A program made the position numbers and the translations under genes. This document shows, one piece after another, positions 1 to 64,000 of a stretch of 64,000 nucleotides of DNA. Position 1 is the first letter of the stretch, and every line of letters begins with the position of its first letter. The DNA is from Rhodocyclales bacterium (GTDB taxonomy: Bacteria > Pseudomonadota > Gammaproteobacteria > Burkholderiales > Rhodocyclaceae): positions 37,944-101,943 of the forward strand of contig JAQGMG010000016.1 of assembly GCA_028292485.1 (NCBI GenBank). Direction: 5' to 3'. Below the pieces are notes generated by a model. That model ran no database searches and was not told the origin of the DNA. It was given only the letters and a program-made list of their open reading frames with translations.

Positions 1-62
1 TAGGCAAGACCAAGAGCGCCTCCCACGATCAGAACGATTGCTACGAGTTTGATTGGGTTCAT
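1..62 (-). CDS. Partial small membrane protein (DUF3185-like), N-terminus only, runs off the left edge
   Basis: Reverse complement from ATG at 62 reads MNPIKLVAIVLIVGGALGLA..., resembling short DUF3185-type proteins; truncated by the window edge. Confidence 0.5.
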   Translation of the reverse strand, partial: MNPIKLVAIVLIVGGALGLA

Positions 63-252
63 ATCGTCGGGTCCTCAGGCTCAACACCAAGACTCCTGGC
101 GCCCGCGGCGCTGAAGCTGGTGTAATTTGGGGCATTGAAGCACAAGTTGATCAGAGCGTGGCTCATTGCAGTGTCATGTCGCTTCAGGCGAGGGCGTGCA
201 TGAGAGAATCCACGCCTTCCCGCGCGTACGCGTTACCTGTTCTCTATCCCGC

Positions 253-1260
253 ATGTCCCTATCCGAACAAAGCATCACCCATCTCGTCGTTCACAAACTC
301 ATCAAAGACCAGCACGGCCCGGCGAGCATGTCGCTGCGGCAGGGAACGAGTCCCGTTACGGCTTCTGCGCAGCGGCTTGTCGACGACATCAGCCAGCACT
401 ACGCCGACAAGCTGGGCAAAGGCTATGGCAGGTTCGAGGAGGACGAAGCCAGCTTTCCGATGCCGCGCCTGATCCGTCAGCATGTGGTGGAGCAGAGCCT
501 CGACTTTTCGGCGTTGTCGCGACAGATGATGGAGCACCTGCAGGTGCGCATGGATGCCGAACAACTGGCCAGTGGTGGCTATGTGTTGATTGCGCGCTTG
601 CGCAACAGCCTGTCGGATCACCTGTTGGTGGCGATCATCACCGAGGCGATGGGCACGGCGATCACCGAGAGTCTGGATATCGTCGATAGCGCGCACCTGG
701 ATTTCGCCAATATGCGGGTGGCGGGGCGCATCGATCTGCAGGCCTGGCAGAACGGTGCGGAGCGTTACATCAGTTTCCTGAAGGGGCGCAGCGAGGTAGC
801 GCAATATTTCAAGCTGTTTCTTGGCTGCAATGATGTTGTCATCGCATTGAAAGAGACGCAGAAGCTGGTCAGGACGCTGGGACACTTCGCGGATACCCAA
901 GGCCTGGAGCAGGGCGCGCGTGATGAATTGATGCAGCGCGCCCATGGTTACCTTGATGAGCTGGGCGAGAGCAGTACGCCAGTGAGCCTTGGCGATGCGG
1001 CAGAGAAAATATGGCCCGACGCGCCGGAGCGCTTGCGTCACGCGCTTGACGATGACGCGCTGGACCTTGCCAGCGGCTTCGTGCCGGATCGCCGGGCGAT
1101 TCGCCCGCTGGTGCGTTTCAAGGCGAACGCACCGCAGTGGAAGCTGGAGTTCGATCGGGCGAGCCTGCGTTCGGGCGCCGTCGTATACGACAGAAAATCG
1201 GACACGGTGATCCTGTCAAACGTCCCGGAGCAGTTGAAGCGCGCCTTGATGGAAGAGTAA
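253..1260 (+). CDS. Nucleoid-associated protein, NdpA/YejK family
   Basis: Product MSLSEQSITHLVVHKLIKDQHGP... NdpA-like along its length; internal ATG at 253 preferred over ORF start 166. Confidence 0.85.
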   Translation: MSLSEQSITHLVVHKLIKDQHGPASMSLRQGTSPVTASAQRLVDDISQHYADKLGKGYGRFEEDEASFPMPRLIRQHVVEQSLDFSALSRQMMEHLQVRMDAEQLASGGYVLIARLRNSLSDHLLVAIITEAMGTAITESLDIVDSAHLDFANMRVAGRIDLQAWQNGAERYISFLKGRSEVAQYFKLFLGCNDVVIALKETQKLVRTLGHFADTQGLEQGARDELMQRAHGYLDELGESSTPVSLGDAAEKIWPDAPERLRHALDDDALDLASGFVPDRRAIRPLVRFKANAPQWKLEFDRASLRSGAVVYDRKSDTVILSNVPEQLKRALMEE

Positions 1261-1338
1261 GTTCATCGGGTAGAGACTTGTGCCCGCGCTGGGCACGCGT
1301 ATTGCGATTCTCATGGCTCATTCTCGATGGGTCTCACG

Positions 1339-3780
1339 ATGAACCTCCCTCCGGCAGCGTTGATGCATCGCGCACTGTTTATCCTGCTCGCTGTCACGGG
1401 TGCTGGCATCCTGTTGCTGGCGATCTACGTCGCCGCGCTCTTTCCCGGTTTGCCGAGCATCGAGAAGTTGCGTGAGGCACGTGTATCGCGGCCGAGTGTG
1501 CTGCTTGCGCTGGATGGCACGCCCATCGCCAGTTTCAGCCAGAAGCAGCAGGAGCATGTGGCCCTCAAGGATGTCTCGCCGAACGTGCTTGCGGCGCTGC
1601 TGACGACGGAAGACCATCGCTTCTACAAGCATCACGGCGTCGATATCAGCCGCACCGTTTCCGCGGTACGGCACACGCTCAAGGGCAATACGCAAGGCGG
1701 TTCGACGATCACACAGCAGCTGGCGCGCAATCTCTTCCCCGAGGAAATCGGCAGGCAACGCAGCGTGAATCGCAAGGTGCGTGAAATTATTACCGCCTTG
1801 AGAATCGAGCGTGCCTATACCAAGGATGAAATTCTCGAGACCTATCTCAATACCGTACCGTTTCTGTACAACGTCGTCGGCATCGAAATGGCGGCGCGCA
1901 CGTATTACGACAAGTCAGCCGCCGACCTCGATGTACTCGAAAGTGCAACCTTGATCGGCATGCTCAAGGGCACGAGTTACTACAACCCGGTGATCAACCC
2001 CGAGCGTGCGCAGAAGCGGCGCAATGTGGTGCTCGGGCAGATGGTCAAGTACAAGGCCTTGCCCGAAGCGGACTTCGACAACTTGAAGGAAAAGCCGCTC
2101 AATGTGCACTTCAACAAGCAGGCCGACCCCGCTGGTGTCGCACCACACTTCGCCGCGCAGGCGCGCAAGTGGCTCATCGAGTGGGCTGACCAGAACGACT
2201 TCAACCTGTACACCGATGGTCTGGTAGTTCAGAGCACCATCGACCTGCATCTGCAGCAAGCCGCCAACAGTGCGGTTGAGCGGCAGGCGCAAGCCTTGCA
2301 GACGATTTTCGATGTGGAGTGGGGTCAAGGCTCGGGCCAGATGCTTTCAAGTTCGACAGCGGCTTACACCGCGATGCATCGCAAGGTCGAACCCTTCCGC
2401 TATTTCTGGAGTTCGCATCCCGAGTTGCTGGACGCATTCGTGCGCGAGACACCGGAATACAGGCAGGCAATCGCGGCGGGCGCTGTGCCAGCGGCTGCCA
2501 GCCAGCAAGTCAAGCAGGATGCCAAGGCAATGGCCGCGCTGCGGCTTGCCAAGACGCAGCTGGAAGCGGGCTTCGTCGCTATCGATCCGCACTCGGGCGA
2601 GGTGCGTGCGTGGGTCGGCAGCCGCAATTTCGTCGATGATCAATACGACCATGTCATACAGGCGGAGCGTCAGCCGGGTTCCACGTTCAAGCCCTTTGTT
2701 TATGGCGCTGCGCTCGAGCGGGGCATTCAACCTGATCATGTCTACTACGACAAACCCGTGGAGTTGCGCTTCACCGATGGCACGGTATGGCGTCCGACGG
2801 ACATGACGGGCCCCAGCGGCGAACCGATGTCGCTGCGTCAAGGCCTGATCTACTCCAAGAACACGATCACGGCACAGGTCATGCAGGATGTCGGCATACC
2901 GAGCATTGTCGGCCTGGCGCAAGCCATGGGCGTGAACCAGAGCAAGCTCGACCCGGTACCTTCGCTGGCACTCGGCACCAGCCCGGTTACCCTGATGGAA
3001 ATGGCCTCGTCATACGCGACCATTGCCAACCAGGGCGAGTACCACAAACCCGTTTTCATCAAATCGATTGCGGACCGGGATGGCAGAGTGCTGGCCCGGT
3101 TTGGCAACGACCCGCCTACCCGCGCCATGTCGCAGAACACCGCGCTGGAGCTGATCGACATGATGCGCGGCGTCGTCAATCGCGGTACGGGCACGGCAGT
3201 CAAGACGCGCTTCGGCATCGTCGCCGATATCGCTGGCAAGACCGGCACCACGCAGAACAATACCGATGGCTGGTTCATCCTCATGCATCCCGATCTCGTT
3301 GCTGGCGCCTGGGTCGGCTTCAACGATGCGCGCGTGACCATGCGCAGCAACTACTGGGGGCAGGGTGGGCATAACGCGATCCTCATCGTGGGCGATTTTT
3401 TCCGCGGCTCGATGAACAGCAAGATCATCGATGCCAAAGCGACATTCCCGCAGGCGCCGAGCGCAACCATGATGGCCAGACTGAATCTGCCCGAACAGGA
3501 CTGGGCCACGGATACGGGCGGCGTTGTCACGGAGGTGCCGCCGAGTAACGCGGCGCCGGCCATCATCACGATACGCGGCGATGCCAATGGTGTTGTCATA
3601 GAGAACGCGCGTGAGACGGGCAGCAGCGTGCCGCGTGCAGAAAAAGGCGCACCGAAAGACGCGCAGGAAATCGAGAAGATACTCAGTGGCATGGGGCGCG
3701 ACCCTACGACCGGCGCGGTGGTCGTTCCGGTTGCTGCGCGCAAGCCGGAGGCCAGGTCCTCCGGGCCACAGGCGGAGTAG
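1339..3780 (+). CDS. Class A penicillin-binding protein (transglycosylase/transpeptidase)
   Basis: GT51 motifs EDHRFYKHHGVD and GGSTITQQLARNLF; transpeptidase motifs GSTFKPFVYG, SKNT, KTGTTQ; N-terminal TM segment. Start could be 1327 or 1339. Confidence 0.9.
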   Translation: MNLPPAALMHRALFILLAVTGAGILLLAIYVAALFPGLPSIEKLREARVSRPSVLLALDGTPIASFSQKQQEHVALKDVSPNVLAALLTTEDHRFYKHHGVDISRTVSAVRHTLKGNTQGGSTITQQLARNLFPEEIGRQRSVNRKVREIITALRIERAYTKDEILETYLNTVPFLYNVVGIEMAARTYYDKSAADLDVLESATLIGMLKGTSYYNPVINPERAQKRRNVVLGQMVKYKALPEADFDNLKEKPLNVHFNKQADPAGVAPHFAAQARKWLIEWADQNDFNLYTDGLVVQSTIDLHLQQAANSAVERQAQALQTIFDVEWGQGSGQMLSSSTAAYTAMHRKVEPFRYFWSSHPELLDAFVRETPEYRQAIAAGAVPAAASQQVKQDAKAMAALRLAKTQLEAGFVAIDPHSGEVRAWVGSRNFVDDQYDHVIQAERQPGSTFKPFVYGAALERGIQPDHVYYDKPVELRFTDGTVWRPTDMTGPSGEPMSLRQGLIYSKNTITAQVMQDVGIPSIVGLAQAMGVNQSKLDPVPSLALGTSPVTLMEMASSYATIANQGEYHKPVFIKSIADRDGRVLARFGNDPPTRAMSQNTALELIDMMRGVVNRGTGTAVKTRFGIVADIAGKTGTTQNNTDGWFILMHPDLVAGAWVGFNDARVTMRSNYWGQGGHNAILIVGDFFRGSMNSKIIDAKATFPQAPSATMMARLNLPEQDWATDTGGVVTEVPPSNAAPAIITIRGDANGVVIENARETGSSVPRAEKGAPKDAQEIEKILSGMGRDPTTGAVVVPVAARKPEARSSGPQAE

Positions 3781-3822
3781 CTTCGCCGGGCTTCCCGATT
3801 CCCGCGGAGTGCGAACAGGTGA

Positions 3823-3898
3823 GTCTGTCATTCCCGCTTTGCGAGCTTTCCGCTTATGCGGAAATGCCTGCCTACCCCGCTACGCGGGAATGACGGAC
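3823..3898. repeat. GTCATTCCCGC-family inverted repeat
   Basis: gtctgtcattcccgc (3823-3837) versus gcgggaatgacggac (3884-3898), one mismatch; same core as other copies in the window. Confidence 0.75.
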
Positions 3899-4049
3899 TT
3901 GTTCAATGCGTACAGTCCCTGCGGCGATCCCACGGACCCTCCCGGCAACAAGCTGTGGAACAATGCAGCGTCTGACTCACAGCGCAAACAACATGATCAG
4001 AAGGCTGGCCGATCGCCACAATCATAGTCACTTGCCTGGGGTGCGCTGA

Positions 4050-5063
4050 ATGCGTCGTCTGGCTTCGTTTGCAGGTGTCATCGGTGTTGCCCTGGCAATC
4101 GGCTCGCCATTCTTGCTCAGTGGCGGGGACGTGTTCGACAGCTTGCGTAATGTGTCGAGCCACGTTGTCCTGGTGCTCGCCGCCGTCGCCCTGTTCAGCG
4201 CACTTGCAAAAGCCGCCAAGCTGCAACTGCTGCTGCAGGGTCTCGGGCAACGCATCAGTTTCTTCCATACCTTCTCTATATCCCTGGCCACCGATTTTGC
4301 GTTTCTCGCCTCGCCGGCAGGTGCTGCAGGATATGCCGTAAACATAGCGCTGCTGCGCCGCGCGGGCGCACCCTGGAGTCTGGCGACAACCGTGGTAGGT
4401 GCCGATCAGGCGCTCGACCTGCTGTTCTTCGCGGTCGCTGTGCCTGTCGCAGTGTTCTGCTCCCTCGGCCCGCTGGCGGATGTTCTGCCGGAAATCAGTC
4501 TGCGAGCTTACGTCGTAATGCTGATCGCATTTGTGCTGGGCCTTGGTGTCTTGTGGTCTGGTCGGCGCCGCGTGTTGTCGGTTGTGCATACGGTGATCGG
4601 CAAGACGCCGTGGTTGCATTCGCGCCAGGAACATCTGCAACAGTTCCTTGGCGAGATGCGCACACAGATGCTGGCGCTGCTGCGTGGCAATCACTGGAGC
4701 AACTGCGCAGTGCTGATGTTCACGGCAATACAGTGGTTGCTGCGTTACGGTGCCCTGTGGTTCGTGCTGAGCGAATTGGGGCACCGCTTGCCATTCGGCT
4801 TCGTGCTCGTGCTGCAAGCGGTGGTATTGCACCTGGCGCAGTGGACCGGTATTCCTGCGGGCGGTGGCGGGGCCGACCTTGGCCTTGCGGCAGCGCTGGC
4901 ACCGTGGGTGACAAAGTCCATCATGGCAAGCGTATTGTTGTTATGGCGGTTCGCCACGCTTTATTTCCCGCTGCTCATCGGCTTGCTCAGCCTCGTCGCG
5001 CTGTTTGGTTCGTGGCGAGTCGCTACCGATCTCGATCATCTGCCGGATGACAGCGCGCGCTGA
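4050..5063 (+). CDS. Lysylphosphatidylglycerol synthase TM / UPF0104 (flippase-like) membrane protein
   Basis: Multi-TM protein; motifs SISLATDFAFLASPAGAAGYAVNIALLRRAGAP and PAGGGGADLGLAAAL typical of the family. Confidence 0.75.
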   Translation: MRRLASFAGVIGVALAIGSPFLLSGGDVFDSLRNVSSHVVLVLAAVALFSALAKAAKLQLLLQGLGQRISFFHTFSISLATDFAFLASPAGAAGYAVNIALLRRAGAPWSLATTVVGADQALDLLFFAVAVPVAVFCSLGPLADVLPEISLRAYVVMLIAFVLGLGVLWSGRRRVLSVVHTVIGKTPWLHSRQEHLQQFLGEMRTQMLALLRGNHWSNCAVLMFTAIQWLLRYGALWFVLSELGHRLPFGFVLVLQAVVLHLAQWTGIPAGGGGADLGLAAALAPWVTKSIMASVLLLWRFATLYFPLLIGLLSLVALFGSWRVATDLDHLPDDSAR

Positions 5064-6228
5064 GAACCCATTGCTCGTCGCACTGGCCCTGTCGCTCGGG
5101 CCGGCGCTGGCGCTTGGCATCGGGCGCTTCGCCTACGCCTTGTTATTGCCTGCCATGCGTGAGGATCTTGCACTGAGCTTTGCTGCAGCTGGCGCACTCA
5201 ACACCGCAAACGCGGCGGGGTATCTGATCGGTGCGCTTGGCAGTGTGAGCTGGGCGCGTCGCTACGGCATGCGTGGCGTGTTGCTGGGTGGTTGCGTGCT
5301 CACCCTGTTTGGCCTTGGCCTGTGCGGGCTGACCGGCAATTACAGCCTCCTCCTCTTGTTGCGATTCGTGGCAGGCCTGAGCGGAGCGATGGTGTTCAGC
5401 ATTGGTGGCATGCTCGTCGCACAGCTGGCGAGCGGGCATCCACAACGTGCCGGCCTGCTATTGGGCGTGTATTACAGCGGCATAGGTTTCGGGGTAGTCG
5501 TTGCTGCCTTGCTGGTGCCGGTACTGCTGGACACGGGGCCGCACGGTTGGCAGCTTGCGTGGCTGGGCCTGACGGCGGCAGGGGCGCTGGCCACTGCATT
5601 GATCTGGCGCCCGAGCGGGACGATACACAGCGCAGATGCGCATCACGCAGCGACACCACATATGCCGATACGCCAGCTGACACACGCGCTGCGCGCCTCG
5701 CTGCTTGGTTATTTCCTGTTCGGGGTTGGCTATATCGGCTACATGACTTTCAACATTGCGCTGCTCAAGGAGCGCGGTGCGACGCAATTGCAAGTGACTG
5801 CATTCTTCAGCTTGCTGGGTCTGGCTGTGTGCGTGTCATCGCGCCTGTGGGCGCGTCTGCTCGATCGTTTCCGCGACGGTAAACCCATGGCCGTTCTCAA
5901 TGCTCTGGTCGGTATCGCCGCGCTATTGCCGCTGTGCTCATCAGCGATGACAATCGCATTGATGTCGGGCGTGCTGTTCGGTGCATGCTTCGTGTCTGCG
6001 GTGGCGTCGACCACGGCAATCGTTCGCCACAATCTGACGCCGGCTCAATGGCCGTTCGGCATCGCGTTGTTTACGTCGATCTTCGCACTCGGACAGATCG
6101 TCGGCCCGGCGCTGACGGGGTGGCTGTCGGACAGCGGCGGGCTTGAGAAGGGGTTGCTGTTTTCCGGCTGCATCCTGCTGCTGGGGGCAGCCGTGGCGAC
6201 GCGTCAGCGCGCCCTGGATGTAGGGTGA
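5047..6228 (+). CDS. MFS transporter, YbfB/YjiJ family
   Basis: 12-TM pattern; ALGIGRFAYALLLPAMREDLALSFAAAGALNTANAAGYLIGAL typical of YbfB/YjiJ; start at 5047 overlaps the upstream gene end. Confidence 0.85.
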   Translation: MTARAENPLLVALALSLGPALALGIGRFAYALLLPAMREDLALSFAAAGALNTANAAGYLIGALGSVSWARRYGMRGVLLGGCVLTLFGLGLCGLTGNYSLLLLLRFVAGLSGAMVFSIGGMLVAQLASGHPQRAGLLLGVYYSGIGFGVVVAALLVPVLLDTGPHGWQLAWLGLTAAGALATALIWRPSGTIHSADAHHAATPHMPIRQLTHALRASLLGYFLFGVGYIGYMTFNIALLKERGATQLQVTAFFSLLGLAVCVSSRLWARLLDRFRDGKPMAVLNALVGIAALLPLCSSAMTIALMSGVLFGACFVSAVASTTAIVRHNLTPAQWPFGIALFTSIFALGQIVGPALTGWLSDSGGLEKGLLFSGCILLLGAAVATRQRALDVG

Positions 6229-6310
6229 CAGTGAGCAAAGCGAACTGCACCGTCGGAGTGAGGTGGTGCGGCAGTGATGGTGCAGTTCGCTTTGCTCACT
6301 GACACCCTGC
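6220..6310. repeat. Large inverted repeat, REPIN-like, between convergent genes
   Basis: gtagggtgacagtgagcaaagcgaactgcacc (6220-6251) and ggtgcagttcgctttgctcactgacaccctgc (6279-6310): 32-nt arms with two mismatches; each arm has its own short dyad (ggtg..cagt..actg..cacc). Confidence 0.85.
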
Positions 6311-6322
6311 GACTACACCTGT

Positions 6323-7006
6323 CTACGCCAGCACCGTCGCCAGCCAGGCTTCGATGTCGCGCACCTCTTCAGCACTGACCGAGTGGGCCATCGGGTAACC
6401 GTGCCAGCTCAGGGCATAGCCTTGATCCTGCAACAGCTTGGCCGATTGCTGACCGAAGCCGTAAGGAATCACGCCGTCACTATGTCCATGCGCCATGAAG
6501 ATCGGCACATCACGATTGGCGGCGTGATCTGCGGCGACAAACGTGTCGGCCAGCGGCAGATAGGTGGACAGCGCCATGATGCCGGCGAGGCGTTGCGTGT
6601 GCCGCAGCGCGGTGTGCAGGGCGATGGCGCCGCCCTGCGAGAAACCAGCCAGTACGATGTTCGCATCGGATATGCCACGTGCATTCTCGCGAGCGATCAG
6701 CGCTTCGATCTGCTTTGCGGATTCTTCGATGCCTTGCGGGTCTTCACGTCGCTGTGAGAAATCCGGCGAAAGGATGTCGTACCAGGCGCGCATGATGTAA
6801 CCGTTATTGATGGTCACCGGACGTGTCGGCGCATGCGGAAAGACGAAGCGTGTGGCAGGCAGTCGTGCTTTATTGAACTCGTGCACGATGGGTTCGAAGT
6901 CATGCCCATCCGCGCCCAGGCCGTGCATCCAGATCACGGCATGTGTTGGACTTGCGCCGGTTTCGACTTCGACAGTGGGAAGGAGTTGGGCTGTTGGTGT
7001 GTTCAT
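6323..7006 (-). CDS. Phospholipase/carboxylesterase (alpha/beta hydrolase, EstB-like)
   Basis: VIWMHGLGADGHDF, GFSQGGA nucleophile elbow, HGHSDGVIPYGFG and PMAHSV catalytic motifs; internal ATG at 7006. Confidence 0.9.
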   Translation of the reverse strand: MNTPTAQLLPTVEVETGASPTHAVIWMHGLGADGHDFEPIVHEFNKARLPATRFVFPHAPTRPVTINNGYIMRAWYDILSPDFSQRREDPQGIEESAKQIEALIARENARGISDANIVLAGFSQGGAIALHTALRHTQRLAGIMALSTYLPLADTFVAADHAANRDVPIFMAHGHSDGVIPYGFGQQSAKLLQDQGYALSWHGYPMAHSVSAEEVRDIEAWLATVLA

Positions 7007-7052
7007 GATGATTCCTTGCTGGATCGATCCTGTTCCATGAAGCTTGCCATAA

Positions 7053-7090
7053 TTAGGGTGGATCCGGAGTGCCGCGACGATCCACCCTAA
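7053..7090. repeat. Short perfect inverted repeat (TTAGGGTGGATC..GATCCACCCTAA)
   Basis: 12-bp perfect arms 7053-7064 and 7079-7090. Confidence 0.8.
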
Positions 7091-7094
7091 GGCG

Positions 7095-8777
7095 CTACGC
7101 TGCCTGCTTCTTCTGCGCAGCAGAGGCCGCTTCGCGCGTACGCTTGGCCTGGTCGAGAAGATATATCTGGTAGTCGTCCAGATCGCCTTCGAACGGTTCG
7201 ACACCGCCATCGGCAACCAGCCAGAATTCATCGCACACGGCACGCAGCAAGGCGCGATCATGGCTCACCAGCATCACGGTACCTTCGAACTCGTTCAGCG
7301 CAACGCTGAGTGCTTCGCGCGTGGACAGGTCGAGGTGATTGGTTGGTTCATCGAGCAGCAACAGATTCGGGCGCTGCCACACGATCATGCACAACACGAG
7401 GCGCGCTTTTTCACCGCCGCTCATGCTGCCCACGGTCTGGTGAATCATGTCGCCACCGAAGTTGAAGGTACCGAGGAAGTTGCGCAGGCCCTGCTCGCGC
7501 CAGTCCATGCCTGCCGGCCGTGCGTTGACCGGCGTTTCCTTGACGAGCCGGATCATGTGCTCGAGCGGTGTGTCCGCCGGCCGCAGCACGTCGAGTTCCT
7601 GCTGTGCGAAGTAGCCGATGGTCAGACCCTTGCCCTTGGTGATCTCGCCACCGATGGGGTCCAGCGCTGCGGCGATGGTCTTGACCACGGTCGACTTGCC
7701 CTGACCGTTGGCGCCCAGTATGCCAATGCGCTGACCGGCGAGCACCGAGCGATTGATGTTGTGCACGATCACCGATGGTGGCGTGCCCGGCGCTGCATCG
7801 TCGAGCGGCGGATAGCCAAAGCTTGCATCGAGCATCGACAACATCGGATTGGGGATATTGGTCGGTTCCTTGAACTCGAACTGGAAATCGGCATCGGCCA
7901 GCACGGGTGCGATCTTGACCATGCGGTCCAGCGCCTTGACGCGGCTTTGCGCCTGCTTGGCTTTGGCGGCAGAAGCCTTGAAGCGGTCGATGAACTTCTG
8001 CAGGTGCGCGATCTTGTCGGCCTGCTTGGCCAGCGACGCCGTCTGCAGCGCCATCTGCTCGGCACGCATGTCTTCGAACTTGCTGTAGTTGCCGCCGTAG
8101 CGCACCAGCTTGGCGTTGTCGATATGCAAAGTGACTGAAGTGACTGCGTCGAGGAATTCGCGGTCATGACTGATCACGACCATGGTGCCTTCATAGCGCT
8201 TGAGCCATGCTTCGAGCCACACGAGTGCGTCCAGATCCAGGTGATTGGTCGGTTCGTCGAGCAGCAACAGGTCGGACGGGCACATCAGCGCGCGCGCCAG
8301 TTGCAGGCGCATGCGCCAGCCGCCCGAGAAGCTGTTAACGGGATTGTTCAGTTCCGTCGTGCTGAAGCCGAGGCCCTGGATCAGCGCCTGCGCGCGCGCC
8401 GGTGCATCGTGCGCGCCAGCGTCGTGCAAGGCCATGTAGGCATGCGCCATCTCCATGCCATCGTCGCTGGCCTCGGCAGCCGTCACGGCTGCCTGAGCGG
8501 CGAGCAGAACGGTATCGCCTTCGATGACGAAGTCCGTCGCGCTCTGATCGGTTTCCGGCATGTCCTGCGCGACCTGCGCCATCTGCCACTGAGCGGGAAT
8601 CGAGAACTCGCCACCGTCTTCGTGCAGCGTGCCGTTGAGCAGTGCGAACAGCGAGGACTTGCCTGCGCCGTTGCGACCCACGAGGCCGACCTTTTCACCG
8701 GGATTGAGCGTGACGGACGTGCTGTTCAGCACGATCTTGGTGCCGCGACGCAGCGTTACATTCTTGATGGAAATCAT
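7095..8777 (-). CDS. ABC-F family ATPase (YheS/Uup-like)
   Basis: Two Walker A (GRNGAGKSS, GANGQGKST), two signature motifs (NSFSGGWRMRLQLARAL, GSMSGGEKARLVL), two LLLLDEPTNHLDL; no TM segment; start MISIKNVTLRRG at 8777. Confidence 0.93.
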   Translation of the reverse strand: MISIKNVTLRRGTKIVLNSTSVTLNPGEKVGLVGRNGAGKSSLFALLNGTLHEDGGEFSIPAQWQMAQVAQDMPETDQSATDFVIEGDTVLLAAQAAVTAAEASDDGMEMAHAYMALHDAGAHDAPARAQALIQGLGFSTTELNNPVNSFSGGWRMRLQLARALMCPSDLLLLDEPTNHLDLDALVWLEAWLKRYEGTMVVISHDREFLDAVTSVTLHIDNAKLVRYGGNYSKFEDMRAEQMALQTASLAKQADKIAHLQKFIDRFKASAAKAKQAQSRVKALDRMVKIAPVLADADFQFEFKEPTNIPNPMLSMLDASFGYPPLDDAAPGTPPSVIVHNINRSVLAGQRIGILGANGQGKSTVVKTIAAALDPIGGEITKGKGLTIGYFAQQELDVLRPADTPLEHMIRLVKETPVNARPAGMDWREQGLRNFLGTFNFGGDMIHQTVGSMSGGEKARLVLCMIVWQRPNLLLLDEPTNHLDLSTREALSVALNEFEGTVMLVSHDRALLRAVCDEFWLVADGGVEPFEGDLDDYQIYLLDQAKRTREAASAAQKKQAA

Positions 8778-8892
8778 GGGAGCGACAGAAAAACCGGGAT
8801 CAAACGCCGGGTTGAACACAAGGGAGGTCGCGATGATAGCGGCTCAGTGTTTCAGCACCTAGCAAAAACGTGTGCCATGCATGCAGCGAGAC

Positions 8893-9288
8893 CTACCAGA
8901 TCGTGTGCAGTGCAGGGCTTGCTCGCAACTTTGCATCGGCCGTGATCAGGGCTGCGCCGAGCGTGATGGCCGTCGCGGCGATCAGGCGGTCCGCCGGGTC
9001 ACCGTGCATCTCGTCGCCCCAACTGCCTGCCAGTTGCGCAATGTCGGCATTTACCGGCTCCAGGCGCAGCTCTGGCAGCAAGCGCAGGTCTGCGAGCCAT
9101 TGATCGACGGGTACGTTGAAGAGCAGGCGTTGGCGACGGACCGCTGTCGTGATCTCAAGGATGCTGATGGTCGAGACGGCGATGGCGTTTTCTGTCGCAG
9201 CTCGTTTGATGGCTTTGCGGGCGGCAGCCGTGAGCTTGGCGGGTGTGGTGAGCCACCAGATGAGTACGTGCGTATCGAGGACGATCAA
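8893..9288 (-). CDS. PIN-domain ribonuclease toxin (VapC-like)
   Basis: IVLDTHVLIWWL N-terminus, DRLIAATAITLGAALITADAKL C-terminus typical of type II PIN toxins. TTG at 9288 overlaps the antitoxin stop (TTGA). Confidence 0.88.
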   Translation of the reverse strand: MIVLDTHVLIWWLTTPAKLTAAARKAIKRAATENAIAVSTISILEITTAVRRQRLLFNVPVDQWLADLRLLPELRLEPVNADIAQLAGSWGDEMHGDPADRLIAATAITLGAALITADAKLRASPALHTIW

Positions 9289-9578
9289 GAGTTTGCCTTT
9301 GCACCGCTTTTTCCGCGCGTCTCTGCATTCATCTCCCATTCACCGGATGCGATGACGGATTCAAGCGGCGCATCGTAGCGTTTCAGGCTACCGGCGAGAC
9401 GTTTGCGGGCGGCGACTGCAGCGTCTTCGGTTGGCATGGGCGACGTGATCTCGGCAATCACGCGGCCACGATTGGTGATGCGCACGCGTTCGCCGCGCTC
9501 AACCCGCGCGAGGTACTCGGGAAGGTTCTGGCGCAAGGTTGTTATGCTGACATCGGTGGTAGTAATTTTTGGTGGCAT
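9285..9578 (-). CDS. Phd/YefM-type antitoxin
   Basis: SITTLRQNLPEYLARVERGERVRITNRGRVIAEITS; overlaps the PIN toxin start. Confidence 0.88.
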   Translation of the reverse strand: MPPKITTTDVSITTLRQNLPEYLARVERGERVRITNRGRVIAEITSPMPTEDAAVAARKRLAGSLKRYDAPLESVIASGEWEMNAETRGKSGAKANS

Positions 9579-9596
9579 TCTCGCCGCTCATTTTAC

Positions 9597-9617
9597 ATGT
9601 ACATTTGAAATGTACAT
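9597..9617. promoter_or_regulatory. Candidate autoregulatory operator of the Phd/PIN toxin-antitoxin operon
   Basis: ATGTACATTT-G-AAATGTACAT, perfect 10-bp inverted repeat with 1-nt centre, 19 nt upstream of the antitoxin ATG. Confidence 0.65.
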
Positions 9618-9647
9618 AAGCATCCCCGGTGTTGCAATATTCAATCT

Positions 9648-9962
9648 TCAAACGCGCGCCGGCAAACGTCGCAATTGCGCCTTCAGTGCTGCAATCTCGT
9701 CCATCAGGTCCAGAGCCAGGGCGACGCCGGCAGTGTTCACTTCCAGATCATGGGCCAGGCGCAAGGCCAGGCGCGCACGGCGTAGCGAGTGTCCCGCAAA
9801 GCGCCAGTCCTGCGGGTTGTCGCCGACGGGTTCGAGCACGCCCTCCATGACCCAGGCGTTGATCTGTTCCTCCCGCGCCCGGCATGCCTGGCACAGCTCG
9901 CTCAATGACAAATGGATTTCTTCTTCGACGACAAGACCCTGGAGATAAGTGTGGGTGCTCAT
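9648..9962 (-). CDS. cbpM: Chaperone modulatory protein CbpM (MerR-like)
   Basis: MSTHTYLQGLVVEEEIHLSLSELCQACRAREEQINAWVMEGVLEP...; overlaps the cbpA stop. Confidence 0.85.
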   Translation of the reverse strand: MSTHTYLQGLVVEEEIHLSLSELCQACRAREEQINAWVMEGVLEPVGDNPQDWRFAGHSLRRARLALRLAHDLEVNTAGVALALDLMDEIAALKAQLRRLPARV

Positions 9963-10951
9963 GAGCTTGCTCCTTCCAGATGCGTACGTGGGTTGAAGTC
10001 GAAACCCTTCGCCATGGCGCGGTAGGCCTCCCTGGCGGCTTCGGTCTGAGCGGGAGGCAGGGTAATGGCAAGCGTCACGTACAGATCGCCCGGGGTTTTG
10101 CCGGGAATGCCCTTGCCCTTGAGCCGCAATTTGCGGCCGGCCACCGTGCCGGCGGGGATGTTGAGTTTCACACTGCCTTCCGGCGTGGGGGCATTGACGG
10201 TGGCGCCCAGTGCCGCTTCCCACGGCGCGACCGGCAGGTCCAGATAAACATCGCCGCCATCGACGTGGAACAGCGGGTGTGGCTTGAAGCCTATTTCGAG
10301 GTAGAGGTCGCCCGGCTTGCCGTCCGGGCCACCCGCTTCGCCTTGGCCGGTGAGGCGCAGGTGCTGGCCTTCGCGAATGCCCTTGGGAATGGTCACGTCG
10401 AGCGTGCGTTCTTGCGTGGTGACACGGCCTTGCTCATCGACCACCGGAAAATGCAGGCCTATGCTGCGCCGGGCGCCTTTGTAGGCATCTTCGAGCTCGA
10501 TCAGGATCTTGGCATGATGGTCCTGGCCACGCGCTTGCGCCGTGCGTCGTTGCGCGCGCGCCTGCCGTGCATGCTGACCGAATAGTGCCTCGAAGAAATC
10601 GCTCGGGTTGGCGCCGAACTGTCCCTCGCCCACGCCCGACTCCGGCGAGCCCCAGGTGCCCGGGCCGGAAAACTCGAAACCTTCGTCCCAGCCCGGTGGG
10701 GGCTGGAAGTCCTGTCCGCCTTTCCAGCCGCCCCGGCTGTCTGCGCCCACGCGGTCGTAGGCAGCACGTTTTTCCGGGTCTTTCAGGACTTCGTAAGCTT
10801 CGCCCACTTCCTTGAAGCGTGCCTCGGCATCGGTTTCCTTGCTGACGTCGGGGTGAAATTTTCGCGCCAGCTTGCGATACGCCTGCTTCACTTCGTCCTG
10901 CGTTGCCGTGCGCTGCAGTCCGAGCGTTTCGTAGTAGTCCTTGAATTTCAT
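9959..10951 (-). CDS. cbpA: DnaJ-class curved-DNA-binding protein CbpA
   Basis: J-domain MKFKDYYETLGLQRTATQDEVKQAYRKLARKFHPDVSK and DnaJ C-terminal domains without a zinc finger. Confidence 0.9.
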   Translation of the reverse strand: MKFKDYYETLGLQRTATQDEVKQAYRKLARKFHPDVSKETDAEARFKEVGEAYEVLKDPEKRAAYDRVGADSRGGWKGGQDFQPPPGWDEGFEFSGPGTWGSPESGVGEGQFGANPSDFFEALFGQHARQARAQRRTAQARGQDHHAKILIELEDAYKGARRSIGLHFPVVDEQGRVTTQERTLDVTIPKGIREGQHLRLTGQGEAGGPDGKPGDLYLEIGFKPHPLFHVDGGDVYLDLPVAPWEAALGATVNAPTPEGSVKLNIPAGTVAGRKLRLKGKGIPGKTPGDLYVTLAITLPPAQTEAAREAYRAMAKGFDFNPRTHLEGASS

Positions 10952-10989
10952 GGCTGAGGCCTCGCCGTTTCAGCTGATGTGTGCCGATT

Positions 10990-11033
10990 TGCGTTGGGTG
11001 TGCGTTGGGTGTGCGTTGAATTTGCGTTGAACG
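10990..11033. repeat. 11-bp short tandem repeat, 4 units, upstream of cbpA
   Basis: TGCGTTGGGTG TGCGTTGGGTG TGCGTTGAATT TGCGTTGAACG. Confidence 0.9.
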
Positions 11034-11242
11034 TACGTCCCGCTTTCAGCTTAGCGTGTCCGGAGAAATTGAATTGTTCGCTGCGATGCTTAATGCAAAT
11101 TTCGTGTTGCACAGTTCAACGAGTGCGGTGCGCATAGGGGACAGATCATGGCGGCACCGAAATTGCTGCACACGTGAGGTGGCCAATGAGGTGGCCATCT
11201 GGTCGACAGGCTCGTCTCAATCTGCATGGAGAAAAAATCGCT

Positions 11243-11902
11243 ATGCGCCCATCCGATCTATCTGCCGCACCCGGTTCATTCCACGCTGCGCCAAAGCACT
11301 TCTCGATGATCAGGCAGCTACATCTTGCTGACTTCTTCACGCTGGCCAATGCGGCCTGCGGCATGGCTTCGGTATTTCTTGCCATGTTCTACATGCGTAA
11401 CGAGATGGCCGACTACATTTACGCAGCAGCAGCCATGGCCATTGCGGCGCTGATATTCGATGTGCTCGATGGACGTATTGCGCGCTGGCGTCATCAGCAT
11501 TCCGCATTGGGTCGCGAGCTCGACTCACTCTCGGACGTCATATCATTTGGTGTCGGCCCGGCGGCGCTGGCAGTTGCTGTCGGCATGCAGGGTGGTTGGG
11601 ACCTGATCGCGCTGGCCTATTTTGTGTGCTGTGGCGTGAGCCGGCTGGCGCGTTACAACGTGACGGCCGAAAGCCTGTCCGGGGGTGGTGACAAGGTGAA
11701 GTATTTTGAAGGCACGCCGATCCCTACGAGTGTGCTGTTGAGCGTCGTGCTGGCAGTGTGCGCATGGCTGGGGCGGATCAACCAGGACATCCCCGCTGGC
11801 GTATTGACGTTCGGCCCGTGGGACTTTCATCCCTTGGTCCTGCTATTCGTCCTGTCGGGCACCTTGATGATCAGCAAGACCCTGCGCATTCCGAAATTCT
11901 AG
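11243..11902 (+). CDS. pssA: CDP-diacylglycerol--serine O-phosphatidyltransferase
   Basis: CDP-alcohol phosphatidyltransferase motif DVLDGRIARWRHQHSALGRELDSLSD; FEGTPIPTS; multi-TM. Confidence 0.9.
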   Translation: MRPSDLSAAPGSFHAAPKHFSMIRQLHLADFFTLANAACGMASVFLAMFYMRNEMADYIYAAAAMAIAALIFDVLDGRIARWRHQHSALGRELDSLSDVISFGVGPAALAVAVGMQGGWDLIALAYFVCCGVSRLARYNVTAESLSGGGDKVKYFEGTPIPTSVLLSVVLAVCAWLGRINQDIPAGVLTFGPWDFHPLVLLFVLSGTLMISKTLRIPKF

Positions 11903-11908
11903 GATTGC

Positions 11909-12856
11909 TCAAAGCGGTTCGGCAAAGTTCAAAGTCCGCGCGCTCTGAAAATTACGCAGCTCGCCGCTGATGGGATCAGTGAAGGCGATGGACTTGGCAA
12001 GCAGTTGTAGCGGCCTGGTATGGTCGTCGCTGTTCTCGGCGCATAGCACGGGGTAGATCAGGTCATTGAGGATGGGAATGCCCAGCGCCGTGCAATGCGC
12101 GCGCAACTGGTGTTTGCGGCCGGTGACGGGCGACAGTGCATAGCGCGCAAGGTCGCCACGTACTTCCAGTACGTCGATGTGCGTTTCGGCGTTCGGTTCG
12201 CCATCGACTTCGCGCATCTGCATGAAACGCATTGCGTCTTCTTCGATGCGGCTGCGATACACCAGCGGTAGTTTCAGCTCGGGGCGCCATGGCGCTATCG
12301 CCTCGTAGTGCTTCCGCACACTGCGTTGGCGAAACAGATCCTGATACCTGCCGCGCGTTGATGGTTGAATGCTGAAGAGCACGAGGCCGGCTGTCTCGCG
12401 GTCGATGCGATGGATCGGCGCCAGCGAATCGATGCCGAGTTTGCGTTTGAGGCGTACCAGCAGCGTTTCCTGCACATAGCGGCCTGAGGGAATGACGGGC
12501 AGGAAATGCGGCTTGTCGGCCACGACCAGATATTCATCCTGGAACAGCACGGTCTCTTCGAACGGGATCGGCGGCTCGTGTTCCAGCGCACGGTAATAGA
12601 AAATTCTCAACCCGACCTCGTAATGGCGCTCTGCTGTCACGGCTATGCCAGATTCATCGAGCACGTCGCCGGCAAGCATGCGCTTCGCCCACTCTGCCGG
12701 CGATACGGCCGGCAGACGCTCTGCGATGAAGTCCGCGATGCGTGACCAGGGACCCGGCGGCAAGACGATGCAGGTCGGGCTGACACCGTTGCGCGTGGAC
12801 AACGGTGCGGCGCGTTGTTGCAAGGTACGCCGCGAGAGTGGCCGGGCAGTGGTCAT
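11909..12856 (-). CDS. RluA-family RNA pseudouridine synthase
   Basis: HRIDRETAGLVLFS catalytic motif, SPVTGRKHQLRAH; start ATG at 12856. Confidence 0.88.
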   Translation of the reverse strand: MTTARPLSRRTLQQRAAPLSTRNGVSPTCIVLPPGPWSRIADFIAERLPAVSPAEWAKRMLAGDVLDESGIAVTAERHYEVGLRIFYYRALEHEPPIPFEETVLFQDEYLVVADKPHFLPVIPSGRYVQETLLVRLKRKLGIDSLAPIHRIDRETAGLVLFSIQPSTRGRYQDLFRQRSVRKHYEAIAPWRPELKLPLVYRSRIEEDAMRFMQMREVDGEPNAETHIDVLEVRGDLARYALSPVTGRKHQLRAHCTALGIPILNDLIYPVLCAENSDDHTRPLQLLAKSIAFTDPISGELRNFQSARTLNFAEPL

Positions 12857-14118
12857 GAATGAAGTACGTCGGGCACCGGTTTGTCTGCCGCTACCGGCAT
12901 CGCTACTTTCGTTACGCGATGAATCCAGACGATACCCAGCAAAGTCAGCGCCACGGCACACCAGCCATTTGTGCCGTAGCCGATGATCTCGCCGCCAGGC
13001 CCGCTGCTGAGCATCAGTCCGCCGAACCAGGCGCCCAGGCCAGTACCGATCGATTGAATGGCCGAGTTCACACTCAGGAAAGCGCCGCGTTTTGCCGGGT
13101 CGGGCACGGTCGTCATCAGCGCCTGCAGCGGAATGTTGCGGCCGGATATCGACACCATGAAGAATGGAAAGAAGGCGATGAGTGCCAGCAGCGGCAAGGT
13201 TGGCAGATGCGTGATGAACAGCAGTGGCAGCATCGAGAACAAGGCGACATAGCGAAACACCTTGTGCTTGCCGTAGCGGTCGGAAAGCCGGCCAATGGTG
13301 CGCGAGGTAAACAGCGTCGCCGCGCCGCCTGCCAGATAGATCCACGAGATGGCTTGTGGCGCGACGCCATGATTGCCGACCAGCACCGGTGAAATGAATG
13401 GAATGACCAGCATGGCGGAGATCATCATCATGCCGGTCAGCGCGAAGGCGCGCAGATGTGCTGGCTTGCGCAGCAGGGCAGCCAGATCGGGCAGGACCTC
13501 GGCAAGCGGCGTCGGCCGTTTCGCCAGATGTGTTCTCAACGAAGGCACCAGGCGGGCAGCTGCGAGCCAGATCAGCAGCGATAGCATGACGAGCAGATAG
13601 AACGGCGTTTGCCAGCCGAACTGCGCGCCGAGCACCACACCGACAGGCACGCCGGCGATGGCCGCCATCGAGAACGAAGTCATCACCACGCCGGTGGCCG
13701 TGCCGCGCCGTCTTTCAGGTATTACATCGCCCACGATGGCCATGACGATGGCCCCGAGCACACCGCCGGTGATACCCGCAAAAGCGCGCGCCAGGAGTAA
13801 CCAATGAAAATTGCCGGCCAGGCCGCAGCCAAGATTCGACAAGGCGAACAAGGCATACACCGCAAGCAGCAGACGCTTGCGGTCGAAACGGTCGATGTAG
13901 GTGGCGGCAAACAAGCCGGACAGGCCTGCACACCACGAATATACCGAGACTGCCGTAGCGAACCCCGCGGGCCCGATGGCGAAGGCATGCATGATCTGCG
14001 GCCCCAGCGGCATCATGACCATGAAGTCCATGATCACCGTGAATTGTGTCAGCGCCAGCAGCCAGAGGAGGGCGCGTTCGCGTCCTTCCGAGAGAACGGG
14101 CGGAGCAGTTATTGCCAT
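12853..14118 (-). CDS. MFS transporter (drug/sugar efflux type)
   Basis: 12-TM pattern; VYSWCAGLSGLFAATYIDRFDRKRLLLAVYALFALSN motif A-like region. Confidence 0.85.
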   Translation of the reverse strand: MAITAPPVLSEGRERALLWLLALTQFTVIMDFMVMMPLGPQIMHAFAIGPAGFATAVSVYSWCAGLSGLFAATYIDRFDRKRLLLAVYALFALSNLGCGLAGNFHWLLLARAFAGITGGVLGAIVMAIVGDVIPERRRGTATGVVMTSFSMAAIAGVPVGVVLGAQFGWQTPFYLLVMLSLLIWLAAARLVPSLRTHLAKRPTPLAEVLPDLAALLRKPAHLRAFALTGMMMISAMLVIPFISPVLVGNHGVAPQAISWIYLAGGAATLFTSRTIGRLSDRYGKHKVFRYVALFSMLPLLFITHLPTLPLLALIAFFPFFMVSISGRNIPLQALMTTVPDPAKRGAFLSVNSAIQSIGTGLGAWFGGLMLSSGPGGEIIGYGTNGWCAVALTLLGIVWIHRVTKVAMPVAADKPVPDVLHS

Positions 14119-14201
14119 GTGAGTCCAACTTTCTGTTCGTGATTCTTGAGTGTGATTCGTGATTCGCGCGTTGCAGAAATGCACGCGTCGACAAATGCCG
14201 G

Positions 14202-15047
14202 CTACTCGCCCTCAGCCAGCTTGCGCGCCCGTTGCAGGCGCCATTGCTCATCCGGATCGCCAGCGTAAACCTCTTCTGCCCGCGTACCGGTTTCCTGCAG
14301 TTTTGTATCAAGCGCGATGCGGTTGTCGAAGACGAAGCACTCACCTTCCCAATCCTTGTCCGCATCGGGCATCGTCGCGAAATAATTCAGAATGCCACCT
14401 TCGAGCTGATACACGGGCATGTCGAAACCCAGCATCCAGGCGGCGGTTTTCTCGCAACGAATCCCGCCGGTGCAGTACATGGCTACGCGCTTGCCCTGTG
14501 CTTTCCACGCCGCAACGTTGTCTTCGATATAGCGTGGGAAATCGCGAAAATTATTCACCTGCGGGTCGACCGAATTCCTGAAGCGGCCAAGGCGATATTC
14601 GAAGCTGTTGCGGTTGTCGATCAGTACAACGTCATCTTCTGCAATCAGCTCCCGCCAGGCCTGGGGGCTGACATGTGTGAATGCGTCAGCAACGGCTGGC
14701 ACATCGATCACCACGTCATCGACACCGAGCGGCAGGACTTCCGGTCTGGTGTGCACCTTCATGCGATGGAAGGGGGCGGTCGTGCATGCGCTGCGCTTGA
14801 AAACGATGTCGCTGAACAAGCCGCCGAAACGTTCATCCACTGTCAAACCGGTTTGAAACGCATCCAGCGCTGCCGCCGTGCCGGCGACCATGCCGTTGAT
14901 GCCCTCGCATGCCACCAGAATACTGCCGCCCAGGTCGGCAGTCAGCTCGCGCAAAACATTTGCGCACTCTTCGGGCTGCGCAATGCTGACGAACCTGTAA
15001 AACGATATGTGTTCGATGGGAGGGGAATGAAGCGTATTGTCTGGCAT
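14202..15047 (-). CDS. trhO: tRNA uridine(34) hydroxylase TrhO (rhodanese family)
   Basis: Rhodanese active site MYCTGGIRCEKTAAWM, LIDNRNSFEYRLGRF, ACEGINGMVAGT. Confidence 0.9.
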   Translation of the reverse strand: MPDNTLHSPPIEHISFYRFVSIAQPEECANVLRELTADLGGSILVACEGINGMVAGTAAALDAFQTGLTVDERFGGLFSDIVFKRSACTTAPFHRMKVHTRPEVLPLGVDDVVIDVPAVADAFTHVSPQAWRELIAEDDVVLIDNRNSFEYRLGRFRNSVDPQVNNFRDFPRYIEDNVAAWKAQGKRVAMYCTGGIRCEKTAAWMLGFDMPVYQLEGGILNYFATMPDADKDWEGECFVFDNRIALDTKLQETGTRAEEVYAGDPDEQWRLQRARKLAEGE

Positions 15048-15191
15048 GCTGGATCGCCGGCAACCGGGCAGCGAAGCACTGAAAGGGATTCCGATTGTAG
15101 CTGTACGTCGGGTGAGAACGAAGCTCGATGCAGCAGGCGCTGCGTTGATGGGAATGCCGCTTGCTATGTGCAGCCCAGGAGGACCTGAATC

Positions 15192-15338
15192 ATGTCGAGA
15201 ATCAATGGCGCTACCGGCCACCAGCCAGTGGAACCGGATCGGGGGCCGGAATCTCCGCCGCAGGAAGAACCCAGTCCCGGCATCCCGCAGCCGAAGCATC
15301 GCGATCCGGAAGACCCGGACTACGACGACGCCGACTAG
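15192..15338 (+). CDS. Candidate 48-aa acidic Pro-rich microprotein
   Basis: ATG at 15192 preceded by AGGAGG (15177-15182); reads MSRINGATGHQPVEPDRGPESPPQEEPSPGIPQPKHRDPEDPDYDDAD-stop. Too short for the supplied ORF track. Confidence 0.45.
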   Translation: MSRINGATGHQPVEPDRGPESPPQEEPSPGIPQPKHRDPEDPDYDDAD

Positions 15339-15400
15339 GGTGGTGTGCGGTCCGAAGCTTGAAATGCATGGCAGAAATCAAATAAACAGAGGTTGCCGGG

Positions 15401-16579
15401 GTGGAAAATACTGCAGAGCGGATTCAAGAGGAGGTGCAGCCGGCAGCGCCGCTCACTGTGTCGCCGGACGTTGTTCAAGCGCGGGCAGAAACTGCGCCGC
15501 CGGTAGTTGAAAAACCAGGCAAGCTGGCACGCATCATCAAGGCCGACAGATCGGTTCCGGTCATGGGTCTGTTTGTGCTCGCCGTTTTCTATACGGTCTA
15601 TTTCGCCAAACCCTTCCTGTTGCCGGTCATGCTGGCGCTGTTTCTGGTATTCGTGCTGCGACCGCTGGTGCGGGTTCTCAATCAACGCTTGCGTCTGCCT
15701 TTGCCCCTCGGCTCGGCCTTGGTTGTTTTCGGTTTGCTCGGCGCGCTGGGTGTTGGTGGCGCTGTGCTGTCAGGGCCGGCGATGGACTGGATCGAGCGGG
15801 CGCCGTCTTCGATGCACGATATCGATCAGAAGATCGGCAAGCTCAAGCGCTCGGTGCAGAACATGCAGCGCGCCACCCAACGCATCGACGATCTGACCAA
15901 GGTCGAGCCGCAGAACCGGGTGCGCGAAGTCGCCATGGCACGTATCTCTTTTGGCAGCATGCTGCTGGCGGGCACGCAAGCATTCATGCTGAGCGCATTT
16001 TCGGTAGTCATCCTGGTGTTCTTCCTGCTTGCATCCGGTGATTCCTTGCTGCGCAAGGTCGTGAAGATCACGCCGAGCCTGCGCGACAAGATCAAGGCCG
16101 TGGAAATCGCACGCACCGTGGAGCGCGACGTAGGGCGCTATTTGTTGACGCTTACCGGCATCAATCTGGTGCTCGGTGTGGCGACGACGCTGGCCATGTT
16201 CGCGCTTGGCATGCCCAACGCCATGCTGTGGGGGGCGATGGCTTTTGGCCTGAATTTCATTCCTTACCTCGGGGCAACCATCACCCTTGTCGTGCTGACG
16301 GTGGTTGCCGTCCTGACGTTCGACCAGATCGGACATGCGGCGCTGGTGCCCGTGGTTTTCCTGAGCATCACGACACTCGAGGGCCAGATTCTCCAGCCTT
16401 TTGTCATTGGCCGCAGTTTCTCCGTGAATCCCGTCCTGGTATTTCTTTCCCTGCTTTTCTGGGGCTGGATGTGGGGCATTGTCGGCATGCTCATGGCCGT
16501 GCCGATTCTCGTGACATTCAAGATTCTTTGCGCCCACATTGAAAGTCTGGCGAGCATTCACGAGTTCATGGATCGCTGA
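15401..16579 (+). CDS. AI-2E family transporter (PerM-like)
   Basis: Multi-TM; LNFIPYLGATITLVVLTVVAVLTF and GQILQPFVIGRSFSVNPVLVFLSLLFWGWMWGIVGMLMAVPI signatures; GTG start. Confidence 0.88.
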   Translation: MENTAERIQEEVQPAAPLTVSPDVVQARAETAPPVVEKPGKLARIIKADRSVPVMGLFVLAVFYTVYFAKPFLLPVMLALFLVFVLRPLVRVLNQRLRLPLPLGSALVVFGLLGALGVGGAVLSGPAMDWIERAPSSMHDIDQKIGKLKRSVQNMQRATQRIDDLTKVEPQNRVREVAMARISFGSMLLAGTQAFMLSAFSVVILVFFLLASGDSLLRKVVKITPSLRDKIKAVEIARTVERDVGRYLLTLTGINLVLGVATTLAMFALGMPNAMLWGAMAFGLNFIPYLGATITLVVLTVVAVLTFDQIGHAALVPVVFLSITTLEGQILQPFVIGRSFSVNPVLVFLSLLFWGWMWGIVGMLMAVPILVTFKILCAHIESLASIHEFMDR

Positions 16580-16742
16580 GGCGCGGAAGCGCTCTGCGGC
16601 TCCACCTCATTGCGTTGAGGGTTTTACCCCGCTTTCCGGACGCGACGAGGCACTCGCCGATCCGCTGATGGGCAAACCCGGTGCGGGTTTACGCTCTGAC
16701 AAATTCCTTCTTCCGGTCATTCTGCCAATCAACTTTTGATTC

Positions 16743-18926
16743 GTGATGCCGATATATCGAGGATTGCCCGGTCCCTATCACCGCCAGGCAACCAGCGAGG
16801 TATGGCTAGCGATGAGATTCTTGTCAAACGTTCCGATTGCGATCCGCCTGGCCGGCGCGTTTTCGGCCGTGCTGGCGCTGCTCGGGGCGGTGATCTTGCT
16901 TGGGCTCAGCCAGATAGATCGTATCGGCGAGTCCAGCCGCAAGCTGGCTTCGACAAGCCTGCAGAATGTCATCCTCGTACACAACGCGCAGGGCGCCGCC
17001 CAGGCCGGGGCCTCATTGCTGCATTCGCTTTTCCTGCTGGACCGGGAGAAGCGCATTCCTGTCTATGCGCGCATTGACCAGAACGCTCGCATCAGGGATT
17101 CGGCCATTTCAGAATTGTTGGCCTCCAGCGAGGCGCCCAGCTTTCGCGCAATGGTGGTGCAGGTTGCCAAGGCTCGAGATCAGTTTGTTGTCGCTTTCAA
17201 CCAGACGGTCGATGAAGTGGAGCTCGAAAGCGGCGTTGCGCGCTGGCTGATGCTCAGCAAGACAATGCCTGCCCTGCAGACCATGCTGGACAAGCTCGAT
17301 CAACTCGTCGAGCTGCAGTCGGCGCAGGCCAACCAGACCATCCAGGGCATCCAGATTCAGCAAGCTGACAGCAAGCAACTCATTCTCTTGCTCGGGCTGG
17401 CATCGCTGCTGGTTGCCTGTGTCTCTGCATTCGCCATTACGCGCTCCATATCGCGACCACTCGAACAGACTGCCAAGCTGGCGCGCGATGTTGCCGCGGG
17501 CCATTTCGACGGCGCCATTCCGGAGGCCGGGCGCGATGAGATGGGCGTGCTGATCCGGGCACTCGACGAAATGCGCGGCGGCATTGCAGCACGCGAGCAA
17601 CGCATCGTCGAGCTCGCTTATCACGATGTGCTGACACGCCTGCCGAATCGCACACTGTTCAACGATCGTCTGCAACAGGCAGTCAAGGCGGCAACCCGCG
17701 GCAATCACGCAGTGTCAGTCATCGTGATGGATCTGGATCGCTTCAAACAGGTCAATGACTTGTTGGGGCATCCGGTGGGGGACGAGTTGCTGGGCAAGGT
17801 TGCGGATCGCTTGCGCAGTGTCGTGCTGCGTGATTCGGACACAGTGGCCCGCATTGGCGGCGACGAGTTCGCCGTATTGCTGCCAACGCAAACGGGCGCT
17901 GAAGCCATCATCGTCGCCAAACGACTCCTGGCAGCGCTTGAAGAGCCTATCGGTCTGCAGGGGCAACTGGTCGATGTGAGTGCCAGCTTCGGGCTGGCGT
18001 CGTTCCCCGAGCATGGTCACGAGGCGGCAGAACTTATGTCGCGCGCCGATATCGCGATGTATGTTGCCAAGCAGGCGGGCTCTGGTTACGTGCTCTTCGA
18101 ATCGAACCAGGAGCGCAGCAGCGAACATGGTCTGAGCTTGTTGAGTGACCTGCGACATGCCTTGGAGAACAATGAATTCCTGCTCAATTTCCAGCCCAAG
18201 TTGCGGCTTGGGTCGGGCGCCTGTAACTCTGCCGAAGTGCTGATCCGCTGGAAGCACCCCACGCGCGGCCTCATTCCACCAGATCAGTTCATCCCGTTTG
18301 CCGAGCAGACCGGCTTCATCAAGATGATTACGCGCTGGGTGCTGGAAAACGCCTGCCGACAAGCTGCAGCGTGGCATGCGCAAGGTCTGATTCTGGCAAT
18401 CAACGTCAATATCTCGACGCGCGATCTGGTCAGCCACGATCTGCCGACGCTGGTCGCGCAAATCCTTCAGCAGACGGGTTTCCCCACCGAGTTGCTATGC
18501 CTGGAAATTACCGAGAGCGCGATCATGGATGATCCCGTCCACGCACTTGCCTCGCTGACGCGACTCAACGCAATGGGTGTGCGCCTGTCGATCGACGACT
18601 TCGGTACCGGTTATTCCTCGCTGGCGTACCTGAAAAAGCTGCCGGTGCAGGAATTGAAAATCGATCGCTCCTTCGTCATGAATCTCGATGCCGATGCGGG
18701 CGACGAAGTGATCGTGCGTTCGACCATCGAGCTTGCCCACAATATGGGCCTCAATGTCGTTGCGGAAGGGGTCGAGAATGCGCGCGTGCTGCAGCAGCTC
18801 ACGGATCTTGGCTGCAATGAAGCGCAAGGGTATTTCTTCAGCCGGCCATTGCCTGCGCTGGAGTTTTCAGCGTGGCTGAAAACCGCACCGAGTTTCGCGA
18901 CGCAACCCGAGCATGCGGATACCTGA
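16743..18926 (+). CDS. HAMP-GGDEF-EAL protein (diguanylate cyclase/phosphodiesterase)
   Basis: IGGDEFAVLL intact; EVLIRWKHP and IDDFGTGYSSLAYLKKLPVQELKID; HAMP SRPLEQTAKLARDVAAGHF. Confidence 0.93.
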   Translation: MMPIYRGLPGPYHRQATSEVWLAMRFLSNVPIAIRLAGAFSAVLALLGAVILLGLSQIDRIGESSRKLASTSLQNVILVHNAQGAAQAGASLLHSLFLLDREKRIPVYARIDQNARIRDSAISELLASSEAPSFRAMVVQVAKARDQFVVAFNQTVDEVELESGVARWLMLSKTMPALQTMLDKLDQLVELQSAQANQTIQGIQIQQADSKQLILLLGLASLLVACVSAFAITRSISRPLEQTAKLARDVAAGHFDGAIPEAGRDEMGVLIRALDEMRGGIAAREQRIVELAYHDVLTRLPNRTLFNDRLQQAVKAATRGNHAVSVIVMDLDRFKQVNDLLGHPVGDELLGKVADRLRSVVLRDSDTVARIGGDEFAVLLPTQTGAEAIIVAKRLLAALEEPIGLQGQLVDVSASFGLASFPEHGHEAAELMSRADIAMYVAKQAGSGYVLFESNQERSSEHGLSLLSDLRHALENNEFLLNFQPKLRLGSGACNSAEVLIRWKHPTRGLIPPDQFIPFAEQTGFIKMITRWVLENACRQAAAWHAQGLILAINVNISTRDLVSHDLPTLVAQILQQTGFPTELLCLEITESAIMDDPVHALASLTRLNAMGVRLSIDDFGTGYSSLAYLKKLPVQELKIDRSFVMNLDADAGDEVIVRSTIELAHNMGLNVVAEGVENARVLQQLTDLGCNEAQGYFFSRPLPALEFSAWLKTAPSFATQPEHADT

Positions 18927-18933
18927 TTGCGCA

Positions 18934-18968
18934 GTTCGTCATTCCCGCTCTCGCGGGATGACGAAATT
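18934..18968. repeat. GTCATTCCCGC-family palindrome between convergent genes
   Basis: gttcgtcattcccgctctcgcgggatgacgaaattc between the GGDEF/EAL gene and the OmpA-like gene. Confidence 0.75.
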
Positions 18969-19004
18969 CAAGCCGAAATTCAAGCTCCAGAAATCCATCC
19001 TGAA

Positions 19005-20219
19005 TTACAGCTTGCCGCAATCCACGAGCTTGAACTCTACGCGCCGGTCGATGGCATCCTGGATATCGTCGGTGCCGGTGCCAACGATGTTTTCTTTCCA
19101 GCCCAGCCCGATGGGTCTGGAGCGTTGCAGTATCTGCGGAAAGTCCTTTTGCATCAGCTTCTGCACGGCAGTGGCCCGCTGCAGGGAGAGCTGCTCATTG
19201 AAGGTCGAGCTGCCACTGTGACTACTATGCCCCGCAATCAGCAGACAGCCGTTGCTGCGTGCAAACAGCTTGGCAATCTGGCGTAGCCAGATGGCATATT
19301 GCCCACGCAATTCCGTGTCGTTGATGAAGTCGGTCGAGGCGACGCCAAAGAACAACTTGGTGCTGATGTTGTTGTTCTGATAACCGATGTTGACCAATTG
19401 GCCGAATGCCACTTCTGCTTCGCTGCTTTTGCGCAAGCGGCGGTTGGTCTGGTACAGCCCTGCATACGTCTTCATGATCTGGCCGTCGGGCCGTAGCGAT
19501 GCGGCCTTGTACATGCCGAGCGCCTGCTCAAGTTTGTCGGCTTCGTAAGCGGCGTCGGCTTCAGCGAGCAGCGACGCGGTCGGGAGCGAGTCGAAATAGG
19601 CCGGGTCTGCCTGCTGGCCTGGCGACATCTGAGCGGTCTCGATCTGACCCTCAACCCGTTTATCCTTCAGGTACATCGGGCTGTCCTGATAGGCCGCGAC
19701 AGGCGTGACATCGATCTTCTTGTCGGCGATCCAGGCATCGGCGCTTGCAACGACCCGACCACTCTTGCGCTCGATGACGGCCAGCGCCAGTTTGTACATC
19801 TTCCCCTTGTCATCGGGCGAGGGCGAATACAGCATGGCGCCGCTCACCACGTATTTCGCGGTGTCGTAGTTTTCAAGCGTCAGCGGAACGAAGACATACC
19901 TCTCCGATACCTTCGCCGCCTCTTCGCGCAGGATCCTGTCCACCGCAATGCTGGCCTGATTCACTTCGGCGGTATTGGCGTCGACGACCGGATCGATCAT
20001 GAAAATGGTCTTGCCGGTGGCAATGCCTACTGCCAGGCCGGTAAGGCCTTCCTGTTGCTTGACCTGCTGCATCAAGGCATTGGTCACCGCATGTACTGCC
20101 TCGTTGAAACTCTGCGGTGCAGCGGTGGATTTGGGCGGCGGTGTCTTGCAGGCAAAAGCACACAGCGCCATCAGCCCCACAGCCAGGTAGCGCACAGCAA
20201 GGACGATATTCTTGTTCAT
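19005..20219 (-). CDS. Outer-membrane lipoprotein: LpoB/FlgO-like N-terminus, helical-repeat middle, OmpA-like C-terminus
   Basis: Lipobox-like ALCAFACK; OmpA motif GHSSHSGSSTFNEQLSLQRATAVQKLM plus DIQDAIDRRVEFKLV; N-terminal region resembles the LpoB/FlgO fold by pattern. Confidence 0.7.
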   Translation of the reverse strand: MNKNIVLAVRYLAVGLMALCAFACKTPPPKSTAAPQSFNEAVHAVTNALMQQVKQQEGLTGLAVGIATGKTIFMIDPVVDANTAEVNQASIAVDRILREEAAKVSERYVFVPLTLENYDTAKYVVSGAMLYSPSPDDKGKMYKLALAVIERKSGRVVASADAWIADKKIDVTPVAAYQDSPMYLKDKRVEGQIETAQMSPGQQADPAYFDSLPTASLLAEADAAYEADKLEQALGMYKAASLRPDGQIMKTYAGLYQTNRRLRKSSEAEVAFGQLVNIGYQNNNISTKLFFGVASTDFINDTELRGQYAIWLRQIAKLFARSNGCLLIAGHSSHSGSSTFNEQLSLQRATAVQKLMQKDFPQILQRSRPIGLGWKENIVGTGTDDIQDAIDRRVEFKLVDCGKL

Positions 20220-20422
20220 GAATGACCTCTCGTGATTCCCGGAAGGTGCATTGTCTCTCCGGTATTTTTCTTGGATTCGATTCTATTGATGGGGCCGACC
20301 GTCTTCAAACTACAGCAACTGGCCGGCCTCACTGTAACGCATGGTAGATGAAGCAAGCCAAATGCCGGCAAGCTCACCGACTTAAGTCTATATAAGGACC
20401 TGAGTCTATAGACTTTGCGGCG

Positions 20423-20950
20423 TTAGACCGCGCCCAGCCCGCCCAGCAAGGCAGCCGCCGCCAGCCACCACAGCGGGTTCTTGTCTGAATAGTACGAGAG
20501 CGCGGCGCCACAAGCAGCAAACGCATAGACCTGCCAGCTGTCCCCGGTTGTCCGCACCAGCAGGCAACCGCTGCCAAGCACCAGGCCGATCGTGATCGGT
20601 GTGAGCCCCCTTTCGATGGCCTTGCGCCAGTCCGAATGACTGAAACGATCCCACAACTTGCCGACGCCGAACGCAAGAAGCGAAGACGGGCCGCACATGC
20701 CAATAGTGCACACAAGAGCGCCGCCCAAGCCGGCAAGCTTCCAGCCGATCAGGCTCACGATCAGCACGTTCGGGCCCGGGGCAGCCTGGGTAATGGCATA
20801 GAGCGACGCGAACTCCGCGCTGCTGATCCAGCCATGTGTTTCGACAATCTGGCGATGCAATTCGGGCAGGGTCGCGCTTGCACCGCCGACCGCCATGAGC
20901 GACAGAAGGCAGAAGCGGAAAAAGAGTTCGACGACGGAAGGGGGCGTCAT
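20423..20950 (-). CDS. Chromate transporter (short-chain CHR)
   Basis: FFRFCLLSLMAVGGASATLPELHRQIV and QAAPGPNVLIVSLIGWKLAG CHR motifs; overlaps the partner start. Confidence 0.88.
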   Translation of the reverse strand: MTPPSVVELFFRFCLLSLMAVGGASATLPELHRQIVETHGWISSAEFASLYAITQAAPGPNVLIVSLIGWKLAGLGGALVCTIGMCGPSSLLAFGVGKLWDRFSHSDWRKAIERGLTPITIGLVLGSGCLLVRTTGDSWQVYAFAACGAALSYYSDKNPLWWLAAAALLGGLGAV

Positions 20951-21528
20951 GTTTTCTTCTCCGCCCGGTCGCGCTCATGCCTCACGCTATGCCAGCCAAA
21001 AGCAATGCCGACGGGTGCCAGGACCAGCAGCACGCCAAGCAGCGGCAGGCGCAGCCAGACCACTGCCATGAATGCCAATAGCATGATCGCGACAGACCAT
21101 GCATTGCGATCCATCTTCATAGCCAGTTTGGCACTGGTGGCGATGATCAGCCCTGCAGCCGTGGCGGCGACGCCAATGAGAGCCTGATTCACGATTGCCG
21201 ATTGGGCGAAGTGATCGTACAGGCTGGCCAGCAGCAGCACGATCGCCAGGGGCGCCAGCATGAGGCCAGAAACAGCGCAGAGAGAGCCCTGCCAGCCCTG
21301 GAAGCGCGCGCCTATCACGACGGACATGTTGACGATGTTCGGGCCGGGCAGCGTCTGACCCAGGCTGAGCAATTCCGTAAATTGCCGGTCGGTCAGCCAG
21401 CGTCGATCATCGACCAGCATGCGACGCGCGTGCGGCAATACGCCACCAAAGCCGGACATTCCGGTCTTGAAGAAACCGGTGAAGAGCTGGAGGCAGGTTG
21501 GGGATACAAGGCGTTCCGGGTTCTTCAT
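20947..21528 (-). CDS. Chromate transporter (short-chain CHR), partner subunit
   Basis: GFFKTGMSGFGGVLPHARRMLVDDRRWLTDRQFTELLSLGQTLPGPNIVNMSVVIGARF. Confidence 0.88.
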   Translation of the reverse strand: MKNPERLVSPTCLQLFTGFFKTGMSGFGGVLPHARRMLVDDRRWLTDRQFTELLSLGQTLPGPNIVNMSVVIGARFQGWQGSLCAVSGLMLAPLAIVLLLASLYDHFAQSAIVNQALIGVAATAAGLIIATSAKLAMKMDRNAWSVAIMLLAFMAVVWLRLPLLGVLLVLAPVGIAFGWHSVRHERDRAEKKT

Positions 21529-21770
21529 TAGGTATTTTGTTCGAAAGTCGGCCGATTCCACTAAGATGAGCGCCAGATACCGGCTTGGTCTGCCTCAGTC
21601 GGGGCTCCGCAGGCTGCCGAGACTATGTAACAGCGGTATGTAATAGGTTTACCCGGGTTAGAAGCTATGCGAATATACAAAAATCGATAATATCGATTTT
21701 TTTGCGGCGATAAAAACAGTTCGCCTTCGGTGCATGCCGATGTGATGGACAAATATTCTGGAGAGATGAC

Positions 21771-22757
21771 ATGAAAATTCGACAAGCCTGCCCGCGGCCA
21801 AAGCCGGCGTTTTACCTTGGTTTGATAACCGCCCTGTTGGGGGCAGCCCTTCTTGGTGCCTGTGGCGGTGGAAGTAGCAACAACGAAATTCCGCCATCTG
21901 CAAGCGGCTCCTCTTCGAGTAGCAGCTCCACTTCCAGTGCAGCTTCTTCAGCAGCGGCGTCCTCGGCAGCAGCTTCCTCCGCGGCAGCTTCCTCGGCCGC
22001 GGCATCGTCGGCTGCAGCTTCTTCAGCGGCAGCATCGAGCTCTAGTAGCGTGACGGTCCCCGCTCCCGACAATGCATGGGCGTTCGACAGCACCGCTGCC
22101 CCCGGCTTCACGCCGATGACACCCTACGCCGGGGCCAACAATCTGACTGCTGGATCCACAAGCGCAACTAACCTGGGTGTCTTCTCTCTCACCGCAAACA
22201 AGGCTGGCACAGCAAACGCGGCAATCAGGATCACGCCTGGTACCGGCGGTGGTAACGACTACTATCGTATTACCCCGTTTGGGTCGGTTCCCGCCACTCT
22301 TGCTACTCCGGCGGCTATCACGGTAGAAGCGATGATCCAGTTTTCAACGGTCACTGCCACGGGGAACATGGTAATCGTCAAGCATCTTAATGCTGGCAAC
22401 ACCCAAGGCTATAGTCTGTATCTGAAGCCTGATGGAGTTACCGTGGGGTTCCGCGTTAACAACAGCGCAGTCTATGAGCAGGTCGCGACGATTTCAACGA
22501 GCGGTGGCTGGAGTCACATCGTTGCGACCTATGACGGAACGAGCATGCACCTGTATGTCAATGGTGTGGAAGTTGGTTCGGGCTCAGGCACCGTCACGAC
22601 ACCTGGCGCAATTCTGGATTCGGCCACCGACTTCCAGGTGGGTGGAAATAGTACAAGCGCCTCGACTGCCGCGGTGAATGGCGCTATCGACGACGTGCGT
22701 ATCTACGACGTTGCACTGACTCCGGCGCAAGTTTCGGCGCGCTACGCGACGTACTGA
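21771..22757 (+). CDS. LamG/concanavalin-like domain lipoprotein with Ser/Ala repeat linker
   Basis: Lipobox LLGAC; (SSAAA)n linker; C-terminal LamG pattern GGWSHIVATYDGTSMHLYVNGVEVGSGSG...GAIDDVRIYDVALTPAQVSARY. Confidence 0.85.
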   Translation: MKIRQACPRPKPAFYLGLITALLGAALLGACGGGSSNNEIPPSASGSSSSSSSTSSAASSAAASSAAASSAAASSAAASSAAASSAAASSSSSVTVPAPDNAWAFDSTAAPGFTPMTPYAGANNLTAGSTSATNLGVFSLTANKAGTANAAIRITPGTGGGNDYYRITPFGSVPATLATPAAITVEAMIQFSTVTATGNMVIVKHLNAGNTQGYSLYLKPDGVTVGFRVNNSAVYEQVATISTSGGWSHIVATYDGTSMHLYVNGVEVGSGSGTVTTPGAILDSATDFQVGGNSTSASTAAVNGAIDDVRIYDVALTPAQVSARYATY

Positions 22758-22805
22758 AATCGACCGCAATAAATTCAAGATCGTCTGAAGGAGGTCTTGA
22801 ACATG

Positions 22806-22836
22806 GCCCCAAGTCGCGAGACTTGGGGCTTTTTTA
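22806..22836 (+). terminator. Rho-independent terminator of the LamG lipoprotein gene
   Basis: GCCCCAAGTC-GCGA-GACTTGGGGC followed by a T-run. Confidence 0.93.
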
Positions 22837-22916
22837 TTGCATTACCTTAATGTTTCTCCCTATCGCTGTAGATGGGCGTCATCATGTTGATGTGCCTACT
22901 CAATCACGAACTCCCC

Positions 22917-23279
22917 ATGTCCCACGCCAAATCCCGCGAAATTGTTCTTGATATCAAGATGACGGAAGAGCTGCTTCAGGGCCTGGCCAAGCTGCGCGAA
23001 ACCTGGAAGCGCGACCCGGCGTCCTTGCGCAAGGGCCTGAGCTGTACTGAATCGAATGAAGGCGAGTTCGTGCTGGTCGCTGCAGAGTCAGCCTTCGTGA
23101 CGCTTCCTGGCGCCTGTGTCATCACCAGCGTGGGCGCTGTCGAACTTGCAGATGTCGGGCCTGTTTTCGTGGAAGGTGCGCACTCCAAGACGCTCATTCT
23201 CAGATCGACGCCCGATGGCTGGCGTTTCTCCGTTAAATTCGTGCCGCCGGTAGTGCGCGAACGGAATTTACCGCACTGA
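22917..23279 (+). CDS. Hypothetical protein, about 120 aa
   Basis: ORF from ATG 22917 (MSHAKSREIVLDIKMTEELLQGLAKLRETWK...); no family recognised. Confidence 0.55.
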   Translation: MSHAKSREIVLDIKMTEELLQGLAKLRETWKRDPASLRKGLSCTESNEGEFVLVAAESAFVTLPGACVITSVGAVELADVGPVFVEGAHSKTLILRSTPDGWRFSVKFVPPVVRERNLPH

Positions 23280-23307
23280 AATAAATGTAAAGCTGACTGC
23301 GATAAAA

Positions 23308-23350
23308 CGTAAAGCAAACGGCCCGCACATGGCGGGCCGTTTGCTTTACG
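23308..23350. terminator. Bidirectional terminator candidate
   Basis: 19-bp perfect arms CGTAAAGCAAACGGCCCGC / GCGGGCCGTTTGCTTTACG, 5-nt loop, between convergent genes. Confidence 0.85.
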
Positions 23351-23388
23351 TTGAAGGCGAAGCGCTGCGTCAGGCGCCGCTCTTCTAT

Positions 23389-26037
23389 CTACACCTTCAC
23401 CTCATCAGCGATTTCCTGATACTCGCTAATCTGATTGAAGTTCATATAACGATAAATCTTGCTGCCGTCGGCGTTGATGACGCCCATGTCGGCGTGATAT
23501 TCCGCCACGGTCGGGATGCGGCCAAGCTTCGACGAAATCGCGGCCAGTTCAGCAGAGGCGAGATACACATTGCTGTTCTTGCCGAGACGGTTCGGGAAGT
23601 TGCGTGTCGAGGTAGACACGACGGTTGCGCCTTCCTTCACCTGCGCCTGGTTGCCCATGCACAGCGAGCAGCCCGGCATTTCGGTGCGGGCACCGGCATT
23701 GCCAAACACGCTGTAGTGGCCCTCCTTGGTCAGTTCGGACGCGTCCATCTTGGTCGGTGGTGCGATCCACAGCTTGACCGGAATATCGCGGCGACCTTCG
23801 AGCAGCTTGGAGGCCGCGCGGAAGTGGCCGATGTTTGTCATGCACGAACCGATGAAGACTTCATCGATCGGTGTGTTCTGCACTTCCGACAGGAACTTGG
23901 CGTCGTCCGGGTCGTTCGGGCAGCACAGGATCGGTTCCTTGATGTCGTCGAGGTTGATCTCGATGACCTCGGCATATTCGGCATCTGCATCCGGTTGCAG
24001 CAGTTCACCGTTAACGATCCAGTCTTCCATCTTGGCGATGCGGCGCTCGATGGTGCGCTTGTCGGCATAGCCGTCGGCAATCATGTTTTTTAGCAGGACG
24101 ATATTCGACTTCAGGTACTCGATGACCGGCTCGCGATTCAGATGTACTGTGCAACCGGCAGCTGAACGTTCTGCGGAGGCGTCGGAGAGTTCGAATGCCT
24201 GTTCGATCTTGAGATCGGGCAAGCCTTCGATTTCGAGGATGCGGCCCGAGAAGGCGTTGACCTTGCCCGCCTTGGCGACGGTGAGCAGACCTTGCTTGAT
24301 GGCGTAGAGCGGGATGGCATGCACGAGGTCGCGCAGGGTGACGCCGGGCTGCATGGTGCCCTTGAAGCGCACCAGTACGGATTCCGGCATGTCCAGCGGC
24401 ATCACGCCGGTAGCGGCCGCGAACGCGACCAGGCCGGAGCCGGCCGGGAAGCTGATGCCGACCGGGAAGCGCGTGTGGCTGTCGCCGCCGGTGCCGACGG
24501 TGTCGGGCATCAGCATGCGGTTGAGCCAGCTGTGAATGATGCCGTCGCCAGGACGCAATGAGATGCCACCGCGATTGGCGATGAACTTGGGCAGCTCGCG
24601 ATGCGTCTTGACGTCGACCGGTTTCGGATACGCGGCTGTATGACAAAAGGATTGCATGACCAGATCGGCCGAGAAGCCGAGGCAAGCCAGATCCTTTAGC
24701 TCGTCGCGTGTCATCGGGCCTGTGGTGTCTTGCGAGCCGACGGAAGTCATCCTGGGTTCGCAGTAGGTGCCTGGACGCATGCCTTTACCCTCGGGCAGGC
24801 CACATGCGCGACCGACCATCTTCTGCGCCAGCGTGTAGCCCTTGCCAGTGTCGGCAGGGATCTGTGGCAGACGGAAGAGGGTGGAAGCTGGCTGGCCGAG
24901 GAATTCGCGCGCCTTGGCGGTGAGACTGCGACCGATGATCAGATTGATACGACCACCGGCACGCACTTCGTCGAGCAGCACGAGATTCTTCAGTGCGGAT
25001 TCGGCAACCACTGCGCCGCCCTTGAGCACCTTGACGGCGCCGGTGGCGTGATCGACGTTCAGTTCGATCTCGTCGCCCATATCGAGTTTGGATGTGTCTA
25101 GCTCAACAGCCAGCGCGCCGGCGTCTTCCTGCGTGTTGAAGAAAATCGGAGCGATCTTGCCGCCGAGGCAGACGCCACCGAATTTCTTGTTTGGTACGAA
25201 GGGAATGTCTTCACCGGTCCACCACAGTACGGAGTTCGTCGCGGACTTGCGCGAGGAGCCGGTACCGACTACATCGCCCACGTAGGCAACGAGATTACCC
25301 TTGGCTGCGAGGTCCTGAATCATCTTGATCGGACCGCGCTTGCCGTCGTCTTCCGGTGTGATGCCGGGGCGGGTGTTCTTGAGCATGGCGAGTGCATGCA
25401 GCGGAATATCCGGGCGGCTCCAGGCGTCGGGAGCGGGTGATAGGTCATCGGTGTTGGTTTCACCAGTGACCTTGAGAACGGTCAGCTTTATGCTGGACGG
25501 GAATTCGGGACGTGTGGTGAACCACTCGGCTTCAGCCCAGCTCTTGATCACGCCCTGCGCAATCACGTTACCTTCCTTGGCCTTCTCCGCGACATCGTGG
25601 AAGAAGTCGAACATCAGCAAAGTCTTCTTCAGGCCTTCCGCGGCGACCGGCGCCAACGCCGTGTCGTCGAGCAAGTCGATCAAGGGCTTGACGTTGTAGC
25701 CACCGACCATGGTGCCGAGCAACTCGGTTGCCTTGGCTTTGGAGATTTGCGGTGCAATGACATCGCCATGCGCGACAGCAGCGAGGAAGGAGGCCTTGAC
25801 CTTGGCTGCATCATCGACACCAGGCGGCACACGGTGAGTAATCAGATCAACGAGAAAAGCCTCCTCGCCAGCAGGTGGACTCTTCAGTAATTCGACTAGG
25901 TCGCCTGTCTGTTTGGCATCCAGCGGCAGGGGTGGAATACCCAGCGCGGCGCGCTCGGCAACGTGTTGGCGATAGGCTTCAAGCACAGTCAAATCCTCCA
26001 GCAGTGTTCCGTTCACCCATCGGGCGGCGGTATTCAC
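23389..26037 (-). CDS. acnB: Aconitate hydratase B
   Basis: Full-length AcnB pattern ([16 protein letters not shown]..., [30 protein letters not shown]). GTG at 25986 is an alternative start. Confidence 0.95.
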
Positions 26038-27038
26038 AAATTGAAAAAACGCTCGTGTGCATTGCCCGGCAATTCACAGCCCGTGGCGTGTGCACGCTTC
26101 AATAAATTCCAGTAATAGCGATACGAGGCGCGGTCGTGCAGACGACCGTGCAACTGTATCGGCCCCCACGACGCAGCCTGCGCCGCGACGATCACTTCAT
26201 TTGCTTCCACCAACTCCGAGTAGTCCGATTGCATGGCACTCAGAATCGGGTCTATCTGGTTCGGGTGAATGCTCCACATGCGCAGGAAACCGAATTCCTC
26301 GTGCGCACGGCGCGCATCTTCCCGAATGTTCGCAATATCGTGCAATTCCGTTGTGACGTTATGCGTCGGCGTCACACCATGCGCCAGCGCAGCGGCAACA
26401 ATCTCCGTCTTCGCCCTGCGCACGAGCATGTGATCGAATTGCCCCGGGCTTTTCATCGCGCTGCCCGGAATGGCACCGTGATGGGCACTGACAAAATCCA
26501 TCAAACCAAAATCGAGCGAAGCAACGCCTTGCAGCGCAGCGATCTGCCAGACCTGGTGCAGGGCACCGTGCGTCTCGATCAGCACGTGCAGCGGTATTTG
26601 CCGTTGCAGCCCGCACCGTTGCTCACTGTCACGCAGTGTGGACAACACCCACCGTACGTCATCCACATTGCGCGCTTTGGGCAGCGTCACATAAGCGAGG
26701 CGCGTGCCAGCGACGCTGACGATGTGTTGCAGATCTGCCAACCACGCTGCGTGCGTCACATCGTGAATACGGGCACCGACGCGGTCGAAGCGATTCTCAT
26801 CGCTCATCAGCAGTGCTGCGACAAGCGCGGCGTGCTCGGCTTCGGTACCCACACTGGCACCGTCTTCGCAATCAAGCGTTACATCAAAACCTGCGATCCC
26901 TTTGTGGGCACGTTCAGCTTGCAGGGCCAAGGCCTTGCGCATGAGCTTCTCGCTGCCTGCATAGTGATCGACTGCCGGTATGGAGGGAACCTGCCCTCCA
27001 TCCGGGACAAGTACCGCATCAGGATGACTGCGGTTCAT
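26034..27038 (-). CDS. HpcH/HpaI aldolase / citrate lyase beta-like (CitE-like) protein
   Basis: [50 protein letters not shown]; overlaps the acnB start. Confidence 0.85.
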
Positions 27039-27060
27039 GATGATTGCTTGGCTTGGTCGC

Positions 27061-28053
27061 TTACTTCAGCAGGTCTGCAACGCCAGCGCGTTCTTCTTCC
27101 AGCTCGTTCAGCGTGAAGTTGATGCGCTCACGCGAGAACTCGTCGACTTCAATACCTTCGACGCGCTTGTACTCACCGTTTTCGGTCGTAACGGCAACAC
27201 CGAAGACGATACCTTCAGGAATGCCATAGGAGCCATCCGAAGGGATACCCATGGTGACCCATTCGCCTTTGGAGCCAAGCACCCAGTCGCGCACATGGTC
27301 GATGGCGGCGTTGGCGGCAGAGGCGGCAGAGGAGAGGCCGCGCGCTTCGATAATGGCTGCGCCGCGCTTGCCAACTTTTGGCAGGAAGGTTTCGCGGTTC
27401 CAGGTTTCGTCGTTGATCAGGCCTTTCACGTTGTCGCCATTCGAAGTGACAAAGCGGTAGTCGGCATACATCGTTGGCGAGTGGTTGCCCCATACGACCA
27501 GATTCTTCAGGCTCTCGACGGTGCGGCCAGACTTGGTTGCCAGTTGCGACAGCGCGCGGTTGTGGTCGAGGCGAAGCATCGCGGTGAAGTTCTTTTCTTT
27601 CACGCGGCCGAATTTCTTCGCCGTTTCCTTGGCGATATATGCGTTTGTATTGCAAGGGTTACCGACGACGAGCACCTTGACCTCCGGGTCGGCATACTGG
27701 CCGATGGCCGCGCCTTGCACGGTGAAGATCTTGGCGTTTTCGGTCAGCAGGTCCTTGCGTTCCATGCCGGGGCCGCGCGGGCGGGCGCCGACCAACAATG
27801 CCACTTGCGTATCCTTGAATGCAACAGCAGGATCATCCGTTGCGATCACGCCAGCGAGCAGCGGAAAAGCGCAATCTTCAAGCTCCATGATCACGCCATT
27901 GACCGCTTTCTGCGCCTGCGGCAGATCCAGCAATTGCAGAATGACGGGCTGATCCTTGCCAAGCATCTCGCCGCTGGCAATGCGGAACAGCAGGCTGTAG
28001 CCAATTTGGCCGGCGGCGCCGGTAACAGTGACGCGGATGGGGGACTTGGACAT
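27061..28053 (-). CDS. mdh: Malate dehydrogenase
   Basis: [61 protein letters not shown]. Confidence 0.96.
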
Positions 28054-28310
28054 GAAGGCAGCTCCTGGGCGCGAAAATCAACGAAAAATCAATGGTTGGA
28101 CAAATATGAATCGCATTTGCGCCGTTCCTTGCGGAGAGGCGATTTGGCGATCAGCACGTCAGTCGCGAATTCATTCGTGACTGTAGCGCAGCATCTCGTG
28201 CAGCGCACAAATACGTCGCACCGGCGTCGGCTTCGATCCGGCAACAAGCGGTCAGCTTTGGTTGGCTGGGTTGAAGAATACATCGATTTTTCAAACTGTG
28301 TCAAAAGCTA

Positions 28311-28336
28311 TCTATTGTCTTATATAAGACAATAGA
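28311..28336. promoter_or_regulatory. Candidate GntR operator, 26-bp perfect palindrome
   Basis: TCTATTGTCTTAT|ATAAGACAATAGA in the intergenic region between divergent mdh and gntR, 43 nt upstream of the gntR ATG. Confidence 0.75.
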
Positions 28337-28378
28337 CGCTATATGGACTGTGTCAAATTTTTATGCTTGAATGCGTTC

Positions 28379-29107
28379 ATGGCACACGTCTCGCCCACTT
28401 TCAGCCCTTTGTATCAGCAGATCAAAAGCTTGGTGCTGCAGGCTCTTGAGGCGGGTGAGTGGGTGCCGGGCCAAGCCATTCCCAGCGAGCAAGACCTTGC
28501 AGTGCGCTTCGGCGTAAGTCAAGGCACGGTTCGCAAAGCAATTGACGAATTGTCGGCAGAGAACATCGTGCTGCGTCGCCAGGGCAAGGGGACGTTTGTT
28601 GCTTCGCACCACGATCCGCGCGCATCATTCCGGTTCTTGCGTCTCGTTCCGCTTAGCGGTGGGGCCGGTCAGCCAAGGAGTTTTCCTCTTGAGTGCTGGA
28701 AAGCGAGGGCCGGGCAGGAAGCATCGAAGAATCTGCATGTGCCCTTGGGGAGCCCGATCATCATCGTGCGCCGTTTGTTGAAGTTCGACGTGAAGCCGGT
28801 GGTTGTCGACGAGATTTATCTGCCTGGCGAGATGTTTCAGGGTTTGACGCTGGAAGTCTTGCAGGACTGGGAAGGTTCTCTGTACAGCCTTTTCGAAACG
28901 AGATTTGGTTTGCGCATGATCCGCGCATCAGAACGCATTCGCGCGGTAGCAGCGGAGCGGCAGGTGGCTGAGGCCTTGGGCGTGGCGGAACACACGCCTT
29001 TGTTGTCGGTGGAGCGGGTTGCTTATACATATGGCGACAAACCGGTCGAGTGGCGGCGTGGTTTATATTCCACGGCCGAGCATTTCTACCTGAACGAGTT
29101 GAGTTGA
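28379..29107 (+). CDS. GntR/HutC-type transcriptional regulator with UTRA domain
   Basis: wHTH PLYQQIKSLVLQALEAGEWVPGQAIPSEQDLAVRFGVSQGTVRKAIDELSAENIVLRRQGKGTFVA; UTRA-like C-terminus. Confidence 0.9.
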   Translation: MAHVSPTFSPLYQQIKSLVLQALEAGEWVPGQAIPSEQDLAVRFGVSQGTVRKAIDELSAENIVLRRQGKGTFVASHHDPRASFRFLRLVPLSGGAGQPRSFPLECWKARAGQEASKNLHVPLGSPIIIVRRLLKFDVKPVVVDEIYLPGEMFQGLTLEVLQDWEGSLYSLFETRFGLRMIRASERIRAVAAERQVAEALGVAEHTPLLSVERVAYTYGDKPVEWRRGLYSTAEHFYLNELS

Positions 29108-29204
29108 ATTCGAGTTGAATGTCATATCTGTCGGCGATGGTCGCGTAAGAATCGTTCTTTGAATTGCGGCGGTATTTTTGCCGCCCGTACTGGAGGTGTG
29201 CTGT

Positions 29205-29609
29205 ATGGCGGAAGCAACTGTCCGTAAGGCAAGACCCAAGCATCTGAATCTCGTGCAGATCAGGTTGCCGCTGCCGGGTATCGTTTCGATTCTTCATCGC
29301 ATCAGCGGCGTCGCCCTGTTCCTGTGCTTGCCTTTGCTGTTGTGGTTGTTCGGCGCCAGCCTGGGTTCGCAGGAAGAGCTTGAGTCTTTCTATGCAGTGT
29401 TCGGCTTCAGTGTTCTGGGCTTGCCCATCGTCAAGCTTGTTCTGCTCGGCTTGCTCTGGTCATTCCTGCATCACTTCTGCGCAGGCATCCGTTTTCTTCT
29501 TCTCGATATGCACATCGGCATTGAATTGCCGGCCGCGCGCATGAGCTCGGTGATCGTGCTGGTCGTAAGCCTGGCACTTACCGTGGTGACAGGAGCCTTG
29601 ATATGGTGA
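29205..29609 (+). CDS. sdhC: Succinate dehydrogenase cytochrome b556 subunit
   Basis: RPKHLNLVQIRLPLPGIVSILHRISG, HHFCAGIRFLLLD. Confidence 0.93.
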   Translation: MAEATVRKARPKHLNLVQIRLPLPGIVSILHRISGVALFLCLPLLLWLFGASLGSQEELESFYAVFGFSVLGLPIVKLVLLGLLWSFLHHFCAGIRFLLLDMHIGIELPAARMSSVIVLVVSLALTVVTGALIW

Positions 29610-29950
29610 AGCGGCTTGTAGTGGGTGCGCACTACGGTTTTGGTGACTGGTTGTTGCAGCGCCTGACCGCCGTAGTCATGGCGCTCTATACCGTGCTTCT
29701 GGTCGTTCGCTTGTTGATGATGCCGTCCCGCGACGTGTTCGCCTGGTACGACGTGTTCGCCAACGGCCCGATGCGTTTTGCGACCTTCCTGTTTTTCATG
29801 TCTTTGTTCTATCACGCGTGGGTTGGCGTAAGGGATATCTTCATGGACTACGTCAAGCCCATCAGCGTGCGTCTGGCCTTGCATGCTGTCGTGGCATTCC
29901 TGCTATTGGGTTACGCCGGTTGGGCCGCCCAGATTCTGTGGAGGCTGTAA
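29603..29950 (+). CDS. sdhD: Succinate dehydrogenase membrane anchor subunit
   Basis: GAHYGFGDWLLQRLTAVVMALYT, FYHAWVGVRDIFMDYVKP. Confidence 0.92.
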   Translation: MVKRLVVGAHYGFGDWLLQRLTAVVMALYTVLLVVRLLMMPSRDVFAWYDVFANGPMRFATFLFFMSLFYHAWVGVRDIFMDYVKPISVRLALHAVVAFLLLGYAGWAAQILWRL

Positions 29951-31723
29951 TTGAAAGTCGCCAAGCGTACGTTTGATGCAGTGATCGTCGGTGCCGGTGG
30001 CGCCGGCATGCGCGCTGCGGTGACCCTGGCGGAGTCCGGTCTGAAGACCGCCGTCATCTCGAAAGTTTTCCCGACCCGTTCGCACACTGTTGCGGCACAG
30101 GGTGGTGTGTCAGCGTCCCTCGGTAATTCCGAGCCGGATCACTGGACCTGGCACATGTATGACACTGTCAAGGGCTCCGACTGGCTCGGAGACCAGGACG
30201 CAATCGAATTCATGTGCAAGCAGGCGCCGCAGGTTGTGGTGGAGCTTGAGCATTACGGCATGCCGTTTGACCGTCTCGACAACGGCAAGATTTATCAGCG
30301 CCCGTTCGGCGGTCACATGTCGAACTTCGGCGAAAAGCCCGTGCGTCGCGCCTGTGCGGCGGCTGACCGCACTGGCCACGCCATGCTGCATGCGCTGTAT
30401 CAGCGCAATGTGCGCGCCAACACGCAGTTCTTCGTCGAATGGCTGGCGCTGGATCTGTTGCGCGCACCTGATGGTCGCGTGCTCGGTGTGCTCGCCATGG
30501 AAATGGAGACTGGTGAAATCACCGCCTTCCAGGCCAAGGCAACGCTGTTTGCCACCGGTGGCGCAGGGCGTATCTATTACTCCTCGACCAATGCCTTCGT
30601 GAATACCGGCGATGGCGTTGGCATGGCCGCGCGCGCAGGCGTGCCGCTGGAGGATATGGAGTTTTGGCAATTCCACCCGACCGGCGTGGCGGGCGCAGGC
30701 GTGCTGATTACTGAAGGCGTACGCGGCGAAGGCGGCATCCTGCGCAATAGCGATGGCGAACGCTTCATGGAGCGTTACGCACCGAATGCCAAGGATCTGG
30801 CTTCGCGCGACGTCGTGTCCCGTGCCATGGTGACCGAGATCAACGAAGGTCGCGGCTGTGGTCCGAACAAGGATTACGTGCTACTCGACATCACCCACCT
30901 TGATCCTGCAACCATCATGCAGCGTCTGCCAGGCATTCACGAAATCGCGATCCAGTTCGCGGGCGTGGACCCGATCAAGGCGCCGATCCCGGTTGTACCT
31001 ACCTGTCATTATCAGATGGGGGGCATCCCGACGAATTACCACGGCGAAGTCGTTGTCGATGGCGCTTCTGTTGCTGGCTTCTACGCAGCGGGCGAATGTG
31101 CCTGTGCTTCGGTGCATGGCGCCAATCGACTCGGTACCAACTCGCTGCTCGATCTGCTGGTGTTCGGCAAGAGCTCTGGCGAGTCGATGGTCGAGTTCAT
31201 CCGTAAGGAGCCCGCCGCGTTGCAAGAAATCCCGCAGAGCGAGATCGACAAATCGCTGGCACGTGTGGATCGCCTGAATACGCAAACGAACGGCGCGGAC
31301 GTGCATGAAACGCGTCTGTCGATGCAGCGCACGATGCAGAATCACGCGGGCGTTTTCCGCTTCAAGGACATGCTGCAGCAAGGTGTCGACAAGATTCTCG
31401 ATATCGAGAAACAGGTCGCGCAGACCGAGATCAAGGACAAGTCGCAGGTGTGGAATACGGCGCGTATCGAAGCGCTTGAGCTGGACAATCTCATCGAGGT
31501 TGCCAAGGCCACCATCATCTCCGCCAATGCCCGCACCGAATCGCGCGGCGCGCATGTACGCGATGACGCGCCGGATACGCCAGAGCATCCGAACGGTCGT
31601 GACGATGCCAACTGGCTCAAGCATTCGCTGTGGCATCGCGAAGGCAACCGCCTCGACTACAAACCGGTCAAGCTCCAACCGCTGACGGTTGAATCCATTG
31701 CGCTCAAGACGCGCGCGTACTGA
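29951..31723 (+). CDS. sdhA: Succinate dehydrogenase flavoprotein subunit
   Basis: FPTRSHTVAAQGGVSASLGN, CACASVHGANRLGTNSLLDLLVFG; TTG start. Confidence 0.97.
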   Translation: MKVAKRTFDAVIVGAGGAGMRAAVTLAESGLKTAVISKVFPTRSHTVAAQGGVSASLGNSEPDHWTWHMYDTVKGSDWLGDQDAIEFMCKQAPQVVVELEHYGMPFDRLDNGKIYQRPFGGHMSNFGEKPVRRACAAADRTGHAMLHALYQRNVRANTQFFVEWLALDLLRAPDGRVLGVLAMEMETGEITAFQAKATLFATGGAGRIYYSSTNAFVNTGDGVGMAARAGVPLEDMEFWQFHPTGVAGAGVLITEGVRGEGGILRNSDGERFMERYAPNAKDLASRDVVSRAMVTEINEGRGCGPNKDYVLLDITHLDPATIMQRLPGIHEIAIQFAGVDPIKAPIPVVPTCHYQMGGIPTNYHGEVVVDGASVAGFYAAGECACASVHGANRLGTNSLLDLLVFGKSSGESMVEFIRKEPAALQEIPQSEIDKSLARVDRLNTQTNGADVHETRLSMQRTMQNHAGVFRFKDMLQQGVDKILDIEKQVAQTEIKDKSQVWNTARIEALELDNLIEVAKATIISANARTESRGAHVRDDAPDTPEHPNGRDDANWLKHSLWHREGNRLDYKPVKLQPLTVESIALKTRAY

Positions 31724-31743
31724 TTGTTCCGGAACTGACGACC

Positions 31744-32466
31744 ATGACAACTGAACACATTGCGCGGACTGTCCAATTCAAGATCTACCGCTACGATCCA
31801 GACAAGGATGCTGCGCCGTACATGCAGGACATCAGCGTGCAGCTCGAAGCAACCGATCGCAAGCTGCTCGATGCCATCGTGCGCCTCAAGACCAAGGACG
31901 ATTCACTGTCGTTCCGCCGCTCCTGCCGCGAAGGCGTATGCGGTTCGGACGCGATGAACATCAATGGCAAGAACGGTCTGGCCTGTCTGACCGATGTTGA
32001 TAGTCTGGCGCAGCCGATCACATTGCGGCCTTTGCCTGGTCTGCCCGTCATTCGCGACCTGATCGTGGATATGACGCAGTTCTTCAAGCAATACCATTCG
32101 ATCAAGCCCTACGTTGTCAACAACACGCCGCCGCCCGAGCGTGAGCGCCTGCAATCGCCGGAAGAGCGCGAAGAGCTCAATGGCCTGTACGAATGCATCC
32201 TGTGCGCGTGCTGTTCGACGGCTTGTCCATCGTTCTGGTGGAATCCGGACAAGTTCGTTGGCCCGGCAGGTTTGCTGGCAGCGTATCGCTTCATTGCCGA
32301 TACGCGCGATGAAGAGACCAACGAGCGTCTCGACAATCTTGAAGATCCGTATCGCTTGTTCCGTTGCCACACCATCATGAACTGTGTCGATGTCTGCCCG
32401 AAAAGCCTGAATCCGACCAAGGCCATCGGCAAGATCAAAGAGCTGATGTTGTCGCGAGCTGTATAG
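31744..32466 (+). CDS. sdhB: Succinate dehydrogenase iron-sulfur subunit
   Basis: FRRSCREGVCGSDAMNINGKNGLAC; YECILCACCSTACPSFWWN; CHTIMNCVDVCPKSLNP. Confidence 0.97.
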   Translation: MTTEHIARTVQFKIYRYDPDKDAAPYMQDISVQLEATDRKLLDAIVRLKTKDDSLSFRRSCREGVCGSDAMNINGKNGLACLTDVDSLAQPITLRPLPGLPVIRDLIVDMTQFFKQYHSIKPYVVNNTPPPERERLQSPEEREELNGLYECILCACCSTACPSFWWNPDKFVGPAGLLAAYRFIADTRDEETNERLDNLEDPYRLFRCHTIMNCVDVCPKSLNPTKAIGKIKELMLSRAV

Positions 32467-32482
32467 GAATTGAAGGCAAGCA

Positions 32483-32761
32483 ATGAATGCACTACGTGAA
32501 AAAATAAAATGGCGCGCCCGGCGTGGTCTGCTCGAGCTCGACATCTTTTTCACGCGCTTCATCGACAAGGATCTGGGTGCCCTGAGCGAGCCGGAACTTG
32601 AGGAATTGCTGGACCTGCTGACCTGTGACGATCACGAACTTTGGGCAATGCTCAATGGCTCACAGGAATGCGAAGTCGAGCACTGGAAATCATCGGTGAC
32701 GTTGCTCAGGCAGCGCGCGCCGAATCAAGACGCAACAAATGTTTCGATAGCAAGTTTGTAA
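32483..32761 (+). CDS. sdhE: FAD assembly factor SdhE
   Basis: RRGLLELDIFFTRFIDKDLGALSEPELEELLDLLTCDDHELWAML. Confidence 0.92.
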   Translation: MNALREKIKWRARRGLLELDIFFTRFIDKDLGALSEPELEELLDLLTCDDHELWAMLNGSQECEVEHWKSSVTLLRQRAPNQDATNVSIASL

Positions 32762-32796
32762 GTCCGGCTTTATTTGAATGAAGGGAAGGAACCATT

Positions 32797-34098
32797 ATGA
32801 CGACCCCACGTAACGCGACGCTGACCCTGGATGGTCAGTCTTATGAGTTCCCCGTCCTGACCGGCACGATCGGTCCGGACGTGGTCGACATCCGTTCGCT
32901 GTATGCGAAGTCGGGTGCCTTTACCTTCGACCCCGGCTTCATGTCGACGGCATCCTGCAAGTCGGCCATCACCTACATCGATGGCGACAAGGGTGAGCTG
33001 AAGTATCGCGGTTATCCGATCGAACAGCTGGCCGTGAAGGCCAATTTTCTCGAAACCTGTTTCCTGCTCAAGAACGGCGAGCTGCCGACGTCGGCGGAAT
33101 ACGAGGTCTTCGAAAATACGGTGCGCAGTCACACGATGGTGCATGAGCAGTTGACCCGTTTTTACCAGGGCTTCCGCCGCGATGCGCATCCGATGGCAAT
33201 CCTGGTTGGCGTTGTCGGCGCGTTGTCGGCCTTCTATCACGATTCGCTCGACATCAATGATCCCGAGCATCGCAACATCGCTGCGATTCGCCTGATCGCC
33301 AAGATGCCGACCATTGTCGCGATGGCATACAAATATACCGTTGGCCAGCCATTCATCTTCCCGCGCAACGATCTGGGCTATGCGGAAAATTTCCTGCATA
33401 TGATGTTTGCAACACCATGCGAGGAGTACACGCCAAATCCGGTGTTGGCCCGCGCTCTTGATCGTATCCTGATCCTGCATGCCGACCATGAGCAGAACGC
33501 TTCGACGTCTACCGTGCGCCTGGCCGGTTCGTCCGGTTCCAACCCGTTTGCCTGTATCGCTTCAGGTATCGCCTGTCTGTGGGGCCCTGCACACGGCGGC
33601 GCCAACGAAGCCTGTCTGGAAATGCTCAATGACATTCAGGAGCAGGGCGGCATCGGCAAGATCGGTGACTTCATCGCCAAGGTCAAAGACAAGAATTCCG
33701 GCGTCAAACTGATGGGCTTCGGCCATCGCGTTTACAAGAACTTCGATCCACGTGCCACGCTGATGCGTGAGACTTGCCATGAAGTGCTGGGCGAGCTTGG
33801 TCTGCATGATGATCCGCTGTTCAAGCTGGCCATGGAGCTGGAAAAAATTGCGCTCGAAGACGAGTACTTCGTCAGTCGCAAGCTTTACCCGAATGTCGAT
33901 TTCTATTCGGGCATCGTGCAGAAGGCCATGGGTATTCCGGTACCGCTGTTTACCGGCATCTTTGCACTGGCGCGCACCATCGGCTGGATCGCGCAATGGA
34001 ATGAAATGATCGGCGATCCGGAACAGAAGATCGGTCGCCCGCGTCAGCTCTATACCGGCGCAGCTTCCCGTGACGTGAAACCGATTGCGCAACGTTGA
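32797..34098 (+). CDS. gltA: Citrate synthase
   Basis: [76 protein letters not shown]. Confidence 0.97.
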
Positions 34099-34115
34099 TA
34101 GTTGAATGTCATGTC

Positions 34116-34212
34116 AGGTGTCCGGCAAGCGCTGGTGATAAAGCGGCTTGCCGGATGCATGAGCTCTACACCTAGAGTCCTGCCCTGATCACACCCGAAA
34201 ATACAGGTGATC
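34116..34212 (+). ncRNA. Candidate structured 5'-leader of sucA (possible sucA RNA motif)
   Basis: AGGTG/CACCT (34116-34120 / 34169-34173) enclosing TCCGGCAAGC/GCTTGCCGGA (34121-34130 / 34146-34155); GATCAC/GTGATC (34187-34192 / 34207-34212) covers the SD AGGTGAT of sucA. Confidence 0.5.
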
Positions 34213-34217
34213 CCAAA

Positions 34218-37055
34218 ATGATGAAACCTTTCCTTGCCAACTCCTATCTGTTCGGCAGCAACGCGCCGTTCATTGAAGAGTTGTACGAGTCCTACCTCGA
34301 AAACCCCGCTGCCGTTACCGATCAGTGGCGTGACTATTTCGATCAGCTGCAGAACATGCCTGGCAATGGCCGTGACGTAGCGCATGCACCCGTCATCGCT
34401 TCGTTCGCGCAAATGGCCAAGCAGGGCAAGGCCTCAGGCGCGGCCACGGGCGTGGCCGACAAGCGTCAGATCGGCGTATTGCAGATGATCAATGCATACC
34501 GCTTCCTGGGTAACCGCTGGGCGCAGATCGATCCGCTCAAGCGTCAGGAACGGCCGGCCATCCCCGAGCTGGAGCCTTCACACTACGGCTTCACCGAAGC
34601 CGATCTGTCGGCACCGTTCAACATCGGCTCGTTCCAGTTCCAGGAGAAGAGCCAGGCAACGCTGCGCGAGATACTCGAAGCGCTGCGTCAGACCTATTGC
34701 GGCACGCTCGCTTCGGAATACATGTACATCAGCGATATCGCACAGAAGCGCTGGATCCAGGCGCGGCTCGAACCGATCCGCTCGACGCCGACTTTCCCTG
34801 CCGAGCAGAAGAAGCGCATTCTCGAACGCCTGACTGCGGCCGAAACACTTGAGAAGTACCTGCACACGAAGTACGTCGGGCAGAAGCGCTTCTCGCTCGA
34901 AGGTGGCGAATCGGCCATCGTGGCGATGGACAGTGTCATCAACACGGCTGGTAGCCAGGGCGTGCAGGAAATCGTCATCGGCATGGCGCACCGCGGCCGC
35001 CTCAATGTGTTGGTCAATACGCTGGGCAAGAGCCCGAACACCTTGTTCTCCGAATTTGAAGGCAAGTACGCTGAAGAGTACGCCGCGGGCGATGTGAAAT
35101 ATCACAAGGGTTTCTCGAGCGATGTGAACACGGCGGGTGGACCGGTTCACCTCACGCTGGCCTTCAATCCTTCGCACCTGGAAATCGTGAACCCGGTTGT
35201 GCTGGGCTCGGTCTACGCGCGCCAGACGCGTCGCGAGGCCAACAAGGGTCAGGTAATGCCGGTACTGATTCACGGCGATGCAGCGGTAGCAGGGCAGGGC
35301 ATCAACCAGGAAATCCTGAACTTCAGCCAGACGCGCGGATATGGTGTCGGTGGTGCGATTCACATCGTCATCAATAACCAGATTGGATTTACGACATCCG
35401 ACCCGCGCGACTCGCGCTCGTCAATGTATTGCACCGACATCTTCAAGATGGTCGAGGCGCCGATATTCCATGTGAATGGCGACGATCCCGAAGCCGTTGC
35501 ACTGGCTTGCCAGCTGGCTGTCGAGTTCCGCCAGACCTTCAAGAAAGACGTTGTCATCGACTTGCTGTGCTACCGCAAACTCGGCCACAACGAGGCCGAC
35601 GAGCCGATGGTGACGCAGCCGTTGATGTACAAGAAGATCGCCCAGCATCCCGGCACCCGCAAGCTGTACGCGGACCGTCTGGTCGGCCTGCGCGTATGTG
35701 GCAGCACAGAGCCTGACGAGATCATTGCCGATTATCGTGCGCACCTGGATCGTGGCGAGTTGCTCTACAACCCGGTATTGCCCGGTCATAACCGCAAGTA
35801 CGCGCAGGACTGGTCGCCCTTCATCAAGAAGCCGTATACCGACGAAGGCGATACGGGCGTACCGATGTCGGAACTCAAGCGGCTGTCCAAGCGTCTCGTG
35901 GAATTGCCGGCAGGCATGACGCTGCACCCGCGTGTGGAAAACATCATCGATGCGCGCCGCAAGATGGGCGACGGCACGCAGCCGCTCGATTGGGGGATGG
36001 CCGAGAATCTGGCCTATGCATCACTCGTGGCGCAAGGCTTCAGCGTGCGTGTTTCCGGCCAGGACGTCGGTCGTGGCACCTTCTTCCATCGTCACGCCGT
36101 GTTACACGATCAGAACCGTGAAAAATGGGATGCAGGCAGTTACATCCCCTTGCAGAATGTCCAGGATGGCCAAGCCTCGTTTGCCGTCTTCGACTCGGTG
36201 CTTTCCGAGGCTGGCGTGCTCGGTTTCGAATATGGCTACGCGACTGCCGAGCCGAATCAGCTTGTCGTATGGGAAGCGCAGTTCGGCGACTTCGCCAACG
36301 GCGCTCAGGTCGTGATCGATCAGTTCATTGCTTCGGGTGAAGCCAAGTGGGGCCGTCAGGCTGGCCTTACCATGCTGTTGCCGCATGGCTATGAAGGGCA
36401 GGGCCCGGAGCACTCATCGGCGCGTATCGAGCGCTTCATGCAGCTCTGTGCCGAAGACAACTGGCAGGTCTGCGTGCCGTCGAATGCAGCGCAGATTTTC
36501 CACCTGCTGCGTCGTCAGATGGTGCGTCCGCTGAGAAAACCGCTGGTGGTGATTACGCCAAAGGTTCTGCTGCGCAACAAGGAAGCGGCATCGCCGCTCG
36601 AAGAGCTGGCTACCGGTACTTACCGGACCATCATCGGCGAAGTGGACAAGCTCGATGCCAAGAAGGTCAAGCGCATCGTGCTGTGCTCCGGCAAGGTTTA
36701 TTTCGAGCTGCTTGCCGAGCGCCGCGCCAAGGAAATCAAGGACGTTGTCATCATCCGTATCGAGCAGCTCTATCCCTTCCCGGAAGAGGCTTTCGACGCG
36801 GCCATCAACAAGTACCCCAACGCCAAGGAGGTCGTGTGGTGTCAGGAAGAGCCGCGCAATCAGGGCAGCTGGTACTGGTTCGCATCACGCCAGCATCTGG
36901 CGAAGTGCCTGCGTGAGGATCAGGAGCTGTATCTGATCGCGCGTCCGGCTTCCGCATCGCCAGCCGTCGGTTATTCGGCAAAACATAACGCACAGCAAAA
37001 GGCAGTGATTGAAGGTGCGTTCGGCCCATTGGGCCAGGACACCCCGGTGAAGTAA
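34218..37055 (+). CDS. sucA: 2-oxoglutarate dehydrogenase E1 component
   Basis: [17 protein letters not shown]-type region, [42 protein letters not shown]. Confidence 0.97.
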
Positions 37056-37092
37056 GCCGCGTCCTTCGCATCCCACACTAAGGAAAAACAAA

Positions 37093-38331
37093 ATGATTAT
37101 TGAAGTAAAAGTCCCGCAGTTGTCCGAATCGGTTTCAGAGGCAACGCTTGTCAGCTGGCACGCCAAGGAAGGCCAGGCCGTCAAGCGCGATCAGAATCTG
37201 ATCGATATCGAGACCGACAAGGTCGTGCTTGAGACACCAGCTCCGGCGGACGGGATTCTCGTCAAGATATTGAAGGGTAACGGTGCATCTGTAACGAGCC
37301 TGGACCTGATCGCGCAGATCGATACCGAAGCCAAGGCTGGTACCGCGGCAGAGACTGCACCCGCCGCTGCGGCACCGGCAGCAGCGCCTGCCGCTACGAC
37401 TGCGGCCTCGATCAATGGCCCGGCTGCGCGCAAGATTCTGAGTGAAAAGGGCATCGACGAAAGCAGCGTGCAGGGAACCGGCCCTGGCGGTCGCGTAACC
37501 AAGGCCGATGCGCTGGGTGCCGGCCGGCCTGCCAGCCCTTCGGCAAGCACGGTCGTGCCCGTTGTCGTCGGTGCAGGGCAACCTCTGCCGCAGCCGCCTT
37601 CACCCGTGTCGGTGGAAAGTGTGCAGGCCGATCGCCCGGAACAGCGCGTGCCGATGAGCCGCCTGCGTGCGCGTATCGCCGAGCGACTGCTGCAGTCGCA
37701 AGCGACCAACGCCATCCTGACCACGTTCAACGAAGTGAACATGGCGCCGGTGATGGAGATGCGCAAGCGCTACCAGGACAAGTTCGAGAAAGAGCATGGC
37801 ATCAAGCTGGGCTTCATGTCTTTCTTCGTCAAGGCAGCCGTCGCGGCGCTGAAGAAATACCCGGTCCTGAACGCTTCGGTCGATGGCAATGACATCATCT
37901 ATCACGGCTACATCGACATCGGTATTGCCGTCGGTTCGCCACGCGGCCTGGTGGTGCCGATCCTGCGCAATGCCGACCAGATGAGCATCGCCGATATCGA
38001 GAAGAAGATCGCCGAATACGGTGCCAAGGCCAAGGACGGCAAGTTGTCGATCGAAGAGCTCACCGGTGGCACCTTCTCCATTTCCAACGGCGGCGTCTTC
38101 GGTTCGATGTTGTCGACGCCGATCATCAATCCGCCGCAGTCGGCCATTCTCGGCGTGCATGCGACGAAGGATCGCGCTGTCGTCGAGAACGGACAAGTTG
38201 TGGTGCGCCCGATCAATTACCTTGCCATGTCGTATGACCACCGCATCGTCGATGGTCGCGAGGCAGTGCTGGGCTTGGTGACGATGAAGGAAGCGCTCGA
38301 AGATCCTGCGCGTCTGCTGCTCGAAATCTGA
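37093..38331 (+). CDS. sucB: Dihydrolipoyllysine succinyltransferase (E2)
   Basis: Lipoyl domain [17 protein letters not shown]; catalytic [13 protein letters not shown]. Confidence 0.97.
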
Positions 38332-38344
38332 TAACGAACTTTGT

Positions 38345-38370
38345 CGCTGCGACTGATATCAGTCGCAGCG
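38345..38370. promoter_or_regulatory. 26-bp perfect palindrome in the sucB-lpd intergenic region
   Basis: CGCTGCGACTGAT|ATCAGTCGCAGCG. Confidence 0.8.
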
Positions 38371-38392
38371 GACCTCCCCTGAGGAAAGAATA

Positions 38393-39817
38393 ATGTCGAA
38401 ACAATTCGATGTCGTGGTAATCGGCGGTGGTCCCGCAGGTTACGTTGCGGCTATCCGCGCCGGGCAACTGGGGCTGAGTACTGCGTGCTGTGAATTCGAT
38501 GCGTATGCCGATCCGAAAGGCGAGCCGCGTCTCGGTGGTACTTGTCTGAACGTCGGTTGCATTCCGTCCAAAGCGCTGCTGCATTCGTCCGAACTGTTCG
38601 ATCAGGCCAATCATTCGTTTGTCATGCACGGCATCAAGGCCGAAGGCGTAACGATCGACGTGCCTTCGATGATCAAGCGCAAGACCAATATCGTTACGCA
38701 GCTTGTCACTGGCATCAAGGGCTTGTTCAAGAAGTACAAGGTTACATTCCTGCCCGGCATGGGCAGCTTTGTCGGCCAGGTCGATGGCATGTGGCAGGTC
38801 AAGATCGCCGACGAGATCGTGACGGCAAAACACGTGATCGTGGCGACCGGTTCGCGCGCACGTCACCTGCCAGGCATCGCAGTCGACCAGCAACTGATCA
38901 TGGACAACGCCGGTGCGCTGGACATCAGCGAAGTGCCCAAGCGCCTGGGCGTCATTGGCGCTGGCGTGATCGGCCTCGAAATGGGTTCGGTGTGGAAGCG
39001 CCTCGGTTCTGAAGTGACCATTCTCGAAGCGGCGCCCGATTTTCTTGCGGCGGCCGATGCCAATGTGGCCAAGGAGGCATGGAAGATTTTCACGACCAAG
39101 CAGGGTCTGAAGATCCAGATGGGCATCCAGATCAAGGAAGTCACGGCCAAGAAGAAGTCAGTCGTCATCAAGTACGAAAATGATGACGGCGAGCAGACGC
39201 TCGAAGTCGACAAGCTGATTGTCGCGGTCGGACGCGTGCCGAACACGGATGGTTTGAATATCGCGGCTGTCGGTCTCGAACTGGATGATCGTGGCCGCAT
39301 CAAGGTCGACGAACACTGTGGCACCAATCTGCCTAACGTCTGGGCGGTCGGTGACGTCGTGCCGGGCCCGATGCTGGCGCACAAGGGTATGGAAGAGGGC
39401 GTCATGGTTGCCGAGGTGATTGCTGGCCAGGCAGGCCACATCAACTACGATGCGATTCCATGGGTCATCTACACGCATCCGGAAATCGCCTGGGTCGGCA
39501 AGACGGAGCAGGAGCTCAAGGCCGCCAACGTGCCGTACAAGGCCGGGCAGATTCCGTTTCTTGCAAATGGTCGGGCTTTGAGCCAGGGCGATTCGACAGG
39601 TTTCGTCAAGGTGCTGGCGCACGCTGAAACCGACCAGATACTTGGCGTGCATATCATCGGTACCAATGCATCCGAGCTGATCGCGGAAGCCGTTGTCAGC
39701 ATGGAGTTCGGCGCATCGTCAGAAGACATCGCACGCACCAGCCACGCACATCCGACCTTGTCGGAAGTGATGCATGAAGCCGCGCTGGCAGTAGACAAGC
39801 GCTCCTTGCATTTTTAA
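38393..39817 (+). CDS. lpd: Dihydrolipoyl dehydrogenase (E3)
   Basis: [54 protein letters not shown]. Confidence 0.97.
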
Positions 39818-40005
39818 AAGGTGCTTGGTACGCCACAAAACATTCAAAGTCCCGTCCTTCCGGCCATGGCCCTCCCGTAAGTGGGCAAGAGGGCAAGAGG
39901 GCATCGTGCAGTTAAGTAGGACGGGGGCGTAGGGAAGCCAATACCGCCCTGAATCTCGTTACCAAGCCCGCACCACCCAAGCTCGCCATTTGAGAGGACT
40001 ACCGC

Positions 40006-40488
40006 ATGGCAACAAGGCCGTATTTTTCAATCATGTGGACAAATTTTGTTTCCATCTATGGCGATGGGACGGTCGCGATTGTCGGGAAGAAAATAGGCGG
40101 AAAGGTCGAAGAAAATATCGAGCTGGGGATAAAAGACCCCAAAGCAGGATTCACGAATGCATGCGCTATTCGGATGAGCTACAGCCTCAACAACTCCAGC
40201 GTGCCCATCACTCGCGGTGCATGGAGTACGGTCTCTGGTGGCGACAAGAAATGGTACATATATCGGGTCAAGGATTTGCTTTCTTTCTTGCGGCATAGCT
40301 TTGGAAGGCCTGACAAAACGGTCAAGAATCCGAAATCCGGTGACTTTGCAAAACTTAAAGGGATTCTTGTTTTCAATGTGCCGTGGGGTGATGCCAGCGG
40401 CCACGCCACGCTATGGGATGGCGGCACATGCTCAGACCATTGCCACTTCCCGATAGCTACGGAGGCATCGATATGGCTTCTAAAATAA
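40006..40488 (+). CDS. tae4: Type VI secretion amidase effector, Tae4 family
   Basis: NACAIRMSYSLN (catalytic Cys), WYIYRVKDLLSFLRHSFGRPD, GHATLWDGGTCSDHCHFP (catalytic His region plus paired Cys); near-complete agreement with the Tae4 pattern. Confidence 0.92.
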   Translation: MATRPYFSIMWTNFVSIYGDGTVAIVGKKIGGKVEENIELGIKDPKAGFTNACAIRMSYSLNNSSVPITRGAWSTVSGGDKKWYIYRVKDLLSFLRHSFGRPDKTVKNPKSGDFAKLKGILVFNVPWGDASGHATLWDGGTCSDHCHFPIATEASIWLLK

Positions 40489-40838
40489 TCATTGGCTGTA
40501 TCGCGGCAACCATCGGCGGCGCGGTGAGTGCTCAGGATTTTCCGAGAAAATACTCCTCAACGGAATATTTCAAGAACTACGCGTTAAGCACTTGCATTGC
40601 AGATGGATACAAGTCCGATGAGGTCATCAAAGATAGTGCCGCCGCTGCGCGAGGCTACCTGGAATTCGGGAGCCTTCCCCTGGAAGCTCATACCGAAGCC
40701 ACTCAACTTGGCCGAAAATACCTTCAGCGGAAATACATGAGCATTTCAGGAGAGTCATTGATACTGATGAAATGCATTGACTTCTACCACAGCAAAGAAC
40801 TTGACAAATTGGCTCGCAAGTACCGCAACAAGCGGTGA
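40473..40838 (+). CDS. tai4: Tai4-family periplasmic immunity protein
   Basis: Signal peptide MASKIIIGCIAATIGGAVSAQ; YFKNYALSTCIADGY and KCIDFYHSKELDKLARKY typical of Tai4; start overlaps the end of tae4 by 16 nt. Confidence 0.9.
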   Translation: MASKIIIGCIAATIGGAVSAQDFPRKYSSTEYFKNYALSTCIADGYKSDEVIKDSAAAARGYLEFGSLPLEAHTEATQLGRKYLQRKYMSISGESLILMKCIDFYHSKELDKLARKYRNKR

Positions 40839-40895
40839 CGTAAGTTGAGCTAAAGCATACGCTCCACTCACCCTCCGGCACTGCTCATCTTTGAA

Positions 40896-42008
40896 ATGTC
40901 TCACGAAATCCTCAACGTTCCCGAGCTAGGCGTCATCGACGCCTACAACGCCTTGCTTGCTGAGCGCGGCTACAAGACGGATTCGGCCCAGCTGCGGGCT
41001 GTCGAGCGTTTGCAGGAGCTGTACACCGAACTGCTGGCCTTCAAGGCCAAGCGTCGTTCGGCGCTGCGCAAGCTGATATTCAATCCGGATCTGCCAAGGA
41101 GCGTTTACCTGTGGGGCGGGGTGGGGCGTGGCAAGAGCTTCATCATGGATAGCTTCTTCGATGCTGTGCCGTATCGGCGCAAACGTCGTGTGCACTTCCA
41201 TGCCTTCATGCAGTCGATTCATGCCCAGCTGCGACAGGCCAAGGATCAGGACGATCCGCTGGCGCATGTGGCCGATGGCATTGCCGAGAAAACACGGCTG
41301 TTGTGTTTCGACGAGTTTCACGTTTCCGATATTGCGGATGCGATGATTCTGGGGCGTCTGCTGGAGGCCCTGTTCGAGCGCGGCGTGGTGTTCGTCATGA
41401 CATCCAACTACCCGCCAGATGGCCTCTATCCCAACGGCCTGCAGCGCCAGAACTTCATTCCCACCATCGCGCTGATGAAGAAGCGCTTCGACGTCGTCGA
41501 GGTCGATCACGGCACCGACTATCGCTTGCGTTCACTCGAACGCATGAATACCTTCATTGTCCCCAACGGCGCAGAAGCCGATAGCCAGCTTGCTGCGCAA
41601 TTCGTCGCTATTGCAGGCGCCGTTGGCAAGCCCGGCGACATCGAGCTGTTGGGTCGCAAGGTCAAGGCACGACGCAAGGCGCCTGGCGTGATCTGGTTCG
41701 ACTTTCAGGCCTTGTGTGGTGGCGCCCGCTCGCAGAATGATTATCTGGAGCTTGCGCGCGAACATCACACACTATTGCTCTCCGATGTGCCGGTCATGAC
41801 CAGCAATCAGGGAAATGAAGCACGCCGTTTCACCTGGCTTGTCGACGTGCTCTATGACGCCCGGGTCAAATTCATCGTCAGCGCTGCCGCTGAAGCAGAT
41901 CAGCTTTACCGTAAAGGGCCCAACGCGCAGGAGTTTCCACGCACGGTTTCGCGCTTGATGGAAATGCGTACGCGCGAGTACCTGGCGGAGCCGCACCGGC
42001 CTGAATAG
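40896..42008 (+). CDS. zapE: Cell division protein ZapE (AFG1-like ATPase)
   Basis: GVYLWGGVGRGKSFIMDSFF-type Walker A, RLLCFDEFHVSDIADAMILGRL, TSNYPPDGLYPNGLQR. Confidence 0.93.
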   Translation: MSHEILNVPELGVIDAYNALLAERGYKTDSAQLRAVERLQELYTELLAFKAKRRSALRKLIFNPDLPRSVYLWGGVGRGKSFIMDSFFDAVPYRRKRRVHFHAFMQSIHAQLRQAKDQDDPLAHVADGIAEKTRLLCFDEFHVSDIADAMILGRLLEALFERGVVFVMTSNYPPDGLYPNGLQRQNFIPTIALMKKRFDVVEVDHGTDYRLRSLERMNTFIVPNGAEADSQLAAQFVAIAGAVGKPGDIELLGRKVKARRKAPGVIWFDFQALCGGARSQNDYLELAREHHTLLLSDVPVMTSNQGNEARRFTWLVDVLYDARVKFIVSAAAEADQLYRKGPNAQEFPRTVSRLMEMRTREYLAEPHRPE

Positions 42009-42050
42009 TCTGCCTTTTCGGAATTCCGGTTTCATTGCGGCTGCACGCAA

Positions 42051-43115
42051 CTACGGTTTTGCCGGCGGTTCGTCGAAATAAATGACTCTGTGCTCGTCCG
42101 CCGATTGCCGCGCTTTCAGGCACGCTTCGGTTGCGACAAACGCATCGCTGGCCTGCACATCGCAAACACCTTCGCCAGTGATGTCGCCTACGAAGTCTTT
42201 GAAGATGGATTGCTCTTCATGCAACGGAAGCCGTTGTCTCTCTTTTGATTCTGCGTTGAGTAGCCAGGCTTCCTCGTCGCGAGTTTCCAGCGAGCCATGC
42301 GTGCCCAATACGCGAATCCTGTCGTCATAAACGATCCGTACGGTTTGCGGATGCAGAAAGTCGATGCTGACCGAGGCACTCAGTCCGTTGCTGAGGATGA
42401 ACTGGCATTGGGCGGTCGCTTCCAGTTCGCCGTATCCCGCGTTGTGCTGTGTCGAGTGGGTCGCGAAGACCGATTCGTAACGCTGGCGCGATAGCCACGG
42501 AATCCAGTCCATGGTGTGGGAACCCAACCACGGAATCGTGCCGCCGTAGGAGGCTCGCGAGCGGTAGAAATCGGGCCGGCTGCCGAGGAGGTAAGATTTT
42601 TGTGCCTGGATCAGCCGCACTTCGCCGATGCGATTTGCCCTCAGCGCGGCTTCGAGGGCGCGGAACCATGGTTTGTAGCGACTGCTGAAGTTCGTGCAAA
42701 ATTTGCTCGAACCTGCCGCATAGGCCGCGCGTAGCGCCGCCAGTTCATCGAAACTGGCGGCGATGGGCTTCTCCGAAAAAACGTGAATGCCGCGTTGAAG
42801 ACAGGCCAGGCTGATGCGGGCATGTTCGGCATAATGACAATGTACTGCAACGATGTCGGGTTTGATGGAGTCGAGCATCTTCTGCCAATCGTCGAAATGG
42901 GGCACGTCCAGTCCGCGCCTGGCAAGCTCGGTGTGGATCTTGGTCATGTCTTCGCCGTCGGAGCCTGCTGCGACGCCCCGTAAGATTGTGCGCTGGTCGA
43001 GGCCATTCAGCACATAACCATAGATGCCGCTGCCGCCGATGATACAAACACTTAACACAGGTCGCTCCAAGTAAGACGTGGTACCAGCATCGGTCGTTCT
43101 GTCCGGCGCTGTCAA
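42051..43115 (-). CDS. Gfo/Idh/MocA family oxidoreductase
   Basis: VLSVCIIGGSGIYG nucleotide-binding start; HVFSEKPIAASFDELAAL EKP motif. Confidence 0.85.
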   Translation of the reverse strand: MTAPDRTTDAGTTSYLERPVLSVCIIGGSGIYGYVLNGLDQRTILRGVAAGSDGEDMTKIHTELARRGLDVPHFDDWQKMLDSIKPDIVAVHCHYAEHARISLACLQRGIHVFSEKPIAASFDELAALRAAYAAGSSKFCTNFSSRYKPWFRALEAALRANRIGEVRLIQAQKSYLLGSRPDFYRSRASYGGTIPWLGSHTMDWIPWLSRQRYESVFATHSTQHNAGYGELEATAQCQFILSNGLSASVSIDFLHPQTVRIVYDDRIRVLGTHGSLETRDEEAWLLNAESKERQRLPLHEEQSIFKDFVGDITGEGVCDVQASDAFVATEACLKARQSADEHRVIYFDEPPAKP

Positions 43116-43295
43116 GCTGCTTCGTCGGTAGGCGTGGTCAAGGAATCGCTTACCTGGATATTTCTTGAGTTGTGCCGACGAGGGTTACCATCAGGTTCCG
43201 GGTGGCGCGAGCGGACCGCCGCAGGATCAAATGACTAACTCCGGCGAGCAGCGAACATGGCCGCGCCAGGCGAGTTGCGACGATAGGAGACTGCC

Positions 43296-44093
43296 GTGCT
43301 GAAAAGAATTTTCTGCCTTGTGTTGTTGCTATGCGGTATGCATGCTTTCGCGCAGCAACGTCTTGAAATAATTTCGTTACAGTATCGCTTGCCCGAGCAG
43401 GTCTTGCCGACCTTGCAGTCCTTGCTCGAGCCTGGCGGCAGCATTTCAGGCGCAGCGGGCAAGCTGTTCGTGCGGACTTCGCCAGGCAATCTCGCGCAGA
43501 TACGTCGGGCACTTGAAGCGCTGGACACGCCATTGAGGCGCCTGATGATTTCGGTGCGGCAGGGTGGCAGTAGCGGTGGCGAGAGCACGGATGTCGGGAT
43601 TTCGACCGGGCGGGTGATCGTCGGGCGCGACGGTGTGCGGGCCAGTGGTGAGCTGCGTGGCAATGCGGGTACGACCATCGGGTCGAGTAACGCGACGCAG
43701 CGTGTGCAGACGGTAGAAGGCGGTGACGCTACGATCTTTCTCGGCCGCTCCGTTCCCATTCCGATGCGCCAGCTTGCGCGGCGCCCTGGCGGGACGACGA
43801 TGACCGAAACGACCCAGTACGTGGATGTCGGGACGGGTTTTGTCGCCCATCCCGAACTGGTTGGCGAACGTGTCGTGCTGACCATCTCGCCGCAGAATCA
43901 GCGCATCGACCGTAATGGCATGATCGAAGGCGGCGGATTGAGCACGCGCATCGAAGGGCGGCTCGGCGAATGGCTTTCACTTGGTGGCAGCAACGTAGAG
44001 CGCAGTGATGAGCAGCGCGGCACGCTGGAGTATCGCGCTGGCAGGACCAGCAATAGTGCTGATGTGTGGATCAAAGTCGAGCTGCTGGAATAG
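43296..44093 (+). CDS. Secretin-like periplasmic protein (secretin N-domain plus truncated secretin-like region)
   Basis: Signal peptide MLKRIFCLVLLLCGMHAFAQQ; LEIISLQYRLPEQVLPTLQSLLEPGGSISGAAGKLFVRTSPGNLAQIRRALEALDTPLRRLMI secretin N1-type pattern; only 265 aa. Confidence 0.65.
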   Translation: MLKRIFCLVLLLCGMHAFAQQRLEIISLQYRLPEQVLPTLQSLLEPGGSISGAAGKLFVRTSPGNLAQIRRALEALDTPLRRLMISVRQGGSSGGESTDVGISTGRVIVGRDGVRASGELRGNAGTTIGSSNATQRVQTVEGGDATIFLGRSVPIPMRQLARRPGGTTMTETTQYVDVGTGFVAHPELVGERVVLTISPQNQRIDRNGMIEGGGLSTRIEGRLGEWLSLGGSNVERSDEQRGTLEYRAGRTSNSADVWIKVELLE

Positions 44094-44135
44094 GCTTGCG
44101 TACTGCCATTGTCCCGGCAAGCGGGGCCGAAATGT

Positions 44136-44215
44136 TCGTCATTCCCGCGAAAGCGGGAATCCACTTGGTGGCACCATCAGGTGGGAGCGGATTCCCGCTT
44201 TCGCGGGAATGACGA
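44136..44215. repeat. GTCATTCCCGC-family nested inverted repeat
   Basis: tcgtcattcccgcgaaagcgggaatccact...gagcggattcccgctttcgcgggaatgacga, near-perfect about 30-bp arms each containing its own palindrome; between convergent genes. Confidence 0.9.
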
Positions 44216-44220
44216 GCGGC

Positions 44221-44775
44221 TCAGACGATGTAGCCGACGCCGTCTTTCATCTTTGCGTTCATCTCGGCCATGCGTCCTGCATCGATGCCCGCGCGCAGCG
44301 TGTATTCCTCGCCGAAGCAGGGCACGGTCGCCATCTCCGCCTGTTTGCGAGCGAAGTAATCGGCCGTCGTGCCGATCATTGCCGCAGGATTGCCGACAGC
44401 CAATACGCCATCGGGAATGTCTTGCGTAATGACACTACCTGCGCCAATTACGACGTCATTGCCGATGCGCACGCCGGGCAGCACGATGCTGCCTGCGCCA
44501 ATGAACACACGATCGCCGATGGAGACCTTGGCAATGCGCACGAGGCCCAACGTGCGTTTCGTGCTCGCGTCGTGCGCCAGGATAACGACGTTCGGCCCGA
44601 GGGTGACGTCGTTGCCGATGCGGATGTGGCAACAATGCCAGGCATCGATAACGCATCCGTTCTGCATATAGAAATTCTCGCCGACCACCAGGCCACGGCG
44701 CTTGAGCGTTGCCAGTGGATCGAGGCGCAATGCGCGTCGCAGGAGCTCGGGTATCAACGCTCTGAATCCGTTCAT
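44221..44775 (-). CDS. Left-handed beta-helix acyltransferase (hexapeptide repeat)
   Basis: IGNDVTLGPNVVILAHDAS..., IGDRVFIGAGSIVLPGVRIGNDVVIGAGSVITQDIPDGVLAVGNPA. Confidence 0.88.
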   Translation of the reverse strand: MNGFRALIPELLRRALRLDPLATLKRRGLVVGENFYMQNGCVIDAWHCCHIRIGNDVTLGPNVVILAHDASTKRTLGLVRIAKVSIGDRVFIGAGSIVLPGVRIGNDVVIGAGSVITQDIPDGVLAVGNPAAMIGTTADYFARKQAEMATVPCFGEEYTLRAGIDAGRMAEMNAKMKDGVGYIV

Positions 44776-45227
44776 TCCTCGCCTATGTCTTCGTTCCAGA
44801 CGGCCGGGTTGGCGGCGATGTAGTCGCCCATCATGTGGATGCATTCCGGCGAGGCCATGTCGATGACCGTCACACCGTTTTCACGTAGCCAGTCGATGCC
44901 GCCCGGAAAGTTGACCGACTCGCCGACGATCACGGTGCCGATGTTGAACTGACGGATCAGGCCGCTGCAGAACCAGCATGGCGCCAGCGTGGTAACCATG
45001 ATCTTGTCGCGATAGCTGCGCTGGCGGCCGGCTTTGCGAAAGGCATCTGTCTCGCCGTGAATCGATGGATCATCTTCCTGCACGCGTCGATTGTGGCCAC
45101 GCCCCAGCAAGCTGCCGTCACCTGCGAACAGCGCACCGCCAACGGGCACTCCGCCTTCGGACAGACCTAGCCGCGCTTCTTCGATGGCAACTTGCAGCAG
45201 GGCTTGATGGTTAAGCGTGGCGATCAT
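44772..45227 (-). CDS. Nucleoside/cytosine deaminase family protein
   Basis: HGETDAF and TLAPCWFCSGLI zinc motifs; start/stop overlap with the acyltransferase. Confidence 0.85.
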   Translation of the reverse strand: MIATLNHQALLQVAIEEARLGLSEGGVPVGGALFAGDGSLLGRGHNRRVQEDDPSIHGETDAFRKAGRQRSYRDKIMVTTLAPCWFCSGLIRQFNIGTVIVGESVNFPGGIDWLRENGVTVIDMASPECIHMMGDYIAANPAVWNEDIGEE

Positions 45228-45306
45228 GGACGGCTCCTTGGCGGTGTGGAATTACCTGATCTCAAGCGACTATTGTGCCTGCCGGGATGCCTGTCTGGAC
45301 GCCCGT

Positions 45307-47133
45307 TCAGTCCTGAATGATCTCTTCACCGCTGGCGAGCAGTCGGGCATACGCACCCTCTGCGGCCAGCAACTCGACGTGCGTGCCTATTTCGACAATG
45401 CGGCCCTGTTCCATCACCACAATGCGGTTGGCATCACGAATCGTCGTCAGGCGATGTGCAATGACGAGCACCGTACGATCGCGACGCAGTTCGACGAGCG
45501 CTTCGCGCACGACGCGTTCGGATTCATTGTCGAGCGCTGAAGTGGCTTCGTCGAGCAGCAGGATGGGCGCGTTCTTCAGGAAGGCTCGGGCGATCGCCAG
45601 GCGCTGGCGCTGGCCACCGGAGAGCTGGTTGCCATTGGTGCCAATACGCGTGTCGAAGCCCTGCGGCAGATTCCTGATGAATTCCAGTGCATGTGCCTGC
45701 GCCGCCGCCTGCTGGAGTTCTTCTTGCGTCGCATCCTGCTTGCCATAGGCGATATTGCTGGCCACTGTGTCATCGAACAGCGCTGCGTGCTGACCAACGA
45801 GTGCGAGCTGCGCGCGCAAGGTCGCGAGTGGCATTTCGTCGATCGGCGTGCCATCGATCAGGATGCGGCCTTCATCTGCATCGAAGAAGCGCGCGATGAG
45901 GCTCATCAAGGTGGTCTTGCCGCTGCCCGAAGCACCGACGAAGGCTACCGTTTCACCGGCGGCCACATCGAGATTGAAATCTGTCAGTGCCGCGTGCTCC
46001 TGCCCCGGATAGCGGAAACAAAGCGCCTCGAAGCGGATTGCACCGCGCACGTGTTGCAAGGCCTTCGTACCGTCGTCGCGCTCCGGTGGCGTATCGAGCA
46101 ATTCAAAGATACTTTGCGCGCCGGCCAGGCCACGCTGGATCGTGGAATTCACGTTGGTCAGGCGGCGAATCGGTTCGAAGAGCAGGGCCATGGTCGTGAT
46201 GTAGGCGACGAACTGGCCCGATGAAAAATCGCGGCTGTGCGACAGCGAGGTGGCGACGAATATGACGACGGCGATTGCGCCCGAGGCCAGTATCTGCACC
46301 AGCGGCACATTCAGCGACGAGACGCGCACCACGCGCATGGCTTCGCGACGCAGTTGTGTGCCGATGCGGCGAAAGCGCTGATTCTCGTGCGCTTGCGTGC
46401 CGAAGATCTTGATCTCCTTGAGACCCGACAAGGACTCTTCCACGACGTTGGTAAGCGCCGCCATGGTGCTCTGCATATCGCGGCTGGAGCTGCGCATTTT
46501 CGAGCTTGCCATGCGGATGATCCAGGCGATTACTGGCGCAATGGCCAGAATCACCAGCGTCAATTCCCAGGCGGTAAACAGCAGCGTTAGCGTCAGGAAA
46601 ACGATGGTCAGCGAATCCTGGATGACGACGATCCACGCCGTTGACAGTGCACTGCCCGCCTGGCCGATGTCATACGAAATGCGTGACAACATGCGGCCGG
46701 AAGTCTGCTTCTGGTGCTCGGCAACGGGCAGCAGCATCTGGTGACGAAAGACGTCTTCGCGGATGTCCTGGATGGCCTTGTTCGATACCCACTGGCTCGA
46801 CACACTGGCGACGTAGTCGGTCAGTCCCTTGATGACGGCCACGACGAAGATCAGCAGCGGAATCAGGCGAATGTCATTGGTCAGGGCGTGCTTCAAATGG
46901 CTGAGCCATGTAGTGAGCTGTGCCATCAGCCCGCTTGCGACCGGGGCAATGCTGGGTGCCGCGGCCGTGCCGTTAGGTGCGTTGAAGTTGTCGATCAAGG
47001 GCTGCAGCAAGGCCGGCATCGCAGGGGCGCATGCGGCCGCCACGGCCATTGCGACAAAGGACAAGGCTACGACGCGCCAGTAAGGCGCGATGTAGCCGAG
47101 CAGCCGCTTGTAGAGGAGGAAAGAGTCTTTCAC
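45307..47133 (-). CDS. msbA: Lipid A export permease/ATP-binding protein MsbA
   Basis: N-terminal TM domain MKDSFLLYKRLLGYIAPYWRV; GASGSGKTTLMSLIARFFD, NQLSGGQRQRLAIARAFLKNAPILLLDEATSALD. Confidence 0.93.
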   Translation of the reverse strand: MKDSFLLYKRLLGYIAPYWRVVALSFVAMAVAAACAPAMPALLQPLIDNFNAPNGTAAAPSIAPVASGLMAQLTTWLSHLKHALTNDIRLIPLLIFVVAVIKGLTDYVASVSSQWVSNKAIQDIREDVFRHQMLLPVAEHQKQTSGRMLSRISYDIGQAGSALSTAWIVVIQDSLTIVFLTLTLLFTAWELTLVILAIAPVIAWIIRMASSKMRSSSRDMQSTMAALTNVVEESLSGLKEIKIFGTQAHENQRFRRIGTQLRREAMRVVRVSSLNVPLVQILASGAIAVVIFVATSLSHSRDFSSGQFVAYITTMALLFEPIRRLTNVNSTIQRGLAGAQSIFELLDTPPERDDGTKALQHVRGAIRFEALCFRYPGQEHAALTDFNLDVAAGETVAFVGASGSGKTTLMSLIARFFDADEGRILIDGTPIDEMPLATLRAQLALVGQHAALFDDTVASNIAYGKQDATQEELQQAAAQAHALEFIRNLPQGFDTRIGTNGNQLSGGQRQRLAIARAFLKNAPILLLDEATSALDNESERVVREALVELRRDRTVLVIAHRLTTIRDANRIVVMEQGRIVEIGTHVELLAAEGAYARLLASGEEIIQD

Positions 47134-47178
47134 GTTGAACGAATGATTTCGGTGATTACTTTTCAGGGATCAGCCAAT

Positions 47179-47261
47179 TCGTCATTCCCGCGAAAGCGGG
47201 AATCCACTTAGTGGCACAGGTCTCACGTAGAAGTGGATTCCCGCTTTCGCGGGAATGACGA
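47179..47261. repeat. GTCATTCCCGC-family nested inverted repeat
   Basis: 31-bp perfect arms: 47179-47209 tcgtcattcccgcgaaagcgggaatccactt and 47231-47261 aagtggattcccgctttcgcgggaatgacga. Confidence 0.93.
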
Positions 47262-47290
47262 TGTAATACGGATTTGCATGTCCGGTTCTT

Positions 47291-48019
47291 TTATTCGCGG
47301 CGCAGCAGCTTGTCGACGATGAAGTCCGAAATGCCGCGCACCTTGAATTTCGTCTTCAATTCGTCACGCTCGTAATGCTGCGTCAACCACGTCATGAAAT
47401 CGGTCGGCTGGCGGGTGTTGAACGCTTCGTATTCTTCGAAGAAGAAATCGAGGATACCGGTCTTCGAGCCCTTGAGGTGCCCATAGCGCCAGTCGAGTTC
47501 GTGCTCAGCTTGCGAAACAGGCTCTTTCAAGCGGAACAACCGGTAGAGGGCGCTGGCGAAACCAGCACGGTCTGCACCGGACTTGCAGTGGATGAGGGCC
47601 GGATATTCGATATTGGCGAACATGTCCTTTGTCGCCAGCACCGCTTCCGTGTCGGGCGCGCTGCGCGACAGGATGCCCTTGTGATTGACCAGCGCAATAC
47701 CCAGTTCGCGGCAAGTGTCTTCGTGCAGGGCATAGCGCAAAGTCTGGTCGGCGCCACGCAGATTGATGATGGTCTTGATGCCGTAATCGCGCTGGTATCT
47801 GCGGATCTGGCGTGGCGTCGGCTGACTTGCGCGGTACAGGCCGCCAGGCAAGGCGTGCAGGTTGTTGTACGTCGCACGGAACAAGCCATGGTCGACAAAC
47901 AGCATGTCGAGATAAGCGAGAAAACGACGCCAGGGAGAGCGGAGTTTCATGGCTGAAGCGGGGGCGGCCGCGTTGGCAATCGCCGCGTTACCTGATTGGG
48001 TGGAACTATCCGGGATCAA
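47291..48019 (-). CDS. Tyrosine/dual-specificity phosphatase-like protein
   Basis: GLYRASQPTPRQIRRYQRDYGIKTIINLRG and active-site loop HCKSGADRAG. Confidence 0.85.
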   Translation of the reverse strand: MIPDSSTQSGNAAIANAAAPASAMKLRSPWRRFLAYLDMLFVDHGLFRATYNNLHALPGGLYRASQPTPRQIRRYQRDYGIKTIINLRGADQTLRYALHEDTCRELGIALVNHKGILSRSAPDTEAVLATKDMFANIEYPALIHCKSGADRAGFASALYRLFRLKEPVSQAEHELDWRYGHLKGSKTGILDFFFEEYEAFNTRQPTDFMTWLTQHYERDELKTKFKVRGISDFIVDKLLRRE

Positions 48020-48121
48020 GAGCAGTATCTCGTGCGAGACGGTCGGTGGCTGAGGACGTGATTATCCCCGAGTTGAGGCTTCGCCGCGAGTGCGATGTCT
48101 TGGGGAAATACCGCGCCAGAT

Positions 48122-49948
48122 CTAGCTGACCGTGTCATCCGAGGCCGGTGGCGCAACCTTGATGACCTCTTCGAGCGTAGTCAAGCCCTTCGCAACCTTC
48201 ATGGCACCCGAAATACGCAGCGGCTTCATGCCTTCGCGATAGGCCGTCTGGCGAATCAGCGCCAGGTCTGCGCCGGCCGTGACGTGCTGACGAATCCCGG
48301 CCGACATCAGAAGTGTTTCGTAGATGCCCATGCGGCCGCGGTAGCCCGTGTTGCGGCATTCCAGGCAACCCACGGGGCGATATATCTGTGCTGGCGCCGC
48401 CGATTTGAATGGCGCTACCAGGTGTCCCCAGCTGGCTTCATCGCCACCCTCCAGTGCCGACGGTTTTCTGCAGTGCGAGCACAGCGTACGTACCAGACGT
48501 TGCCCCATCACGCCGAGCAGAGTGGAGTTGATGAGGTAGGACGGCACGCCAAGGTCGAGCAGGCGTGTGATGGCCGATGGTGCGTCGTTGGTATGCAAGG
48601 TGGATAGTACGAGGTGGCCGGTGAGGGCCGCCTGGATGGCCATGTCGGCGGTTTCCAGGTCGCGTATTTCACCGATCATGATGATGTCCGGGTCCTGCCG
48701 CAGCAGTGCCCGCACACCGTCGGCAAAGCCCAGGTCGATGGACGCTTGCGCCTGCATCTGGTTGAACGCGTCCTCGACCATTTCGATCGGGTCTTCGATG
48801 GTGCAGACGTTTACTTCCGATGTGGCGAGCTGTTTGAGCGTGGAGTAAAGCGTCGTTGTTTTGCCCGAGCCAGTCGGGCCGGTGACGAGGATAATGCCGT
48901 TGGGCTGCTTCGTCATCGAGTCCCAGCGCTGCTGGTCTTCTTCGGTGAAGCCCATCTCGGTAAAGCTACGTACCAGCACTTCAGGGTCGAAGATCCGCAT
49001 CACAAGCTTCTCGCCGAAAGCTGTCGGCAAGGTAGATAGACGCAGTTCCACTTCCATGCCTTGCGGCGTGCGCGTCTTGATGCGGCCATCCTGCGGCCGG
49101 CGCTTTTCCACGACGTCCATGCGGCCGAGTATCTTGATACGGCTGGTCATCGCGTTGATGACGGTCATGGGCAACTGATAGACCTGGTGCAGCACGCCAT
49201 CGATACGGAAGCGCACGATACCTATGTCGCGGCGCGGTTCGACGTGGATGTCCGAGGCGCGCTGGTCGAAGGCGTATTGCCACAACCAGTCGACGATGCG
49301 CACGATGTGTTGCTCGTTGGCGTCGAACTGGCGGGTGCTGTCACCGAGGTCTACGAGCTGCTCGAAATTGGTCAGTGCGCTGCCGCGTTGCTGGTCGCCG
49401 GTGGCGTTCTTGACCGAGCGTGCGAGGTTGTAGAACTCGATCTGGAAGCGTTCGATGTCAATGGGGTTGGCCAGTACGCGGCGGATCGGCTTGCCGAGGA
49501 TCGGCTGTAGCTCACGCTCCCAGTCGCGCTCGAACGGTTCGGCCGTGGCGATCACCACCTCGCTGCTCGTGACCTGCACCGGCAGCACCTTGAGCCGCGC
49601 GGCGTATGCGGCCGGCATGACCTCCGTGACCGACGAGAAATGGATTTTCAGCGGGTCGATGTGCATGTACTCAATGCACAGCTTGCCGGCCAGCCATTCG
49701 GTGAGTGATTCGAGTTGCAGCAGTTTGTGCGGCGGTTGCGAGGACTTGAGTTTCTGGTCCGAGATGATGGATAGCGGATGGACGCCCGCCTTGTGCATCT
49801 GCCGCCCGGCGAAAATCTGCTCGGCCTCATCGTGCGAGATGAGCTTGTCTTCAAGCATCAACCGCAGCAGCTCCTTGATGGTCAGGCGTCGATCGGGCTC
49901 AGTGCCGTGGGCCTTGGCAGAAGTGCTTGTGCTGGCGGGTTTTGCCAT
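48122..49948 (-). CDS. GspE/PilB-family secretion/pilus ATPase
   Basis: GPTGSGKTTTLYSTL, GEIRDLETADMAIQAALTGHLVLSTLHTNDA, GCLECRNTGYRGRMGIYE (zinc-binding Cys reduced); MshEN-like N-terminus. Confidence 0.92.
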   Translation of the reverse strand: MAKPASTSTSAKAHGTEPDRRLTIKELLRLMLEDKLISHDEAEQIFAGRQMHKAGVHPLSIISDQKLKSSQPPHKLLQLESLTEWLAGKLCIEYMHIDPLKIHFSSVTEVMPAAYAARLKVLPVQVTSSEVVIATAEPFERDWERELQPILGKPIRRVLANPIDIERFQIEFYNLARSVKNATGDQQRGSALTNFEQLVDLGDSTRQFDANEQHIVRIVDWLWQYAFDQRASDIHVEPRRDIGIVRFRIDGVLHQVYQLPMTVINAMTSRIKILGRMDVVEKRRPQDGRIKTRTPQGMEVELRLSTLPTAFGEKLVMRIFDPEVLVRSFTEMGFTEEDQQRWDSMTKQPNGIILVTGPTGSGKTTTLYSTLKQLATSEVNVCTIEDPIEMVEDAFNQMQAQASIDLGFADGVRALLRQDPDIIMIGEIRDLETADMAIQAALTGHLVLSTLHTNDAPSAITRLLDLGVPSYLINSTLLGVMGQRLVRTLCSHCRKPSALEGGDEASWGHLVAPFKSAAPAQIYRPVGCLECRNTGYRGRMGIYETLLMSAGIRQHVTAGADLALIRQTAYREGMKPLRISGAMKVAKGLTTLEEVIKVAPPASDDTVS

Positions 49949-50059
49949 GAATGGTGGAACCTGAGATGGAACCGTTAGGCGAGCTAGTGAAGGCCAATGT
50001 AGCGCAGGCGGGTTACGCCGGCAAATCGCTTCCGCGCAACGGTCTTGCCGCTCCTGGCC

Positions 50060-50995
50060 TCAGAGGAGGACGATGAGCGCTACCACCCCAGCGATCAGGG
50101 CGAGCTTGGTGAGTTTGTATACGGTCTTGTTCCAGCGCTTGAAGCGGCGCCGATATTGTCCTGCCACCCATACCAGGTGGAAAACCTTGTTGATGAAGCC
50201 GACACGGTCGCCTTCCTGGTTCGGCGAGCTGGCGGCCGTAACGATCGTGCTGCCGAGGAAGCGGTTGATCGCCTGCGCCCAGCGGAATTTCATTGGCCGT
50301 TCGATGTCGCAGAAAAGAATGATGCGGTCCGAGTCGGCCTCGTTGCGCGCTTCATGGATGTAGGTCTCGTCGAACATCACGCACTGTCCGTCACGCCAGC
50401 TATAGCGACCACCGTCCACGTCGATCCAGCAACGGTCGCTGTTCGGCGTGACCAGCCCGAGGTGATAGCGCAACGAACCGCCATAGGGATCACGATGTTT
50501 GTGCAGATGGCCGCCCACGGGCAACTCCGCGAACATCGCAGCCTTGATCGAGGGAATACCGCGCAGAATTTCCACGGTTCGCGGGCAGTGCTGCTCAGCC
50601 GAAGGATGGCTGGCGTCATACCACTTGAGGTAGAAACGCTTCCAGCCGGACTTGAAGAAGGAATTGAAACCGGCGTCGTCGTTGTTCTGCGCAGCGCGGA
50701 TGATCTCCTGTTCGCGCAGATGCAGCGCCTCGTCGCGGATTTCCTGCCAGTGATCCTGCAGCTTGATGAGTTCCGGGAAGTCCGACACCGGCGTGTAGGG
50801 TGTCGTCGGTACGCGCGACAAGGCGTACATGAACACGTTGATCGGCGCCATGATGGCCGAGTGATCGAATAGCTGTCGTGTGAACTTGTGCCGCACCCGT
50901 CCGCGGAAATGTACATACATCACCGAGCCAAGCACCACGGCGACGATCAACCACTTCAGGATCTGAGCTGTCATAGAGGTAGGCGGGTTGGGCAA
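50060..50995 (-). CDS. lpxO: Aspartyl/asparaginyl beta-hydroxylase, LpxO-like lipid A hydroxylase
   Basis: GGHLHKHRDPYGGSLRYHLGLVTPN, DGQCVMFDETYIHEARN; terminal TM segments; ATG at 50974 possible. Confidence 0.85.
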   Translation of the reverse strand: MPNPPTSMTAQILKWLIVAVVLGSVMYVHFRGRVRHKFTRQLFDHSAIMAPINVFMYALSRVPTTPYTPVSDFPELIKLQDHWQEIRDEALHLREQEIIRAAQNNDDAGFNSFFKSGWKRFYLKWYDASHPSAEQHCPRTVEILRGIPSIKAAMFAELPVGGHLHKHRDPYGGSLRYHLGLVTPNSDRCWIDVDGGRYSWRDGQCVMFDETYIHEARNEADSDRIILFCDIERPMKFRWAQAINRFLGSTIVTAASSPNQEGDRVGFINKVFHLVWVAGQYRRRFKRWNKTVYKLTKLALIAGVVALIVLL

Positions 50996-51167
50996 TAAAA
51001 GACGAGAGATGAAAGCGGGCGCCGGGATTCTTGACGGCGGGGGCTGATTTTAGCCCTAGCGGTGAATACTAACAATCACTCACAATCGGCGTGTGCTACC
51101 GGGCCATTGCTGGCGGGGCCGTCGGGGCTGCATGTTAAGATGCGCCCCTATTCTATAGCGCCGCCCC

Positions 51168-53129
51168 ATGCAGGACATCGAAAGCCATTTTTGCGAAGAC
51201 GGTACGTTGGCGCGTGTGATTCCCGGCTTCCGGGCGCGGCCCCAGCAGGCCGAAATGGCGGCGGCAATCTCCCGTGCCATCAAGGGCAATCGCGTGCTGG
51301 TTGCCGAGGCGGGCACAGGCACCGGCAAGACATATGCATATCTGGTGCCTGCGCTGCTTTCCGGCGGCAAGGTTATTATTTCCACCGGCACCAAGACGCT
51401 GCAGGATCAGCTGTTTCATCGCGACCTGCCGGCCGTGCGCAAGGCGCTGAAAGTGCCCGTCTCGGTGGCCCTGCTCAAGGGCCGTGCCAATTACGCCTGC
51501 CACTATCACATCCAGCATTCCAAGACCGACGGGCGTTTCCTCAATCGCGAGGATGTGCATTACATCCAGCAGATTTCGCGCTGGATGGAGCGCACGCAGA
51601 CCGGTGACAAGGCCGAATGCGCCGAGGTGCCGGAAGACGCAACCGTGTGGCTCGCGGCGACTTCGACGCGCGAGAACTGCCTTGGTCAGGAATGCTCTTT
51701 TGCCAAGGACTGCTTCGTCATGGCCGCGCGGCGCAATGCGCAAGAGGCCGACGTGGTGGTCGTCAATCATCACCTGTTCTTCGCCGACATCATGTTGCGC
51801 GACGAAGGCATGGCCGAGCTGTTGCCTGCTTTCAATACCGTCGTCTTCGACGAAGCCCATCAGCTGCCCGAAACGGCCAGCCTGTTTTTCGGCGAGAGCG
51901 TGTCGACGGGGCAGGTACTCGACCTGGCGCGCGACACGCGTCATGAATGCATCGCCGCCGCAAAGGACTTCATGCCCCTGCAGGACGCCACGCGTGCGCT
52001 GGAAAAAGCGGCACGCGACCTGCGCCTGACGATCAGCGGAGAGAACGCGCGCTTCGGCTATGCGCAGATGGGCGACAACCTCGAGTTTCACAAGGCAGTC
52101 GATGCGCTGGAAAGCGAGTTCGTGGAATTCGTGAAGCTGGCCGAATCGCAGGCCGAGCGCTCTGAAGGCCTCGAGAAATGCTGGCAGCGCGGCACGGTGA
52201 TTGCCGAACGCATCGAGCGCTGGCGCAAGATGAAAGAGCCCGATCTGATCCGCTGGGTCGAAGTGTTCAGCCAATCGGCCTCGCTCAATGTCACGCCGCT
52301 GCGCGTGGCCGACATCTTCAAGAAACAGGTCGAAGGCAACGCCAAGAGCTGGATCTTCACCTCGGCCACCTTGGCGGTCGGCAAGAGCTTCGAGCATTAC
52401 AACAACGAACTCGGCTTGTCCCTGCTCGACCCACCGCCCGAGACGGCCGTGTGGGGCAGCCCGTTCGAGTATGCCGAGCAGGCCGTGCTGTATGCGCCAG
52501 AAGGCATGCCGGACCCGAACAGCATGGCCTATACCGACGCCGTGATAGAGGCTGCCTTTCCCGTCATTCGCGCCGCGCAGGGTCGTACTTTCGTCTTGTG
52601 CACCTCGCTGCGCGCCATGCAGCGTGTGCGCGAAGGCCTGGAAACACGCTTTGCGCAGGAGGGGCTGGACTTTCCGCTATTGATGCAGGGGCAGGGCTCG
52701 CGCACCGAACTGCTGGAACGTTTCCGGCGTCTCGGCAACGCCGTGCTCGTTGCCAGTCAAAGTTTCTGGGAAGGCGTCGACGTGCCCGGCGATGCACTCT
52801 CGGTTGTCATAATCGACAAGATGCCCTTCGCACCGCCCGATGATCCTGTGCTCAAGGCGCGCGTCGACTGGATGGAGAAGCAGGGCCGCAACCCGTTCAT
52901 GGAATATCAATTGCCGCGTGCCGTCATCAACATGAAGCAGGGTGCGGGCCGTCTGATCCGCAGTGAGCGCGACCATGGCGTTCTCATGATCTGTGACCCG
53001 CGCATGCTGACCAAGCCCTATGGCAAACGGGTATGGCAGAGCCTGCCGCCGATGCGCAGGACGCGCGTGCTCGAAGAAGTGGTGGAGTTTCTTGAGAAAT
53101 TGCCGGCGCCGGCTTCGCCGAAGCCCTGA
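51168..53129 (+). CDS. DinG/YoaA-type ATP-dependent helicase
   Basis: VAEAGTGTGKTYAYLVPAL, DEAH box VVFDEAHQLPE, Fe-S Cys cluster region (CHYH...NCLGQECSFAKDCF), GAGRLIRSERDHGV. Confidence 0.92.
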   Translation: MQDIESHFCEDGTLARVIPGFRARPQQAEMAAAISRAIKGNRVLVAEAGTGTGKTYAYLVPALLSGGKVIISTGTKTLQDQLFHRDLPAVRKALKVPVSVALLKGRANYACHYHIQHSKTDGRFLNREDVHYIQQISRWMERTQTGDKAECAEVPEDATVWLAATSTRENCLGQECSFAKDCFVMAARRNAQEADVVVVNHHLFFADIMLRDEGMAELLPAFNTVVFDEAHQLPETASLFFGESVSTGQVLDLARDTRHECIAAAKDFMPLQDATRALEKAARDLRLTISGENARFGYAQMGDNLEFHKAVDALESEFVEFVKLAESQAERSEGLEKCWQRGTVIAERIERWRKMKEPDLIRWVEVFSQSASLNVTPLRVADIFKKQVEGNAKSWIFTSATLAVGKSFEHYNNELGLSLLDPPPETAVWGSPFEYAEQAVLYAPEGMPDPNSMAYTDAVIEAAFPVIRAAQGRTFVLCTSLRAMQRVREGLETRFAQEGLDFPLLMQGQGSRTELLERFRRLGNAVLVASQSFWEGVDVPGDALSVVIIDKMPFAPPDDPVLKARVDWMEKQGRNPFMEYQLPRAVINMKQGAGRLIRSERDHGVLMICDPRMLTKPYGKRVWQSLPPMRRTRVLEEVVEFLEKLPAPASPKP

Positions 53130-53170
53130 TGGCAGGGCGAACCTGACGTGTCAGATCGCGGCTCGGGATC

Positions 53171-53199
53171 GTAGGGTGGGTTCGCGAAGCAACCCTCCA
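53171..53199. repeat. GTAGGGTGGG REP-like element
   Basis: gtagggtgggttcgcgaagcaaccctcc; dyad GGGTT..AACCC. Confidence 0.6.
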
Positions 53200-53247
53200 T
53201 CAGTGCCACGTCACCGTGATTGTCGCTTCGTTCCCGCTTATGCACTT

Positions 53248-53273
53248 GTCATTCCAGCTTTCGCCGGAATGAC
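53248..53273. repeat. GTCATTCC-family palindrome (GTCATTCCAGCTTTCGCCGGAATGAC)
   Basis: Imperfect palindrome between convergent helicase and DUF805 genes; diverged relative of the other GTCATTCC copies. Confidence 0.75.
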
Positions 53274-53296
53274 GAATTCATCTACCTGCAAGTGAA

Positions 53297-53716
53297 TCAA
53301 TACAGCCCTGTTCCGTCGCCACCGAAACGGTTACCGCCTTCACTGCCACGCAGAAAGCCGGTTTCGATGAAGGCCCAGATATTGGCAAAAGGAATGAAGC
53401 TGAGAAGCAGCCACCAGCCCGATTTGTCGCGGTCGTGCCAGCGTTTGACCTGCATTGCAAAACCCGCCCACACCATGACAATGTATAGCGGCACGGCTAC
53501 GACCAATCCGAGTTTTGGTGAGATGGCAAATGCGATGCCAACGACGGCATACAGCGGCAGCATCAGCAGAAACCCATACAGCCAGAAGACCTTGCGTGGA
53601 ACGCGCCCCTCGAAGGAAAACCAGATCTGCTTGAGCGACAGCTTCTCGCCTTCCTGATGGCTGATGTCGCTTACTTCTGACTTTGGTGCCTGATACGGAT
53701 TTTGTGCTGAATCCAT
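53297..53716 (-). CDS. DUF805 membrane protein
   Basis: FSFEGRVPRKVFWLYGFLLMLPLYAVVGIAFA...RWHDRDKSGWWLLLSFIPFANIWAFIETGFLRGSEGGNRFG. Confidence 0.9.
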   Translation of the reverse strand: MDSAQNPYQAPKSEVSDISHQEGEKLSLKQIWFSFEGRVPRKVFWLYGFLLMLPLYAVVGIAFAISPKLGLVVAVPLYIVMVWAGFAMQVKRWHDRDKSGWWLLLSFIPFANIWAFIETGFLRGSEGGNRFGGDGTGLY

Positions 53717-53986
53717 TGTTTTCCCCTTGTTATGGTTGTGGCGTGTGAATACCCGATAATCATAGCGTGCCGTCCTGCTGCGGGCTACTGTTGATCGCTC
53801 CACTTTCCAGCAGTCCGTTCAAAAGAGTCCATTCGGGCGCTTCGTTACTCCACGAAAGCGGGGGAATAGGCATCTTCATCACCGGGCTATTTGGATGGAC
53901 GAGTTCTATGCTTCAAGCTGCGCGTGCCGGGCGACCGTGCCGCTTTGTACTGAATCGCGTGTGTAGTCATCCGAGAAAACTGAACA

Positions 53987-55468
53987 ATGGATATATCCAC
54001 TTCCAGTGCTGACAAGCCATATGACCGCGTAGCCGATCTGCTGTCACTGCAGAATGCTGTGCTCGAGGCTGTCGCGATAGGGCGCGAGCTGCCCGATGCG
54101 CTGGAACTGCTGTGCCGCGAATTCGAGCGCTTGAATGCCGGCGTTGTATGTTCCGTGCTGTTGCTGGAAGACAAGCGAATGCGGCATGGGGCGGCACCGA
54201 GTCTGCCGGACGCATTCGTCAAAGCCATCGACGGTTCTCCCATCGGCCCACAGGCCGGGTCGTGCGGCACTGCGGCATATACCCGCAAAGCCGTTGAAGT
54301 AACCGATATTGCGACCGATCCCTTGTGGCAGGACTACCGATCCTTCGCCTTGCCGTATGGCCTGCGCGCCTGCTGGTCGTCGCCCATTTTTTCGCGCGAC
54401 GGCGCAATCCTGGGCACTTTTGCACTGTATTTCAGGAAGCATCGCGGCCCCGGCGAATTCGAGCGTGAGGCGGTCAGGGTATCGACGCCGCTAGCGGCCA
54501 TTGCCATCGAGCGCAGTCGCATGGAGGCGAGCGAACGAGCACGCCAGGCCGAGCTGGCAGCCAGCAATACACGTATCGAGCAGTTGAACCAGACGCTCGA
54601 GCAGCGTGTTGCAGAACGTACCGGCGATCTGCGGCAGCGCAATGCCGAACTCGCGCGCGCTTTCGAGGAACTGCAGCGCACGCACGGTCAGTTGTTCGAG
54701 GCGAAGAAACTGGTCAGTCTCAGTCACCTTGTCGTCGGCGTGGCCTATGAACTCAATACGCCACTTGGCAATGCCCGCGTGCTGTCAACAACCATGCTGG
54801 AGCGCTGCCAGGCTTTCAGGAAAAGCACTGAAGCCCCGATGCGGCGCACCGACATGCTCCAGTTTCTTGCCGACATGACGGAAGGTTGCGAAATACTTGC
54901 GCGTTCGCTCGGGAACGCCGCAGACCGGATCGGCCGTTTCAAGGCCATCGCTGTCGATCACTCCACCTCGTCTCGCCGTCGCTTTGTACTGCGCGAGGTG
55001 GTTGAAGACGTCGCTGCCCTTTTCGAACCTGTGCTCGATCGCCTTCTATGCAGGATCGAACTGGACGTGCCAGGCGACATCATGCTGGATAGTTATCCAG
55101 GGCCGCTTGGGCAGGTGCTTTCCAACGCCCTGGATAATGCGCTGGAACATGGCTTGAAAGAACATGATCACGGCGTCATTCACATCGGCGCTGCGCGCGC
55201 AACGCCCTCAAGCATCGAGATACGCATCCGCGATAATGGCTGTGGCATTCCGCCACATGTGATCGACAATGTCTTTGATGCTTTCTTCACGACCGGCTTG
55301 GCCGATGGCTACAGCGGACTGGGACTGCATGTCGCGCACAACATCGTGCATGGTCTGCTCGGCGGGACCATAAGCATCGACAGCTCGGCACTGCAAGGTG
55401 CCACGGTCGTTGTGAACATTCCGCTGACTGCGCCCACAGCCGGACGTGCGCCCTACCTGCCGAATTGA
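53987..55468 (+). CDS. GAF-domain sensor histidine kinase with degenerate H box
   Basis: N-terminal GAF; H-box LSHLVVGVAYELNTPLGN (His to Tyr at residue 254); N box LSNALDNALEHGL, G1 IRDNGCGIPP, G2 SGLGLHVAHNIV. Confidence 0.88.
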   Translation: MDISTSSADKPYDRVADLLSLQNAVLEAVAIGRELPDALELLCREFERLNAGVVCSVLLLEDKRMRHGAAPSLPDAFVKAIDGSPIGPQAGSCGTAAYTRKAVEVTDIATDPLWQDYRSFALPYGLRACWSSPIFSRDGAILGTFALYFRKHRGPGEFEREAVRVSTPLAAIAIERSRMEASERARQAELAASNTRIEQLNQTLEQRVAERTGDLRQRNAELARAFEELQRTHGQLFEAKKLVSLSHLVVGVAYELNTPLGNARVLSTTMLERCQAFRKSTEAPMRRTDMLQFLADMTEGCEILARSLGNAADRIGRFKAIAVDHSTSSRRRFVLREVVEDVAALFEPVLDRLLCRIELDVPGDIMLDSYPGPLGQVLSNALDNALEHGLKEHDHGVIHIGAARATPSSIEIRIRDNGCGIPPHVIDNVFDAFFTTGLADGYSGLGLHVAHNIVHGLLGGTISIDSSALQGATVVVNIPLTAPTAGRAPYLPN

Positions 55469-55601
55469 TCCGGACTTCGTGCCAGATGAGCTCATTCACC
55501 GAACTGGATGTTGGGGGACAGCGCATCACGAGCTTGGTACTCAAGAACGGTTACCGCATAAAATATGGTTTGTGAATAAGAACAGTTCGGGGAAAATTTT
55601 C

Positions 55602-57293
55602 ATGCAATTTGCTTGTCCTGCTGCCGGTGTCTGGGCGTGCCGCGCTTTCTGCATTGTGCTGCTTACGATATGTGGCGCCGCAAACGCTGCCGGTCTTTCC
55701 GTATGGGAACTCCAGACACGACTTGCCACCGAGGGCGACGACACAAAGCCCGTCATCGTAAAAGTGCTGGCAGATGTACCGGACCAGGTGGATGAGGTTC
55801 TGATCGACATGGGCATAGATAGTGGCAGGAATATCAAAGATGGTACGAAGGGGAAGGGGCCTGAATTCGGCTATTCAGGCATTCCGTTTGTACGCATACG
55901 CAAAGCACTGACGCAGGCAAATGTGGCGTTTTTAACACCCGGGTTGCCCAGTGATCGCGACAGTGGTCTCGATCAAAATTGGCGGGAGGGCTTCTTGCAC
56001 CGCGATGACATTGGCAAAGTGGTTTCGGAAGCCAGGAAGCGCTTTCCAGCTGCACGCATTTATCTTGCGGGCTATGCAACCAGTGCTTCGTCTGTGCTCA
56101 ATATGGCGACCCATCGCCTTGCCGGCGTAGACGGATACGTCATTATCGGCGGATATTTTCGTCGGCATCGTAATGACAGCCTCGGCGATATCAAGGCTCG
56201 TGGCTTACTCATTCACGCACGTGGAAATCTTTGTGACGCAGGGCCAATGATCGAGGCGCGAGACGTTGCCGAGCAGGCACACTGGACGCTTGTCGAAGCG
56301 GGCTTCCCAACGCCTGACGCCCAGCCCGGATGTGCTGCAAGCATGCACGCCGGTCTGGGAGGCCTCGACGGGGAGTATTCGAAACTCCTGATTTCATGGA
56401 TAAAGAATCAGACACCTTTACCGCAACGGATCGGTGCAGAGAATCCGGCGGAAGCTCATATCGAAACCGTGCATATGATTCCCGCTGGCTCTCGCGGAAT
56501 ATTCGCGCGGAACACGTTGGAAATGACCTTGTTCACGCCTCTTGGGAACGGCCCTTTTCCGCTAGTAATATTCAATCATGGCGATGTCTCGTTGGAACCG
56601 GAAGACATTCGTCGACAGGTGCGATTTCGCGACATGTTCATGGCAAGAGAATTCCTGGCGCTGGGATTCGCCGTAGCGGAACCTGCACGACCGGGTATCG
56701 GCAGATCCAGTGGCATATATTCGGCTTATCCCTTGGCATATTCGGGTAGTAGCGCTCTTGACAAAGGAGAGCTTCATGCGCGTGAGGTATTCGCCGCAGT
56801 CGAATATTTGAGAACCCTGCCGCAAATCGATGCCGACAACATCGTGCTCAGCGGACAATCGGCAGGTGGCTTTGCAGTCATCGTTGTCGGCATGACAAAG
56901 CCATCGCCGCCATGGCTCAAGGCGATCGTCGACTTCTCCGGCGGTAGAACCGACTCGCCAATGGGGAAGGTTTCGACGGCCCTGCTGAAACCAATGATCG
57001 ATGCGTTTGGTGAAGCCGGAAAAACCACTCAGGTTCCCGAACTATGGATATTCGCCGAGAACGATAGCCGTTACAGTGCGGACACCATTCGCGCCTCGCA
57101 TGTGGCTTTCACGCAAGCGGGCGGACAAGCTGAGCTCTTGCTTTATCCTCCGTCGAAAGGCGACGGGCATTTTGTCTATCACGAGCCGGAAAAGTGGCGC
57201 GACGGCTTGCGCCAATTCATGCAGCGGGTTGGCCTTGTTTCGCCGCAGAGGCAGGATCCTGTGCAAAGTGCCCCTGTTGCGACCGTGCGTTAG
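55602..57293 (+). CDS. Secreted tandem alpha/beta-hydrolase-like protein (N-terminal half degenerate)
   Basis: Signal peptide at MQFACPAAGVWACRAFCIVLLTICGAANA; second half has LSGQSAGGFAV elbow and catalytic Asp/His regions; first half has elbow LAGYATSAS lacking Ser. Confidence 0.7.
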   Translation: MQFACPAAGVWACRAFCIVLLTICGAANAAGLSVWELQTRLATEGDDTKPVIVKVLADVPDQVDEVLIDMGIDSGRNIKDGTKGKGPEFGYSGIPFVRIRKALTQANVAFLTPGLPSDRDSGLDQNWREGFLHRDDIGKVVSEARKRFPAARIYLAGYATSASSVLNMATHRLAGVDGYVIIGGYFRRHRNDSLGDIKARGLLIHARGNLCDAGPMIEARDVAEQAHWTLVEAGFPTPDAQPGCAASMHAGLGGLDGEYSKLLISWIKNQTPLPQRIGAENPAEAHIETVHMIPAGSRGIFARNTLEMTLFTPLGNGPFPLVIFNHGDVSLEPEDIRRQVRFRDMFMAREFLALGFAVAEPARPGIGRSSGIYSAYPLAYSGSSALDKGELHAREVFAAVEYLRTLPQIDADNIVLSGQSAGGFAVIVVGMTKPSPPWLKAIVDFSGGRTDSPMGKVSTALLKPMIDAFGEAGKTTQVPELWIFAENDSRYSADTIRASHVAFTQAGGQAELLLYPPSKGDGHFVYHEPEKWRDGLRQFMQRVGLVSPQRQDPVQSAPVATVR

Positions 57294-57403
57294 CCCGAGG
57301 CTATATGTGCCAGTGCCCCGGCAGACGTATTTAGCGCTAATAGCCGAGCTGACGCATTCGCGAGATAATCTGCGCCTCCCTTTTCAACCAGGCCTCCTTT
57401 ACG

Positions 57404-59125
57404 ATGACCTCGCTGACCGACACCCTCACCCAAACGGAGCAACACCGCTCCCTGCTCGAAGAAGCTTTACGTAGCCTGCCCTTGCCGGTCGTGCCTGCTT
57501 TCGGCTCAGCGGAAAGCCTGCAAGCCGTAGAGTTTGTCGTTTCGGGCGAAACGGTTGCTACCGCCAGCGGTGGGCGTGTTGCGGAGCTGTTCCCGCAGAC
57601 GGTGGCTGTCGCTGCAGGCCGCGTATTGCGCGCTGGTAAACCGCTGACCGAAACCGTGACAGGCAAGCGTGTCGCGGTGTTGTTTTCTGGCGGCCCTGCG
57701 CCGGGGGGCCACAACGTCGTATGCGGCCTCAAGCAGATGCTTGGTGCCGACAATGTGTTGCTCGGCGTGCAGGGCGGCCCCAAGGGTTTGCTGGCCGGTC
57801 GCATGGCGCCAGTGACGGAAGCTGATATCGCTGTGATCCGCAACACCGGCGGTTTCGACTTTCTCGGCACTGATCGCACCAAGATCAAGACAGCGGAACA
57901 GTTCGCGCAAGTTCGCGAAGTCTGTGTCAAGCACGAGATCGATGCGATTGTCATCATCGGTGGCGATGACTCGAACACCAATGCTGCGGTGCTCGCTGAA
58001 GAATTGTTTGCCGGTATGCATGCCGACGGCCGCGGCGTGCAGGTCATCGGTGTGCCGAAGACAATCGATGGCGATCTGCAACTTGGCGAGCTGCTGCCGA
58101 TTTCCTTCGGCTTCGATACCGCGACGCGAGTGTATGCCGAGCTCGTCGGCAATATATTGCAGGACTCGCGTTCATCCCTGAAGTACTGGCATTTCATCAA
58201 GCTGATGGGGCGTGCCGCTTCGCATGTGACGCTCGAAGTTGCCTTGCAGACCAAGCCAGCCGTGACGCTGATTTCCGAAGAGATTGCGCAGCGCAAGCAG
58301 TCGCTGGCCGAAGTGATCGAGCAGATCGCGCAAACGGTCGTTGCGCGTGCCCGCAAGGGGATTCATCACGGCGTGCTGCTGGTGCCGGAAGGCTTGATCG
58401 AGTTCATCCCGGAGATGAAGTCGCTCATCGATGAACTCAACGACGGCATGGCGCAACACGAAACGACGCTGGCATCTCTGGACGAGGCCGCCAAGCGCGA
58501 ATTCGTCTGCGGGAAACTTACGCCGCAGTATGCGAAGCTGTTTGCATCGCTGCCTGACTATATCCAGGACATGTTGCTGGCCGAGCGCGACTCGCATGGC
58601 AATCTGCAACTTTCGCTCATACCGACCGAACAATTGCTGGTCGACATGACGCGTCGCCGCATTCGCGAAATCGGCGATGAAAACGGTACGAAGATTCCAT
58701 TCGCCACGCAAAGCCACTTTTTCGGTTACGAAGGGCGTTGCGGCGCGCCGACGCTTTTCGATGCGGCCTATACGCTCAACCTGGGTTTGACGGCAGGTGC
58801 CTTGATCCTTGCAGGCAAGACCGGCTACATGGCAAGCATCGGCGACATCTTCACGGGCGGCGTGCCACTGGCGATACCATTGGCGGGTCTGCTCGATGTC
58901 GAGCGCCGTCATGGCAGCGAGGCAGTTGTCATCGAGAAGGCGCTGGTGAAGATCGACGCACCTGCCATGCAGTACTTCGTGTCGCGGCGCGAAGCCTGGG
59001 CGCAGGAAGACCTGTTTGCCTCACCGGGCCCGCGCCAGTTGTGGGGGCCGGTAGCGCGACAGGTGCCGGTGTCGGTGGCGCTCAATCGCGGGGCAGATTC
59101 GCTGGCGTTCCTGTTTGGCGGCTGA
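57404..59125 (+). CDS. pfp: Pyrophosphate-dependent 6-phosphofructokinase
   Basis: SGGPAPGGHNVVCGL, GGDDSNTNAA (GGDD type), PKTIDGDL, KYWHFIKLMGRAASHVTLEVALQTKP. Confidence 0.93.
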   Translation: MTSLTDTLTQTEQHRSLLEEALRSLPLPVVPAFGSAESLQAVEFVVSGETVATASGGRVAELFPQTVAVAAGRVLRAGKPLTETVTGKRVAVLFSGGPAPGGHNVVCGLKQMLGADNVLLGVQGGPKGLLAGRMAPVTEADIAVIRNTGGFDFLGTDRTKIKTAEQFAQVREVCVKHEIDAIVIIGGDDSNTNAAVLAEELFAGMHADGRGVQVIGVPKTIDGDLQLGELLPISFGFDTATRVYAELVGNILQDSRSSLKYWHFIKLMGRAASHVTLEVALQTKPAVTLISEEIAQRKQSLAEVIEQIAQTVVARARKGIHHGVLLVPEGLIEFIPEMKSLIDELNDGMAQHETTLASLDEAAKREFVCGKLTPQYAKLFASLPDYIQDMLLAERDSHGNLQLSLIPTEQLLVDMTRRRIREIGDENGTKIPFATQSHFFGYEGRCGAPTLFDAAYTLNLGLTAGALILAGKTGYMASIGDIFTGGVPLAIPLAGLLDVERRHGSEAVVIEKALVKIDAPAMQYFVSRREAWAQEDLFASPGPRQLWGPVARQVPVSVALNRGADSLAFLFGG

Positions 59126-59153
59126 TCCGCGATTGGCGAAGGTTGATTCGTAA

Positions 59154-59189
59154 GAAAAATGGCCGTGTATTTTCTTCCACGGCCATTTT
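59154..59189. terminator. Bidirectional intrinsic terminator
   Basis: AAAAATGGCCGTG-TATTTTCTTC-CACGGCCATTTTT between convergent pfp and corA. Confidence 0.93.
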
Positions 59190-59246
59190 TATTCCTGCGT
59201 CCTGCAGGCTGCCAGGGCGTGTTCACATGGTAGTGCGCTACTGTCG

Positions 59247-60374
59247 TTAGAAACCCTTGCGAGTACGGCGTTGCCGCCACAGCAAGGTGCCCAGCAATAC
59301 GAAACCTGCAACGACCACCGCGATCGATGCCAGCTCCCAACCGTCTTTGCGGTTGAGCCAGGGCATGTACTGGAAGTTCATGCCGAAGAAACCCGTGATC
59401 AAGGTCGCGGGCGCGAGCATGGTGGTGACGATGGTCAGCAGCCGCAACTCGTTGTTGAGGCGATGGCTGACGCTGGCGAGGTGGATATCGAGCAGACCGC
59501 CGATCAATTCGCGCAGGCCATCAAGCTGTTCGATCACATGCACGCAATGATCGTAGATATCGCGGAAGTAGGGCAGCGTCTCGCGGCTGATCAGGTGCTC
59601 TTCGGTGCGTAGCACGGAAGTCAGCGTTTCACGTGTCGGCCAGATGCTGCGCCTGAGTTCCAGCGTTTCATGCTTGAGGTGATTGATGCGCGCCATTGCG
59701 TCGCGCGGCGTCTCGTTGATGAGCGAGTCCTCCAGATCTTCGATGGCGACAGACAGCGCTTCGACCATGACGAAGTAGCGGTCAACCACGGCGTCAATCA
59801 GGGCATGCATGACGCCGTCCACGCCCACACGGCGGGGCAAGCTGTGGCGTTGCCGTATGCGCTCGCGGATGGGCGCGAAGATGCCGGTGGGGCGCTCCTG
59901 GAAGCTCAGCACGAAGTCTTTGCCGAGGACGAGACTGATGTGCTCGGGTTGGCAATCGAGCTGAGCGGAGTCATAAGCAAACGCTTTCAGCACCACGAAC
60001 ACGTAATGCCCATAATCCTCGAACTTGGGACGTTGCCCGGTATTGACGATGTCTTCGAGCACCAAGGGATGAAGATTGAAACGATCTCCAATCTCTTTCA
60101 TCACATCAGGATCGTGCAGGCCATATACATTGAGCCAGATGTTGCGATGCTGCTTCTGATACAGGCGCGACTCCTCAAGCGTCTTGAAGGTTACTTCCTT
60201 CAGTTCCTTCTCATCGAAATCAAAGACCGTGAGCGCGGGTTCGCGGACCTTGATCTCGCCGAGATGCTGCACGCTGCCAGGTGCCTGGCCGATCTTGGCG
60301 CTCAGGTGGGGTGCGCGCGGCGGCGCAGGTTTTTTGAAACGACTCTTCAAGCGGCTACTGAGGCGGCTCATCAT
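59247..60374 (-). CDS. corA: Magnesium/cobalt transporter CorA
   Basis: C-terminal ATLITGFFGMNFQYMPWLNRKDGWELA (GMN motif) and two TM helices. Confidence 0.95.
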   Translation of the reverse strand: MMSRLSSRLKSRFKKPAPPRAPHLSAKIGQAPGSVQHLGEIKVREPALTVFDFDEKELKEVTFKTLEESRLYQKQHRNIWLNVYGLHDPDVMKEIGDRFNLHPLVLEDIVNTGQRPKFEDYGHYVFVVLKAFAYDSAQLDCQPEHISLVLGKDFVLSFQERPTGIFAPIRERIRQRHSLPRRVGVDGVMHALIDAVVDRYFVMVEALSVAIEDLEDSLINETPRDAMARINHLKHETLELRRSIWPTRETLTSVLRTEEHLISRETLPYFRDIYDHCVHVIEQLDGLRELIGGLLDIHLASVSHRLNNELRLLTIVTTMLAPATLITGFFGMNFQYMPWLNRKDGWELASIAVVVAGFVLLGTLLWRQRRTRKGF

Positions 60375-60683
60375 GGAAGACTCTCGAAACGGGTGGGCAT
60401 GCCGACGACAACGCGTGTCGGCGGGGAGTTTGAGTATGATGCATCCGCGGATTATCGCAGCACAATGCGCCCCCTGATCTGCGTGCTAACGTCGCAGTCC
60501 TGCGCCGTGCGCAAGTATGATCTGTAGCAGAGCCTTGTGGCGGCGGTTCGTGGATCATGCCGGAGCTGCGCCGCTGCTGCGTCGGTCGCCGGAGAAGCCC
60601 TCCGGGCGCCGGGCGGGACGAAAAGGGTTCAAGGGTTTCATTTCTAGTTGGATGCTTAGTTGGGTGTTTAGGGAGAACAGCGC

Positions 60684-62303
60684 ATGTCACTGCTTATTGG
60701 AGTGCCTCGGGAGATATTTGCGGGAGAGAAGCGCGTCGCGACCGTTCCCGAAGTTGTGGAGAAGCTGATCAAGCTGGGCTTCAAGGTCGTCGTCGAAAGC
60801 GGAGCAGGGGATGCTGCCAACTGCAGCGATGAGGCCTACCGTGCTGCGGGCGCCGAGATCGCGGCGAGCGCGGCGGAATTGTGGGCGGGCGCCGACATCG
60901 TGTTCAAGGTGCGTGCTCCGAGCGACGAAGAGGTCGGTCTGCTGCGCGCAGGCAGCACGCTGGTGTCCTTCATCTGGCCGGCGCAGAACCCCGAGCTGAT
61001 GCAGAAGCTCGCCGCCCGCAAGGTCACGGTGCTGGCCATCGATGCCTTGCCGCGCCAGCTCTCGCGCGCTCAGAAGATGGATGCGCTGACTTCGCAGGCC
61101 GGCGTGGCCGGCTACCGTGCAGTCATCGAGGCGGCCAATGGTTTCGGCCGCTTCTTCAATGGCCAGATCACGGCCGCCGGCAAGGTGCCGCCGGCCAAGG
61201 TCTTCATCGCCGGCGCCGGCGTGGCGGGCCTTGCCGCTATCGGCACGGCAGCGGGTCTGGGCGCCATCGTGCGTGCCAACGACACGCGTGCTGAAGTGGC
61301 CGACCAGGTCAAGTCGCTCGGTGGCGAGTTCGTCAAGGTCGAGTACGAGGAGGAAGGTTCAGGCGGTGGCGGTTACGCCAAGGTCATGAGCGAGGGCTTC
61401 CAGCAGGCGCAGCGCGAGATGTATGCGCAGCAGGCGCGTGAAGTGGACATCATCATCACCACCGCGCTGATTCCCGGCAAGCCTGCGCCCAAGCTGATTA
61501 CCGCCGAGATGGTCGCTTCGATGAAGCCGGGCAGCGTGATTGTCGACATGGCTGCCGAGCAGGGTGGCAACTGCGAACTGACCGAACCCGGCAAGTCCGT
61601 GTTGAAGCATGGCGTGACCATCATCGGCTACACCGATTTGGTGAGCCGTCTGTCACGGCAATCCTCGACGCTCTACGCGACCAACCTGTTCCGCCTCGCC
61701 GAAGAACTGTGCAAGACCAAGGATGGCCAGATCAACGTCAATTTCGAAGACGACGCGATTCGTGGCCTTACCGTCATCAAGGACGGCCAGATCACCTGGC
61801 CGGCGCCGGCCCCCAAGCTGCCCGCCGTGGCGGCCAAGCCCGCCGCCGCGAGTTTGGCAGCTTCAGCCGTCGCCAAGAAGTCAGGCCATGGGCATGGCAG
61901 CAGCGAGCCGATGTCGCACCAGAAGCTGGCCGTCATGTTCGGCATCGCAGCGGTGTTGTTCTGGGTCATCGGCGCCAATGCGCCAGCAGCCTTCCTCGGC
62001 CACTTTACGGTGTTCGTGCTGGCCTGCTTCGTGGGCTACATGGTGGTGTGGAACGTGAAACCCGCATTGCATACGCCGCTGATGAGCGTGACCAATGCGG
62101 TAAGCAGCATCATCGCTATTGGTGCGCTGGTGCAGATCGCGCCGCCGCTGTCGGGGGGACTGTCTGCGGGCATGACTGCGGGTATCTCGCGTCCTGACGA
62201 AGTGATCCGCTGGCTCGCCATTGGTGCCATCGTGCTGGCCACCATCAACATGTTCGGCGGCTTCGCGGTGACCCAGCGGATGCTGGCGATGTTCCGTAAA
62301 TAA
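60684..62303 (+). CDS. pntA: NAD(P) transhydrogenase subunit alpha (full-length)
   Basis: [28 protein letters not shown]...; [15 protein letters not shown]-terminal TM segments. Confidence 0.96.
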
Positions 62304-62344
62304 GGTTCCGCAAGGAAACTTAGGCACACAAGGAAAAAACAAAA

Positions 62345-63739
62345 ATGTCTGCAAGTCTGGCTACGGTCTCCTACCTCGGAGCAACCATTCTTTTCATCCT
62401 GTGTCTGGGTGGTCTGTCCAACCAGGAAACCGCGCGTCGCGGCAACCTCTACGGCATGATCGGCATGACCATCGCCGTGCTGGCCACCGTCTTCGGCCCG
62501 CGCGTCGCGTCAATGGGGCTGCCCTGGATCATCGGCGCCATGGTCGTCGGTGGCGCGATGGGTCTGTACCTGGCGCGTGTCGTCAAGATGACGCAAATGC
62601 CGGAACTGGTCGCCTTCATGCACAGCCTGGTCGGTCTCGCTGCGTGCCTCGTCGGCTTCGCGAGCTACATCGATACCTCGATCAGCTTTAGCGGTGCAGA
62701 AAAGGCCATTCACGAAATCGAGATTTACGTCGGCATCCTCATCGGTGCAGTCACCTTCTCGGGCTCGGTGATCGCCTTCGGCAAGCTGTCGGGACGCATT
62801 CGCAGCGCGCCGGTGTCGTTCGCGGGCCAGCATCTGCTCAACCTTGCGATCGGCATCGCGATGATCGGCTTTGGCATCTGGTTCTTCATGGCCGATCCGA
62901 GTGAGCACTACTGGCTGCCGTATGTCGTCATGACGGCACTCGCGTTCCTGCTGGGCTTCCTGATCATCATCCCCATCGGCGGTGCGGACATGCCGGTGGT
63001 GATCTCGATGCTCAACAGCTACTCGGGGTGGGCCGCGGCCGGCATCGGCTTTTCGCTGAACAATCCGATGCTGATCATCTCCGGATCGCTGGTTGGCTCC
63101 TCCGGTGCGATCCTGTCGTACATCATGTGCCGCGCGATGAACCGCTCCTTCTTCAGCGTGATCCTCGGCGGGTTCGGCGCCGAAGGCGGCACCGTGGTTG
63201 CCGGCAGCGAGCAGAAACAGGTGAAGTCCGGCTCGGCCGATGACGTGGCATTCATGCTCGGCAATGCTGATTCGGTGATCATCGTGCCGGGCTCTGGACT
63301 GGCCGTGGCGCGCGCGCAGCACGCGGTCAAGGAAATGGCCAACGCGCTGCGCGAGAAGGGCATCAACGTGCGCTACGCGATTCATCCGGTGGCGGGGCGC
63401 ATGCCCGGTCACATGAACGTGCTGCTTGCCGAAGCCGAGGTGCCGTACGACCAGGTGTTCGAGATGGAGGACATCAACGGCGACTTCGGCTCGACCGACG
63501 TGGTGCTGGTGCTCGGGGCCAACGACGTCGTCAACCCGCTGGCCGAGGTGAAGGGCAGCCCGATCTACGGCATGCCGATCCTCGAGGCGCACAACGCGCG
63601 CACGGTGATCGTCAACAAGCGCTCGATGGCTGCCGGCTATGCCGGTCTCGACAATCCGCTGTTCTACATGGATAAGACCATGATGGTGTTCGGCGACGCG
63701 AAGAAGGTCGTCGAGGACATCGTGAAGGCGCTGGAGTAG
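62345..63739 (+). CDS. pntB: NAD(P) transhydrogenase subunit beta
   Basis: VVISMLNSYSGWAAAGIGFSLNNPMLIISGSLVGSSGAILSYIMCRAMNRS; VIIVPGSGLAVARAQH; HPVAGRMPGHMNVLLAEAEVPYD. Confidence 0.97.
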   Translation: MSASLATVSYLGATILFILCLGGLSNQETARRGNLYGMIGMTIAVLATVFGPRVASMGLPWIIGAMVVGGAMGLYLARVVKMTQMPELVAFMHSLVGLAACLVGFASYIDTSISFSGAEKAIHEIEIYVGILIGAVTFSGSVIAFGKLSGRIRSAPVSFAGQHLLNLAIGIAMIGFGIWFFMADPSEHYWLPYVVMTALAFLLGFLIIIPIGGADMPVVISMLNSYSGWAAAGIGFSLNNPMLIISGSLVGSSGAILSYIMCRAMNRSFFSVILGGFGAEGGTVVAGSEQKQVKSGSADDVAFMLGNADSVIIVPGSGLAVARAQHAVKEMANALREKGINVRYAIHPVAGRMPGHMNVLLAEAEVPYDQVFEMEDINGDFGSTDVVLVLGANDVVNPLAEVKGSPIYGMPILEAHNARTVIVNKRSMAAGYAGLDNPLFYMDKTMMVFGDAKKVVEDIVKALE

Positions 63740-64000
63740 GTGTTCGATCGGGATTTTGCGCTTAACGCCCTCACCCCGACCCTTCCCCCGCATGCGCTGA
63801 GAGGGCGCACGTCGCTCGAGCGGAAGCCACTGGCGCCGCAACGCGCAGACACGGACCGTCGCTCACCGGAGGCAACCTCTCCGGGACCGGAGAGGGTCAA
63901 AGCGCCGTCGCTCGCCATCGGTATCCGTCTCCCGGTGGGAGAGTGTGCCCGGCAGGGCGGGTGAGCGAATAGCCAGGTAAACCCAATGTCCGGCCCCCTA

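Follow-up and report, generated by a model that had tools for sequence, protein, structure and literature searches.

The gene described here encodes a homolog of sensor histidine kinases and is located on a 64-kb stretch of DNA (referred to in its entirety as the window) from a Rhodocyclales genome of 3.96 Mb in 54 contigs. The coordinates of the gene and of the features within it are listed in Table 1. In addition to the domains given there, the protein contains a HATPase_c domain (PF02518, 2.2e-22), and a long coiled coil is present between the GAF domain and the DHp helix pair. The domain search yielded a single GAF domain and no match to a PAS domain, and no transmembrane segment was evident when the 493 aa were inspected by eye. 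In an AF2 model based upon a 9-row alignment, the GAF domain and the coil were modelled well (pLDDT about 90 over residues 20-220), and the values for DHp/CA were mostly <70. The Pfam HisKA model was not reached in this protein; as it was also not reached in the His-bearing ortholog from the same genus, and was matched only below threshold in another ortholog (L012), the missing match does not result from the Tyr residue alone and was rejected as a sign of degeneration. The orthology of the protein, its shared locus and a HATPase_c domain that contains the N, G1 and G2 boxes indicate that it is, by descent, a HisKA-type sensor histidine kinase.

Table 1. Positions in the window of the kinase gene and of the domains, boxes and residues discussed in the text
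Feature	Position	Strand	Basis and remarks
Sensor kinase gene	53987..55468	+	493 aa, soluble GAF - coiled coil - DHp - CA; full length without stops
GAF sensor domain, about residues 15-180	54029..54526	+	PF13185 1e-15, residues 34-175
DHp (phosphoacceptor) region, residues 241-330	54707..54976	+	homolog alignment
Tyr254 at phosphoacceptor His position, codon TAT	54746..54748	+	alignment; CAC in the two best-aligned orthologs
Glu255, acidic, adjoins phosphoacceptor; retained	54749..54751	+	E in 19/19 homologs
Thr258 (H+4, phosphatase-linked in HisKA kinases), retained	54758..54760	+	alignment; Ala in same-genus ortholog
N-box Asn384, retained	55136..55138	+	N in 19/19 homologs
G1 box D416-N-G418-C-G420, retained	55232..55246	+	alignment
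F box NVFDAFFTTGL, residues 428-438, degenerate (K428N, P432A, R437G)	55268..55300	+	homolog alignment
G2 box G444-L-G446-L, retained	55316..55327	+	alignment

The gene for this kinase is of sporadic occurrence. At a threshold of E<=1e-80 the gene was detected in 7 of the 399 genomes of the family, which belong to 2 of its 68 genera. The six other orthologs (L011, L012 and L040-L043) comprise one from the same genus and five of Niveibacterium type, and the GAF-DHp-CA layout is common to all of them. The same-genus ortholog (L011/L045) is from the Rhodocyclales MAG RYN_554, the only other sampled species of the genus, and it shows 77% identity to the window kinase, as compared to 54-56% for the Niveibacterium-type orthologs. 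In the ortholog from Niveibacterium sp. 24ML, a member of the next genus carrying the gene, an in-frame TAG is found near residue 314, in the DHp region, in both data sets (L042, L046), and this gene is either broken or its two halves are made separately. The two species of the genus share the gene order dinG - DUF805 - kinase - pfp, and the DinG neighbour is 97% identical. Between the kinase and pfp, the window contains an additional gene (55602-57293, plus strand) for a predicted secreted alpha/beta-hydrolase-like protein, which is not present at this locus in RYN_554. Its product shows a weak Peptidase_S9 match (PF00326, 1.3e-4, just under the cut-off) and no NCBIfam match, and its GC3 is 0.57 versus 0.67-0.79 for most neighbours; it looks like a lineage-specific insertion.

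A preliminary description of this DNA had noted a TAT codon in place of that for the H-box His, and the homolog alignment bears this out, as it sets Tyr254 exactly on the H-box His. This residue is part of the sequence SHLVVGVAYELNTPLGN, in frame in the open reading frame of the gene. The alignment of orthologs at residue 254, which the description had proposed as a check, shows His in the same-genus ortholog as well as in the five Niveibacterium-type orthologs, and His is also found in 19/19 homologs from the wider family. The outcome for the orthologs corresponds to one half of what the description had named as a refutation, the other half being reads with CAT. Hence, the phosphoacceptor His that is characteristic of the H box of active HisKA-type kinases is replaced by Tyr in this protein. 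The motif G-[VI]-A-Y-E-L-N-T-P, searched for in genomes as a degenerate pattern at the DNA level, gave a match in one of the 399 family genomes and in one of 300 genomes of the order, the window genome in each case, while the same pattern with His was present in 128 of the 399 family genomes; the Tyr is accordingly not a mere chance occurrence. Because Tyr254 is found in only one genome, there is no conservation of this residue that could show a selected role for it. The RYN_554 ortholog displays the reverse of the situation in the window protein, in that its phospho-His is kept and the H+4 residue is changed (T258A); another conserved residue is lost in it as well (P371R).

Of the boxes of the catalytic domain, all of which had been described as looking intact, the N, G1 and G2 boxes are indeed so, with N384, D416, G418, G420, G444 and G446 all kept in the alignment. 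The description was, however, incorrect for the F box. The orthologs have the sequence (K)VFDPFFTTRL in this region, and both P432 and R437 are present in all of them; in the alignment of family homologs, residue 432 is P in 19/19 and residue 437 is K/R in 19/19. The window protein, with FDAFFTTGL versus FDPFFTTRL, thus carries P432A and R437G at two family-invariant sites, and its ATP lid (FDAFFTTG) departs from the FDPFFTT(K/R) form expected of an active kinase. The importance of P432 and R437 is argued here from their conservation; a literature search by name on the role of the F-box K/R returned nothing usable, and no paper was found that tested the exact equivalents of these two residues. 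The losses in this protein fall in the phosphotransfer machinery, and it retains the nucleotide pocket as well as Glu255 and Thr258.

Based upon these observations, we consider it probable, with good confidence, that the gene encodes a natural and species-specific pseudo-histidine kinase, in which H254, P432 and R437 have been lost (H254Y, P432A and R437G) from an orphan, soluble GAF kinase. Irrespective of its present role, the changes in its sequence make it very probably a dead kinase. The three losses would postdate the divergence of this lineage from RYN_554. The preliminary description had proposed a pseudo-kinase, a recent single-base lesion or a sequencing error, and the first of these is supported, with three losses rather than one, while the last is unlikely. 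The description had also stated that no response regulator is adjacent to the kinase, and this applies even more broadly than was claimed, as the entire 64-kb window is devoid of PF00072 domains, and about 60 kb separate it from the nearest receiver domain of the contig. The genome itself is rich in signalling proteins, with 101 receiver-domain and 70 HATPase_c matches over the cut-offs in 3.96 Mb. A search for an intact duplicate of the kinase elsewhere in this genome found none, the next best match being 40% identical and without a GAF domain.

To what extent the gene is still maintained bears upon the foremost alternative, viz. that the kinase is dispensable and that its gene is an early pseudogene which has yet to acquire a stop or frameshift. 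The dN/dS value for the window gene versus that of RYN_554 is 0.107 (GAF 0.101, DHp 0.101, CA 0.115), at a dS of about 1.5, which is near saturation. For the neighbouring genes, compared between the same two loci, the values range from 0.024 to 0.099; the kinase is thus the fastest-evolving gene of the locus, yet averaged across the entire divergence it is still under constraint. In a tree of the orthologous proteins, the branch leading to the window protein (0.163) is similar to that of its RYN_554 sister (0.155), and the polarised unique changes number 15 and 12, respectively. As the window branch is not accelerated, either the His was lost recently or constraint on the protein persists without kinase activity. 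It is possible that the lesion is recent and the gene in the course of being lost, because the branch shows neither acceleration nor clear new constraint, and the rate data fit recent loss and continued constraint alike. The sporadic distribution of the gene and the internal TAG in Niveibacterium sp. 24ML, which shows that loss happens within this ortholog group, indicate that the kinase is dispensable on an evolutionary time scale and make decay a serious rival, and the RYN_554 copy has also lost conserved residues (T258A, P371R). However, the window gene retains a full-length frame, its branch is without acceleration, and its losses are limited to phosphotransfer elements instead of being spread over the N, G1 and G2 boxes. 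Decay is, in our view, a real possibility, which we hold to be rather less than evenly probable.

A sequencing or assembly error at position 54746, where a C would have been read as T, is very unlikely. Although one base from CAT would suffice to produce the Tyr codon, P432A and R437G are further departures at invariant sites in the same protein, and one read error cannot yield three separate losses. The frame is also intact and the neighbours, including DinG, are normal. Further, when 60 other HATPase_c regions of the window genome were read stretch by stretch, 56 were found to possess the H-box His, three were of CheA type and one (L118) was without assignment; as all of the 56 other H-box kinases that were read have His, the assembly is not generally faulty. 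Substitutions at the His site have been estimated to occur in about 1% of sequenced histidine kinases, with Tyr among them (PMC5361649). With roughly 60 sensor kinases in the window genome, about one kinase without His is to be expected at this rate, and the presence of a pseudo-kinase in it is not surprising in itself.

The least probable explanation, to which we assign hardly any weight, is that the protein is still an autokinase through another phosphoacceptor (Tyr254, a Ser/Thr, or His247, which is two helical turns upstream and is shared with the same-genus ortholog, although absent from those of Niveibacterium type), for while autophosphorylation on Ser188 has been reported for the chloroplast sensor kinase (CSK) of Arabidopsis, a protein without the His (PMC6949291), autophosphorylation of plant CSK was not seen in another study (PMC5054060), DivL with its Tyr shows no autokinase activity (PMC4211667), the acidic residue remains beside 254 and not 247, and the ATP lid is without P432 and R437. 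His247 as a replacement was rejected, as the sister protein carries both His247 and His254.

In HisKA chemistry, no phospho-His intermediate is formed in the absence of the His, and no phosphotransfer takes place. As a pseudo-histidine kinase, the window protein would accordingly be incapable of autophosphorylation on His and of phosphotransfer to response regulators, and the changes P432A and R437G in the lid would be predicted to impair its handling of ATP. Any residual action would most probably come from the DHp/CA dimer, which, under the control of the GAF domain, could still bind to a response regulator or to a second kinase as its partner. Much as proposed for DivL-like proteins, it may then act through binding, through sequestration or through some phosphatase activity, with Glu255 and Thr258 being kept. 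The residues equivalent to the H+4 Thr258 in HK853 (T264) and EnvZ (T247) are needed for phosphatase activity, and the His also helps to position the catalytic water in this reaction (PMC5727384). Because of this contribution of the His, Thr258 alone may not suffice to preserve phosphatase activity in the window protein, and a binding-type role is favoured if the protein has any role. If it is a natural pseudo-kinase, we give a retained function of the binding type about an even chance, and the chance that the gene is on its way out falls somewhat short of even. It is also conceivable, although improbable, that a bifunctional kinase has been split in opposite directions in the two species, with Thr258 kept without phospho-His in the window protein and His254 kept without Thr258 in its sister. 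Under such a split, the former would be a GAF-gated phosphatase or binding protein and the latter a kinase that is not easily reversed, and both would target the same response regulator with opposite default output.

Pseudo-histidine kinases are a known, although uncommon, kind of protein, and natural Tyr-bearing examples have rarely been documented outside of DivL and the green-algal CSK. In DivL, from Caulobacter and other alphaproteobacteria, Tyr550 likewise occupies the very site of the phosphoacceptor in a kinase of HisKA type, the rest of the kinase core is recognisable, and the loss of autophosphorylation is what we predict for the window protein. DivL with Tyr550 has neither kinase nor phosphatase activity, yet it specifically binds DivK~P, and the change Y550H alone does not restore autonomous autokinase activity (PMC4211667). 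However, DivL has multiple N-terminal PAS domains in contrast to the single GAF domain found here, and its F box is reported to be intact, whereas that of the window protein is degenerate. Its Tyr is conserved across the alphaproteobacterial orthologs, with one Ala exception, while the Tyr described here is limited to a single Rhodocyclales species. Lastly, DivL works with DivK and CckA (PMC4211667). The green-algal CSK shares with the window protein the soluble GAF-HK architecture; its His is replaced by Tyr or Gln (PMC2677595, PMC5054060), and its CA domain has changed correspondingly. CSK differs in being a chloroplast protein of cyanobacterial Hik2 descent, the GAF domain of which contains a [3Fe-4S] cluster, and in plant CSK it is G1/G2 that have changed and not the F box, the box that is altered in the window protein. 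The laboratory-evolved ChrS pseudokinase of C. glutamicum, which is catalytically dead, still alters signalling via a paralogous kinase (PMC9491836), but it is a membrane heme sensor and its activity was lost due to a frameshift in the CA domain and not by loss of His. Since the window protein has very close relatives that bear His, and the changes that separate it from them are mapped, the steps from an active kinase to a pseudo-kinase are in this case testable residue by residue. The window protein resembles DivL and the green-algal CSK in kind and is probably a member of neither, CSK and Hik2 being compared by description only.
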